Source: Nitrospirota bacterium (GTDB taxonomy: Bacteria; Nitrospirota; Thermodesulfovibrionia; Thermodesulfovibrionales; UBA6898). From it: DNA of 47,781 bases. A program made the translations under genes and the position numbers. The notes below the pieces were generated by a model. That model was not told the origin of the DNA, searched no databases, and saw nothing but the letters and a program-made list of their open reading frames with translations. The stretch lies in assembly GCA_003252075.1 (NCBI GenBank), contig QKDO01000115.1, positions 1-47,781 of the forward strand, given 5' to 3'. Each line of letters opens with the position of its first letter. Position 1 is the stretch's first letter. Of the stretch, positions 1 to 47,781 are shown one piece after another.

Positions 1-16
1 ATCCGCGAACGTTTTC

Positions 17-46
17 TTGACATTTCTGAATATTCTGATTTATAAA
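17..46 (+). promoter_or_regulatory. Sigma-70 promoter of the tRNA-Gly gene
   Basis: TTGACA at 17-22, an 18-base spacer and TATAAA at 41-46. The predicted transcription start is near 53, just before the mature tRNA 5' end at 56. Because no terminator is visible after the tRNA, the same promoter could also serve cobO. Confidence 0.8.
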
Positions 47-55
47 TGATGAATC

Positions 56-130
56 GCGGGCGTAACTCAGTGGTAGAGTGTTAGCTTCCCAAGCTGAAGG
101 TCGTGGGTTCGAATCCCATCGCCCGCTCCA
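56..130 (+). tRNA. tRNA-Gly, anticodon CCC
   Basis: A full cloverleaf can be folded: the 7-bp acceptor stem pairs 56-62 with 120-126, the anticodon stem pairs 81-85 with 93-97 around the loop TTCCCAA, with anticodon CCC at 88-90. The T arm has the usual TTCGAAT loop closed by a stem with one G-U pair. CCA is encoded (128-130) after discriminator base T. The first D-stem pair is A-T instead of the common G-C. The cobO start codon lies only 35 bases downstream. Confidence 0.95.
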
Positions 131-165
131 TTTTTTCTCACTGTGACAATTATCAGAAGGTTATC

Positions 166-693
166 ATGAATGAAAAAGGCTTAGTGCATATTTACACCGG
201 CGAAGGAAAAGGCAAAACAACTTCTGCGATCGGCCTGGCAATCCGGGCAAGGGGTCGAGGGAAAAAAATACTGTTTGCTCAATTCTTCAAAGAAAAAGAT
301 TCTCCGGGCGAACTCGCACTTCTTCAACAGTTAGGAATTAGCACCATTGTTTTTGATACAATTAAATCGCCCTTTTTTTACCCTGATATCAGCAAGGATT
401 ATCTAAAAGAAGAAGTAAAAAAAGCACTCCAGCATATACAACATTTTTTTTCAGAACGCCAACCTGATCTGGTAATTCTGGACGAGTTTATCTGCCTTGT
501 ATCCGAACATGTTCTTACAGAACATGAGGCGGTTTCCTTTATCACAAAAAGGCCAGAAAACATAGAGATTGTTCTCACGGGAAGAGGAGCCACGGCGCAA
601 ATTATCAGTCTTGCCGATTATGTGACTAATATGCAGAACATCAAGCATCCTTATGACAAGGGTATATCTGCACGAAAAGGGATAGAGATCTAA
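166..693 (+). CDS. cobO: Cob(I)yrinic acid a,c-diamide / cob(I)alamin adenosyltransferase (CobO/BtuR family)
   Basis: This cytoplasmic enzyme transfers the adenosyl group of ATP to cob(I)alamin or its precursor, giving the B12 coenzyme form. The 175-residue product has the P-loop GEGKGKTT at residues 12-19, a Walker-B-like LVILDEF near residue 110, the TGRGA motif and the family's C-terminal HPYDKGISARKGIE. I chose ATG 166 because AGAAGG (155-160) lies 5 bases upstream and the family starts there; the longer open frame runs back into the tRNA. It ends exactly next to the stop of the convergent CDP-alcohol phosphotransferase gene. The coenzyme would be needed by NrdJ and the B12 radical SAM protein encoded at 34-37 kb. 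Confidence 0.9.
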   Translation: MNEKGLVHIYTGEGKGKTTSAIGLAIRARGRGKKILFAQFFKEKDSPGELALLQQLGISTIVFDTIKSPFFYPDISKDYLKEEVKKALQHIQHFFSERQPDLVILDEFICLVSEHVLTEHEAVSFITKRPENIEIVLTGRGATAQIISLADYVTNMQNIKHPYDKGISARKGIEI

Positions 694-1269
694 TTAATTA
701 TTTCTCCGCAGGAGTTCTCTCCGCGTGTGGAGAATTCTCTGCATGACGGTTATATGTGTCAGGGCGCTCATTATCCAAAGGACGGGAATGATATATCCCG
801 TTGTTGCTCCGACTGCAAGAAGAACGACCCTCTCCGGCCTCTCCATAATGCCAAGATTGCATGATACGCCAAGCCCTTCAGCCCTCGCCTTTGCATAACT
901 GATAAGAAAAGACCCCACAAGGGACACGAGGGACAACAGCATGCCGCTAGTGTTTTCCCGTAAGACCATATACCAGAAAATAGCAAGAAACATAGCAGCG
1001 TCAGCATACCGGTCAAGGACGGAATCCAGAAACGCCCCGTACGAAGTGACCATTCCTTTGGCGCGAGCTACAGCGCCGTCCATCATGTCGAAGCAGCCTG
1101 ACAGAAGAATCAAGATTCCACCTATTTCAAGGTTAAGCGAAAGTACTATGCAGGCTACAATCGTTAAGACGAATCCGGTAAGGGTTACGGTATTCGGAGT
1201 AAAGGGTACAAGCAAAGCAAGGCGAAAAAGTGGGCGCTCAAGACTCCTGCCAAGCTTTTTGCTCAGCAT
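694..1269 (-). CDS. CDP-alcohol phosphatidyltransferase, likely phosphatidylinositol-phosphate synthase type
   Basis: An integral membrane protein of 191 residues that condenses a CDP-lipid with an alcohol. The complete family motif D-G-x2-A-R-x8-G-x3-D-x3-D is visible (D64, G65, A68, R69, G78, D82, D86) followed by several hydrophobic segments. It lies 11 bases downstream of the inositol-1-phosphate synthase gene on the same strand, so inositol 1-phosphate is the likely acceptor and phosphatidylinositol phosphate, archaetidylinositol-like lipid or di-myo-inositol phosphate the likely product; the exact alcohol cannot be read from the motif. PgsA-type glycerol-phosphate activity is the main alternative. 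No clear Shine-Dalgarno precedes the ATG, so translation may be coupled to ino1. Confidence 0.8.
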   Translation of the reverse strand: MLSKKLGRSLERPLFRLALLVPFTPNTVTLTGFVLTIVACIVLSLNLEIGGILILLSGCFDMMDGAVARAKGMVTSYGAFLDSVLDRYADAAMFLAIFWYMVLRENTSGMLLSLVSLVGSFLISYAKARAEGLGVSCNLGIMERPERVVLLAVGATTGYIIPVLWIMSALTHITVMQRILHTRRELLRRNN

Positions 1270-1280
1270 GGCAGGATACG

Positions 1281-2384
1281 CTACCGACCTCTCTTTGCCG
1301 TAATGAAATCTTCCACCATCTGCCTCGCCGTCTCATCAGGGAACTGTTTCGGCGGGTGTTTCATGAAGTATGCTGAGGGAGATGTGAGTGCGCCGCCGAT
1401 TTTTCGATCTCTTGCGATCTTGCAGCAACGGATAGCATCTATCACAACACCGGCACTGTTTGGCGAATCTTCGACAGAAAGTCTCATCTCAAGGTGCAAA
1501 GGGATATTTCCAAAGCCCTTTCCTTCGATTCTGAGGAAGCAAACTTTATTGTCGTGAAGCCAGGGGATATAATCAGATGGACCGATATGCATATGGTCAT
1601 AAGAAAGTGGACTAGTCATCTGGGACTGGACGGCTTCAGTTTTGGATATTTTTTTCAGGGTGAGGCGATTCCTGTTGAGCATGTTCAAAAAATCGGTATT
1701 TCCCCCGACATTTAGCTGATAGGCATGGTCTATCGTAACTCCTCTATCTTCAAAAAGTTTTGTCAGGCAGCGGTGAATGATTGTTGCACCAATTTGACTT
1801 TTAATGTCATCACCGATAACCGGAATACCCTCGCTTTCGAATCTTTCAGCCCAAGATCTCCTTGACGCGATAAATACCGGCACACAGTTTATAAGGCTTA
1901 CACCCGTCTTCAGACATGCTTCTGCATAAAAAGCAACGGCCCTCTCAGAACCCACCGGCAAGTAGTTCAGAAGTATTTCAGTTCCCGTCTCTTTAAGGAC
2001 TTTTTCCACATTGCACGGCTTCCTGTCAGCAATCACAAATCTGCTTTCTTCAGGGTAGCTCTCCATGTGTTTTGATACCCCATCGAGCACGTTTCCCATG
2101 CTAACGGATACCGACACCTTCCTCGACACAGTATGGAAAACTTTTGTGCAGTTTGGCTTGCTAAATATAGCCTGGAACAACGGCTTTCCGACTTTCCTTT
2201 TATCGATATCAAATGCCGCCACAACCCGAATATCTGCCGGACGATAGTCACCAAGCTGATAATGCATCAGGCCTGGAACAGGGAGCTTCTTATGCGGTCG
2301 CAGTTTTCCGTAATATTCCAGGCCCTGTATCAATGAGCTTGCGCAATTCCCCACACCGACGATGGCGACGCGAATCTCTTTCAT
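1281..2384 (-). CDS. ino1: myo-Inositol-1-phosphate synthase
   Basis: Converts glucose 6-phosphate to inositol 1-phosphate with bound NAD. The 367-residue product shows the Rossmann motif GVGNCASS from residue 10, a NYLPVGSE segment, and the lysine-rich catalytic stretch DDIKSQIGAT and the region around it typical of the short actinobacterial/archaeal form (not the roughly 510-residue eukaryotic form). ATG 2384 was preferred over an in-frame GTG at 2396 because the GTG overlaps the only AGGAG (2396-2400). It heads a two-gene operon with the CDP-alcohol phosphotransferase. The pair argues for an inositol lipid or an inositol-based solute. Confidence 0.88.
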   Translation of the reverse strand: MKEIRVAIVGVGNCASSLIQGLEYYGKLRPHKKLPVPGLMHYQLGDYRPADIRVVAAFDIDKRKVGKPLFQAIFSKPNCTKVFHTVSRKVSVSVSMGNVLDGVSKHMESYPEESRFVIADRKPCNVEKVLKETGTEILLNYLPVGSERAVAFYAEACLKTGVSLINCVPVFIASRRSWAERFESEGIPVIGDDIKSQIGATIIHRCLTKLFEDRGVTIDHAYQLNVGGNTDFLNMLNRNRLTLKKISKTEAVQSQMTSPLSYDHMHIGPSDYIPWLHDNKVCFLRIEGKGFGNIPLHLEMRLSVEDSPNSAGVVIDAIRCCKIARDRKIGGALTSPSAYFMKHPPKQFPDETARQMVEDFITAKRGR

Positions 2385-2430
2385 GCGTTGTTGCACTCCT
2401 CTTCGCAGTTGCTGTTATTGGTTGCAACGT

Positions 2431-2460
2431 TTTATATATCAAACTTTATTGTTAAGTCAA
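2431..2460 (-). promoter_or_regulatory. Promoter of the ino1 operon
   Basis: On the minus strand TTGACT (2460-2455) is followed by an 18-base spacer and TATAAA (2436-2431); an overlapping TATATA gives a 16-base spacer. The start would be near 2424, about 40 bases before ATG 2384. It is divergent from the mdh promoter. Confidence 0.65.
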
Positions 2461-2483
2461 GGTTATTTATCCATGTTTTCTCC

Positions 2484-2513
2484 TTGCCATTCCTCTTTTT
2501 TTTTAACTATAAT
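2484..2513 (+). promoter_or_regulatory. Promoter of mdh, placed for a near-leaderless mRNA
   Basis: TTGCCA (2484-2489), 18-base spacer, perfect TATAAT (2508-2513). Only 9 bases separate the -10 box from the GTG start at 2523, so the mRNA leader would be 0-3 bases. No Shine-Dalgarno is present. Confidence 0.6.
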
Positions 2514-2522
2514 ACGTATCCC

Positions 2523-3452
2523 GTGAACAAAAAAATAACGGTTATCGGAGCAGGAAATGTTGGTGCAACAACCGCTGAGCTTATAGCTCGGGATGGTTTT
2601 ACCGATGTTGTGCTGTTCGATATGCATGAGGGCATTGCAAAAGGAAAAGCCCTTGATATCATGGAAGCTTGCCCGCTCTGGAGTTCGCCCGCTTCTGTTA
2701 CCGGTACAGCATCATTTGCCGACACGGCAGATTCTGACATTGTCATAATCACCGCAGGATTTCCGAGAAAGCCGGGGATGAGCAGGGATGACCTTTTGCA
2801 TGCAAATGCAGATGTTATCAAGGAGGTAACCGAAGGAACTGTCAGACATTCTCCAGACAGTATTATCATTGTCGTGACAAACCCCATGGATATCATGGCA
2901 TACACTGCACTGCAGGTTTCCCGCTTCGACTACAGACGGATTATCGGTATGGGCGGGGTCCTCGATTCTGCCAGATTCAGGACATTTGTTGCGCTGGAAT
3001 TCGGCGTTTCTCCCCAGGACATCGAGGCGCTGGTGCTTGGAGGACATGGAGACCAGATGGTGCCCATGCCGCGCTTCACGACCGTTAAAGGTATTCCCAT
3101 AACAGAGCTGCTCGACGCGAATGACATTAATCGCATCATAGAAAGGACCAGAAACGGAGGAGCGGAGATTGTAAGCCTACTGAAGACCGGCAGTGCATTT
3201 TATGCCCCTGCTGCTGCTACCGTGCAAATGGTAAGATCTATCCTGTTCGATGAAAAGAGATTATTGCCCTGTTCTGCATATCTTGAGGGTGAATATGGAA
3301 TTGCAGGCATTTTTGTTGGAGTGCCCGTTATCCTTGGAAGGAATGGCGTAGAAAATATTATCACTCTTGAACTCACGAAAGAAGAAAAGGCGATGTTCGA
3401 CAGATCGGTATCTGCAGTTAGAGCAATGATCGATACGTTGAACCCGGCGTGA
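2523..3452 (+). CDS. mdh: Malate dehydrogenase, lactate dehydrogenase-like type
   Basis: Catalyses NAD-dependent malate/oxaloacetate interconversion in the cytoplasm. The 309-residue protein has the dinucleotide motif GAGNVG (residues 9-14), the substrate loop with FPRKPGMSRDDLL whose two arginines bind the carboxylates, VTNPMD, and the catalytic histidine in GGHGDQMVP. The arginine in the loop position usually occupied by glutamine in lactate dehydrogenases supports malate as substrate. GTG 2523 was chosen because it places the NAD motif at the normal distance from the N terminus; upstream in-frame codons include a hydrophobic leader with no homology. There is no Shine-Dalgarno, and the promoter sits immediately upstream. 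Confidence 0.92.
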   Translation: MNKKITVIGAGNVGATTAELIARDGFTDVVLFDMHEGIAKGKALDIMEACPLWSSPASVTGTASFADTADSDIVIITAGFPRKPGMSRDDLLHANADVIKEVTEGTVRHSPDSIIIVVTNPMDIMAYTALQVSRFDYRRIIGMGGVLDSARFRTFVALEFGVSPQDIEALVLGGHGDQMVPMPRFTTVKGIPITELLDANDINRIIERTRNGGAEIVSLLKTGSAFYAPAAATVQMVRSILFDEKRLLPCSAYLEGEYGIAGIFVGVPVILGRNGVENIITLELTKEEKAMFDRSVSAVRAMIDTLNPA

Positions 3453-3564
3453 CATTCTGCAATTACCTTTGACCGGAACACAAGAAAAGAACAATTTTTG
3501 CAGATTGTATGTCATTTACAGAGAAATATGATCTATTTTGAAAAGACAACGGAGAGGAGATTAC

Positions 3565-4308
3565 ATGGATCGCAATAAAGAATTTGAACAGACACTTGTG
3601 CTCATAAAGCCGGATGCGCTAAAGAATTCGCTGACTGGATATGTGCTTTCGCTGCTTTCCGAGTTTCACACGGGACTCCGCTTTGCGGGAGCAAAGATAG
3701 TGTATGTGGGCCGGATGCTTGCCGAGGAGCACTATGCTGAACATCAGGGAAAAATCTTCTTTCCATCGTTGCTGGAATATATCATGGGAAAGCTTCATTA
3801 TCCCGATGAGCCCTGGAAGAGAAGAGTAATAGCCCTCGTTTACCAGGGGCCGGATGCAGTTCAAAAGATTCGGGATATCTGCGGACCTACAAACCCTCTT
3901 GTAGCTCGTGACAAGAGCCCGGGATGCATTCGTGCTTTAGGAACTCTCGTATCTCTCAAGGACAATAATGGTAAGGTTATCGGTGAGCGAATGGACAACC
4001 TCATCCATGCATCCGCGACAAATGAGGATGCTGAACGGGAGATTAAATTGTGGTTTAAGCCTACCGATATTCCGCCCTTCATGCGTGCGTATCCCATAGA
4101 AATGAACCAGTCTTCTTATTATTTCGAGGCTGGCAGTCTTTATCTGACACACGAACCGGCACGCATCTGTCTTCTTGCCCCTGGTGATATTGCATGGAAG
4201 ACAGATATCGATGCGCTTCGTTTGCTGGAAAAAGGATTGCAGACGGGAGGATCCCTTGGATCAGTTGCAGCAAAATATCTTATCAATACAGAGAGAGACG
4301 TCGAGTAA
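3565..4308 (+). CDS. ndk: Nucleoside diphosphate kinase, enlarged form
   Basis: Transfers the gamma phosphate between nucleoside di- and triphosphates through a phosphohistidine. The protein begins with the family signature TLVLIKPDA (K15), keeps HYAEH, GPTNP, an IR pair and the catalytic histidine H148 in NLIHAS. At 247 residues it is about 100 longer than the usual 140: there are insertions around residues 74-88 and 112-140, and about 80 residues after the kinase core with no recognised domain. ATG 3565 has GGAGAGGAG upstream and is preferred over an upstream ATG/TTG in the same frame. It may not be the cell's only NDK; the extra segments could change oligomer form or partner choice. Confidence 0.85.
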   Translation: MDRNKEFEQTLVLIKPDALKNSLTGYVLSLLSEFHTGLRFAGAKIVYVGRMLAEEHYAEHQGKIFFPSLLEYIMGKLHYPDEPWKRRVIALVYQGPDAVQKIRDICGPTNPLVARDKSPGCIRALGTLVSLKDNNGKVIGERMDNLIHASATNEDAEREIKLWFKPTDIPPFMRAYPIEMNQSSYYFEAGSLYLTHEPARICLLAPGDIAWKTDIDALRLLEKGLQTGGSLGSVAAKYLINTERDVE

Positions 4309-4498
4309 AAGAACTTTTTGTTATCATTCTTTTCCTTCCCGAGTTTTTTAACGATAAGTCAAACCGGCAGGCACACAGCCCTGGTTTCCTGCATTCGTCA
4401 TTCAATCGCGCCGGTTATATCCATGATACTCCGGTATTTTGCTGATTCGTTGTGGTCCTTTCTTGTCATTCTCTAACTCATTGCAAAAAAAGCATTTA

Positions 4499-4528
4499 TT
4501 GACATTTCTCACCTGAACGCAGTAATAT
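4499..4528 (+). promoter_or_regulatory. Promoter of clpC
   Basis: TTGACA (4499-4504), 18-base spacer, TAATAT (4523-4528), giving a start near 4535 and a leader of about 32 bases with AGGAG at 4556-4560. The 258-base gap after ndk (4309-4566) holds this promoter and nothing else I can support; no CtsR-type operator repeat is evident. Confidence 0.7.
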
Positions 4529-4566
4529 GTATATAAGCGGTAACGGCTCTTACGAAGGAGTTGCTA

Positions 4567-7008
4567 ATGTTTGAAAAATTTACAGAGCGCGGTAGAAAAG
4601 TAATCATATTTGCCAAGGAAGAGGCTGAGAAACGTCAGAATGACTACCTTGGAACTGAACACCTGCTTCTCGCTATTCTTAGAGAAGAAGATGGATTGCC
4701 TGTCGCCATTTTGAAAAAAATGGGCTTGACGATTGAAGAACTCAGGATGGAAATTGAGCGCAATCTCCCTGCGGGAATGAATCTGCTCACATTTGGCGAT
4801 ATTCCGTTCACCCCTCGTGCCAAGAAAGTCCTTGAACTGGCAGTAGAAGAAGCCCGGCTTCTTGGGCACAATTATATCGGCAGTGAGCACCTTCTGCTCG
4901 GTCTTATCCGTGAAGATGAAGGAATTGCCGGAAAGATACTCAGGAATCTTGGCGCCAATCTCCTCGGTGCGCGCCAGCTTACCATTAACCTCTCCATGAA
5001 GTCATACGTCCAAGCGCGTGAGAAAAAAAGCAGCACCCCTGCTCTCGATGAGTTCGGTCGTGACCTTACCATGCTTGCCAAGGAGAACAGGCTTGACCCG
5101 GTGATCGGCAGAGAAGACGAGATCGAAAGAGTATTGCAGGTTCTAGGAAGAAGGATAAAAAACAACCCTGTTATTATTGGCGAGCCCGGAGTTGGCAAAA
5201 CCGCTATCGTTGAAGGGTTATGTCAGCGCATTATTACCGGAGATATCCCGGAGACACTCATGGGCAAAAGGATCATTTCTCTGGATCTCGGAGCGCTCAT
5301 TGCCGGTACAAAATACCGTGGTCAGTTTGAGGAACGTCTCAAGATTGTCATGAAGGAGATCGTGCAGACCGACAATGTGATCCTATTCATCGATGAACTT
5401 CATACGCTCATCGGTGCAGGCGCTGCAGAAGGCTCTATTGATGCTTCCAGTATGTTGAAGCCTGCTCTCTCCCGGGGCGAGATTCAATGTATCGGGGCAA
5501 CGACGCCCGATGAATACCGAAAGTATATTCAAAAGGATCGAGCCCTAGAAAGAAGATTCCAGCCTATCCACGTACAACCGCCAGATATTAGTACGTCAAT
5601 AGAGATCCTGAGCGGACTGAAGTCCCGCTATGAATCGCATCACAAGGTAAAGATTACGCCTGAGGCGCTGACGGCATCAGCAAAACTTTCCGATCGCTAT
5701 ATTCAGGACAGGTTTTTGCCCGACAAGGCTATCGATGTCCTCGACGAGACGGGATCGCGCATCAAACTCAAGAGGCTGACTCCTCCATCCGAGCTTAAGG
5801 ACTTAGAGTTCAGGCTTCAGAGAATTGCCAAGGAAAAGAACCTTTATATCAAACTTCACGATCTTGAAAAAGCATCTTCGGTGAGAACGGAAGAGGAAAA
5901 ACTAAGAATCATGCATGAACATGCGCAAAAATCTTGGAAGGAAAGTCTGAACAGGGAAATACCGATTATGACTGATGACGATGTTGCTTATACCGTTTCC
6001 AAAATGACCGGCATTCCGATTTTTAAGATAGAAGAGAAGGAGTCCGAAAAGCTGATCAGGATGGAACACGAACTTCATCAGAGAATAATTGCCCAGGAAG
6101 AGGCAATTCGGGCAGTATCTCGCGCTATCCGCCGTTCACGTGCAGGATTGAAAAGCTCAAAGAGACCTATTGGCTCATTCTTTTTTCTTGGTCCTACTGG
6201 GGTCGGGAAAACAGAACTGGCTAAAGCCCTTGCCGAATTTCTCTTTAATGATGAAAATGCTTTGATCAAGATCGATATGTCTGAATATATGGAACGATTC
6301 AACGTCTCCAAACTTACCGGTGCCCCTCCTGGATATGTAGGGTATGAGGAAGGAGGAATGCTTACTGAGAAAGTCAGGAAGAAACCCTATTCCGTCATCT
6401 TGTTTGATGAAATAGAAAAGGCTCATCCAGACGTGTTTAATCTGCTTCTTCAGGTCCTTGATGAGGGGGTTCTGACGGATAATTTCAGCAGAAAGGTGGA
6501 TTTCAGAAATGCAGTTATTATCATGACATCCAATCTGGGAGCACGCATCATTGAAAAAGCAACTCCTTTAGGCTTCCAGCGTAGTGAAGTCGGAGAGATT
6601 TATGAAAATATAAAAGACAATGTTCTGAATGAATTGCGCAAGACATTTAATCCTGAATTCCTGAACCGCGTAGATGAGTTGGTTGTCTTTCATCCTCTTG
6701 CAAAGAACCACCTTATGGCCATTATCGACCTTCTTGTCGAAGAGATGAACAAGGAGCTCATAGAACAGGAGCTTATTGTTGAACTGTCTCAGGATGTGAA
6801 GGAATGGCTTCTTGAGCAATATTATAAACCTGCGTATGGTGCACGACCCATGAGGAGAGCCCTGCAGAAAGAGATCGAAGATCCTCTTTCAGAGGAAATT
6901 CTGAAAGGTAATTTCAAGGGCTCTCATAAGATCAAAGTGTTGCTTGAAGCGAATACCCCTGCTTTTGTCGTTGCTGATGAGTCGCCGGTGTTTTCAGGTA
7001 TTAATTAA
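4567..7008 (+). CDS. clpC: ATP-dependent Clp protease ATP-binding subunit ClpC
   Basis: Hexameric AAA+ unfoldase that feeds proteins to ClpP. The 813-residue product has two N-terminal Clp repeats (residues about 1-145, each with a GTEHLLL or GSEHLLL motif), a first AAA module with GEPGVGKTA and FIDELH, a coiled middle region compatible with a UVR segment (about 410-450), a second AAA module with GPTGVGKTE near residue 541 and [10 protein letters not shown], and a C-terminal D2-small domain. The IGF-type ClpP-binding loop is not obvious by eye. ATG 4567 has AGGAG 6 bases upstream; a TTG at 4561 is less likely. No clpP, mcsA, mcsB or ctsR is in the window. Two redox or unknown genes follow with almost no gap. 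Confidence 0.95.
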
Positions 7009-7010
7009 GC

Positions 7011-7553
7011 ATGCACTCTGCCAGGATTGGCCGTAAACGGGTGTCTACGGTGTTGTCATTTCTCAGTATAAGTGCTCTGGTACTTAGTTTGTATTCCTGC
7101 CAAAGCCGACAAACTGAGGTATCAGCAGGATCGAAAGCGCCGGACCTGGAAATATGGGACACCGTGACCGGCCAGAAAGTGAACATCGAACAGTACAGAG
7201 GTAAGGTTCTCTTTGTGAACTTCTGGGCGACGTGGTGTCCCCCCTGTCGTGAGGAGGTACCATCCATTGAAGCGCTTCACAGAGAACTCTTTGGTGACGC
7301 ACGTTTCGCGTTGGTCACTATTCTGTACAAGGATACACCGAAATCTGCATACGATTATATGAATGCCAATGGCTATACATTCCCTGTGTATGGCGATCAT
7401 GATGGAACCACTTCCAACAGATATAAAGTGACCGGCGTTCCGGAAACCTATCTGGTGGATAAGAAAGGTATATTAAGAAAAAAAGTTATCGGCGCCCTTG
7501 ACTGGAGCGCTGCGGACGCAAGAACATTCATCAATACACTGCTTATTGAATAA
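7011..7553 (+). CDS. TlpA-like thioredoxin lipoprotein
   Basis: A 180-residue extracytoplasmic thiol-disulfide reductase or resA/tlpA-type protein. The N terminus is basic, then hydrophobic, ending in a lipobox with Cys30 (SLYSC). The thioredoxin fold carries WCPPC at residues 75-79 and a conserved cis-proline in TGVPETYLVD. It starts 2 bases after clpC stops and overlaps the next gene, so the three are likely co-transcribed. Substrate is unknown; cytochrome c maturation or periplasmic disulfide reduction are the usual roles of this family. A second such lipoprotein is encoded at 16.6 kb. Confidence 0.85.
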   Translation: MHSARIGRKRVSTVLSFLSISALVLSLYSCQSRQTEVSAGSKAPDLEIWDTVTGQKVNIEQYRGKVLFVNFWATWCPPCREEVPSIEALHRELFGDARFALVTILYKDTPKSAYDYMNANGYTFPVYGDHDGTTSNRYKVTGVPETYLVDKKGILRKKVIGALDWSAADARTFINTLLIE

Positions 7554-8089
7554 TGGGTACGCCCCACCCGCCTGAACCCTCTCTTCTCTTCATTTCCCTG
7601 CTGTTTTCCCAATGCGAGACATATCATGCTGTTTTATTTCCTCTGCAAAGTCGGTTTGGCGATACCCTTCTTGAAAGTGAGACCTGTTTGTGGAACCATA
7701 CCCATTACTACGACGAAGAACTGGGTACGCCGATATTCAGAAAGCTTCTCTTTTTCCGCAGGCAGTTTGACCCCCTAAATCTTCCGGATGTTAAACTGGA
7801 AACTAATGATCTCGAAGCTGAATATGTCATTGAGGGTAACCGTAAAATCAACATAGATCCCGGCTACCTGATGCGATCCAGAGTTGTCCTTGCCTCTGCG
7901 AAGGATTATTCCCACAGAATCTATTTAGGCAAAGGGATCTACGGTGAAGTTGTCCTGTATTATCAGGGAAATCGCTTTAATCCCCTTCCTTATACCTATT
8001 TCGATTATCGTGACCCCCGGACCACTGAGTTGTTTGAAAAGGCAAGGAAAGAACTGAGACGCGAAGAGAAAAGTCAGGTCATCAAATAA
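7553..8089 (+). CDS. DUF4416 family protein
   Basis: A 178-residue protein matching, from memory, the DUF4416 family of Nitrospirota and Desulfobacterota. No catalytic motif is visible. Hallmarks are the N-terminal segment ending in ETCLWNHTHYYDEELG, an IDPGYL motif and a C-terminal charged helix. Its ATG overlaps the TAA of the TlpA-like gene by one base (TAATG), and its 3' end overlaps the convergent proB gene by 8 bases. The first residues up to about 15 differ from what I recall for the family, so the true start might be different. Function unknown. Confidence 0.7.
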   Translation: MGTPHPPEPSLLFISLLFSQCETYHAVLFPLQSRFGDTLLESETCLWNHTHYYDEELGTPIFRKLLFFRRQFDPLNLPDVKLETNDLEAEYVIEGNRKINIDPGYLMRSRVVLASAKDYSHRIYLGKGIYGEVVLYYQGNRFNPLPYTYFDYRDPRTTELFEKARKELRREEKSQVIK

Positions 8090-9179
8090 TCACAAGATTG
8101 TCTCTGTGGATTGCTTCGTCGGAGTACTTATATCCGAGTATATTTACTATGTCTCTGGTCTTTCTTCCCTGTATTTTACGCAGGTCTTCTGAGCCATAAT
8201 TAACCAGTCCTTTTGCAATTCGTTTCCCATCGACCGTAACGCAGTACACAGCATCCCCAATCTCAAAAGGACCATCTATCGAAAGAATTCCCGAAGGAAG
8301 CAGACTCTTGCCACCTGTAACAAGCGCCCTTACCGCACCGTCGTCGAGAGTTAATGATCCCTTAGCTCTGCTACTATGAGCAATCCACCTTTTTCGTTGA
8401 GATATCTTTCCTTCACTCGGCCTAAAGAAAGTACCGTAATGCTGTCCCTGAACGGCTGGCATGAGCAATCCTGGTTTTTTCCCGTTGATGATATACACCG
8501 CAATACCGTGTAGGGCAGCTTTTTGTGCAGACTTCACCTTTGAATACATGCCGCCGGTGCCTATCAGGCTGCCTGAGGAGCCTGCCTTCCATTCAACGTC
8601 TGGCGTTACGGTCTCTACGTAAGAAATAAGCTCAGCATGTGGATTTTTCCTGGGGTCGTCTTCATACAGGCCGTCTACGTCCGAAAGAATGAACAAATTG
8701 TCTGCCTCTATACTGATGGCAACAAGGGCAGCCAGGTTATCATTGTCGCCAAATCTTATCTCATCTGTTGCCACAGTGTCATTTTCATTAATCACGGGAA
8801 TAACACTGTAGGAAAGCAGGGTCATCATAGTATTTCTGGCATTGATGTATCTCTTGCGGTCAGCAAAATCCTCTCTGGTGAGGAGCACCTGCGCCACTTT
8901 TTTTCCAAAGCCAGAAAAAGAACGCTCGTAGGCCCACATGAGGTTGCTTTGGCCAACTGCAGCAGCAGCTTGCTTGAGCCTGATCTCGCTGGGGCGGCTT
9001 TTAAGACCAAGCTTCTTCATCCCTGCAGCAACCGCTCCGGACGAAACAATCACCACCTCGTTGCCTTCAGAGGCAATACCCGAAATATCACCAGCTATGC
9101 TGTTGATCGTTGAAAAATCAAGTCCTTCGTCTGTACCGGCGATGATATTGCTGCCAATCTTAATGACGATTCGTTTCAT
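8082..9179 (-). CDS. proB: Glutamate 5-kinase
   Basis: First enzyme of proline synthesis: phosphorylates glutamate to glutamyl 5-phosphate. The 365-residue product has the amino acid kinase domain (KIGSN at the N terminus, VSSGAVAAG, the NENDTV motif, FILSDVDGLY, GTGGMYSK) and a C-terminal PUA domain (from about residue 275) as in the full-length enzyme. ATG 9179 fits the family start; it lies inside the last 20 bases of obgE, so translation is probably coupled. The next gene of the pathway, proA, is not in the window. Confidence 0.93.
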   Translation of the reverse strand: MKRIVIKIGSNIIAGTDEGLDFSTINSIAGDISGIASEGNEVVIVSSGAVAAGMKKLGLKSRPSEIRLKQAAAAVGQSNLMWAYERSFSGFGKKVAQVLLTREDFADRKRYINARNTMMTLLSYSVIPVINENDTVATDEIRFGDNDNLAALVAISIEADNLFILSDVDGLYEDDPRKNPHAELISYVETVTPDVEWKAGSSGSLIGTGGMYSKVKSAQKAALHGIAVYIINGKKPGLLMPAVQGQHYGTFFRPSEGKISQRKRWIAHSSRAKGSLTLDDGAVRALVTGGKSLLPSGILSIDGPFEIGDAVYCVTVDGKRIAKGLVNYGSEDLRKIQGRKTRDIVNILGYKYSDEAIHRDNLVII

Positions 9180-10182
9180 TTTTTGCCCTGTTAAGGATTT
9201 GAGCGAGATATCGAAGCATCTCCATGATGCCCAGACCTGTGGCCGCAGAGATCGCGAAAAAATCAATATCGTTAGCTTTGCAGTATTCTTTGAGCAAGTC
9301 AAGCCTCTTGTTGTCAGTAGCCGCATCAATTTTGGTGGCTATGACCGCGTGATGTTTTATCGAGATATCCTTGCCGTATAGCTCGATCTCCCTCGAAATC
9401 ATCTTGTATTGCGAAACCGGATCCTCATCCGCTGCATCGGAAACATCAACAAGATGAAGAAATATCCGTGTGCGTTCGATATGCTGGAGAAACTGGAATC
9501 CCAGACCTATTCCTTGATGGGCGCCTTCTATGAGCCCTGGTATATCAGCCATGACAAAACTGTCAAAATCGCCGACCTTAACGACACCAAGATTGGGTAC
9601 AAGAGTTGTGAACGGGTAATCAGCTATCTTCGGGCGGGCTGAAGACAGCACAGAGATCAACGTTGATTTACCAGCATTAGGGAGCCCCACAAGCCCGACA
9701 TCGGCAAGAAGTTTCAATGCGAGAATATAGCGCCGGCATTCGCCTTCTTCTCCCGGCTGCGCGAAGCGGGGAACTTGCCGCGTTGGGGTTGCGAAGTGCT
9801 GGTTGCCCTGACCGCCACGTCCGCCTCGGGCCGCGATAAACTCCTGCCCTTCCTGAACAAGGTCGGCAGCAAGCAGGTTACTCTCCGGATCGCGGACAGC
9901 TGTACCCACAGGTACAGGAATAATAAGGTCGACACCGTCTTTACCATGCATCTTCTTTCCCATTCCCTGCTGTCCTTTTTGCGCCTGATATTCCCTCTTG
10001 TATCGAAAATCAAGGAGGGTATTCAGTTCTCGGGACGACTTGAAGATCACATGACCACCCCGACCGCCATCACCTCCGTCAGGCCCCCCTCTCGGCACAT
10101 ACTTTTCCCTTCGGAAGCTTACGCAACCGTCGCCGCCATCCCCGGCTCTTACCGTGATTTCTGCATGATCGATGAATTGCAT
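9160..10182 (-). CDS. obgE: Obg family GTPase (ObgE/CgtA)
   Basis: Ribosome-associated GTPase involved in 50S assembly and stress control. The 340-residue protein has the glycine-rich Obg fold (GGDGGDGCVSFRREK, GGPDGGDGG), then the G domain with GLPNAGKST, the DIPGLIEGAH switch II motif, TKID and SAATG. It lacks the variable C-terminal OCT domain, as in many short Obg proteins. ATG 10182 starts the family-typical FIDHAEI sequence. It follows rplU and rpmA as in most bacteria, but here a terminator-like hairpin lies between rpmA and obgE. Confidence 0.95.
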   Translation of the reverse strand: MQFIDHAEITVRAGDGGDGCVSFRREKYVPRGGPDGGDGGRGGHVIFKSSRELNTLLDFRYKREYQAQKGQQGMGKKMHGKDGVDLIIPVPVGTAVRDPESNLLAADLVQEGQEFIAARGGRGGQGNQHFATPTRQVPRFAQPGEEGECRRYILALKLLADVGLVGLPNAGKSTLISVLSSARPKIADYPFTTLVPNLGVVKVGDFDSFVMADIPGLIEGAHQGIGLGFQFLQHIERTRIFLHLVDVSDAADEDPVSQYKMISREIELYGKDISIKHHAVIATKIDAATDNKRLDLLKEYCKANDIDFFAISAATGLGIMEMLRYLAQILNRAKNETNRH

Positions 10183-10185
10183 ATG

Positions 10186-10218
10186 TAAATAAAAAAGGCA
10201 GAGCACGGTCTGCCTTTT
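10186..10218 (-). terminator. Rho-independent terminator or attenuator between rpmA and obgE
   Basis: Perfect 10-bp inverted repeat AAAAGGCAGA (10193-10202) and TCTGCCTTTT (10209-10218), 6-base loop. Read on the minus strand the stem is followed by a T run broken only by an A. It lies after rpmA and only a few bases before the obgE start at 10182, so it could lower obgE-proB expression relative to the ribosomal proteins. Confidence 0.75.
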
Positions 10219-10241
10219 GATTTCTCTATCTTATGAAATAA

Positions 10242-10505
10242 CTACTGTTGAATGGCCGGATAGACGCTGATCTTCAGCCTTGTCTTATCTTTTCTTTCAA
10301 ACGATACAACACCATCAATAAGAGAGAACAGGGTGTCATCGGATCCCTTTTGCACATTCGTGCCGGGGTGAAATTTCGTGCCTCTCTGCCTAACCAGAAT
10401 GTTTCCTGCCTTAACAAATTGCCCTCCGAACCGCTTTATTCCAAGTCTTTGTGACTGACTGTCGCGGCCGTTTCTTGAACTTCCTACACCTTTTTTGTGT
10501 GCCAT
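10242..10505 (-). CDS. rpmA: 50S ribosomal protein L27
   Basis: 87 residues with the full L27 signature: N-terminal [37 protein letters not shown] and a C-terminal beta region. There is no Firmicutes-type cleaved N-terminal extension. It is one base downstream of rplU, so both are made from one mRNA. Confidence 0.97.
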
Positions 10506-10506
10506 A

Positions 10507-10824
10507 CTATCCTCCGACTACAATGTCTTTTACCGTAACGACTGAATACTGCTGCCGATGTCCTCTAGTCTTTCTATGTCCCTTTCGGGGCTTCTTCTTG
10601 AAGATTATGACCTTTTTTCCTTTTACATCATCCACTAGTTCTGCCGTAACCGAAGCGTCCTTGACGTAGGGACTGCCGATCAGGATCCGATCTTCGTTCG
10701 ACACAAGAAGTACTTTTTCGAATGTAACAGCGGTACCGGCAGCGGAAGCTATTTTCTGAACCCGGACCGTATCGCCAGGCGTAACCTTCTGCTGAAAACC
10801 TCCAGTTTCTATAATTGCATACAT
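10507..10824 (-). CDS. rplU: 50S ribosomal protein L21
   Basis: 105 residues with the typical [13 protein letters not shown] start, the [10 protein letters not shown] centre and the basic C-terminal [15 protein letters not shown] rRNA-binding segment. A very strong Shine-Dalgarno (GGAGGTGAT, 10839-10831) precedes ATG 10824. First gene of the rplU-rpmA-obgE-proB run. Confidence 0.97.
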
Positions 10825-10847
10825 AACACTATCACCTCCAGTCTTAT

Positions 10848-10877
10848 ATTAAAGACGATACGTTAAAAAAATGTCAA
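10848..10877 (-). promoter_or_regulatory. Promoter of rplU-rpmA
   Basis: Minus strand TTGACA (10877-10872), a T-rich 18-base spacer, TTTAAT (10853-10848); start near 10841. The strong Shine-Dalgarno then lies almost at the 5' end of the mRNA. Confidence 0.65.
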
Positions 10878-10918
10878 CTGCCTAAAGTACCCGCCTCAAT
10901 GCCTGTAAATAGCATCCG

Positions 10919-12322
10919 TTACAGAAGGTATTCTGCCAGATTGATGTTATATTTATTAGGATCCAGTGTCTTCCGAATTGATCTGACATGCTGATCCTTT
11001 TCGTTTTTTTCCGTAAGATCAACAATTGTTCCTTTAATCCTGTTGCCAGTTTCATTTACGATGATCATAACCCGTGGACGATTCGGGAACAGCTGGTTAC
11101 TTTCACAGACGAGGCCAAGCTCTCTTGTGTCGAGCATTACGAGCGTACCAATAGGATAGACGCCAACCATATTGGTAAAGAACTTAAACACGAGGGGATC
11201 CAATTGCGTACCCGCCCGCTCCATCATGATGCTCAGTGCTTTATCTGGGGAAAGGGGGGTCCTCGAATAAACACGTGCAGAGGTCATAGCGTCATACTGA
11301 TCAGCGACGCTCACGATGCGGCTGTAGAGATCGATATTGATCTTCTTCCTTGCCTTAGGATAGCCCGTCAGATCAAAGTTCATATGGTGTTCGAAAGCAA
11401 CGATTGCCGACTTTATCGTAAGATCGTCAAATTTCTTGAGCTTCAGAATAGCCTTAAGACCCCAAACAGGATGTTTCCTGATGATGTTCCATTCATCATC
11501 AGTAAAATTAGAAGGTTTATTCAGGACCTCGCTAGGTATATCCATCTTTCCAATATCATGGAAAAGAGAAACCATGCCAAGTTCAGTGAGCAAACGTCTG
11601 CTCATGCCGAGGCGCTGGCCAAGTGCAATAGTAAGAATGCTAACGTTTACAGAATGATGATAGGTATATTCGTCGTAATCTTTGATAGCGGTCATACCCA
11701 AAAGCAACTGTTCTTCTTCGAGAATCTGATCGACCATTGATTCAACCACTCTTTTTGCTTTCTTGATATTAACTTTCTCGCCAGACTTTATCTTGTTAAT
11801 GACGCCCTGAGTGAAAGATACCGCATTAAAATAGGTCTTTTTTACCATTTTTCTCACATCCAACGATTCATCTTCAACTACCTTTTTCAGGACACCGACA
11901 TCAATATTTCTGACATTTGTCATCTCCTCCTGAATAGTGTTAAATGGCTCTTGCGAAAAAGAAGCGTCAACGAAAGCTTTAATGAATCGTTTGATATCGT
12001 CAGACCGTATCTGTCCTTTGAATGTGATATTCCCGAGTTCGCGTTTCTTGAACTCTCTTACCATGAAATCGAAGTTAAGCAAGTATTCGAGTGAGTACCG
12101 GATCCGGTATTCATTAATGTAAAAAAACTCACCTCTCAGTTCGAGTACGAGGATGTTTTCTTGTGAAACTAGGGTGTTGATCATCGCGACAAGACGACTG
12201 ATAGCCGATGCGAGGGCAACGTTGTTTGTATCATGGATCTGTGATGTGCGAAGCACCACGGAGATCTGATTGATTAATTCCTTGGCATTTTTGTGCAGTT
12301 CACGCTCCTGCTTACTATCCAT
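10919..12322 (-). CDS. HD-GYP domain protein, putative cyclic di-GMP phosphodiesterase
   Basis: 467 residues. The first half (1-190) has no recognised motif. The second half has an HD-GYP-like domain: YHHSVN, the metal-binding HDIGK, KHP, EHH and a GYP-type motif in the form HHMNFDLTGYP (the usual G before x-GYP is replaced by L, the metal-binding D is kept). This family hydrolyses cyclic di-GMP; activity here is inferred. ATG 12322 has AGAGG 7 bases upstream and overlaps the end of the HEAT-repeat gene by 8 bases. The pair is probably one operon in which the HEAT protein is a partner or scaffold. No response-regulator domain is present. Confidence 0.82.
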   Translation of the reverse strand: MDSKQERELHKNAKELINQISVVLRTSQIHDTNNVALASAISRLVAMINTLVSQENILVLELRGEFFYINEYRIRYSLEYLLNFDFMVREFKKRELGNITFKGQIRSDDIKRFIKAFVDASFSQEPFNTIQEEMTNVRNIDVGVLKKVVEDESLDVRKMVKKTYFNAVSFTQGVINKIKSGEKVNIKKAKRVVESMVDQILEEEQLLLGMTAIKDYDEYTYHHSVNVSILTIALGQRLGMSRRLLTELGMVSLFHDIGKMDIPSEVLNKPSNFTDDEWNIIRKHPVWGLKAILKLKKFDDLTIKSAIVAFEHHMNFDLTGYPKARKKINIDLYSRIVSVADQYDAMTSARVYSRTPLSPDKALSIMMERAGTQLDPLVFKFFTNMVGVYPIGTLVMLDTRELGLVCESNQLFPNRPRVMIIVNETGNRIKGTIVDLTEKNEKDQHVRSIRKTLDPNKYNINLAEYLL

Positions 12323-13961
12323 GCTCAAGCCTCTTGATTGCAGTAAATGAAAATTCCCTCACGAGTTTGCAGCTGTCCCCTTTGGTTTTCGTCAGATAGG
12401 GTAGTGCATCCCTGTTCCCAACGAGTCCCAGAGCGTAAGCTGAACATGCACGGATCTCATCCATCTTTGCACTGCTGAAAAGGAACGATTTCCTTTTCAG
12501 CATACCAACAAGAAATGTAAATATCTCTTCGTCCTTCCACTTTGAGAGGACCTCAAAATATTCCTTCTTTTCATCAAAGTCGACATCTTTGAAAGCCTTT
12601 TCGGCAATCTTGTCCATAATTATTCTTTTCGCCGCTTCAGATGCGACAGTGCCCAATGCCCTGAGTGATGCTGATCGTATTTGCATATCCTGATCTTCCA
12701 GACATTCTCGAAGCGTTTGGAATACGCCTCCCCCTCCTAGTTCCCCGAGAGCGCGGATGACCTCCTTACGAACCCTGATATCTGCATGACGAACCGTTCG
12801 CAACAGAAATTCTACGGCGCGCTTGTCGGCTATTTTTCTGAAAATATAAATAATATTTCTCACGACAAACCACCGGGGATCATTTAGGCCTTTCGCAAGG
12901 CTTGTGATGTCTTTCGGCCCGAGAAAAATAAGTGCGTCTATGACAACTTTGCGTGCATGTATGCTTTCGAGTTCTCCTAAGATATTCATGAACGGCGGTA
13001 TCGCATTCTTGTCGAGATGTTTCACATATTCTTCAACAACCTTATCTTCTATTTCTTGACCGCTATCAAGCAGTTCTCCAAGGAGGTTGATGATGGTGCC
13101 GTTTCCCGCATATGAAATCACACGCCGGAAATAATTCTTAATTTCTCCGTCGATATGAGGCTCGCTTATAAGGCTGCTAAGTCGAAGGAGCATGCTGTTC
13201 ATTATTGCCAGATCGCCTCTTTGCATAATGAATTCAGCGGAATTCATGAAAAATGTTGTAAGCTCCTCGTAGTCTGTTCTTGTCTCTGAAAGATAGGGAA
13301 GTTCAAACAGCAGGTCAACAAGTTTTTCAGTCTTCCCATGGCTCTCCTGGTCGAGCAACTGCATTAACTGCTGAAGGTCAGCATCGCTGAGCGGAACAAT
13401 GCTGGTATCGCTGGCGACATCCTGCTCATCAAATGCATCTTGATACGCCTTCAAGATATTGTCTGGGCTATTAGCGTTTTCCTCGGCCTCCTGAATCGCA
13501 CGGTCCTGATAATTATCTTCGTCAGCAAGTATCGCATCGTCAGCGATATACTGTATGCTTTGAAAGTCGCGCTCCCAGAGAAGCGTCACAATGTCGTCAT
13601 CTACGACCTCACGCTCGAAGTCCATCGAGATGATCTTCAGAAAATCTTCCATTTCTTCACTGGTAAGCCCCCGTTTAAAGGTCAATTCCCGGAGACCATC
13701 CTTGAAAAAAAAGAGCGCGAGATTATCTTCCTTTTCTGGATTCGCATATACCGGCTCGGAATCCCATGTAATTTCATTTTGCTTGATTTTGAAAACGAGA
13801 TCTTGTCGGTAATCGAAATAATCTGTAAAGCGTGCATAACTGTCCTCGAGCGTCTTCACATAGATAGGGTTGTTGGCAGGATACATCCTGATAATCTTCT
13901 TAGATTTCAGGATCGCCTGAACAATATCCCGAGCAGCCTTGAAATCTTCATTTATTTCCAT
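12315..13961 (-). CDS. HEAT-repeat protein
   Basis: 548 residues, soluble. The N-terminal half is acidic and alpha-helical without a recognised domain; residues about 310-545 contain repeated helical pairs with DPRWFVVRNIIYIFRKI, DIRVRKEVIRALGELG, DMQIRSASLRALGTV and SAYALGLVGN, typical of HEAT_2/PBS-lyase repeats that act as protein-binding scaffolds. ATG 13961 is preferred over an in-frame GTG at 13967 because the likely transcription start falls at or near the ATG. It is translationally overlapped by the HD-GYP gene. Confidence 0.8.
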   Translation of the reverse strand: MEINEDFKAARDIVQAILKSKKIIRMYPANNPIYVKTLEDSYARFTDYFDYRQDLVFKIKQNEITWDSEPVYANPEKEDNLALFFFKDGLRELTFKRGLTSEEMEDFLKIISMDFEREVVDDDIVTLLWERDFQSIQYIADDAILADEDNYQDRAIQEAEENANSPDNILKAYQDAFDEQDVASDTSIVPLSDADLQQLMQLLDQESHGKTEKLVDLLFELPYLSETRTDYEELTTFFMNSAEFIMQRGDLAIMNSMLLRLSSLISEPHIDGEIKNYFRRVISYAGNGTIINLLGELLDSGQEIEDKVVEEYVKHLDKNAIPPFMNILGELESIHARKVVIDALIFLGPKDITSLAKGLNDPRWFVVRNIIYIFRKIADKRAVEFLLRTVRHADIRVRKEVIRALGELGGGGVFQTLRECLEDQDMQIRSASLRALGTVASEAAKRIIMDKIAEKAFKDVDFDEKKEYFEVLSKWKDEEIFTFLVGMLKRKSFLFSSAKMDEIRACSAYALGLVGNRDALPYLTKTKGDSCKLVREFSFTAIKRLEHG

Positions 13962-13967
13962 GTTCAC

Positions 13968-13996
13968 AACCTATCACAGGAATCTGGGCGTGTCAA
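13968..13996 (-). promoter_or_regulatory. Possible leaderless promoter of the HEAT/HD-GYP operon
   Basis: Minus strand perfect TTGACA (13996-13991), 17-base spacer, weak -10 TAGGTT (13973-13968), then exactly 6 bases to ATG 13961. No Shine-Dalgarno is visible. Confidence 0.45.
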
Positions 13997-14002
13997 TATC
14001 AT

Positions 14003-14281
14003 CTAAACAAGCGGTAGTCGGCGCTCACGGGCGAAGTTCCGGATGACCATCTGTGCCGAATAGAGCCGTTGCAGCCTAAGATTGCGCATGCGTATTGCCT
14101 GAACATCATTCGCTGGAAATCTTTCTGCGCGCAGCTCCTTTTGAGTCTTATCGATCTGATGATAAAAGTCCTTAAGAGAGTCAGCATCAAATGGTTTCAG
14201 GAATAATGGATTAACGGCAACATATCCCTCTGCGACATCTATCGTCAGCGCCTTGCTGCTCTTTCCCCGGACGTTACTCAT
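14003..14281 (-). CDS. Small protein of unknown function downstream of tatC
   Basis: 92 residues, basic and helical in its second half (arginine- and leucine-rich from residue 50), no signal peptide, no cysteine and no motif I recognise. Its ATG overlaps the end of tatC by 8 bases, so it is translated from the same mRNA as the outer membrane protein, tatB and tatC. It could assist Tat export or be unrelated; nothing in the sequence decides. Confidence 0.6.
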   Translation of the reverse strand: MSNVRGKSSKALTIDVAEGYVAVNPLFLKPFDADSLKDFYHQIDKTQKELRAERFPANDVQAIRMRNLRLQRLYSAQMVIRNFARERRLPLV

Positions 14282-15044
14282 GTTGCACCTTTCGGTGCAT
14301 CATCCGAGACAAAAGGATTCCTATTTCGTACAGGACAATGATGGGGATTGCCATAAGCACCTGATTGAATGCATCGGGAGTGGGCGTAAGGACAGCAGCC
14401 ATGATGAACGCCGCAAGGACTGCATATTTTCTATGGCTAGCAAGAGTTGCAGGCGTTACAAAGCCAAATCGCGTAAGAAAAATGATGACCAGCGGCAATT
14501 CGAAAATCGCCCCGAAGGCAAGAATGAACTTTAGACAAAAATCCACATAGCTTCCTACAGACAACATTGGTGTCAGATGTACTGTTTTATAACCGAGAAG
14601 AAACGTCATAGCAAAAGGAAGAATGACCAGGAAGCAAAACATGGCACCTGCGGTGAACAGCAGTGTAGCAGAAAAGAGAAAAGGCAAAAAATATTTTTTT
14701 TCCTTCGGCAGCAATCCTGGTGAAACGAATTTCCAGAGCTGAGTAAATATGACCGGAAGAGAGAGTATCAGAGATGCGATAAACGCGACCTTCAGGTGCA
14801 TCCAAAACGCCTCTGCAGGTGCGAGAAATACGAGCGACACAGCCGTTTTCTCGATTATGCGAAAAAAGGGACTGTAAGGCACAACTTTCACCTCGGCCTT
14901 TAGCGGAAAAATAAGGATGTCGAAGATTTCTTCTGAATAATTGAAGCAAAAAATAAAAATCAATCCGACCGAACCAAGAGAGATAAATATGCGTTTGCGA
15001 AGATCCGTGAGGTGTTCTGTCAGAGGCATGCGCAGATCTTCCAA
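14274..15044 (-). CDS. tatC: Twin-arginine translocase subunit TatC
   Basis: Polytopic inner-membrane receptor of the Tat system, which exports folded proteins. The 256-residue protein starts with the conserved MPLTEHLTDLRKRI motif that recognises the signal peptide and has six predicted membrane segments, the periplasmic FWMHLKV/P-rich region, and FGAIFELPLVIIFL with the conserved glutamate. It starts the base after the TatB/A-like gene ends. Confidence 0.95.
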   Translation of the reverse strand: MEDLRMPLTEHLTDLRKRIFISLGSVGLIFIFCFNYSEEIFDILIFPLKAEVKVVPYSPFFRIIEKTAVSLVFLAPAEAFWMHLKVAFIASLILSLPVIFTQLWKFVSPGLLPKEKKYFLPFLFSATLLFTAGAMFCFLVILPFAMTFLLGYKTVHLTPMLSVGSYVDFCLKFILAFGAIFELPLVIIFLTRFGFVTPATLASHRKYAVLAAFIMAAVLTPTPDAFNQVLMAIPIIVLYEIGILLSRMMHRKVQHE

Positions 15045-15314
15045 CTATTTTTCCTCCTCTGGTTTTTGAAGTTCTTCCTTCTTTTCAGCAAGCGCATCGT
15101 CCTTGGGAAGATTCCTGATGATCTCCTCATCCGGTATCTTGTAGTCAACAGTGATTTCTTGCTCGATTTGGGTTTTAGCAATTTGTACGCCTTTCTTGAT
15201 TTCCGCAACCCACTTGCCCATTGTCCTGGCGAGCTCTGGAAGTTTCTTTGGACCAAAAACAAGGAGCGCTACCACAAAGATGATGAGAAGTTCCTGAAAG
15301 CCGATATCAAACAT
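15045..15314 (-). CDS. tatB: Sec-independent translocase TatB/TatA-like subunit
   Basis: 89 residues: one N-terminal membrane helix, the FGPKKLPELAR hinge and amphipathic helix, then a charged tail ending in a lysine/glutamate-rich stretch. The residue at position 6 and the length suit either TatA or TatB; the place before tatC suggests TatB or a bifunctional TatA. The gene begins 6 bases after the outer-membrane-protein gene ends. Confidence 0.85.
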   Translation of the reverse strand: MFDIGFQELLIIFVVALLVFGPKKLPELARTMGKWVAEIKKGVQIAKTQIEQEITVDYKIPDEEIIRNLPKDDALAEKKEELQKPEEEK

Positions 15315-15320
15315 GGTGTC

Positions 15321-16109
15321 TTATTCTTCCTCTTCAATGATTCTTTTGATCTTTTTCTTGTCCTTTGCGTTCGTAAAGGTAATCATCAGAAGCAGACGGT
15401 ATTCAGGATTCCGATTCTTAAGATCAACTCCTGCACCGATCGTGGTAAACAGAGAATCTGTGGTCCTCAGTCGATATCCCAACCGCGCTTCCAGTTGATC
15501 ATACTCGCTGGTGAAGTGGCTTTTCTTAGCCAGAAACTCCGCAAGAATCTCAGAATTATGGGTTGCAGAAAAAACAATTCCGGAGGAAAATGTTATCTCG
15601 TCCTGAAGTTCTCCTTTGCCCGGCCTATAATATAACAGATTGAAGCTGCCCTGAAACGGGCCAATCCTCTTGCTGAGGATAATGCCTGCCCCTACCCTTC
15701 CATTCGTTGAGAGCTCGTCACGACCGACAGGTAAGGATGCGGTGAGCAGATACGCAAGAGAGGGGCCATATTTACCTTCGTCGTAGAACCGGTGCTTGAA
15801 TCCTATGGCGACATCCTCGAAACCGTCAATGCTATCTTCGAAATGAAGAACATAAGGGGCTGAAACAATGAACTCAAGATTATTGCTTATGCCATAAGCA
15901 CCTCTAATGGTTATCCTGTCAAAATCGACTTCCCGCGAGCGTTCGACCGCAAATTCAGCGGAAAACTTATTCTTGGGAAGACTTTCGGTACTGAAGGTAG
16001 AAAAGACACCATCAGGAGCGAGAGGTTGCAGGCCGGCAATATCAAAGGCATGAGATGAGCCGAGGAGAAGAAACATGAAAAGAAAGAAAAAGAAACAGCT
16101 TTTTTTCAT
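15321..16109 (-). CDS. Outer membrane beta-barrel protein (transporter / phenol-MetA-type family)
   Basis: 262 residues. A signal peptide (MKKSCF followed by a Phe/Leu-rich core, cleavage after SHA near residue 21) is followed by alternating hydrophobic strands rich in aromatic residues, as in 12-strand barrels of the MetA-like family. No transport substrate can be named. ATG 16109 starts the signal peptide; the longer frame upstream has no RBS. First gene of a tat operon, which is unusual because the Tat genes themselves do not need an outer membrane partner. Confidence 0.72.
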   Translation of the reverse strand: MKKSCFFFFLFMFLLLGSSHAFDIAGLQPLAPDGVFSTFSTESLPKNKFSAEFAVERSREVDFDRITIRGAYGISNNLEFIVSAPYVLHFEDSIDGFEDVAIGFKHRFYDEGKYGPSLAYLLTASLPVGRDELSTNGRVGAGIILSKRIGPFQGSFNLLYYRPGKGELQDEITFSSGIVFSATHNSEILAEFLAKKSHFTSEYDQLEARLGYRLRTTDSLFTTIGAGVDLKNRNPEYRLLLMITFTNAKDKKKIKRIIEEEE

Positions 16110-16115
16110 CGTTGA

Positions 16116-16145
16116 AAAATAACAGATAGTATTCCATGCTGTCAA
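16116..16145 (-). promoter_or_regulatory. Leaderless promoter of the OMP-tat operon
   Basis: Minus strand perfect TTGACA (16145-16140), 18-base spacer, TATTTT (16121-16116), then 6 bases to ATG 16109, so transcription should start at or next to the A of the start codon. No Shine-Dalgarno in the 6-base gap. Confidence 0.6.
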
Positions 16146-16200
16146 TGAAATAGCAGTCACGATCATTCCTGTTTTTGGGCTCTCTTCCATCCTTGTTTCA

Positions 16201-16230
16201 TTGACAAAAAGAGAATATAACAAATATAAT
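16201..16230 (+). promoter_or_regulatory. Consensus sigma-70 promoter of trxA
   Basis: TTGACA (16201-16206), 18-base spacer, TATAAT (16225-16230): two perfect boxes. Start near 16237, leader about 20 bases with GAGGAGGT at 16243-16250. Confidence 0.85.
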
Positions 16231-16257
16231 CAACAAATTGTCGAGGAGGTCATAATT

Positions 16258-16587
16258 ATGTCCGAATATGTTTCTGAAGCTACGTCTGCGGCCTGGGAAA
16301 AAGAGGTGGTTGGGCACAATGGCGTTGTGATGATCGATTTCTGGGCTGTTTGGTGCGGACCCTGCAGGATGATTGCACCGACGGTCGAAGAACTTGCAAA
16401 GGAGTATACGGGAAAAATCAAAGCAATGAAGCTGAACACGGATGAGAATCCTGATATAGCCAGCAGATACAAGATCATGGGGATTCCGACTATCATATTT
16501 TTCAAGAATGGCCAGGAAACTGACCGTATTGTTGGTGCGGTTCCGAAACCACAGTTGAAGGCAAAGATAGACGCTCTGATTGGCTGA
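16258..16587 (+). CDS. trxA: Thioredoxin
   Basis: A 109-residue cytoplasmic thiol reductant with WCGPC at residues 32-36 and the cis-proline motif GIPT. Length, active site and the C-terminal G-x-x-P-K pattern match classic thioredoxin 1. ATG 16258 follows a GAGGAGGT Shine-Dalgarno by 7 bases. The strong promoter suggests abundant expression. It heads a plus-strand run including a TlpA-like lipoprotein and ffh. Confidence 0.95.
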   Translation: MSEYVSEATSAAWEKEVVGHNGVVMIDFWAVWCGPCRMIAPTVEELAKEYTGKIKAMKLNTDENPDIASRYKIMGIPTIIFFKNGQETDRIVGAVPKPQLKAKIDALIG

Positions 16588-16590
16588 TGA

Positions 16591-17139
16591 ATGAGTCTTC
16601 AATTCGGTCATAGCATGGGGAAATCATGTTTTATTGTCTTGGCAGTAGCAGTTAGTCTCATTATCTGCTCTTGCGGTAAAAAAAATGATAAGCCTGGAGC
16701 TGATTCTTCTGTCCAGATCGGCAGCACGGCACCAGACTTTATGCTCAAAGATGTCTCCGGCAAGAATACGACGCTTTCTTCCTACAAGGGAAAGGTCGTT
16801 CTTCTTGAGTTCTGGGCAACATGGTGCCCGCCATGCAAGGCTTCAATACCTGACTTGGTGGAACTCCAAAAGAAATACCGAGATAAAGGATTTACTGTCC
16901 TCGGCGTGTCCATCGATACGGATTCTGACGCGGCGGAGAAAGTTGCCCAATTCGCTTCATCGCATGGCATCACATATCCCGTTCTGATCGCCGACGAGGC
17001 CGTGCCGATGACGTACAATGTAATGAGCATTCCGACAAGCTTCTTGGTCAGCAGGAATGGAACTGTCATTTCTTCCTATAAAGGATATTTCGACGATTAC
17101 AGCAAGAAGGTTTCTGCTGATATCGAAAAGCATCTCTAA
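16591..17139 (+). CDS. TlpA/ResA-like thioredoxin lipoprotein
   Basis: Up to 182 residues. A hydrophobic signal segment ends in a lipobox (IICSC, Cys28), followed by an AhpC/TSA-like thioredoxin fold with WCPPC at residues 78-82 and the IPTSF cis-proline. It would act as a periplasmic thiol reductase anchored to a membrane. The start is uncertain: ATG 16591 is 3 bases after trxA ends, ATG 16615 would give a compact 20-residue signal peptide; neither has a good Shine-Dalgarno. Overlaps ffh by one base (TAATG). Confidence 0.82.
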   Translation: MSLQFGHSMGKSCFIVLAVAVSLIICSCGKKNDKPGADSSVQIGSTAPDFMLKDVSGKNTTLSSYKGKVVLLEFWATWCPPCKASIPDLVELQKKYRDKGFTVLGVSIDTDSDAAEKVAQFASSHGITYPVLIADEAVPMTYNVMSIPTSFLVSRNGTVISSYKGYFDDYSKKVSADIEKHL

Positions 17140-18458
17140 TGTTCGAGAGTATCAGCGAAAAGCTCGAAGCATCTTTAAAGAAGCTGAAGGGCAAAGGTCT
17201 TATCGGCGATGAAGATATTGATGCTGCCCTCAAGGAAGTCAGACTTGCCCTCCTTGAAGCTGATGTTAATTTCAAGGTTGTAAAGAACTTTAGCCAGCGA
17301 ATAAGGGAAAAGGCCCTTGGAAGACAAGTACTGGACAGCCTTACCCCTGGACAGCAGGTCGTTAAGATTGTTCATGAAGAGCTCTGTTCGCTTCTTGGTA
17401 GCTCTAATGCCAGGATCGCGTTGTCACCGAATCCTCCGACCGTTATCATGATGGTAGGCCTTCACGGCTCAGGCAAGACTACAACCTCAGCAAAGCTCGC
17501 CCGGCTCTTCAAGAAGGAAGGCCGGCGCCCTCTTCTTGTTGCATGCGATCTTCAGAGGCCTGCTGCCATAGACCAGTTGATAACGCTTGGAACTCAGATC
17601 GGCATCCCCGTGTATTCAGCAAAAGAGAGTAAAGACCCCATAACCGTCGTTTCAGAAGCCATGAAAAAGGCGAAGACAGGGGCACATGACGTAATGATAG
17701 TCGACACAGCAGGACGTCTGCATGTCGATGACTCCCTCATGGCTGAACTCAAGAGCATAAAGACCGTCTTGGATCCCAAAGAAACCCTTTTCATTGCTGA
17801 TGCGATGACCGGCCAGGATGCGGTGAACATTGCACGCCAGTTCAGTGAGCAGATCGGCATTGACGGTATCGTACTCACGAAAATGGACGGTGATGCAAGG
17901 GGTGGAGCTGCTCTTTCCATCAGGGAGATCACTCAGAAACCAATCAAATTTATCGGTATCGGCGAAAAGATAGATATGCTTGAGCCGTTTCATCCTGATC
18001 GAATAGCATCGCGTATTCTCGGAATGGGCGATATCCTTAGTCTTATTGAACAAGCCCAGAAATCATTTGACCAGAAGGAGACGGAATCCCTTCGGAAGCG
18101 GATACTTGAAGACTCATTTACCTTTGATGACCTAAAGGAACAGCTTAAGAAGATTAGGAATATGGGGCCCTTGGAAAGTATCCTCAGCATGATACCCGGC
18201 ATGAACAAGATAAAAAACATGCAGGTTGATGAGCAAGAGTTTGTAAAGATCGAGGCGATTATCAGCTCTATGACAAAAAAAGAACGTACTAATCATAACA
18301 TCCTAAATGGAAGCAGGAGGAAGCGTATTGCTCTCGGGAGTGGAACGACCGTTGCCGAAGTCAACCGGGTCATCAAACAGTATGTCGAGCTTAAAAAAAT
18401 GCTCAAGATGTTTAGAGGCAAAAAGAACCTCAAATTGCCACGTTCTTTACCCTTCTGA
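17139..18458 (+). CDS. ffh: Signal recognition particle protein Ffh (SRP54)
   Basis: 439 residues. Binds 4.5S RNA and signal sequences and delivers ribosomes to FtsY. N domain (1-85), then the G domain with GLHGSGKTT, DTAGRL, TKMDGDARGG and GEK; C-terminal M domain with methionine-rich helices (MIPGMNKIKNM) and RKRIALGSGTTVAEVNR, the RNA-binding segment. No 4.5S RNA gene is in the window. It ends about 60 bases before rpsP. Confidence 0.95.
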   Translation: MFESISEKLEASLKKLKGKGLIGDEDIDAALKEVRLALLEADVNFKVVKNFSQRIREKALGRQVLDSLTPGQQVVKIVHEELCSLLGSSNARIALSPNPPTVIMMVGLHGSGKTTTSAKLARLFKKEGRRPLLVACDLQRPAAIDQLITLGTQIGIPVYSAKESKDPITVVSEAMKKAKTGAHDVMIVDTAGRLHVDDSLMAELKSIKTVLDPKETLFIADAMTGQDAVNIARQFSEQIGIDGIVLTKMDGDARGGAALSIREITQKPIKFIGIGEKIDMLEPFHPDRIASRILGMGDILSLIEQAQKSFDQKETESLRKRILEDSFTFDDLKEQLKKIRNMGPLESILSMIPGMNKIKNMQVDEQEFVKIEAIISSMTKKERTNHNILNGSRRKRIALGSGTTVAEVNRVIKQYVELKKMLKMFRGKKNLKLPRSLPF

Positions 18459-18518
18459 TCCCTTTACATTCAAGAATAATTTATATTAAACTTTATAACT
18501 TACACGAGGAGGTGTTTT

Positions 18519-18755
18519 TTGGTAAAAATTCGGCTAACAAGACTTGGGTCACACAAAAAACCGTTTTATCGGATGATCGTGACCGACTCAAAAACAAGGA
18601 GAAACGGACCATTCATTGAGATACTCGGCACCTATGATCCGCTAAAAGAGCCTTCCGATATCAAGATAGACATGGAAAGGGCAAAGTTCTGGCTGGGAAA
18701 GGGAGCGCAACCATCGGATACCGCAAAAAGGCTAATGCAAAAAGCCGGTCTCTAA
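18519..18755 (+). CDS. rpsP: 30S ribosomal protein S16
   Basis: 78 residues with the S16 start [17 protein letters not shown], and the [11 protein letters not shown] and [16 protein letters not shown] motifs. The start codon is TTG (18519), only 4 bases after a very strong GAGGAGGTG (18506-18514); no ATG or GTG lies in the right place. First gene of the classic rpsP-khpA-rimM-trmD-rplS-rnhB order. Confidence 0.95.
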
Positions 18756-18786
18756 CATCACTCTCGGCGACCTGGAGGTAGGCAAC

Positions 18787-19017
18787 ATGAAAGAATTGGT
18801 TGAGGCAATGGCAAAAGCTCTTGTTGACAAGCCTGAAGATGTATCTGTAAACGAAGTCGATGGTGAAAAAACGACGGTATATGAGCTGCGCGTTGCAGCG
18901 GGGGATCTCGGCAAGGTAATTGGAAAACAGGGCAAAACTGCACGCGCAATGAGAACTATCCTGAGTGCCTCTGGCACCAAGATCGGCAAACGCTGCGTGC
19001 TTGAGATTCTTGAATAA
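18787..19017 (+). CDS. khpA: KH-domain RNA-binding protein KhpA
   Basis: 76 residues forming a single KH domain with the [16 protein letters not shown] motif (a G-x-x-G loop) that binds single-stranded RNA. Known as KhpA/YlqC, it often sits between rpsP and rimM. ATG 18787 has GGAGG 9 bases upstream. Confidence 0.92.
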
Positions 19018-19031
19018 GAGGAGATCCTTCC

Positions 19032-19538
19032 TTAGAACTGATCAGCGTAGCGCGCATCATTAAGGAACGGGGGGTAAGAGGTGAAGTCAGGGCTCTCCCC
19101 CTTACAGAAGCCTCCATCGCAATTCCCGCCCATATTGACGTACAGATTCTTTTTCCGTCGGGGAAACGTGAGGTTCGAACGATCCAATCCATACACAATG
19201 ACCGAGGTGCTCTCATTATATCGTTCGAAGGGATCAGCAGTCGGGAGGGAGCAGCCTTGCTCCGCAAGGCTGTGATCGAAGTTCAGAAAAAATATCTCCC
19301 CGCATTGCCGAAGAACAAATTCTATCACCATCAGATAATTGGGCTTATCGTTGTTAACTCCGAAGGGAAGAAAATCGGTCAGATTGCTGAGATCATAGAA
19401 ACAGGGAGTAATGATGTATATGTCGTAAAGGGACCAGGCAAGGAATATCTCATCCCTGCTATAAAGGATGTCATTTTGAACATAGACCTCAGTTCCGGTA
19501 CCGTTACCATAGCACCAATGAAGGGTCTTTTGGATTAA
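19032..19538 (+). CDS. rimM: 16S rRNA processing protein RimM with a non-canonical start
   Basis: Assembly factor of the 30S head. The full 168-codon frame shows an N-terminal domain (SVARIIKERGVRGEVRA, FPSGKREV) and a PRC-barrel C-terminal domain (GLIVVNSEGKKIGQIAEI, YLIPAIKDVI). It lies where rimM is expected. No ATG, GTG or TTG exists in frame between the upstream stop (19011) and TTG 19257, which is far too late and would delete the first domain. GAGGAG at 19018-19023 points at TTA 19032 (8 bases on); CTG 19038 is the nearest known rare start. An error in the sequence or a real rare start are both possible. I list 19032 as the likely 5' limit. Confidence 0.75.
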   Translation, partial: LELISVARIIKERGVRGEVRALPLTEASIAIPAHIDVQILFPSGKREVRTIQSIHNDRGALIISFEGISSREGAALLRKAVIEVQKKYLPALPKNKFYHHQIIGLIVVNSEGKKIGQIAEIIETGSNDVYVVKGPGKEYLIPAIKDVILNIDLSSGTVTIAPMKGLLD

Positions 19539-19550
19539 AGTATTTCTGCG

Positions 19551-20303
19551 ATGGCTGAGCTACAGAAAGAATTCAGTGTAATTACGATATTCCCTGACAT
19601 GGTAAAAAGCTATCTCGGGTACAGTATTCTCAAACGGGCGATCGAAAAGGGAATCATCTCGGTTACTGTCCATAATCTCCGCGACTATGTTACTGACAAA
19701 CATAAGACCGTCGATGATTACCCTTACGGAGGAGGACCTGGCATGGTTATGAAACCTGAGCCGTTCTTTCGGATAGTGGAGGATAAATGGCCCCTAAGAG
19801 AATCCTGCCGCATCATTATGCTTTCTCCCCGCGGAAGGGTCTTTACCCAGGACATTGCCCGTGAAGTCGCGGAAGATGCGAGAGAGACTGTTTTCCTCTG
19901 TGGTAGATACGAAGCTATAGACGAGAGGGTTCGGGAATGCCTCATTGATGACGAAATTTCTATCGGAGATTATATTTTGACTGGCGGAGAACTACCAGCA
20001 TTGGTTATAATAGACGCTGCTTCCCGGTTGTTGCCCGATGTGCTGGGTGATGAACAGTCAGCTGAGGATGAATCCTTCAGCATGGGGTTGCTTGATTATC
20101 CGCACTTCACACGCCCTGAAGAGTTCAGACATATGCGTGTACCAAAGGTGCTGCTATCAGGCAACCATGCAGATATAAGGAAGTGGAAGAAGCAGCAGTC
20201 ACTGAAAATAACATTGCTGAAGAGACCTGAACTGCTGAGAACATATATACTCTCTGATGAAGAGAAAGTTCTTATTGAAAAGATAAAGGAGGAGCTGTTA
20301 TGA
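19551..20303 (+). CDS. trmD: tRNA (guanine-N1)-methyltransferase TrmD
   Basis: 250 residues of a SPOUT-family trefoil-knot enzyme that methylates G37 of tRNAs. Motifs: [55 protein letters not shown] and the C-terminal domain with [14 protein letters not shown] 19551 is 12 bases after rimM ends. The last base pairs overlap the rplS start. Confidence 0.96.
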
Positions 20304-20650
20304 ATTTAATTGATGCTATCGAGGAAGGGTTCAAGAAAGATCTTGGCGCTTTTAATGTGGGAGATACGGTAAAGGTCTATGTCAAGGTCGTCGAAGGGGA
20401 CAAGGAGAGAATCCAGCCGTTTCAGGGCGTTGTCATAGGCAGAAAAGGTGGTGGAACGCGCGAAAGTTTTACCGTCAGAAAGATATCCTTTGGCGTCGGC
20501 GTAGAGAGAGTGTTCCCTGTCTGTTCACCCAACATTGACCGGGTGGAACTTATCAAACAGGGAAAAGTTAGAAGGGCAAAGCTTTATTACCTCAGGACCA
20601 AAAAAGGTAAGGCTGCAAAGATAAAGGAAAAAGAATTTTCGGCTCAGTAG
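20300..20650 (+). CDS. rplS: 50S ribosomal protein L19
   Basis: 116 residues with the family motifs [37 protein letters not shown]-like [17 protein letters not shown] and the basic tail [21 protein letters not shown] overlap with trmD (ATG 20300, TGA 20301-20303), with AGGAGC upstream. Confidence 0.97.
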
Positions 20651-20659
20651 CCTCTTTTC

Positions 20660-21280
20660 ATGGACATCTACCGGCATGACGATTCCTTCAGATGCAAGGG
20701 GTATCCGGTAATAGCAGGCATAGATGAAGCCGGACGGGGCCCCATTGCTGGCCCCGTTGTGGCTGCTGCTGTAATTCTTCCCAGCGTACTCAGAATCGAC
20801 GGGCTCAGAGACTCAAAAAAAGTACCGGAAAAGGAACGTACTTTTTTGTTCTGGGAGATCCTTGTCTCTGCCGTGGATATCGGCGTAGGCATGATCGACA
20901 ACGTGGAAATCGACAGAATCAACATTCTCCAGGCAACCATGAATGCAATGAAATATGCCATGGAAGATCTTACCATGACTCCTGATGCCCTCATTGTTGA
21001 TGCCGTCACGATTCCCGAAACGACCATCAAGCAATTTTCCATAGTCAAGGCTGATGCAAAAAGTGCGGCTGTTGCCGCAGCGTCCATCATTGCAAAATAT
21101 GTCAGAGATATGATCATGCTACATTTTGATGGCATATATCCTCAATATAATTTCAAAAAGCATAAGGGATATTGCACAAAAGAACATATGGACAAAATCT
21201 CGCAACATGGTCCATGTGCACTCCATCGGAAATCCTTCAAGCAGGTTATGACGACTGAACTCCCTTTTCCGTTGTCATGA
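20660..21280 (+). CDS. rnhB: Ribonuclease HII
   Basis: 206 residues. Cleaves RNA in RNA-DNA hybrids. The catalytic residues are present: GIDEAGRGPIAGPVVAA (Asp and Glu), then the second Asp in DALIVDAV and a later Asp in KADAKSA/AKYVRD. KHKGYCTKEH and HRKSF close the domain. It starts 9 bases after rplS with no clear Shine-Dalgarno. Its last codons contain the -35 box of the next gene. Confidence 0.95.
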   Translation: MDIYRHDDSFRCKGYPVIAGIDEAGRGPIAGPVVAAAVILPSVLRIDGLRDSKKVPEKERTFLFWEILVSAVDIGVGMIDNVEIDRINILQATMNAMKYAMEDLTMTPDALIVDAVTIPETTIKQFSIVKADAKSAAVAAASIIAKYVRDMIMLHFDGIYPQYNFKKHKGYCTKEHMDKISQHGPCALHRKSFKQVMTTELPFPLS

Positions 21281-21301
21281 GACGTTTTCTTATCATATAA
21301 T
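21272..21301 (+). promoter_or_regulatory. Leaderless promoter of the DtxR-family gene
   Basis: TTGTCA (21272-21277, one mismatch), 18-base spacer, perfect TATAAT (21296-21301), then 6 bases to ATG 21308. Transcription should begin on or next to the start codon; no Shine-Dalgarno exists. Confidence 0.7.
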
Positions 21302-21307
21302 TACGAC

Positions 21308-21973
21308 ATGCCATTAATTACAGACAAAGAACGCCTCGATGAGGCACTCGAGCTTCTCTGGGTACTCAACGAAGATCAACATCATGACATCAGCCATTTT
21401 AAGACGAACTCTGACGATGCTGATACCGAGTCCATAGTTGAAACCTTATTGCACGAAGGCTTGGCATCGATTCTGGGCGCTGAGATTCGTCTTACAGAAA
21501 AGGGCCTCAAGTCGGCCCGCGGTCTGATTCGGAGGCAGAGGCTTGCGGAGAGGCTTTTCACGGATGTGTTTGAAATGCCTGAAGATTCCGTTGTGAACGA
21601 TGCATGCAAAATGGAACATATCCTGAGCGAAGAACTCACTGAGAGCGTTTGCACATTCCTCGGTCACCCGCCGAACTGTCCCCATGGGAAACCAATACCT
21701 CGGGGCGAATGCTGCAAGAAGTTCAAGGTGGAAGTTACCCCCGTTGTGATGAGGCTCTCGGAATTTGAAGTTAGCGCTGCAGGAAAAATAACCTTTATCG
21801 TTCCTTCAGAGGCTTCAAGAATCAGCAAATTGAATTCGCTCGGCATTGCTGCGGGCAGCACGATAAAGTTGATCCAGAAAACGCCGTCGTATGTTGTCCA
21901 GATAGATGAGACAACGGTAGCTCTCGATCCTGAGATAGCCAAAGAGATTTACGTGCGCAAGGTCGTTTCTTGA
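21308..21973 (+). CDS. DtxR/MntR-family metal-dependent regulator with FeoA domain
   Basis: 221 residues. Residues about 1-75 form a winged helix, 75-125 the metal-binding dimer domain with the DtxR signature (RLAERLFTDVFEM, CKMEHILSEELTES, a CPHGKPIPRG end), and 150-221 an FeoA/SH3-like domain (SRISKLNSLGIAAGSTIKL). It should sense Fe(II) or Mn(II) and repress uptake genes. An extra CC pair follows the PIP motif, as in several iron-type homologs. No feo or mnt transporter lies beside it. Its promoter suggests a leaderless mRNA. Confidence 0.85.
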   Translation: MPLITDKERLDEALELLWVLNEDQHHDISHFKTNSDDADTESIVETLLHEGLASILGAEIRLTEKGLKSARGLIRRQRLAERLFTDVFEMPEDSVVNDACKMEHILSEELTESVCTFLGHPPNCPHGKPIPRGECCKKFKVEVTPVVMRLSEFEVSAAGKITFIVPSEASRISKLNSLGIAAGSTIKLIQKTPSYVVQIDETTVALDPEIAKEIYVRKVVS

Positions 21974-22018
21974 TCATCGTGTCCACATAGGCTGCATCAA
22001 GCCTTATATAACAATGAT

Positions 22019-22836
22019 ATGTGTTCTGCAGAAGAACGATTACAGCGAGCATACTCTGCGCAGGGCGATGAACTCTGGAACCTCCTCCACGACCCCATCC
22101 CCAGGTGATTTTACGTGCAATCCTCAACAGGAATCTCAGTGAAGACATGGCGCTTTTCGTTGCAAAAAGACGGAATGTCCCTGTCGAGGCGCTTGGCTTT
22201 CTGGCAAATGACGTGAGGTTCAGGGACAGTTTAACGCTTAAGATCGCTCTTTGCCGAAATCCAAAGACTCCCCAGCGAATCATTTTATCACTTCTCAAGC
22301 TCTTAAGGATTTTTGATCTTGGCGACCTTTCTCGCGATCGGACTATTCCCGTAATCGTACGTCAAAAGATTGAGCGCATGATTGCAGAAAAGATACCTTC
22401 CCTGCCTTCCGGCGTGCAAATAGCCCTCGCAAAACGATCAAGTGACAACATCATACTTTTCCTTATGGAACATGGGGACGGATCTGCTATCCGCTCATGT
22501 CTTGACAGCCCGATTATTACCGAAGCCCATCTCTGCACGGTCATCACCAGGCCTCTGACTAACCCCGTACTCATTCGTCTCATAAGTGAACATCCGAAAT
22601 GGCCATTACGGTATCAGGTAAAATATGCACTGATCATGAATTTTCATACTCCCTTGATCCATGTAACCCGCTTTATCCCTGAGATGAAAACACATGATCT
22701 GCGCGAGCTCTTTATGTCTGATCGTCTCTCAGCCACAGTCAAACCCTATATCTATTCAGAGCTCAGGGTCCGCCGAGAGTCGCTTCATCTGCCGGAAGAA
22801 GAAATATTCGAACTGGCTGAGGACGATGAGACTTGA
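22019..22836 (+). pseudogene. HEAT-like / DUF2336-like protein split by a frameshift or by a GTGA overlap
   Basis: The second part (GTG 22105 to 22836, 243 residues) begins abruptly inside what looks like a family N terminus. An upstream ATG at 22019 in another frame encodes 29 codons (CSAEERLQRAYSAQGDEL ... LLHDPIPR) ending TGA 22106-22108, which continues smoothly into VILRAILNRNLS if one base is restored at AGGTG. Thus it is either one gene with a 1-base deletion or -1 shift, or two coupled reading frames with GTGA overlap. The protein is helical with leucine-rich repeats of HEAT type and no enzyme motif. A TATAAC box 6 bases before ATG 22019 supports that start. Confidence 0.6.
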
Positions 22837-22905
22837 TAACATCAAAATGACGGAAAATGATAGAGACAGCTTCATTTTCTGTCGTTATTCCGGTATCTTT
22901 AATCC

Positions 22906-23901
22906 ATGTTCCTGAAGAAAATAATCGGCATTACCATTGCGCTATTGGTCGTTTTTACAGCTGGGGTCATTGGCTATGTGGTCATTGAACACTGGCCGGT
23001 GCTAGACTCACTCTATATGACGGTCATAACCCTCGCTTCCGTGGGGTTTATGGAGGTGCATCCTCTCACGCAATTCGGCAGAATCTTTACGATATTTCTG
23101 ATTCTCGGGGGAACCGGTATACTTGTCTATGGGGTATCGACGTTTATCGCTTTTGTTGTTGAAGGAGAGCTCACCGATACACTGAGGAGGAGAAAAATGC
23201 AAAAACATATAGAAGCCCTGACAAATCATTACATCATATGCGGGGCAGGTCAGAGCGGGAAATATATTATCGAGGAAATGATCAAGATGCTGAAGGAATT
23301 TGTTGTCATAGAAAAAAATCTTGATACGGCGAAAAGTCTCGGCAATCAAAACACCTTATATGTACATGGCGATGCTACTCATAACTCTTCGTTGCAGGCT
23401 GCCGGTATTGAAAGGGCACGTGGCCTTGTAACCACACTTCATTCAGATGCTGAAAACCTCCTTGTGGTTTTTACCGCAAAGAGGCTTAACCCCAAGATCA
23501 GGGTTATCTCCAAAGCGATTGAGGAAGAATCTGAACAGAAAATACGCATGGCAGGCGCCGACAGTGTAGTGATGCCAAATTTTATAGGAGGTCTCAGGAT
23601 GGCATCAGAACTTATCCGTCCGTCCGTAGTTTCTTTTCTTGATGTTATGCTCAGATCGAAAGAAAAAACAATCAGAATTGATGAGCTTTCCATCAGTGAC
23701 AGCTCTTCCTATAAGAATAAGACACTTCGGGAAACCGGCATATTGTCGAGGAAAGATGTGACCGTGGTTGCGCTCAGAAACGGTGCAACAGATACTTATG
23801 AGTTTAATCCCCCGGCAGATACAGCGTTGACAGTCGGCGATACAGTAATCCTTATGGGCAATATTAACGCAATTAGTAAAATAAAAAATTCACCTATGTA
23901 A
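22906..23901 (+). CDS. Two-TM ion channel with TrkA-N and TrkA-C domains
   Basis: 331 residues. Two membrane helices (about 5-27 and 58-86) bracket a pore helix and filter; then a cytoplasmic RCK domain with GAGQSG (113-118) for NAD(H) or nucleotide binding, and a TrkA-C domain (about 245-331). The architecture is that of MthK-like K+ channels. The filter reads SVGFME: the second glycine of the canonical GYG is Met49, so ion selectivity is uncertain. A TATCTT box lies 6 bases before ATG 22906, again without a Shine-Dalgarno. It follows the split gene by 69 bases. Confidence 0.85.
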   Translation: MFLKKIIGITIALLVVFTAGVIGYVVIEHWPVLDSLYMTVITLASVGFMEVHPLTQFGRIFTIFLILGGTGILVYGVSTFIAFVVEGELTDTLRRRKMQKHIEALTNHYIICGAGQSGKYIIEEMIKMLKEFVVIEKNLDTAKSLGNQNTLYVHGDATHNSSLQAAGIERARGLVTTLHSDAENLLVVFTAKRLNPKIRVISKAIEEESEQKIRMAGADSVVMPNFIGGLRMASELIRPSVVSFLDVMLRSKEKTIRIDELSISDSSSYKNKTLRETGILSRKDVTVVALRNGATDTYEFNPPADTALTVGDTVILMGNINAISKIKNSPM

Positions 23902-24072
23902 GGAGGAGTCAATGGTACATATTCCTTACTTCTGAATTAGGTTTTTGGTGGGAAGGATCTGATGGACCTCGCGAGTTGTCGGAATACAGAAACCGGGATA
24001 CAGAACCTGTCGGTGAAGAGAGTTAGCTAATTGTTTTTATTCCAGAGAATCTCTTGACACTACTGGTGTTCC
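23902..24072 (+). other. Intergenic region with a 7-codon ORF and repeated motifs
   Basis: No gene is supported in this 171-base gap. AGGAGGAG at 23901-23908 precedes a 7-codon frame (ATG 23912 to TGA 23935), perhaps a gene remnant. Further on, two near-identical stretches lie side by side: GGAATACAGAAACC (23981-23994) and GGGATACAGAACC (23995-24007), each flanked by TGTCGG (23977-23982 and 24008-24013). It may be a structured RNA or a decayed gene; I cannot assign it. Confidence 0.3.
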
Positions 24073-25284
24073 TCACGGTGTCACTGATACATAGCCGCGA
24101 AAATTGCTCCCAGCAAAGAGATCGTTCATTTCTTTTTTGAACGTTTCAAAGCCGGCCATCAAGATTTCAGGAACAGCATTTCCCTTGGGAATTTTTATGG
24201 AATGCGGATTGATAGGGCTGTTGTTGATACGCATTTCGTAATGAAGATGGGGACCTGTTGCCAATCCGGTCGAGCCAACAAACCCTATGACCTGACCTTG
24301 TTCGACTCGAGTCCCCACATTTATGCCCACTGGAATTCTTGACAAGTGACCATAATAAGTATGCTAGCCGTTCTGGTGTCTGATCGTAACAAGCTTGCCA
24401 TAGTGTCCCTTGTACCCGCAAAAAACAATAATACCGCTTCCTGACGCAGAAACCGGCGTGCCTTCCGGGGCAGAATAGTCAAGACCATGATGTGGCCGAT
24501 AAACCTTCAAAATGGGATGCATTCTTCCTTTAGTGAATGTCGAACTTATCCGCCTGAAACTTAATGGCGCCTTGAGAAAAGCCTTTCTTAATGATTTGCC
24601 CTTCTCATTATAGTAGTCCGCCTCTCCGTTAATTTCATATCTGTAGGCACGAAACCTTTCGCCATTATTCACAAATTCAGCTGATACTATCTCACCGTAT
24701 TTCTTAAATATGCCGTCGACGTACAGTCCTTCCACCGCAATTCTGAAGATATCGTAATTTCTGATATCTGTTGTAAAATCAATATCCCACGAAAAAATGT
24801 CCGACAACTGAAGCGCCAGGAGCAAACCTCCTTTTTCTTTGCCTAATGCAGAAACAAGATTGGTTTGTATTGTTCCTTCAATGTATTCAATCTTTTTTTC
24901 ATATGCTATAGAAATCTTTTCAGCAAAGAACCCTGCTTCGGTATTCATGATATGCAAAATAGTTTCATCATTTATCCAATATTTAAATGAGTTTATCTGG
25001 TCATAGTTGTCGAGGATTATCTTGTAGGGTTGATTCGGATTCAAATATCTCAGCCGATGAATGTCGGCTGAAGCCTCTCTCAGTTTGAAGAGATCTTTCA
25101 CGTCAAGTTTATATTTCTTGAAGATATCAAAGAGGGTTTCACCTTTGTGAATATGACCTGAAATTTCATGATATTCGCTCGATATGGTCATTTCGGGAGT
25201 TTCCTTGCTAATGATGCTGAGATCACTTCTCAATGTAAGAAATACTACTATCGCAAGAATAGATGCCATTATTATTTTCTTCAC
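24073..25284 (-). pseudogene. M23-family metallopeptidase interrupted by an in-frame TAG
   Basis: A single frame of 404 codons would encode a cell-wall endopeptidase with an N-terminal membrane anchor, a LysM/OapA-like region (about 40-230) and an M23 domain. Codon 24366-24364 is TAG, in the expected order HQNG-stop-HTYYGHLSR, where homologs have an aromatic or similar residue. Before the stop lie HHGLDYSAPEGTPV and the strand HYGKLVTIRH; after it lie TGPHLHYEM with the second metal ligand. The truncated product lacks that site and should be inactive. Start GTG 25284 with GGAGCAGAT upstream. Real nonsense mutation, readthrough, or sequence error cannot be separated here. Confidence 0.8.
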
Positions 25285-25307
25285 ATCTGCTCCAATTGTT
25301 TTCTTTT

Positions 25308-25313
25308 TTTATA
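25308..25313 (-). promoter_or_regulatory. -10 box of the M23 gene
   Basis: TATAAA (25313-25308) with start near 25301, 17 bases before GTG 25284. No acceptable -35 box is found 16-18 bases upstream; the palindrome at 25335-25350 occupies the activator position instead. Confidence 0.45.
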
Positions 25314-25335
25314 GCATAATATCTTTAATAAACAG

Positions 25336-25349
25336 GTGATTGGAATCAC
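25336..25349. promoter_or_regulatory. CRP/FNR-type palindrome upstream of the M23 gene
   Basis: GTGATTGGAATCAC, a perfect 6+2+6 inverted repeat. It fits GTGA-N6-TCAC (CRP) and TGAT-N4-ATCA (FNR core). Its centre, 25342.5, is 41.5 bases upstream of the predicted start 25301, the classic class II activator distance. The identity of the regulator is inferred only. Confidence 0.5.
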
Positions 25350-25451
25350 GATTACTATGCCGAATACCTTCAGGAAAGGTTGATGACGCCCTATGAAATT
25401 GCGTGGTTTTTAATGAGGAAAACGTGCAATGTAGTGTCTGCAATTATGATA

Positions 25452-26261
25452 TTACAATGTCTTATTCATCCCTATATCATACTTTTCCTTCAAGGCATCG
25501 CCCAGAAGATTAAAACACATAGCAGTTACTGTAATCATAATACCAGGGGAAAAAACCATCCATGAGGCTGAGGTGATAAATACCCTGCTGGTACTTATCA
25601 TGGATCCCCAAGTTGCCGTTGGAGGTTGTGCACCGAGGCCAAGGAAACTGAGGCCCGCCTCGGTGATGATATATCCTCCTGCTTTAAGTCCGGCCATCAC
25701 AAGCGACAGTGGAATGCACTGTGGTAAGAGATGAACAATCATTATGCGTGAGCTGCTGCATCCCAGGGAACGCGCAGCCTCGATAAAAGCACTCTCCTTT
25801 AGTGAAAGGACATGACCCCTGATCAGCCTGGCAAAAGAGGCCCAGCCGATCGCTGAGAGAGCGATCATGACCGAACAGATGCCCGCAGGCAGAACAATAG
25901 AGATGCCGATGGCAAGCAAAAAAGCCGGGAATGAAAGAATGAGATCTACCAGCGACATGAGAGCAGTATCGACTTTCCCTCCCGTGTAGCCCGAGACAAG
26001 GCCCAGCAAAAGGCCGACGATCATACTGACGAGGGCCGCAAGCAAGGATATTCCTATGGATATCTTGCCTCCATAGAGTAGGCGAGCGAGAATATCTCTT
26101 CCTTTATTGTCGGTCCCCAGAAGATGCCTTGCCGACGGCGCCTGTCTGAGGCTGTCGAGGTCTATTGCATTTGGATCATAGGGTACGATCAAGGGAGCTG
26201 CAAAGGAAAGAAGAAAGATGAACGCAAGGACGCCTAATGCCAGCTTACCGGTCAGTCCCAT
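25452..26261 (-). CDS. dppC: Peptide/oligopeptide ABC transporter permease, DppC-type
   Basis: 269 residues, inner membrane. Six predicted membrane segments, the N-terminal HLLGTDNKGRDILARLLYG motif of DppC/OppC and the EAA loop (EAARSLGCSSSRI). It overlaps dppB by 17 bases. No ATPase gene (dppD, dppF) follows; the M23 gene is next after 167 bases. Confidence 0.9.
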   Translation of the reverse strand: MGLTGKLALGVLAFIFLLSFAAPLIVPYDPNAIDLDSLRQAPSARHLLGTDNKGRDILARLLYGGKISIGISLLAALVSMIVGLLLGLVSGYTGGKVDTALMSLVDLILSFPAFLLAIGISIVLPAGICSVMIALSAIGWASFARLIRGHVLSLKESAFIEAARSLGCSSSRIMIVHLLPQCIPLSLVMAGLKAGGYIITEAGLSFLGLGAQPPTATWGSMISTSRVFITSASWMVFSPGIMITVTAMCFNLLGDALKEKYDIGMNKTL

Positions 26262-27162
26262 GTACCCTCACCCGAGGATCAGCATAATGATATATGACGT
26301 CGACGACAAGATTGATGAATACAAAGACGAGCGTGCCGACCAGAAGACAGCCCATGATAACGGGATAGTCACGCTTGATGATCCCCTCCATGGCATACCT
26401 TCCTATGCCGTCCCAGCCGAAAATGGTCTCCGTAAGTACCGCTCCGTTCAGATAGCTGCCCAATTCGAGTCCAATGACCGTGATTAAGGGAATAAGGGCA
26501 TTTTTGAGGATATGGATCATGCTGACTCCTGTTTCCGGTATTCCCTTTGCCCGTGCTGTCCTAATACATGGCATGTCCATGATATCAATGACCGTTACCC
26601 GGGTAATCCTCACAAGGGTAGCGAGTGCGGGCAAGGAGAGTGTAATGGCAGGAAGTAAAAGGTATTGCATACCGCCTGTACCGGATGGAGGAAGAAACCG
26701 CAGCTTGAGACTGAAGAAAAGCATCAGCAGAAGACCGCTCCAGAATACCGGAAAACTGATACCGGAAACCGAAAGCAGCGTAATGACCCTGTCAGTTAAT
26801 TTCCCTCTTCTTTTTGCAGATAAGAATCCGAAAAAAATGCCTAAAGGGGCTGCAATAATCATGGATGCAAAGGCGAGACGCATGGTGTTGGGAAACTTCA
26901 CGCTAATATCATCCGCTACCTTTCTGCCAGTAAAATAGGACCTGCCCAGCTCTCCTTGCACGAGGAGAGCTATATATCCGGCATACTGCCTGACCACGCT
27001 TTTATCGGCACCGATCTCTTTCCGGATCTTTTCGATGATCTCAGGACTTGAGCGTTCTCCTACAATGCTGTATACCGGATCGCCCGGCAGAGCCTTGGTC
27101 AGTGAAAAGGTTATAGCTGTTATGCCGAAAAGAAGCGGGATCACCAGGAGAAGCCTTTTCAT
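26245..27162 (-). CDS. dppB: Peptide/oligopeptide ABC transporter permease, DppB-type
   Basis: 305 residues with the DppB/OppB N terminus (LPGDPVYSIVGE, DKSVVRQYAGYI), a conserved LGRSYFTGRKVADDI motif and the EAA loop (IRTARAKGIPETGVSM). It starts 11 bases after dppA ends and is coupled to dppC by overlap. Confidence 0.9.
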   Translation of the reverse strand: MKRLLLVIPLLFGITAITFSLTKALPGDPVYSIVGERSSPEIIEKIRKEIGADKSVVRQYAGYIALLVQGELGRSYFTGRKVADDISVKFPNTMRLAFASMIIAAPLGIFFGFLSAKRRGKLTDRVITLLSVSGISFPVFWSGLLLMLFFSLKLRFLPPSGTGGMQYLLLPAITLSLPALATLVRITRVTVIDIMDMPCIRTARAKGIPETGVSMIHILKNALIPLITVIGLELGSYLNGAVLTETIFGWDGIGRYAMEGIIKRDYPVIMGCLLVGTLVFVFINLVVDVIYHYADPRVRVHGTDR

Positions 27163-27173
27163 GACGAATGCTT

Positions 27174-28754
27174 TCAGAAGGAGACCTCCAGTCCCTTATC
27201 AACGCTATAGATGGGGTATATCTCATAATTCCTGACAGTAGGCTGTCTGAGCGTAATGTCCGCCTTGTGCCAGAAGAAGACTGACGGGACATCTTTTACT
27301 ATTACCTTCTCAGCATCGCCATAGTAAGAACTTCTTGCCGAGCTGATCATCAGCCGCTGTCCTTTCTCAATGAGTGCATCAACGGTCTTATTCGTGTACC
27401 AGGTCCTGTTACCGCTCGGCCCACGATTAGAAGAATGAAAGAGCGGGAAAAGAAAGTTTTCGGGATCAGGATAGTCGGCCCACCAGCTGATCCAGAACAT
27501 GTCTGCCTCCCCTTTGTTCAATGCTGCCTTGTATGAGCTCCATTCAAGCTGCTTTATCGCTACAGAAAGTCCTGCGAGTTTCAGATAGGACTGAATTATT
27601 TCGGCGATATCTGCAACTTCCTGGTCAGCTGGAATAAAAAACCGAATCGTCGTGCCTTTTAGCCCTGAGCGCCCTATCAGTTCATTGGCAGTTTCAGGGG
27701 CATATGCAAGTGGTTCGGGAGGAGGCCATGATCTGAGCGCCTCAGGTATGGGACCATGAGAAAGCACCCCTCTCTTTTCATAATAGGTCTCAAAAATCTT
27801 TTTTCTGTCGATGGCATGAGCTATGGCCATTCTCGCAAGGTGATCATTAAAGGGTGGCCTTGAACAGTTAAACCCGAGATAATAGGAGTTTATTCCTTCT
27901 CGTGATGCAATGAGGCCCGTCCATGTATTCGAAGATTTGAATCTTCGGAACTCGGAAGCAGGTATAGATATAACATCAAGGTTACCTAATTCGAACTCAG
28001 CAATTGCAGTCAGATCTTCAGGAATGACCCTGTAGCATATGCCCTTGACCCGCGCCTTGCCTGAGAAATAGTCATCATTCCTTCCGAGAAGAAGTCTGTC
28101 ATTGTGTCTCCAATCCCGAAGGATGAAGGGGCCAGAGCCAACGGGATGGGTTGAAAAATCAACCCCCCATCTCTCAACCTCTTCTTTCGGAACAACATAT
28201 GCAGCTGTCATGGTCAGAAGGTTAAGAAAGGGAGAGAAAGGTTTTTCAAGACGTATCTGAAGGGTATGATGATCTCTAACCACAATGCCCGAAACTTCTG
28301 CCGCGTCACCCCTCGTGTAAGCCCTTGCTCCCGCCACCTTTTCGAACACCCATGTATTTGGTGATTTACCTTTCGGATCCAGAATTCTCTCAAAAGAATA
28401 CTTGAAATCAGAGGCAATAACCTTACGATTATTCGTAAATCTAACGTTACTTCTTATCCGGAAGGTATAGGTAGTTCCATCCGGACTGATCTCCCACGAT
28501 TCTGCAATGTCAGAAACAACAGCAAGGTGTTCATCCAGACGAACAAGGCCGTTGAACAGCTTTGCAGCAATGATACCTCCGGTAACATCAACTATATGCG
28601 CGGGGTCAAGCGTTGAGGGATTGTAATTAAGTCTGTAGTGAATAAAACCCTCTACCCGGTCTCTCGATGAACAGGATACAAAAAGCAGCGAGGAAAAAAG
28701 AACGGCAACAGCGATGAAACGCCGTGTTTCAGCTCTGATCAATCGTTTTAACAT
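27174..28754 (-). CDS. dppA: Peptide-binding lipoprotein, SBP family 5 (DppA/OppA-like)
   Basis: 526 residues. Lipoprotein signal ending FVSCSS (Cys about 28), then the family-5 solute-binding fold: YNPSTLDPAHIVDVTGGIIAAKLFNGLVR, TYTFRIR, GSGPFILRDW, and the C-terminal WWADYPDPENFLFPLF. ATG 28754 has GAGGG at good spacing; an upstream ATG (28766) has its purine run directly abutting. The gene overlaps the PerM-like gene by 26 bases. Likely ligands are peptides; the neighbours suggest muropeptides. Confidence 0.88.
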   Translation of the reverse strand: MLKRLIRAETRRFIAVAVLFSSLLFVSCSSRDRVEGFIHYRLNYNPSTLDPAHIVDVTGGIIAAKLFNGLVRLDEHLAVVSDIAESWEISPDGTTYTFRIRSNVRFTNNRKVIASDFKYSFERILDPKGKSPNTWVFEKVAGARAYTRGDAAEVSGIVVRDHHTLQIRLEKPFSPFLNLLTMTAAYVVPKEEVERWGVDFSTHPVGSGPFILRDWRHNDRLLLGRNDDYFSGKARVKGICYRVIPEDLTAIAEFELGNLDVISIPASEFRRFKSSNTWTGLIASREGINSYYLGFNCSRPPFNDHLARMAIAHAIDRKKIFETYYEKRGVLSHGPIPEALRSWPPPEPLAYAPETANELIGRSGLKGTTIRFFIPADQEVADIAEIIQSYLKLAGLSVAIKQLEWSSYKAALNKGEADMFWISWWADYPDPENFLFPLFHSSNRGPSGNRTWYTNKTVDALIEKGQRLMISSARSSYYGDAEKVIVKDVPSVFFWHKADITLRQPTVRNYEIYPIYSVDKGLEVSF

Positions 28755-29793
28755 TTCCGCCCTCATCCTCTATATGACGGAATATATCAAGAACCGAGAG
28801 GAATACAGCCATGATCAGGGGTCCCATTACAAAACCAATCATGCCGAAGAGTTTTATCCCGCCGAGGACGCTGAAAAGGATCAGTATCGTGGGCATCTTC
28901 GTACGGGATCCGATGATCAAAGGCCTCAAAATATTGTCTACCATGCTGATGATCAGCACGCCATAGATAAAAAGACCAGCTCCTTTCACAGGATTGCCGG
29001 TCAGGACAAAAAAAGCTGAGGCCGGGCCCCAAATCGAGAAAGTTCCAACGAGTGGGACAAATGACATCACCGACATAGCAACACCCCACATGACCGGTGA
29101 GTTAATGCCGAGGACATAGTATGCCACTCCCCCAAGAAGTCCCTGGATGATCGCGACGATAGCTCCCCCGTAAACAGTAGAAACTATCATATCCTTTGCC
29201 TGCGTTGCAAGTCTATCCTTCTCCTGCTCGCTGAAAGGCATAAAGTCACGAGCTTTTGCGAGAAACCTTTGGCCGTCCCTGAGCAAGAAAAATATCGTGA
29301 AGATCATAAAAAGGAAGTCGGCAAAGAGCGATACAACGTTTGTTATCTTCAGGTTGTCGATCAGTGTCCTGCCAGCCTTCTTTATCCCCTCCATGATAAC
29401 ATCTTCAGAAGGCATGCCCACTCCCCCCATGTAAGGCGCTATGCGCTCAAAAACAGGGGATGAACGCACAATTTCGAAATACCCCTTTACGCTCTCGATC
29501 CGTTCAGGAGTGATCCTTTCCATAAATGCACGCATTTCCGTAATGAGCAGATTCGAAAGATAGGTAATCGGACCTATAAGAATGATGAGAATGATACCAA
29601 TGGTAACCACAGATGCGACTTCCCGTATTCTGATATACCGAAAAATTGCGGCATAGACGGGATAGAAGATAATGCTAAAGACCATGGCCCATGCAATTGC
29701 CGTAAAAAAAGGATTCATTATCTCGTAGGCTAGAAATCCGAGAAGTGCCGTAAGGAATACTATCATAGGTGAAGAAAATCTGTTAATGTACAT
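28729..29793 (-). CDS. PerM / AI-2E family membrane protein
   Basis: 354 residues with about seven membrane segments, an extended middle segment (residues about 90-200) and the C-terminal motif MSFVPLVGTFSIWGPA typical of UPF0118. ATG 29793 (MYINRFSS) is chosen by family length; the frame extends further upstream without support. AI-2 transport is only one reported role; others include ion/H+ antiport. Overlaps its neighbours at both ends. Confidence 0.8.
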   Translation of the reverse strand: MYINRFSSPMIVFLTALLGFLAYEIMNPFFTAIAWAMVFSIIFYPVYAAIFRYIRIREVASVVTIGIILIILIGPITYLSNLLITEMRAFMERITPERIESVKGYFEIVRSSPVFERIAPYMGGVGMPSEDVIMEGIKKAGRTLIDNLKITNVVSLFADFLFMIFTIFFLLRDGQRFLAKARDFMPFSEQEKDRLATQAKDMIVSTVYGGAIVAIIQGLLGGVAYYVLGINSPVMWGVAMSVMSFVPLVGTFSIWGPASAFFVLTGNPVKGAGLFIYGVLIISMVDNILRPLIIGSRTKMPTILILFSVLGGIKLFGMIGFVMGPLIMAVFLSVLDIFRHIEDEGGNVKTIDQS

Positions 29794-30445
29794 GGCAAGC
29801 CTCCACAAAAGCCCTGAAGACAGCATGCGAAGCTTTGTCATCACTACGTTCGGGATGCCATTGTACACCGATAAAAAAAGGGTATGACTGCAGGTATAGC
29901 GCCTCAATAATGCCATCACCGGAAAAGGCAAAAGGAACAATCCCCTTGCCCAGCCGCTTCACTGCCTGATGGTGGCTGCTGTTCACCTCAACATAACAGC
30001 ATGCAAGATAGGGATTCTCCACAATCGTAATGCCATGAGAGCACAGCCTGTGGTCATATGACTCCGGTTTCTGAGATTTTATATCCTGATACAGTGATCC
30101 CCGGAAGAAAACATTCATCACCTGCATGCCGTAACAAATGCCAAGAAGCGGCTTTTTCCTTAGAGTAGCCTCCCTGATGAGCAATAGCTCGAAGGATGTT
30201 CTTTTTTCCTCTTCAGGATTGATATCATTGTGGTGCTGTTCATTATACAGCATGGGGCTGATATCTTTTCCACCGGGGATGAGAAAGCCGTCGAAATGAT
30301 CTGCCAAGCCTTTTTTACCAGTCTTGGGATAGATGAACTCAGCAATGCCTCCGGCATTTATTACGGCCTGCACATATAATTCAGACTTATTCGGTACATT
30401 TTCTCTGCTACCTGTAGTCACGCCGATTAGCGGAGAGTCAGGCAT
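29783..30445 (-). CDS. Class C26 glutamine amidotransferase-like peptidase (gamma-glutamyl hydrolase, PuuD-like)
   Basis: 220 residues of the gamma-glutamyl-gamma-aminobutyrate hydrolase family. Nucleophile Cys104 in GICYGMQ, the GGKDISP loop, and HxE in GVQWHPE. It hydrolyses gamma-glutamyl amide bonds. It starts 2 bases after the D-aminoacylase stop; the start has no clear Shine-Dalgarno. In this context a gamma-D-Glu or gamma-D-Glu-diaminopimelate peptide from murein is an attractive substrate, but this is inference. Confidence 0.82.
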   Translation of the reverse strand: MPDSPLIGVTTGSRENVPNKSELYVQAVINAGGIAEFIYPKTGKKGLADHFDGFLIPGGKDISPMLYNEQHHNDINPEEEKRTSFELLLIREATLRKKPLLGICYGMQVMNVFFRGSLYQDIKSQKPESYDHRLCSHGITIVENPYLACCYVEVNSSHHQAVKRLGKGIVPFAFSGDGIIEALYLQSYPFFIGVQWHPERSDDKASHAVFRAFVEACHVH

Positions 30446-30447
30446 GG

Positions 30448-32034
30448 CTAACGGGAGAGCATTCTGCCGGATCGGGCAGTAGTAACTTGTCCCTCCCATA
30501 CGGCAGGCGTGCCATTGATAAGGACATAGGGAATTCCCGCCGGCCGCTGAAAAGGGAACTCAAAAGTCGCCGTGTCCTTTATGGTTTCAGGATCAAATAA
30601 CGTTATGTCGGCAAACATGCCGCTCTTCAGAAATCCTCTCCCTTTCAGTCCGAATATAGCAGCGGGGAGCATAGTTGCTTTATGAACCGCAGCGGAAAGC
30701 GGCATGAGTCTTTCGTCCCTGCAGTATCTACCTAGAAACCGCGGAAACGTTCCGAATGTCCTTGGATGGGGCTTGCCCGTTCTCGTCGGCCCGTCAAAGC
30801 AGCGAGCAGAACTGTCAGAGCCGACTGCGCAATAAGGAAGAGAAAGGAATGTCCTGAGATTGTCTTCGCTCATGGAGAGAAATATGGCTCCAACCCGTAG
30901 ACGCTCTTCAGACAGTATCCCGAATACCGTATCTACCTCATCGGATGCAAGATCTGCACTGATCTGGGCAACGGTCTTGCCCTCCATCCAGGTATTCCTT
31001 GCTGAAGCTACGGAAGAAATAATGACCCTTTCCCAATAGGTACTGTCCCCTGTCATAGCAAGAAGATCAGCACGGAGCCTGCTGCGCGTCTCCCTGTGAG
31101 AGATCCTCATGAGTTCATCTTCATTGCCTCCTTCGAACGCCCACGAAGGCAGAATCGAGTCCAGATCGGTACTTGAGGCAACGTAAGGATAACGGTCACA
31201 GCTTACCTGAATCCCTTGTTGGCGGGCATCGTCGATCAAGGATATGGCAGCGCCAGCTTTATGCCAGTTCTCTCTGCCGGCTGTCTTGATATGAGAGATA
31301 TGCACCTTTATTCCTGCATGCTCTCCGATCTCAATGACTTCTCTGAGCGATTCCAGCAGAGAGTTGCCCTCACTTCTCATATGGCTGGTATACGGCAGGC
31401 CATGGCGTTTCAGCACGCTGCCGAGTTCCGTAAGTTCCTCTGTCCGCGAATAGATGCCCGGAGGATAGATCAGGCCGGTCGAAAGGCCGAAACAGCCGTC
31501 CATCACGGCTTTTTCGAGAAGGCTCTTCATCTCTGCATACTCTTCGCGTGAAGGTTCCCTGTCTTCATATCCGACAACAGATCCTCTGATATTTCCATGG
31601 CCTGCGAGCATGGCAAAATTGAGCGCAACGCCCCTCTTCTCTATGAGCATACGATACTCACCAACGGTATTCCAGCGCTCAGGAACACCGAGCTCCCTGA
31701 GGTCCTCTTCGCGGCGCTCTTGGGCCTTGCCATAGAATGGTGCGGCAGATATGCCGCAGTTTCCGTTGATTTCCGTAGTTACACCCTGAAGGATCTTTCC
31801 CTCGGCCCGCGCATCTGCGAGAAGGGTAAAATCGGAATGTGCATGTGCATCAATAAACCCTGGTGCAACGACAAGACCCTTCGCTGGTATTATGGAACCG
31901 GCATCGCACTCAGAGAACGACCCTATTGCCGATATCTTGTCTCCGGAAATCGCAACATCAGCCAGAAAAGGCTCATCTCCAGAACCATCCGCGATAAATC
32001 CATCTTTGATAAGGATATCAATGCGACTCTTCAC
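30448..32034 (-). CDS. D-aminoacylase (N-acyl-D-amino-acid deacylase)
   Basis: 528 residues of the amidohydrolase superfamily. Metal and catalytic residues are in DAHAHSD near residue 65, the cysteine in NGNCG, His in HISHIK, and Asp in VGSDSSARCFDGP with the HPRTFGTFPRFL motif typical of the family. It removes the acyl group from N-acyl-D-amino acids. It overlaps the EcfT-like gene by 17 bases. Confidence 0.88.
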   Translation of the reverse strand: MKSRIDILIKDGFIADGSGDEPFLADVAISGDKISAIGSFSECDAGSIIPAKGLVVAPGFIDAHAHSDFTLLADARAEGKILQGVTTEINGNCGISAAPFYGKAQERREEDLRELGVPERWNTVGEYRMLIEKRGVALNFAMLAGHGNIRGSVVGYEDREPSREEYAEMKSLLEKAVMDGCFGLSTGLIYPPGIYSRTEELTELGSVLKRHGLPYTSHMRSEGNSLLESLREVIEIGEHAGIKVHISHIKTAGRENWHKAGAAISLIDDARQQGIQVSCDRYPYVASSTDLDSILPSWAFEGGNEDELMRISHRETRSRLRADLLAMTGDSTYWERVIISSVASARNTWMEGKTVAQISADLASDEVDTVFGILSEERLRVGAIFLSMSEDNLRTFLSLPYCAVGSDSSARCFDGPTRTGKPHPRTFGTFPRFLGRYCRDERLMPLSAAVHKATMLPAAIFGLKGRGFLKSGMFADITLFDPETIKDTATFEFPFQRPAGIPYVLINGTPAVWEGQVTTARSGRMLSR

Positions 32035-32707
32035 CGGCTTCGCTTTCCTTGAAGAAAACCTCAGGTGACCGGATGCTCTCTACGAACAGCGGAAGGAGAA
32101 ACATTGCAAGCATCCTTGTCTTATTCCAGACGGTTCCGCTCCTGACTCCTGAAATGTTTTTCCGATACTGCATGGTTAATGTGTCTTGCAGGATCGGAAA
32201 GCATTGCAGTGTAAGACCCATGGTATGAAAAAAATCCTCCACCGGAACCCCAGCCTTTTCAAAAGGACCGAGGATTCTTGCCAAGGCATGCATAAGGGCG
32301 TCATGAGAGGAAGTTGCCATAAGGAATTTAACTCCGCCGATCATGAGAAATATCCTGGCCGATCTCATGCAGGCCAGCAACAGACCCTCGTGGGTGATCA
32401 GAAGCGGACCAGCACTTAAGAGGATTCTGCCCGGTTGATTGAATACATTGCTGATGAACGTAAAAAAAAGGAATATGCTTATCGGCATCCATCCGGCCTT
32501 TAAAAGGCGAAACGGAAACCGTGAGAGACAATAAGACAGCAGAAAAAAGAGGACCAGATAAAAGATTGGGTCGGGAAAAATAAAAAGAGACAGAATGAAA
32601 AAAAGATACGAAAGTATTCTCAACTCAGGGAGCAATGTTTCTGCCGTTCTTTGCAACAGTCTGCCCTTCGGGCGACGCAGACATATATTTGCTAACCCCG
32701 AAGGCAA
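32018..32707 (-). CDS. EcfT/CbiQ-like energy-coupling factor transmembrane protein, orphan
   Basis: Up to 229 residues with 4-5 membrane helices and a C-terminal motif region (RILGPFEKAGVPVEDFFHTMGLTLQCFPIL) typical of CbiQ/EcfT coupling proteins. The start is uncertain: the open frame begins at 32707 but overlaps the amidase gene by 83 bases; TTG 32635 would give a conventional 11-base overlap. No EcfA ATPase or S component is in the window. Confidence 0.65.
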   Translation of the reverse strand: MPSGLANICLRRPKGRLLQRTAETLLPELRILSYLFFILSLFIFPDPIFYLVLFFLLSYCLSRFPFRLLKAGWMPISIFLFFTFISNVFNQPGRILLSAGPLLITHEGLLLACMRSARIFLMIGGVKFLMATSSHDALMHALARILGPFEKAGVPVEDFFHTMGLTLQCFPILQDTLTMQYRKNISGVRSGTVWNKTRMLAMFLLPLFVESIRSPEVFFKESEAGEESH

Positions 32708-33803
32708 TGGACTGAGCCAGTTCTATCCTATAACTGTCCTTTGCCAGAAGCTTCTCTTCCAAGGGGTTGCTGATAAAGGAGACTTCCACAAGCACAGAGG
32801 GCATTTGAGCACCGAACAGAACGTAAAAAAGCGCCTGTTTTACTCCGAGATCAACAATGTGACTATAGTTCTTGTTCAGTCCGCTGACCATGTTCTGCTG
32901 CAGAAAGTTTGCAAGTTTCAGTGATTCATCACGCTTGTTGTCACGTTTCAGATCACTGAGCATAATGTCGAGCACATCCCGGCCTTCGTTCATCTTTTTC
33001 ATCTTCTTCAGGGATATCGCATTTTCACGCGCAGCAACCTTCATCGCCTCCTCATCGCTCGTCCAGTTCAGGAGATAGGTCTCAACACCCTTGGCATCTC
33101 TTCGCGGGCTTGCATTTGCATGAATGGAAATGAAAAGATCTGCACTCTTACTGTTCGCTATGGCAGTTCTCTGTTCGAGAGGAATGAACACATCAGTTTC
33201 CCTGGTGAGATGCACCTCAAGATTCTGATCCTGGGCAAGAATCTTTTTCAATTTCAAAGCTATGTCCAGTACAACATCTTTCTCGTAAAGATTTCTCGGG
33301 CCAACTGCTCCCGGATCATTCCCCCCATGCCCTGGATCAAGAACGATTCTTTTTTTAAGCGCCGCCACCTGCTTCCGGCCGTAAATATCGATTACAAGTC
33401 TATCAGGATCTTCCATCGTAAAGACCCTGTAATTGTTCATCTTGTCAAAGTCCAGAACAATGCGAACGGTATTTTCAGAAAACTGTCCTGCCCTGACATT
33501 TCTGAGCATACCGTTTCCGACAGAGATGGTCTTCTGAAGGTCATTTTTCAATACGCTGTCCTTGAGGTCAACATAGAGCCTGTCAGGCCGAGAAAGACGG
33601 TTTTGCCTATAATCAGCAAGGTCTGAAAGGCCTATAACAACGCGGGTGTACTCGGGGTAAGACCAGTAGCGGATATCGGTGACTTCAATCTTTTCTGCAG
33701 CGTCAACTGGGCGCAAAGGAAAGAGAATTACACTGGCAATGAACAAGAACGTCACTGCCTCCAGAAGTGTCTTCATCCCCTTAACATATAGATGTTTCTT
33801 CAT
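32625..33803 (-). CDS. amiC: N-acetylmuramoyl-L-alanine amidase with AMIN domain
   Basis: 392 residues. Signal peptide (to about residue 36, PVDA), AMIN domain (about 37-145), then an Amidase_3 Zn domain with DPGHGGNDPGAVG, YEKD, SIHANAS and the catalytic glutamate VEVSFISN. It cuts the bond between MurNAc and L-Ala of peptidoglycan in the periplasm. It begins 10 bases after the NifU-like gene ends; start could also be ATG 33776. Confidence 0.92.
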   Translation of the reverse strand: MKKHLYVKGMKTLLEAVTFLFIASVILFPLRPVDAAEKIEVTDIRYWSYPEYTRVVIGLSDLADYRQNRLSRPDRLYVDLKDSVLKNDLQKTISVGNGMLRNVRAGQFSENTVRIVLDFDKMNNYRVFTMEDPDRLVIDIYGRKQVAALKKRIVLDPGHGGNDPGAVGPRNLYEKDVVLDIALKLKKILAQDQNLEVHLTRETDVFIPLEQRTAIANSKSADLFISIHANASPRRDAKGVETYLLNWTSDEEAMKVAARENAISLKKMKKMNEGRDVLDIMLSDLKRDNKRDESLKLANFLQQNMVSGLNKNYSHIVDLGVKQALFYVLFGAQMPSVLVEVSFISNPLEEKLLAKDSYRIELAQSIAFGVSKYMSASPEGQTVAKNGRNIAP

Positions 33804-33813
33804 GCCCGTATTA

Positions 33814-34035
33814 CTAAACCGCCTGAACGGCCTTGATTTCCGGGATCTCCTTCTTTATGCTTGATTCAACAAGATTTTTCATGGTAAGTTTTGACATGGG
33901 ACAGGTCCCGCATGCTCCCATAAGCTTTACGTAGACTACGTTGTCCTTTACATCAATGAGTTCAATATCTCCGCCTTCCGATTTAAGGCTTATCCTCACT
34001 CTATCAAGCACTTTTTCAACATTTTTACGAAGCAT
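33814..34035 (-). CDS. NifU-like C-terminal domain protein (Fe-S scaffold/carrier)
   Basis: 73 residues: a single NifU_C domain with the cysteine pair in GACGTCPMS (C-x2-C) that binds a bridging 4Fe-4S cluster in the dimer. Promoter TTGAAT-17-TAATAT and tandem AAGGAG elements lie upstream. It heads the putative cell-wall operon, although its function in Fe-S supply has no obvious link to the neighbours. Confidence 0.9.
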   Translation of the reverse strand: MLRKNVEKVLDRVRISLKSEGGDIELIDVKDNVVYVKLMGACGTCPMSKLTMKNLVESSIKKEIPEIKAVQAV

Positions 34036-34055
34036 TTATACTCCTTACTCCTTAA

Positions 34056-34084
34056 ATATTAGTCAAGCAAGACAAAATATTCAA
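34056..34084 (-). promoter_or_regulatory. Promoter of the NifU-amidase-Dpp operon
   Basis: Minus strand TTGAAT (34084-34079), 17-base spacer, TAATAT (34061-34056), then a duplicated Shine-Dalgarno (AAGGAGTAAGGAG) before ATG 34035. The rest of the 127-base gap after the radical SAM gene shows nothing else firm. Confidence 0.6.
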
Positions 34085-34162
34085 GTATTTTCTTATGGTT
34101 AGCAGCTTTCCCTCATATTATTATGAGATTATTTTTTTCTGGATGTTCATGAGTCAGTCAGG

Positions 34163-35413
34163 TTATATACTCAATCGGGTATAATTTACACCTTTTTGTG
34201 TTCCCTCAATCCTGAAAATCTCGTCTTCAGCAATAAATTCCCTGAGCTGATCATTATTGATTCGGTTAAAGAAAAGTGGCCGTATCATGCTTTTTTCATC
34301 CGCATTTCCCACAAGGAAGCGGTAAAGAAAAGGATCCCCCAGTATTATGCGAGTGATGGCGAGATTCCTATAAAGGCGTATGTAGGTGTTTATGTTCACC
34401 TTATCAGGCTGGAGGCGCCTGAAAAAGTCGAGGCACCATTTCAAAAGGTCCTTGTCTTCGTAAGGAAAACCGGTGAGAAAATCTACAACGATCTTAATTC
34501 CATTACTCCTGGCATTAAAGATGACCTTTTCTGTGTCATTCCAATAGAGAGGACATTTCTTAAAAGAATCGACCGTGAGGGTCACGAGATAGACGCCAGT
34601 CGCTTTCATAACCCTGAAGAGTTTCTGGCTAAAATTCCCGGGTTTCATGTAAGCCACCCACCTGATTGCCATCCCTGACTGTTTCAGGGCTGTGCAGAAA
34701 GAAAGTGAGTGGTCCAAATCCTCGTTGAACTCAGGGTCACAGAGGTGAAACTGTTTAAAGCCTCTTTCCACGAATTCTCTGATGTCCTCCACGACGTTTA
34801 GCGGATTTTTGAACGCAACAGGCGAGTTTGCTTCAATGCAGTAGACGCAAGAAGAGCTGCACCCCTTATGGGTCTCAAAGCCTGCTATGCCGCCTTCCTG
34901 ATAATATCTCGCATAGTCTATTCCTGTGCTGCATCTCGGAGAAGGGGAATAGGGCTCGTAATATCCCCTTATAATGCGTTCAGTCTTCTCCCCTCTCTGC
35001 AATTGCAACAGCACACTATTGATTACATTCTCTGCAGGCCCAGCAATGCCATAGTCTGCGCCAAGATATTCCAGAAGACCATCGGCGTCCGCCGTCAATG
35101 CAGCTCCACCTATGATCACTCTTATTCCATACCTTTTTTTGAGGTGCACTATTATTTGTCTGATGCTATCAAGATAGAACTCATTGTCGGCAAAGAGAAC
35201 GCTATCAATATTTCGGATCGAAATACCAGCAATTTCCGGATTCATCTCACCGGTCACCCTATCAATATCTGAATATATGTGATCAGAAAAACAGAGATCG
35301 AGTATTCGCACTGAATGTCCTGCCTGTTCGAGATTTGCCGCAAGAAATTCCAGACCAATCGGGGGAGCAGGTGGTGTACGGAACTGGTTTGGATTTATGA
35401 GCAAAACCTTCAT
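34163..35413 (-). CDS. B12-binding domain radical SAM protein
   Basis: 416 residues. Starts with a cobalamin-binding Rossmann fold (MKVLLINPN, IRVIIGGAALTADADGL; no DxHxxG motif is seen) then a radical SAM TIM barrel with the C-x3-C-x2-C motif in GCSSSCVYC near residue 190. It could catalyse methylation or ring chemistry on an unknown substrate; the last 80 residues vary. A 49-base gap separates it from nrdJ, and a 14-codon reading frame overlaps its start. Confidence 0.82.
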   Translation of the reverse strand: MKVLLINPNQFRTPPAPPIGLEFLAANLEQAGHSVRILDLCFSDHIYSDIDRVTGEMNPEIAGISIRNIDSVLFADNEFYLDSIRQIIVHLKKRYGIRVIIGGAALTADADGLLEYLGADYGIAGPAENVINSVLLQLQRGEKTERIIRGYYEPYSPSPRCSTGIDYARYYQEGGIAGFETHKGCSSSCVYCIEANSPVAFKNPLNVVEDIREFVERGFKQFHLCDPEFNEDLDHSLSFCTALKQSGMAIRWVAYMKPGNFSQKLFRVMKATGVYLVTLTVDSFKKCPLYWNDTEKVIFNARSNGIKIVVDFLTGFPYEDKDLLKWCLDFFRRLQPDKVNINTYIRLYRNLAITRIILGDPFLYRFLVGNADEKSMIRPLFFNRINNDQLREFIAEDEIFRIEGTQKGVNYTRLSI

Positions 35414-35462
35414 CTCTTACACATTACCTGAGGGGAATTGATATAGTCATACATCTCGGGAA

Positions 35463-37175
35463 TCAGTCTGCATCCTGAAATCGAAGAAGTACGCCCTTCT
35501 TACGGGAGCCGTACCTGAACACGGTCACCCCCTTACAGCCTTTTTCATAAGCATATCGATAGGCATCGGCAATATCGTCTTTTTTTGCACTGCGAGGCAT
35601 ATTGATAGTCTTTGAAACGGCATTATCCGTATACTTCTGAAATGCTGCCTGCATTTCAATGTGGTCCCTGTAAGGTATTTCGAGCGCAGTCCGGTAGATG
35701 CTACGCACACTGCGGGGAACCTCTTTGAGAGCCCTGAGCGTTCCGTTCCTTTCTACTTTATTTTTCAGATCATCGGAGTAAAAACCCATCGCCCTGGCTT
35801 TATCAAAAAAGCCGCCATTAATCTCTGACAATTCAGTACCCATAACCAGTCTCTTATGTGCAAGAGAGAAGAGCGGCTCTATGCCGCTCGAGCATCCGGC
35901 AATAATCGAAAGCGTGCCGGTAGGTGCGATTGTCGTTGTCGTTGCATTTCTGACACGGGGCATTCCATGGGTATCGTAGATCGAGCCGCGGAAGTTAGGG
36001 AACACACCTCGCTCCCGGGCAAGAACTTCTGAACACTCTCTAGCCCTACTGCCAAAGAACTGCATGACCTTTTCCGCGAGACGGAAAGATCGCCTGCTGT
36101 TGTACGGCAGTCCCAGAGAAATCAGCAGATCGGCCCATCCCATAATACCGAGACCGATTTTCCGATTTCCCTTATGCATGCGTTCGATGTCAGGCAAGGG
36201 ATAGGTAGTAGCATCAATTGCGTCATCAAGAAAGCGTACGGCAGTCATGATATCCCGCGAAAGGGTCTCGTAATCAATACGGGTCTTATCCTCCGTAATT
36301 AATCGATATTTGGCTAGATTGAGTGATCCTAGCACGCATGCTTCGTAAGGCAAGAGCGGCTGCTCACCGCAGGGGTTTGTTGATTCAATCGTGCCAAGGT
36401 GAGGCGTCGGGTTGAAACGATTCATGACATCTATGAAAATTATCCCAGGGTCACCCGTTTCCCAGGCGCTCTCTACCATTTCGTTGAAAACAGTTTTCGC
36501 CTCCGCTCTGGTAGTGACACGCTTTGTCCTGGGGTTAATCAGTTCATATGTCTCATCATGGTATAGTGCCTGCATGAAGACATCAGTGACCGCGACGGAA
36601 ATGTTGAAGTTCTCAAGTGCGCCCGTGTCCCTCTTTGCTCTGATAAAGTCGAGTATATCGGGGTGATCGATCCTCAGAATTCCCATATTCGCACCCCGTC
36701 GTGCTCCTCCCTGCCTGATCACTTCCGTGGCAGTATTAAACACCTTCATAAAAGATACGGGACCGCTTGCAGCGCCTCCCGTTGAATGCACAACATCAAA
36801 GCAGGGCCTCAGGCGCGAAAATGAAAAGCCTGTTCCGCCCCCGCTCTGGAGTATCAGCGCAGCGTTTTTAAGGGAATCGAAGATGCTGCTCATGGAGTCC
36901 TCGACCGGCAGGACAAAACACGCAGCGAGTTGCGCCATGGGTTTTCCCGCATTCATCATTGCCGGAGAATTAGGAAGGAACCTGAGATCTTCCATCATGG
37001 CATAGAACCTTTCCTCCCATAACGCAGCTTCGCCTCCATAGTGCCGTTCAGCTGCAGCTACATGAGCCGCAACTCGCCTGAAAAGTCCTTCCGGAGTCTC
37101 TTTTGTATTGCCTGCCTCATCCCTGAGCAGATACCGCCTGCTCAGCACTGCACGCGCATTATGGCTGAGCTCCAT
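35463..37175 (-). CDS. nrdJ: Adenosylcobalamin-dependent (class II) ribonucleotide reductase
   Basis: 570 residues. Reduces ribonucleotides using AdoCbl. Key parts: N-terminal FLPNSPAMMNAG, substrate cysteine in LAACFVLP, GGGTGFSFSRLRP, the NPCGEQ loop with the radical cysteine and glutamate, and APTGTLS phosphate-binding. The C terminus ends KKGVLLRFQDAD with no cysteine pair, whereas many class II enzymes carry a C-terminal C-x-x-C or similar pair for re-reduction. It may use another reductant. The small desulforedoxin-like gene upstream (26 bases) is probably co-transcribed. Confidence 0.92.
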   Translation of the reverse strand: MELSHNARAVLSRRYLLRDEAGNTKETPEGLFRRVAAHVAAAERHYGGEAALWEERFYAMMEDLRFLPNSPAMMNAGKPMAQLAACFVLPVEDSMSSIFDSLKNAALILQSGGGTGFSFSRLRPCFDVVHSTGGAASGPVSFMKVFNTATEVIRQGGARRGANMGILRIDHPDILDFIRAKRDTGALENFNISVAVTDVFMQALYHDETYELINPRTKRVTTRAEAKTVFNEMVESAWETGDPGIIFIDVMNRFNPTPHLGTIESTNPCGEQPLLPYEACVLGSLNLAKYRLITEDKTRIDYETLSRDIMTAVRFLDDAIDATTYPLPDIERMHKGNRKIGLGIMGWADLLISLGLPYNSRRSFRLAEKVMQFFGSRARECSEVLARERGVFPNFRGSIYDTHGMPRVRNATTTTIAPTGTLSIIAGCSSGIEPLFSLAHKRLVMGTELSEINGGFFDKARAMGFYSDDLKNKVERNGTLRALKEVPRSVRSIYRTALEIPYRDHIEMQAAFQKYTDNAVSKTINMPRSAKKDDIADAYRYAYEKGCKGVTVFRYGSRKKGVLLRFQDAD

Positions 37176-37201
37176 ACCCTTTTCTATCTCTTGGTGCGGC
37201 G

Positions 37202-37450
37202 TTATCGCAAAGCTTTCCTGGCCTTCTGGACAGTAGCTTTCCCGGTTGTTTTCTTGCCGGTTTGTTTTGCCGCAGTTTTTTTCTTTGCGGCGATCTTTTC
37301 TTTCGGTTTTTTTGCCGATTTGTTGTTACGTCGGTTCATAGCAATACCGCAACAGTAGATCGGACTCAGATTGCTCATGCCTTCACTGTTCACCGTTACT
37401 TCCGTACCGCAGACCTCACAGTCATAGACAACCGTTTTCTTCGCCGTCAT
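37202..37450 (-). CDS. Desulforedoxin-like protein with lysine-rich histone-H1-like tail
   Basis: 82 residues. Residues 8-38 have the desulforedoxin cysteine pattern: YDCEVCG (C11, C14) and YCCGIAM (C33, C34), a site for Fe or Zn. Residues 44-82 contain 14 lysines and two arginines among 39 positions, with AKKP/TGKKTTGKA motifs like histone H1 C-terminal tails or bacterial AlgP-type proteins. A GGAGGA Shine-Dalgarno precedes ATG 37450. Binding to DNA or RNA is inferred from charge alone. Confidence 0.7.
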   Translation of the reverse strand: MTAKKTVVYDCEVCGTEVTVNSEGMSNLSPIYCCGIAMNRRNNKSAKKPKEKIAAKKKTAAKQTGKKTTGKATVQKARKALR

Positions 37451-37692
37451 ACAGTCCTCCTTCAATATTGTGCATGGTTTCATCTTAATCAAGATGCCGG
37501 TAAAGGGCAAGAAAAAATGATCGATGATGACGGGAACAGCCGATTCTTCCACTCCGTCAGAAACTTCTATTTTAGAGCATTAGCGCGATGATGAGCGAAT
37601 GATTCGGCAGCAATGCCTTTTTTTTCTCAGGGCGGCTTCTTTGAGCACTGCTATCCCTCGCTTCAAAATAATGGAGCATCATAAAAAAGCAG

Positions 37693-38652
37693 TTATTGAC
37701 GTATGGTAACTGATGCATTGTCCCATAAACCCTTCAGCCATTCGTTATACTTCTCTTCCCTCTTCTGTTCATATACCTTTTCACGGATCTGTTCTTTTAC
37801 CGCCTCAAGGGGGGCATAGCTGGCTCCGGTACGTTTCGCAACCGTGAGAATATAAGCCCCATCTTTTGTCCAGACAGGCTCACTCACTTCGCCTTCCTTC
37901 AGAGAAAATATTTTCTTGTCAAGTGCCGGTATCAGCATGCCTCGTTCAAACTCCCCCAGTACCGCCTCTCTTTTTTTAAGTGATTCATCCGTGTACTGCA
38001 TCGCCAGTTTGTCAAACGATACACCCTTTCTTATATCGGAATAAATCCGGAGTGACTTGATCTTGAGATCCGTGATCTCCGTTAACGATGCGTTGTCATT
38101 GAGCCGCAGATAGATTGCCTTCACCAGAACTTTTTCGGGACTCTTCTGAAACAGCTCCAGATTGTTCTCGTAGAAGTGCTGTACGTCTCCGGCACCAAAC
38201 ACCACTTTAGCATTGACTTCCTTATCGATAATTTTCAGTAATATAATGTCATTCTTCATACGTTGCCGGTAGTTCGCCAGACTCATCCCTTCATCAGCAA
38301 GCATTCTTTCCATATCCTGCGGCAAGATGCCTCTCTGTTTCATAATGTCATCAATGCTCCGCGAGATCTCATCTTCCGTTGCATCAATGCCCGCCTTTAC
38401 AGCCTCTAAGAGAATAAGTTTCTCTTCTATCAGTCGATTCAGGTAGTGTTCATTTACTGTCTCAGGAGTAGCGGTTCCATTTTTTTGTGCCGCAAATTTG
38501 TTATAGTCAGAAAGCGTTATGGCATTGTTATTTACCGTTGCCAGCACTCTGTCTACGGTGAGGCCTGACGATTCCCCTTTCATCAGACTGAGCACAGTTG
38601 CTATGGCCAGCACTGTCCACAAGAGCGGCAATAAATGCCTCATGAGCTTCAT
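37693..38652 (-). CDS. SurA/PpiD-like periplasmic chaperone-peptidyl-prolyl isomerase
   Basis: 319 residues. N-terminal hydrophobic segment (signal or anchor), SurA-N-type helical domain with VATVNNNAITLSDY, and a parvulin-like domain (about 175-290) with VLGEFERGMLIPALDKKIFSLKEGEVSEPVWTKDGAYI pattern in part. It assists folding of outer membrane proteins. ATG overlaps the HIT gene stop by 4 bases (ATGA). The 242-base gap after it (37451-37692) has no supported gene. Confidence 0.85.
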   Translation of the reverse strand: MKLMRHLLPLLWTVLAIATVLSLMKGESSGLTVDRVLATVNNNAITLSDYNKFAAQKNGTATPETVNEHYLNRLIEEKLILLEAVKAGIDATEDEISRSIDDIMKQRGILPQDMERMLADEGMSLANYRQRMKNDIILLKIIDKEVNAKVVFGAGDVQHFYENNLELFQKSPEKVLVKAIYLRLNDNASLTEITDLKIKSLRIYSDIRKGVSFDKLAMQYTDESLKKREAVLGEFERGMLIPALDKKIFSLKEGEVSEPVWTKDGAYILTVAKRTGASYAPLEAVKEQIREKVYEQKREEKYNEWLKGLWDNASVTIRQ

Positions 38653-39146
38653 ATTGGAGAATGGCTCCGAAAAATCTCAGCAAGCAGATCATACGTCCTA
38701 GTTACATGTTCTGGAATGACCCTTGTTTCACCAATCACAGTGATAAAACTGGCATCGCCTGCCCATCGGGGAACGATATGCAGGTGCATATGTTCACCCA
38801 GCCCGGCCCCTGCGACCTTACCGAAATTTATCCCAGTATTAAACCCTTCCGGCATCATAGACGACTGAAGACAGTCGAGGCAATACCGAGTGGTCTTGAT
38901 GAAATCTAGCAGACCCTCGTCAGAGAGCTTATTCATGTCAGCAACATGGTCATTGGGTAACACCATAAGATGTCCATTGTTATAGGGAAACGGGTTCATG
39001 ATGACGAAGGTATGAGAACTTCTGTGCAACAGCAGATTTTCCCGGTCACGGTTGTCATGAAGCTTTTCACAAAAGACACAGGCAGAGGTATGCTTTCGTG
39101 GAGATTTGATATATTCCATCCGCCATGGCGCCCACAGAATGTCCAT
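38649..39146 (-). CDS. HIT family nucleotide hydrolase/phosphorylase
   Basis: 165 residues. Starts with LWAPWRMEYI and CVFC, and carries the histidine triad in GEHMHLHIVPRW. Closest in layout to bacterial Ap4A phosphorylase-like HIT proteins of anaerobes. Role: hydrolysis or transfer on nucleotidyl substrates. Coupled to the SurA-like gene by overlap. Confidence 0.9.
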   Translation of the reverse strand: MDILWAPWRMEYIKSPRKHTSACVFCEKLHDNRDRENLLLHRSSHTFVIMNPFPYNNGHLMVLPNDHVADMNKLSDEGLLDFIKTTRYCLDCLQSSMMPEGFNTGINFGKVAGAGLGEHMHLHIVPRWAGDASFITVIGETRVIPEHVTRTYDLLAEIFRSHSPI

Positions 39147-39185
39147 CTTAAACTCCCGTAATACCCAGGTGCTTCATGAAGGGGT

Positions 39186-39887
39186 TCATCCGGACGTTAT
39201 GGGGGCAATTCTCGCCATAACTTTTTGCGCATCAGCCCATGTCAGAATTTTGTCCTTGGGATTTCTCAACAAGTATGCAGGGTGAAAGGTCGGCATGAGC
39301 GGTATGCCTCTATAGTCGAGAAAACGACCTCTTGCTGATGTAATCCTAAGGTTTGGCCTCTCCATAAGCGCCTGTAACGCTATCCTTCCGAGGGTCATGA
39401 TAATCTGTGGTCGGATGATCTGTATCTGTTTTTCGATGAATTTCCTGCATGTGGAGAGCTCATCCTCTTCAGGATCACGATTCATGGGAGGCCTGCACTT
39501 GATAATGTTTGCGATATAGACATCTTCCCTCTTCATGCCCATTTTTATAATGAGACGCGTCAGGAGCATTCCTGCATCTCCGACGAAAGGGAGTCCCTGA
39601 AGGTCTTCTTCCTTACCAGGGGCCTCACCGATAAACATCAACCTGGCATAAGGATTACCTGCACCGAAAACAAGGTTAGCCCGGTGTTTTGCGAGTTTGC
39701 ACCTTTGGCAGTCACCGATATGCACTCTCAGTTCTTCAAGCAGGGATTTCCTGTTAACACCTCGTGCCTCGGCATGGGCATCGGACATGAGATTGTTTAT
39801 GGCCTGGAGTGATATCGGCAGGGCATCGAAACCGAGTGCCTGATAATAGGCAAGAAGGCGCTTAATATCTCCTGTATCAACACTCAT
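39186..39887 (-). CDS. Uracil-DNA glycosylase, family 4 (Fe-S)
   Basis: 233 residues. A first cysteine pair (C-x2-C in CQRCKLAKHR) plus a later cysteine pair (IIKCRPP, STCRKF) for the 4Fe-4S cluster; GEAPGKEED and the C-terminal HPAYLLRNP are the family 4/5 motifs. Removes uracil from DNA. ATG 39887, after nadK stop 39893, is preferred over ATG 39908 because the former has a GGGGGAA run upstream. Confidence 0.9.
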   Translation of the reverse strand: MSVDTGDIKRLLAYYQALGFDALPISLQAINNLMSDAHAEARGVNRKSLLEELRVHIGDCQRCKLAKHRANLVFGAGNPYARLMFIGEAPGKEEDLQGLPFVGDAGMLLTRLIIKMGMKREDVYIANIIKCRPPMNRDPEEDELSTCRKFIEKQIQIIRPQIIMTLGRIALQALMERPNLRITSARGRFLDYRGIPLMPTFHPAYLLRNPKDKILTWADAQKVMARIAPITSG

Positions 39888-39892
39888 GACGT

Positions 39893-40744
39893 CTATCGTT
39901 CCCCCCATTTCAGCTTTGTTCGAAGGACGTCAAAATAGCCCCTGTCCACATGTACAAGGAGTTTTGCCTTGTGTTCGGCCTTGCAAATCTCGATCACGTC
40001 ATCCGGTTTCAGAGAGCATCCTGTCTGACCATCCAGCGTGAGAAACACGTCTTCACTGAGGGATTTCAACCGTATCTCAATCGTCATCTGGTCGGGCAGC
40101 ACAATAGGCCGGTTGGTCAGCGTGTGCGAACAAATCGGGGTCAAAACAATGCTTTCGAGAGTCGGATATAATATCGGTCCACCGGCAGAAAGCGAATAGG
40201 CCGTTGAACCGGTGGGCGTTGATATGATCAAACCGTCAGCCTTGAATGTTGTGACATAGGTCTTGTCGATAAAAGTCTCCAGATCGATAATGCGCGCGAG
40301 GGCACCCTTGGTTATCACGGCATCGTTCAGCACTAGATAGTCGGCGATAGTTTTGCCTCCGCGGCTTATCTTTGCCTTAAGCATCAAGCGTTCTTCAACC
40401 GTGCATCTTCCTGAAAGCATCTTTTCGACCGCACGGTAGATATTTTCTATGCTGACCTCGGTCAGAAATCCGAGACTCCCCAAGTTTATGCCCAGGACCG
40501 GTATTCCCTTTTCCGCCACAAGACGGTTTACACTGAGCATGGTTCCATCGCCGCCGAGAACGAGCACAGCCTCCACCCGTAACGGGATTTCCGCCCGCTC
40601 ATATCCCTTGATGCCCAATAATGAGGCAGTTTCAATGTCGACAAAGACCTCGCAACCCTTCTGACGCAGCCATGGTATGAGGTGGTGAAGGATATCTCGG
40701 GGCTCTTCTCTGTTAAGCTTACATATTATGCCAATATTTTTCAT
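39893..40744 (-). CDS. nadK: NAD kinase
   Basis: 283 residues. Phosphorylates NAD to NADP. GGDGTML and NLGSLGFLTE, plus NDAVITK and PTGSTAYSLSAGGPI motifs, are all present. ATG 40744 has GAAGGGAT upstream and overlaps the tsaE 3' end by 26 bases. Confidence 0.95.
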   Translation of the reverse strand: MKNIGIICKLNREEPRDILHHLIPWLRQKGCEVFVDIETASLLGIKGYERAEIPLRVEAVLVLGGDGTMLSVNRLVAEKGIPVLGINLGSLGFLTEVSIENIYRAVEKMLSGRCTVEERLMLKAKISRGGKTIADYLVLNDAVITKGALARIIDLETFIDKTYVTTFKADGLIISTPTGSTAYSLSAGGPILYPTLESIVLTPICSHTLTNRPIVLPDQMTIEIRLKSLSEDVFLTLDGQTGCSLKPDDVIEICKAEHKAKLLVHVDRGYFDVLRTKLKWGER

Positions 40745-41162
40745 CGATCCCTTCAATCGAAATTACCCGTTCGTCATCATGGAGATGCTCAATCCGTATG
40801 ATTACGGAATCGTCAGGCAGTTCATCTCCCGCATGCTCAGGCCATTCAATTACCGTTACGGCATCGCTCCCGATGGCGTCCCATATGCCGGTGCTTTCAA
40901 GATCGTAGCTGCCGTCTATTCGATAAAGATCAATATGCAGCAATCGCGGTGAACTTTCATATTCCGTAATTATGGTAAAGCTCGGGCTTACCACAAATTC
41001 TGCCGGGATGCCTAACGCACGGGCAATCCCCTTGACCAGGGTAGTTTTTCCTGCTCCCAGGTCTCCATATAGCTTGACAATCATGCCTCCAGAGAGCATT
41101 TGCCCGACACGAAAGCCAACAGTCTCGGTTTCAGCCGGGCTTCTGCTGCGCAGCTTCGCCAA
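40719..41162 (-). CDS. tsaE: tRNA threonylcarbamoyladenosine synthesis ATPase TsaE
   Basis: 147 residues. P-loop GDLGAGKTT, SPSF and HIDLYRI, VIEWPE motifs. Partner of TsaB/TsaD in t6A formation. Begins with TTG 41162 after an AGGGGG run and overlaps the CBS gene by 32 bases. Confidence 0.93.
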   Translation of the reverse strand: MAKLRSRSPAETETVGFRVGQMLSGGMIVKLYGDLGAGKTTLVKGIARALGIPAEFVVSPSFTIITEYESSPRLLHIDLYRIDGSYDLESTGIWDAIGSDAVTVIEWPEHAGDELPDDSVIIRIEHLHDDERVISIEGIDEKYWHNM

Positions 41163-41604
41163 ACATCCCCCTGATGATGTCGATCTTGCCGATGATTCCT
41201 ACGATATGGCCTGCATCAAGCACAGGAATGAGATGTACCCCCTTTTCGAACATTAAAGAAGAAATGTCCTGCAAGGTAGCATCAGGAGCAACAGTCACAA
41301 CGGTTCGTGAGCAAATTTCGGAAACTGTGGACGCAGATATTCTTCGGATCTCTTCCTCCACCCGTTCTGTGCTGCCGAGCGGGACAAAGGCATCGAAAAT
41401 CCTCACGACCGTGGGAATATGGAGCCTGCTGTTCTTTCTTACGAGATCGTTCTCCGTAACTATACCGACAATCTTTTTTTGGCTGTTAAGTACAGGAGCT
41501 CCGCTTATTCTTTTTTCAATAAAAATCCTGCCTAATGCTTCGACTGTCATATCCTCCTGCACTGTAATGACGTCCGTTGTCATGATATCTCTGGCTTTTA
41601 GCAT
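41131..41604 (-). CDS. CBS-domain pair protein
   Basis: 157 residues made of two CBS domains (about 1-60 and 90-150) with MTTDVITVQED at the start and VIPVLDAGHIVGIIGKIDI at the end. Such proteins bind adenosine nucleotides. ATG 41604 with GAGGG upstream is preferred over ATG 41661. Confidence 0.88.
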   Translation of the reverse strand: MLKARDIMTTDVITVQEDMTVEALGRIFIEKRISGAPVLNSQKKIVGIVTENDLVRKNSRLHIPTVVRIFDAFVPLGSTERVEEEIRRISASTVSEICSRTVVTVAPDATLQDISSLMFEKGVHLIPVLDAGHIVGIIGKIDIIRGMFGEAAQQKPG

Positions 41605-41683
41605 GATGACCCTCTGTTTTTTCAATGATTCTAACATGTTAGGGATGTTTTGTGAAGGCAATTCTGTTAGTCGCGATTACCAC

Positions 41684-42361
41684 TTAAACCATGCCGATAA
41701 AGGCTGCCTGCCTGCCTGTGGAGCCCTTGGCATATCGGTATGAAAAGTACCTGTCCGGATTGCAGAAAGTGCACTCTTCAGATATCCATATATTGGTTTC
41801 AGGTATGGCAGCACTCAACGCCTGCCCTCGATTGGCCAATGCAAGATCAATGCAGTGCTTTCCGCTCTTCATCCAGCTATACGGTCCGTTACCGGTGGCA
41901 TGGGCAACAGCTTCGAATACTTCAGGCCCTACAGTATAGCAGCAACCCCGTATCGAAGGTCCGATTGCCATCACTATATCTTGCGGTTCACAGAAAAACC
42001 TTCTTTTCATGATGTCGAGAGTCTTTTTCAGTATGGACATTGCTGTTCCGCGCCACCCCGCATGGACAGCTCCTGCAACATTCCTTTTTTTGTCATGAAG
42101 TAGTAGGGGGACGCAGTCTGCGACCTGCACACCAATGAGAACGCCCTTCCTGTCCGTCACAACAGCATCTGCTATCCTCGGCTCGAGAGAGGTATCAAGA
42201 ATGAGCACCTTGTCGGTATGCTTCTGTACAGGAAGGTATATCTGCGCTTTGCTGATCCCCGCGAATGCTGCGATCCCATCGATATCCGACCCTGGAACCT
42301 TACCGGAAAAAAAGGCGGTAAGGCCATGCTGGAGGTTCTCCGGTACGATCACCCTATTCAT
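41684..42361 (-). CDS. pgeF: Polyphenol oxidase / peptidoglycan editing factor (YfiH family)
   Basis: 225 residues. DUF152/LACC1 fold with metal or catalytic ligands in ADCVPLLLHD, AGAVHAGWRG, and SIRGCCYTVGPEV. Homologs correct D-amino-acid misincorporation in peptidoglycan (as PgeF) or oxidise phenols. ATG 42361 overlaps nnrD by 8 bases. Confidence 0.88.
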   Translation of the reverse strand: MNRVIVPENLQHGLTAFFSGKVPGSDIDGIAAFAGISKAQIYLPVQKHTDKVLILDTSLEPRIADAVVTDRKGVLIGVQVADCVPLLLHDKKRNVAGAVHAGWRGTAMSILKKTLDIMKRRFFCEPQDIVMAIGPSIRGCCYTVGPEVFEAVAHATGNGPYSWMKSGKHCIDLALANRGQALSAAIPETNIWISEECTFCNPDRYFSYRYAKGSTGRQAAFIGMV

Positions 42362-43925
42362 GGTGAGCAAGTGACAGGAATGCATCAGAGATCGTTCCTA
42401 TGATATCGGAAGCAATAAGGGAATGCATCCCTTTTGTTCTTGACGCAATATCTCCCGCGCGTCCATGAAGGTAAACAGCTGCACACGATGCGTCGAGCGG
42501 ATTCATGCCCTGTCCAAGTAATCCTGCAATCATCCCCGTCAACACATCGCCAGCACCTGCGGTTGCCATTCCCGGGTTACCGGTGGTATTGATCAGTATC
42601 CTTCCCTCAGAGTCAGCGATAATGGTAGGCACCCCCTTAAGAACAAGGGTGACACCGGTTTCTTTGGCATATGTGCGTGAAACTCTGATCCTGTCAGTTT
42701 CTACCCCTCTCCTGGTGTCATATTCATTCGGCTCTTTTGAGGATTTTCCGCTGGCAGACCTCAACAGCCTGGCCATCTCCCCCGCATGAGGAGTAAGAAC
42801 CACGGGAGCCTTAACCTTCCTGAAGAGCTCCCTCCTGCCGCCGATTACGTTAAGTGCATCTGCATCAAGGACCATAGGCACGGCTGTTGCTTCAAGAAGG
42901 TTTACCATAAGGTTAAAGGTATCTTCACTTGCCGTTATGCCCGGTCCAATGGCAAGAACATCTGCGTGATGAGTGAGAAAATCCCTTACCTTTTCACTTG
43001 CCTTTGCAGAAAGGGTGCCCTCACCTGTGTCAGGGAGCGGTAATATCATTTCTTCTTTTGCCCTTGTCTGAAATATGTTGACGAGCGTCTCGGGAATGCC
43101 GAGGGTGACGAGTCCGGCACCTGATCGAAGGCATGCTTCTGCTGCCATGACTGCTGCACCGGTCTTTCCTTTCGAACCGGCTACTATCAGAATGTGACCA
43201 TAGTCACCCTTGTGGGAATACCTCTGTCGATCAGGCATGAGCATTGCAACTGCGCGCTGCTCCAGTGTTTCGGTTATCATCCGGTCGTCTTTGAGCACGA
43301 TTTCCGGGAATCCGATATCTTCGATAAAGAGACTGCCGGCATAATCCGCACCGGGAAAGAGCAAATGACCGATCTTCGGGAGTCCAAACGTGACGGTAAA
43401 ATCTGCACGAACAGCCTCACCCATGACCTGTCCGGTGTCCGATGATATGCCTGACGGTACATCAACCGAAACAACCTTTACCGCAGATTCATTCAGGAAC
43501 CGGATCACATCTGTCATGGGCGACGTAACGGCTTTATTGATACCCGTACCAAGCATGGCATCGATGACTATAGCACTATGAAGATCACGTTCACTCACTT
43601 CTTTTCTGAATTCAACAGCAACCCCGTTTTGCTTTGCAATCCGGTATTGCGTGAGACATTCAGGACTGAGTTTATCCTCCCTGAGCATCAGGAGAACCGT
43701 GACATTCCAGCCCCAGTTGTGAAGGTTGCGGGCCGCAGCAATCCCGTCACCACCGTTGTTTCCACCGCCTGCGAGAACAATGACCTTTTTCTTTTCGAAA
43801 AGCTCCCGCACTTTCCGCGCAACGGAGAGACCTGCACGTTCCATCAGGACGAGGCCGGAAATTGCATATTTCTCCATCGTAAGGCGGTCAATTTCCTTCA
43901 TCTCCGCTGCCGTCGCGACTTTCAT
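42354..43925 (-). CDS. nnrD: Bifunctional NAD(P)H-hydrate epimerase / ADP-dependent dehydratase
   Basis: 523 residues. N-terminal YjeF_N epimerase (GGGNNGGDGIAAARNL, SVDVPSGISSDTG) and C-terminal YjeF_C ribokinase-like dehydratase (PHAGEMARLL, GNPGMATAGAGDVLTGMIAG). Repairs damaged NAD(P)H. ATG overlaps acpS by 4 bases. Confidence 0.95.
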   Translation of the reverse strand: MKVATAAEMKEIDRLTMEKYAISGLVLMERAGLSVARKVRELFEKKKVIVLAGGGNNGGDGIAAARNLHNWGWNVTVLLMLREDKLSPECLTQYRIAKQNGVAVEFRKEVSERDLHSAIVIDAMLGTGINKAVTSPMTDVIRFLNESAVKVVSVDVPSGISSDTGQVMGEAVRADFTVTFGLPKIGHLLFPGADYAGSLFIEDIGFPEIVLKDDRMITETLEQRAVAMLMPDRQRYSHKGDYGHILIVAGSKGKTGAAVMAAEACLRSGAGLVTLGIPETLVNIFQTRAKEEMILPLPDTGEGTLSAKASEKVRDFLTHHADVLAIGPGITASEDTFNLMVNLLEATAVPMVLDADALNVIGGRRELFRKVKAPVVLTPHAGEMARLLRSASGKSSKEPNEYDTRRGVETDRIRVSRTYAKETGVTLVLKGVPTIIADSEGRILINTTGNPGMATAGAGDVLTGMIAGLLGQGMNPLDASCAAVYLHGRAGDIASRTKGMHSLIASDIIGTISDAFLSLAHHE

Positions 43926-44299
43926 GTACGCTCCTCAATAACAACGCAGGCAACGCAGTATTCTTTCTCATGGCTCAAGCTGATGTGGATGGTGCTGGCA
44001 AACATTTCTTCCAAGTATTTTTTTGTCCTGCCTTGAAGGTTCAGCAAAGGACTGCCATTGTCGCGATGCACGATTTCGATATCTGTCAGGGGAATAGCCT
44101 GATCCCTGGGGTACGCCTTGATAAAGGCCTCCTTTGCTGCGAAACGGGCCGCCAAGGAAAGAAATGGGTCGGCTTTCTTGTACGCATAGGAAATTTCACC
44201 TGAAGTAAAAACCCTTTCAAGAAAGCGATGGCCCCAGCGCTCAACGGCAGTCCGTATTCTCGCAGTCTGCACAATGTCTATGCCGATGCCATGGATCAT
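43922..44299 (-). CDS. acpS: Holo-[acyl-carrier-protein] synthase
   Basis: 125 residues. IHGIGIDIVQTARI, RFAAKEAFIKAY and HISLSHEKEY motifs. Transfers phosphopantetheine to ACP. Overlaps nnrD by 4 bases. Confidence 0.95.
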   Translation of the reverse strand: MIHGIGIDIVQTARIRTAVERWGHRFLERVFTSGEISYAYKKADPFLSLAARFAAKEAFIKAYPRDQAIPLTDIEIVHRDNGSPLLNLQGRTKKYLEEMFASTIHISLSHEKEYCVACVVIEERT

Positions 44300-44307
44300 G
44301 AACTTGT

Positions 44308-45021
44308 TTAAGATCTTTTTATGAGGGTTCTCATCTCATGAACAGCCCGTTCCATGCCCACCAGCACTGCACGCGAAATAATGCTATGCCCGATATATAA
44401 TCCCCGTATGCTGTCCGACTCCGCGATCCGTGAAACATTATAATAATTCAGACCGTGACCCGCATTAGCACTGAGCCCACGAGAGACTGCACGCTGTACC
44501 GCTTTCATGACTTTAACCAGTTCCCGTTCCTGCATATTCCCTTTGGTATTCGCATAGCAACCGGTGTGGACCTCTATCATGTCAGCGCCTACCTCTTTCG
44601 CAATATCAACATCATCCGGAGAGGGATTAATAAAGAGACTGGTCTTGATGCCCTTTCCCTTCAGCACGCGTATCGCCTTCCGGAGCCTATTTCTCAAAGC
44701 ATGCAAATTGATGCCACCTTCGGTCGTCAATTCCCGCCGTTTCTCCGGTACCAGTGTTACCAGATCAGGCAAGGCACGCAATGCTATCCTGATCATCTCA
44801 TCCGTAGGTGCCATTTCCAGATTAAGTTCGACGGGAACAAATTTTTTCAGCATGTCGAGGTCCCGGTCATTGATGTGTCTTCTATCCTCACGAAGATGAA
44901 TCGTGATGCCATCTGCACCCCCGAGTATCGCAAGCGTTGCCGCCATGACCGGATCAGGGTCACTTCCGAGACGAGCCTGCCTTACTGTCGCGACATGATC
45001 AACATTTACGCATAATATCAT
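44308..45021 (-). CDS. pdxJ: Pyridoxine 5'-phosphate synthase
   Basis: 237 residues. CVNVDHVATVRQARLG start, ITIHLREDRRHI, ELNLEMAPTDEM, and GADMIEVHTGCYA match PdxJ of the DXP-dependent B6 pathway. ATG 45021 is chosen by homology; the frame reads further back by 7 codons. Confidence 0.95.
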   Translation of the reverse strand: MILCVNVDHVATVRQARLGSDPDPVMAATLAILGGADGITIHLREDRRHINDRDLDMLKKFVPVELNLEMAPTDEMIRIALRALPDLVTLVPEKRRELTTEGGINLHALRNRLRKAIRVLKGKGIKTSLFINPSPDDVDIAKEVGADMIEVHTGCYANTKGNMQERELVKVMKAVQRAVSRGLSANAGHGLNYYNVSRIAESDSIRGLYIGHSIISRAVLVGMERAVHEMRTLIKRS

Positions 45022-45042
45022 AAAATAGCAACCGCTCCACAA

Positions 45043-45480
45043 TCAGGGAACAATGGTAACATCCCTGACTGCATCGGCAAATACGAAAACACTGTTATTG
45101 TTCGAGCCGTCATCAGCAGGGAGTAGATAGAAACCTTTCAACTTTTTCGTCTTCTCAACAGAAAGGAAAAAACCTTTTTCCCACGGCACCTTACCTTCGA
45201 TAAAGCCGATCATGTCCTCCCCGTCCTTGAACTTGACAAACGTCCTGCGCCCTTTCGGCTTCCGGATTCCATAGGATTTTTTTTCGCTATACTGACGGTC
45301 TCCTTCAAAGGTCTTGACGAAAAAGATTGCCTTCAGTTTGTCCACGTCGACCGTCGTTTTCGTCTTGGTCCCCATGGTACGCACGGTTATCTCCGTAGCT
45401 TCTTCCGTGAACCCTTCCAGATACCCCTTGAGAATCGTCCCGTCGAGGAACCTTAGAACAGCTTTTTCGCCCTCTGCCAT
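45043..45480 (-). CDS. DUF6982-like protein of unknown function
   Basis: 145 residues, mostly beta-sheet, two similar halves each with a FLDGTILKGYLEGF or FKDGEDMIGFIEGK pattern, as if an internal duplication. No catalytic residues. Seen, from memory, in Nitrospirota and Desulfobacterota near housekeeping genes. Lies 9 bases after the PrsA-like gene ends and 21 before pdxJ. Confidence 0.65.
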   Translation of the reverse strand: MAEGEKAVLRFLDGTILKGYLEGFTEEATEITVRTMGTKTKTTVDVDKLKAIFFVKTFEGDRQYSEKKSYGIRKPKGRRTFVKFKDGEDMIGFIEGKVPWEKGFFLSVEKTKKLKGFYLLPADDGSNNNSVFVFADAVRDVTIVP

Positions 45481-45489
45481 AACAACGCC

Positions 45490-46389
45490 CTAAGAGAGAT
45501 TGCTTACGATCTTCGAGGCAGCGCGTTTCTGCTCAAGCCATTTCAGGTAGGCTTCTGAACGCTTCTGCTGAAGTAGCATATTCCTGATCATCTCCTTCAC
45601 TTCATCGTACTTAGCTATACCTTCAGGTTCACTCCCTTTCACTCGAACGAGATAAAAGCTCTTCTGGCCTTTATACGGTCCGCCATACTGCCCTTCCTTA
45701 AGGGCTTTGATAGCTGCAGCCATGGAGGGCGAAAAGAATTCAGGCGATACCCATCCATAGTCCGTCACATTTGCTTTATTGTCCTTGCCCAGCTGATCCG
45801 CATACTGGTCAAAGTTCGCATTCGTCCTTTTCAGATCTTCTGCAGCAGATCGGGCAGCTTCTTCAGATTGAAACTCTACAATCTTCATATTGACCCGAGC
45901 AGGCTTTAAGAATGGCTTTGGGCTGTTCTTGTAATAATCTGACATCTCCGCCTCGGTAACATCGCTTTCCTTTGCGAAAGTTTCAACGAATCGTCCGAGC
46001 ACTATTTTTTCCTTCACTCGCTTGCGGAATGCCTCAAGCGTTAATCCCTTTTCCTTAAGCGATTTCTTAAATGCTTCATCACCAAAGCGCTGTTTCAGTG
46101 CATCAATTTCCCTGTCTGCTTCCGCATCAGTGGCCGTTATTCCTCTCGCAGCAGCCTCATCAAGAGAGATGCTCTCACTAATCAGTTCCTGAAGAACGGA
46201 TTCCCGCAGCTTTTTGTCGTCAATTGTAACGTTCTGGCCTTTATGCTCGGCAACCCGTTCCTTCAGATGCATTTCAAGTGTCTCCTTGCTGATCTTCTTG
46301 CCGTTCACCGTCGCCGCAGGTCTTGAACAGGCACTAACCAGAAAACTTCCCGCTACCAATAAAGCCATCGCCATTTTGAGCAGTCTCAT
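45490..46389 (-). CDS. PrsA/SurA-like lipoprotein peptidyl-prolyl isomerase
   Basis: 299 residues. Lipoprotein signal with lipobox SACS (Cys21), a SurA_N-type helical region and a parvulin-like segment (about 160-265: YADQLGKDNKANVTDYGWVS, ALKEGQYGGPYKGQKSFYLV). It folds exported proteins. Its neighbour at 37.7 kb is a second, separate SurA-like gene. Confidence 0.88.
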   Translation of the reverse strand: MRLLKMAMALLVAGSFLVSACSRPAATVNGKKISKETLEMHLKERVAEHKGQNVTIDDKKLRESVLQELISESISLDEAAARGITATDAEADREIDALKQRFGDEAFKKSLKEKGLTLEAFRKRVKEKIVLGRFVETFAKESDVTEAEMSDYYKNSPKPFLKPARVNMKIVEFQSEEAARSAAEDLKRTNANFDQYADQLGKDNKANVTDYGWVSPEFFSPSMAAAIKALKEGQYGGPYKGQKSFYLVRVKGSEPEGIAKYDEVKEMIRNMLLQQKRSEAYLKWLEQKRAASKIVSNLS

Positions 46390-46405
46390 TGCTTTTTCTC
46401 CTTAA

Positions 46406-47404
46406 TTAACATATTCTCGGCAGTTGTTCGCCTGAAAGCATATCTATGACCCTATTGCCACCCGTAGTCGTTCTATATAATACCGTACGCGGCGGAGATT
46501 TTGTCACCTCGCCGGCAATAAACGCCTCTGCGCCTGCCGACGTTTTCCTCATCTCCGTTACCAGATCTTCTGCTGCAGCCGGCGCGACTATGGCAAGAAG
46601 TACCCCCTCATTCGCTACGTAGAGAGGATCAAGCCCGAGAAGATCGCACGCTCCCTGCACTGCAGATCTCACGCGGATCGTTTCCTCATGCAAAATCATA
46701 CAACAATCCGAGTCATTCGCAAACTCTTTAAGGGTAGTTGCGACACCTCCGCGGGTAGGGTCTCTCATTGCCCGGATATCCCTCGTCGTATCAAGCATAA
46801 GATCAACAAGGCTGTTCAGGGGGCAGACGTCGCTGAGAAGAGGGGGATCAAACGTGATACCGCTTCTATCTGCCATGACAGCAATGCCATGATTGCCTAT
46901 CGAGCCACTTATGATCACCTTGTCACCCGGTTTGATCCTTTTCGGAGAAAGCTCTATCTCGTCATGAACAATGCCAACGCCAGCTGTATTGATATAAATG
47001 CCGTCACCCTTTCCTTTTTCGACGACCTTGGTATCCCCCGCAACAATTCGTACGCCAATCTCTTCGGAAACGCTCTTCATAGAAGCAAGAACCCGATTAA
47101 GGTCTTCGAAAGGCAGCCCTTCTTCGAGGATAAAACCTACGGTCATATATAACGGCTTTGCTCCTGCCATAGCGAGGTCATTTACCGTACCACATACGGA
47201 AAGCAGGCCGATATCGCCGCCGGGGAAAAAATACGGCGACACAACATACGAATCTGTGGTAAGGGCGACCCTGCCGGTTGCCTGCCAGGAAACAACAGCC
47301 GAGTCATTCAGAGTGCTCAAGTCGAATGCGGGAACAAAAAAATCACTGATGAGCCGGTGCATCAGTCGACCGCCACCGCCGTGACTTAGCTGGACTCTAT
47401 CCAC
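46406..47404 (-). CDS. hypE: Hydrogenase maturation protein HypE (carbamoyl dehydratase)
   Basis: 332 residues, full length. HGGGG near the start, DPTRGGVAT, and the C-terminal PRIC with the cysteine that carries the carbamoyl/cyano group. ATP-dependent dehydration makes the CN ligands of NiFe hydrogenases. Starts with GTG 47404, 21 bases after hypD stops. No hydrogenase structural gene is in the window. Confidence 0.95.
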   Translation of the reverse strand: MDRVQLSHGGGGRLMHRLISDFFVPAFDLSTLNDSAVVSWQATGRVALTTDSYVVSPYFFPGGDIGLLSVCGTVNDLAMAGAKPLYMTVGFILEEGLPFEDLNRVLASMKSVSEEIGVRIVAGDTKVVEKGKGDGIYINTAGVGIVHDEIELSPKRIKPGDKVIISGSIGNHGIAVMADRSGITFDPPLLSDVCPLNSLVDLMLDTTRDIRAMRDPTRGGVATTLKEFANDSDCCMILHEETIRVRSAVQGACDLLGLDPLYVANEGVLLAIVAPAAAEDLVTEMRKTSAGAEAFIAGEVTKSPPRTVLYRTTTGGNRVIDMLSGEQLPRIC

Positions 47405-47425
47405 GGTGCCATCCGTTGAGCACGA

Positions 47426-47781
47426 TCAGCACGTACGGTCCTTGTGGCGAACAGATGAATATCTATAATATGCGGCACAACTTCCTTCCGTGCTTACCAT
47501 ACACGCGCCTATGGGCTTGTCCGGAGTACAGGCATTTCCGAAAAGTGCACAATCAGAAGGAACCTTGATCCCTTTCAGCACATCTCCGCACGAACACGCC
47601 TCCGGCTCCTGACCGTCGGGGACCGTGACCGGTGCTATGCGCATAATATCTCGATGCCGATACGCTTCCCGTAGCCGGAGGCCACTCGAAGGTATCATGC
47701 CTATCCCTCTCCAGTATACGTCTTCTGCCTCAAAGAACCGATGGAGGAGCGATACGGCCTTCGGATTACCGTCATCCTTTA
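47426..47781 (-). CDS. hypD: Hydrogenase maturation protein HypD, C-terminal part
   Basis: The gene enters from beyond the right edge; the last 117 codons are visible. They contain FFEAEDVYWRGIGMIPSSGL, CSCGDVLKGIKVPSDCALFG and CTPDKPIGACMVSTEGSC, the cysteine cluster that binds the 4Fe-4S group and supports formation of Fe(CN)2CO. The frame is continuous to the edge, so the 5' part is outside. Confidence 0.95.
   Translation of the reverse strand, partial: KDDGNPKAVSLLHRFFEAEDVYWRGIGMIPSSGLRLREAYRHRDIMRIAPVTVPDGQEPEACSCGDVLKGIKVPSDCALFGNACTPDKPIGACMVSTEGSCAAYYRYSSVRHKDRTC

Follow-up and report, generated by a model that had tools for sequence, protein, structure and literature searches.

To our knowledge, very few bacterial genes depend on initiation at a codon outside the set AUG, GUG and UUG. 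In Escherichia coli, the gene for the ribosome maturation factor RimM lies in the rpsP-rimM-trmD-rplS operon, where its output is lowered through folding of the mRNA. The closest described systems of obligatory non-canonical initiation are infC, with starts of the AUU class (AUU, AUC or AUA), and Streptomyces sigR, in which a non-NTG codon is found in two versions behind a strong, conserved Shine-Dalgarno (SD) sequence in many species; IF3 represses initiation at both the GTC/GTT starts of sigR and the ATT/ATC starts of infC (PMC5472188).

The window analysed here, a stretch of 47,781 nucleotides corresponding to contig C13 in a Nitrospirota draft genome of 146 contigs, carries all the features described below on its forward strand. 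It encodes a RimM protein of 168 amino acids (rimM, 19032..19538), identified through profile match, domain content and predicted fold. The protein scores 129.8 bits against the TIGR02273 profile, above the cut-off of 66.2 for RimM membership, and presents both the RimM N-terminal and the PRC-barrel domains (PF01782, PF24986). The reading frame follows an in-frame TGA (19011-19013) and is open from 19014 to a TAA at 19536-19538, but its first ATG, GTG or TTG is the TTG at 19257, codon 75. The sequence thus bears out the preliminary description of an intact RimM frame lacking canonical codons between that TGA and that TTG. In the AlphaFold2 model (pLDDT 89) the first strand spans residues 3-13, counted from the TTA at 19032, and alignment with a solved RimM structure begins at residue 2, which together place the N-terminus of the protein near 19032. 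The upstream neighbour, identified by a match to NF001748, is khpA, encoding a KH-domain protein (18787..19017) and starting with ATG.

Upstream of this N-terminus lies the SD sequence GAGGAG (19018..19023, with AGGAG at 19019-19023), 8 nt before the TTA codon (UUA, 19032..19034). It had been described as well spaced from this codon, and the distance from AGGAG to the start is the same as that observed for infC in the same family. Its duplex with the 16S 3' end (-9.1 kcal/mol; tail GGATCACCTCCTTT, read in one family member, G012) ranks in the top 2% of within-gene pieces. On the basis of SD spacing, protein N-terminus and comparison with relatives, UUA is predicted as the likeliest initiation codon. 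The CTG at 19038, earlier put forward as the only rare start nearby, is indeed present, but it is accompanied in frame by other near-cognate codons (ATA 19014, ATC 19041 and ATC 19056), and its column contains CTG, CTC, CAC, CGT, CAT and other triplets in relatives, making it an unconserved candidate.

A comparative analysis was carried out on 27 genomes of the family, of which 26 encode rimM, with a readable 5' end in 25; these 25 genes and one gene from family f12 make up the set of 26 used throughout. A conventional start at the corresponding position was looked for within the family, and no canonical codon was detected at the rimM N-terminus in any of the 25 family genes, spanning 10 genera, or in the f12 genome. 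In 21 of the 26 genes no canonical codon is present in frame between the upstream stop and codon 7, and in L003, L004, L005, L010 and L016 canonical codons occur only upstream, at or before the SD, and are not conserved. The close relatives G001-G004 carry TTA at the identical position. The suggestion that a TTG might have been misread as TTA is hence rejected, since 25 independently assembled family genes and the f12 gene all lack a canonical start. As for infC and sigR, the absence of ATG, GTG and TTG starts is conserved among relatives (26/26). In the RimM tree the family forms a monophyletic group (support 99/97), and ATG, GTG or TTG codons are found near the expected position of rimM in families f3, f7, f13, f14, f15, f16 and f19.

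Other genes in these genomes present conventional starts. The start of rpsP is TTG in all 26 rimM loci, khpA starts with ATG or GTG in the 20 family members that possess it, trmD has a canonical start in 25/25 genes, and the gene for the 30S assembly factor RbfA has its ATG or GTG in one shared alignment column in 25/25. The loss of the start codon is therefore specific to rimM. The infC genes of these genomes start with AUC or AUA after AGGAGGTGAAAAC, and so serve as a positive control for both method and spacing. An altered initiator tRNA or a change in the genetic code was considered and rejected: a pattern search based on the GGG/CCC initiator stem did not find a second initiator tRNA with another anticodon, returning tRNA genes with CAU (initiator) or GUA (Tyr) anticodons only, and other genes keep canonical starts. 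TAT-bearing matches to the initiator stem (e.g. G000:C44) were discarded, as they are not tRNAs.

With the start site of each of the 26 genes assigned by SD and N-terminus, the codons at this site are UUA (12 genes), AUA (3), AUU (2), AUC (1), UCA (2) and UUU (2), with CUA, GUA, GCC and ACA seen once each; the assignments of GCC (L002) and ACA (L010) are uncertain. The codon class thus varies among members. The UUA of the window falls outside the AUU/AUC/AUA (AUH) class of infC, and all AUH start sites are confined to genera g3 and g5. An SD at ordinary spacing, usually 5-9 nt ahead of the non-canonical codon, is present in the window and in most relatives, with poor or no SD, or no sensible start candidate, in L002, L005, L010, L016 and L033. 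The mean SD pairing energy is -5.5 kcal/mol at rimM, compared with -2.4 kcal/mol for within-gene pieces, and reaches -7.3 at UUA sites versus -3.0 at AUH sites (Mann-Whitney 0.0004, uncorrected for phylogeny). This trade-off between SD strength and codon quality is as expected if a strong SD compensated for a weak codon.

The boundary of the coding region was also apparent from patterns of substitution. In comparisons within genera, pN/pS falls from 0.89 (codons -4 to -1) and 0.80 (codons 0-1) to 0.55 (codons 2-4) and 0.30 (codons 5-8), and a third-position excess is visible from codon 2 on. The coding signature hence starts at about codon 1-2, indicating that the rimM frame is in use from roughly the TTA onwards. 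Around this boundary, the window lacks ATG, GTG and TTG in all three frames between 19024 and 19067 (up to about codon 11), as revealed by triplet counts. Over the 26 genes, these triplets occur in any frame at 0.50 per 48 nt in codons -4 to 11, compared with 1.82 over the remainder of rimM, a depletion not equalled in any of 20000 resamplings. Most start-site codons are one substitution short of a canonical start, and none has been converted. The persistence of these one-step codons and the triplet depletion suggest that a canonical start is harmful here, beyond being merely absent. The pairing of weak codons with strong SDs, again together with the depletion in every frame, likewise indicates that canonical starts at rimM look to be selected against.

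Taken together, these data make it reasonably probable that rimM is translated from an SD-spaced non-canonical codon, UUA at 19032 in the window and UUA, AUA, AUU or AUC in most relatives. The earlier proposal of non-standard initiation in the manner of infC thus gains indirect support from the SD and its spacing, the coding boundary, the AUH codons of two genera and the counter-selection of canonical starts. Several other readings of the locus were weighed. Initiation at AUC 19056 (codon 8), yielding a RimM shorter by about eight residues, would make use of a position that is AUA, AUU or AUC (Ile) in 26/26 genes while varying in outgroups, and that belongs to the infC class; it is nonetheless very unlikely, as no SD lies at the proper distance, codons 2-7 are under coding constraint, the solved RimM aligns from residue 2, and much of the first beta strand in the predicted fold (residues 3-13) would be deleted. 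Starts at either codon 5 or codon 8 were accordingly rejected on the coding signature and the first strand. It is more improbable still that rimM is decaying or barely needed and that its start was lost neutrally: many relatives of the same order, even with near-complete genomes, return no RimM match, but the frame is intact in 26/26 genes from 10 genera, the SD has been kept, and pN/pS values lie at about 0.2-0.6 over the length of rimM. A programmed frameshift or bypass from khpA or rpsP, producing a fused protein, could account for the missing start in the RimM frame, with the khpA frame ending 14 nt upstream in the window. This is equally improbable, for neither a constant upstream gene nor a constant frame relation or shift site was found: khpA precedes rimM in 20 genes, with rpsP directly, or a gap, in six, no common slippery or landing codon was seen, and the upstream stop falls in frames 0, 1 and 2 across species, so that such a fusion would not be conserved.

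Two further explanations, both of them unlikely, would relax the need for a specific codon altogether. Ribosomes leaving khpA or rpsP might terminate and reinitiate a short distance away under relaxed codon requirements, in which case the identity of the codon would not matter. The upstream stop is 13-36 nt away in most members, and in L004, L006 and L007 the rimM TTA overlaps the terminal TAA of a short ORF; the finding that IF3 reduces re-initiation where an SD is absent (PMC2268962) was also counted in favour of this explanation. The upstream stop, however, is constant neither in distance nor in frame, whereas the SD and the N-terminus are kept, and khpA is absent in six members, with gaps of up to 109 nt after rpsP. 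Alternatively, entry could be independent of the start codon, with the SD, a downstream hairpin and an invariant A placing the ribosome so that any triplet can serve as start. This would accommodate the UCA, GCC and ACA codons, which do not resemble AUG, found at the site in some species, and it draws further on the A of codon 5, which never varies and whose spacing is fixed relative to the hairpin rather than to the start, and on a hairpin stronger than its counterpart in relatives that have normal starts. On the other hand, 18 of the 26 sites are UUA or AUH, a non-random choice, and covariation in the hairpin is slight; we know of no bacterial precedent for such a mode of entry.

The invariant A occupies the third position of codon 5 (19049) in 26/26 genes, even though the amino acid encoded varies among V, I, L and A. 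No other third position is invariant among the 172 codon columns compared, and outgroups present C (13), A (8), T (7) or G (2) at 19049. Avoidance of start triplets was considered as its source and accounts for it only in part (the product, taken with one gene per lineage, is about 1e-7). The hairpin, delineated by fold energy and conservation, lies within the coding sequence at codons 12-23 (19069..19101) and pairs a G-run (19069-19074) with a C-run (19097-19101). Its mean fold energy is -17.9 in the 26 genes versus -12.3 in outgroups with normal starts, and its third positions are conserved. Covariation is slight, the stem comprising only five GGGGG/CCCC pairs that are mostly invariant, and the structure is hence suggested but unproven. 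The spacing between the invariant A and the hairpin is fixed, whereas that relative to the start codon is not. No consensus fold was found for the stretch from the SD to codon 13, and no Rfam match above the gathering score was returned for positions 16500-21500. Codon 18 (19086-19088) is GTC in the window and ATG in 11/26 relatives, preceded in several of them by the SD-like AAGGGGAGAA; it may constitute an internal start.

Under the favoured reading, in which rimM is translated from the SD-spaced non-canonical codon, the strong SD would recruit the 30S subunit to a region from which AUG, GUG and UUG have been cleared in every frame, and fMet-tRNA(CAU) would initiate inefficiently on the mismatched codon. 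RimM would consequently be made in small amounts from a ribosomal-protein operon. By analogy with infC and sigR, IF3 would be expected to repress initiation at rimM. Loss of RimM in E. coli raises IF3 and causes its retention on immature 30S subunits (PMC13246957), which makes a feedback linked to IF3 plausible: a shortage of RimM would leave immature 30S subunits holding IF3, less free IF3 could then remain to discriminate between starts, and RimM synthesis could rise. We infer in this manner a low, possibly IF3-sensitive synthesis of RimM. An argument against this mechanism is that UUA matches the CAU anticodon at one position only, and UCA, GCC and ACA at none; with few or no anticodon pairs, initiation at UUA and similar codons is expected to be very weak. 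In an in vitro survey of IF3 function, only Watson-Crick pairs were tolerated at positions 1 and 2 (PMC10158994). Codon-independent entry therefore retains some plausibility, UUA being a very poor start for the CAU initiator. In its boldest form, which we consider quite doubtful, ribosomes would begin rimM without any codon pairing to the initiator, positioned by the SD, the start-free stretch, the invariant A and the hairpin, and the arrangement would act as a sensor of 30S maturation.

Like infC, rimM belongs to the ribosome and initiation machinery and combines a conserved non-canonical start with a good SD, and in two genera it has exactly the AUA, AUU or AUC codons of infC. It departs from infC in that the codon is mostly UUA and varies among species, in the additional downstream hairpin and invariant A, and in that IF3 feedback is known for infC and proposed only by analogy for rimM. 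The resemblance to sigR lies in a non-NTG codon maintained behind a strong SD across many species, with differences in gene and function; rimM presents more codon types over a deeper divergence. The E. coli operon shares both the gene context and the presumed need for low RimM from a ribosomal-protein mRNA, but its rimM has an ordinary start codon. No description of a non-canonical rimM start was found in the literature searched, which was largely that available without subscription. Judged from these comparisons, rimM joins the few genes with an obligatory non-canonical start, as a variant located in a gene for ribosome assembly. If confirmed, IF3-type start discrimination would extend from an initiation factor to ribosome assembly, and this would suggest that the quality of the 30S subunit feeds back directly on the factor that matures it. 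Gene finders restricted to NTG starts will miss or truncate this important gene across a bacterial family.

Several additional observations were made in the course of the analysis. The UUG start of rpsP (TTG at 18519-18521 in the window) is unusually fixed across the 26 loci. Between rpsP and rimM, khpA is missing in L004, L006 and L007 (G002, G004 and G003), where a conserved 10-codon ORF, MK[LS]S[GC]KEIL[PS]*, lies upstream of rimM with its TAA overlapping the rimM TTA. About ten genomes of the family (G000, G001, G005, G007, G010, G013, G015, G020, G022 and G024) encode two infC genes, located in G000 at C77:5847-6344 and C123:10378-10863 (L071 and L095); both kinds apparently use starts of the AUA/AUC type, and a second IF3 could affect start-codon discrimination. 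Elsewhere in the order, no RimM match above the cut-off was obtained in f2, f4, f5, f8-f11 and part of f13, including many near-complete genomes, and about half of the order seems, from these searches, either to have lost RimM or to carry a highly divergent version of it. In the f6 genomes G043 and G031 (L097 and L098), rimM starts one base past the khpA stop (AAT AGA), and the sole canonical codon in its frame, a TTG inside or overlapping the end of khpA, lacks an SD, which suggests that the start of rimM may be non-canonical in f6 as well.
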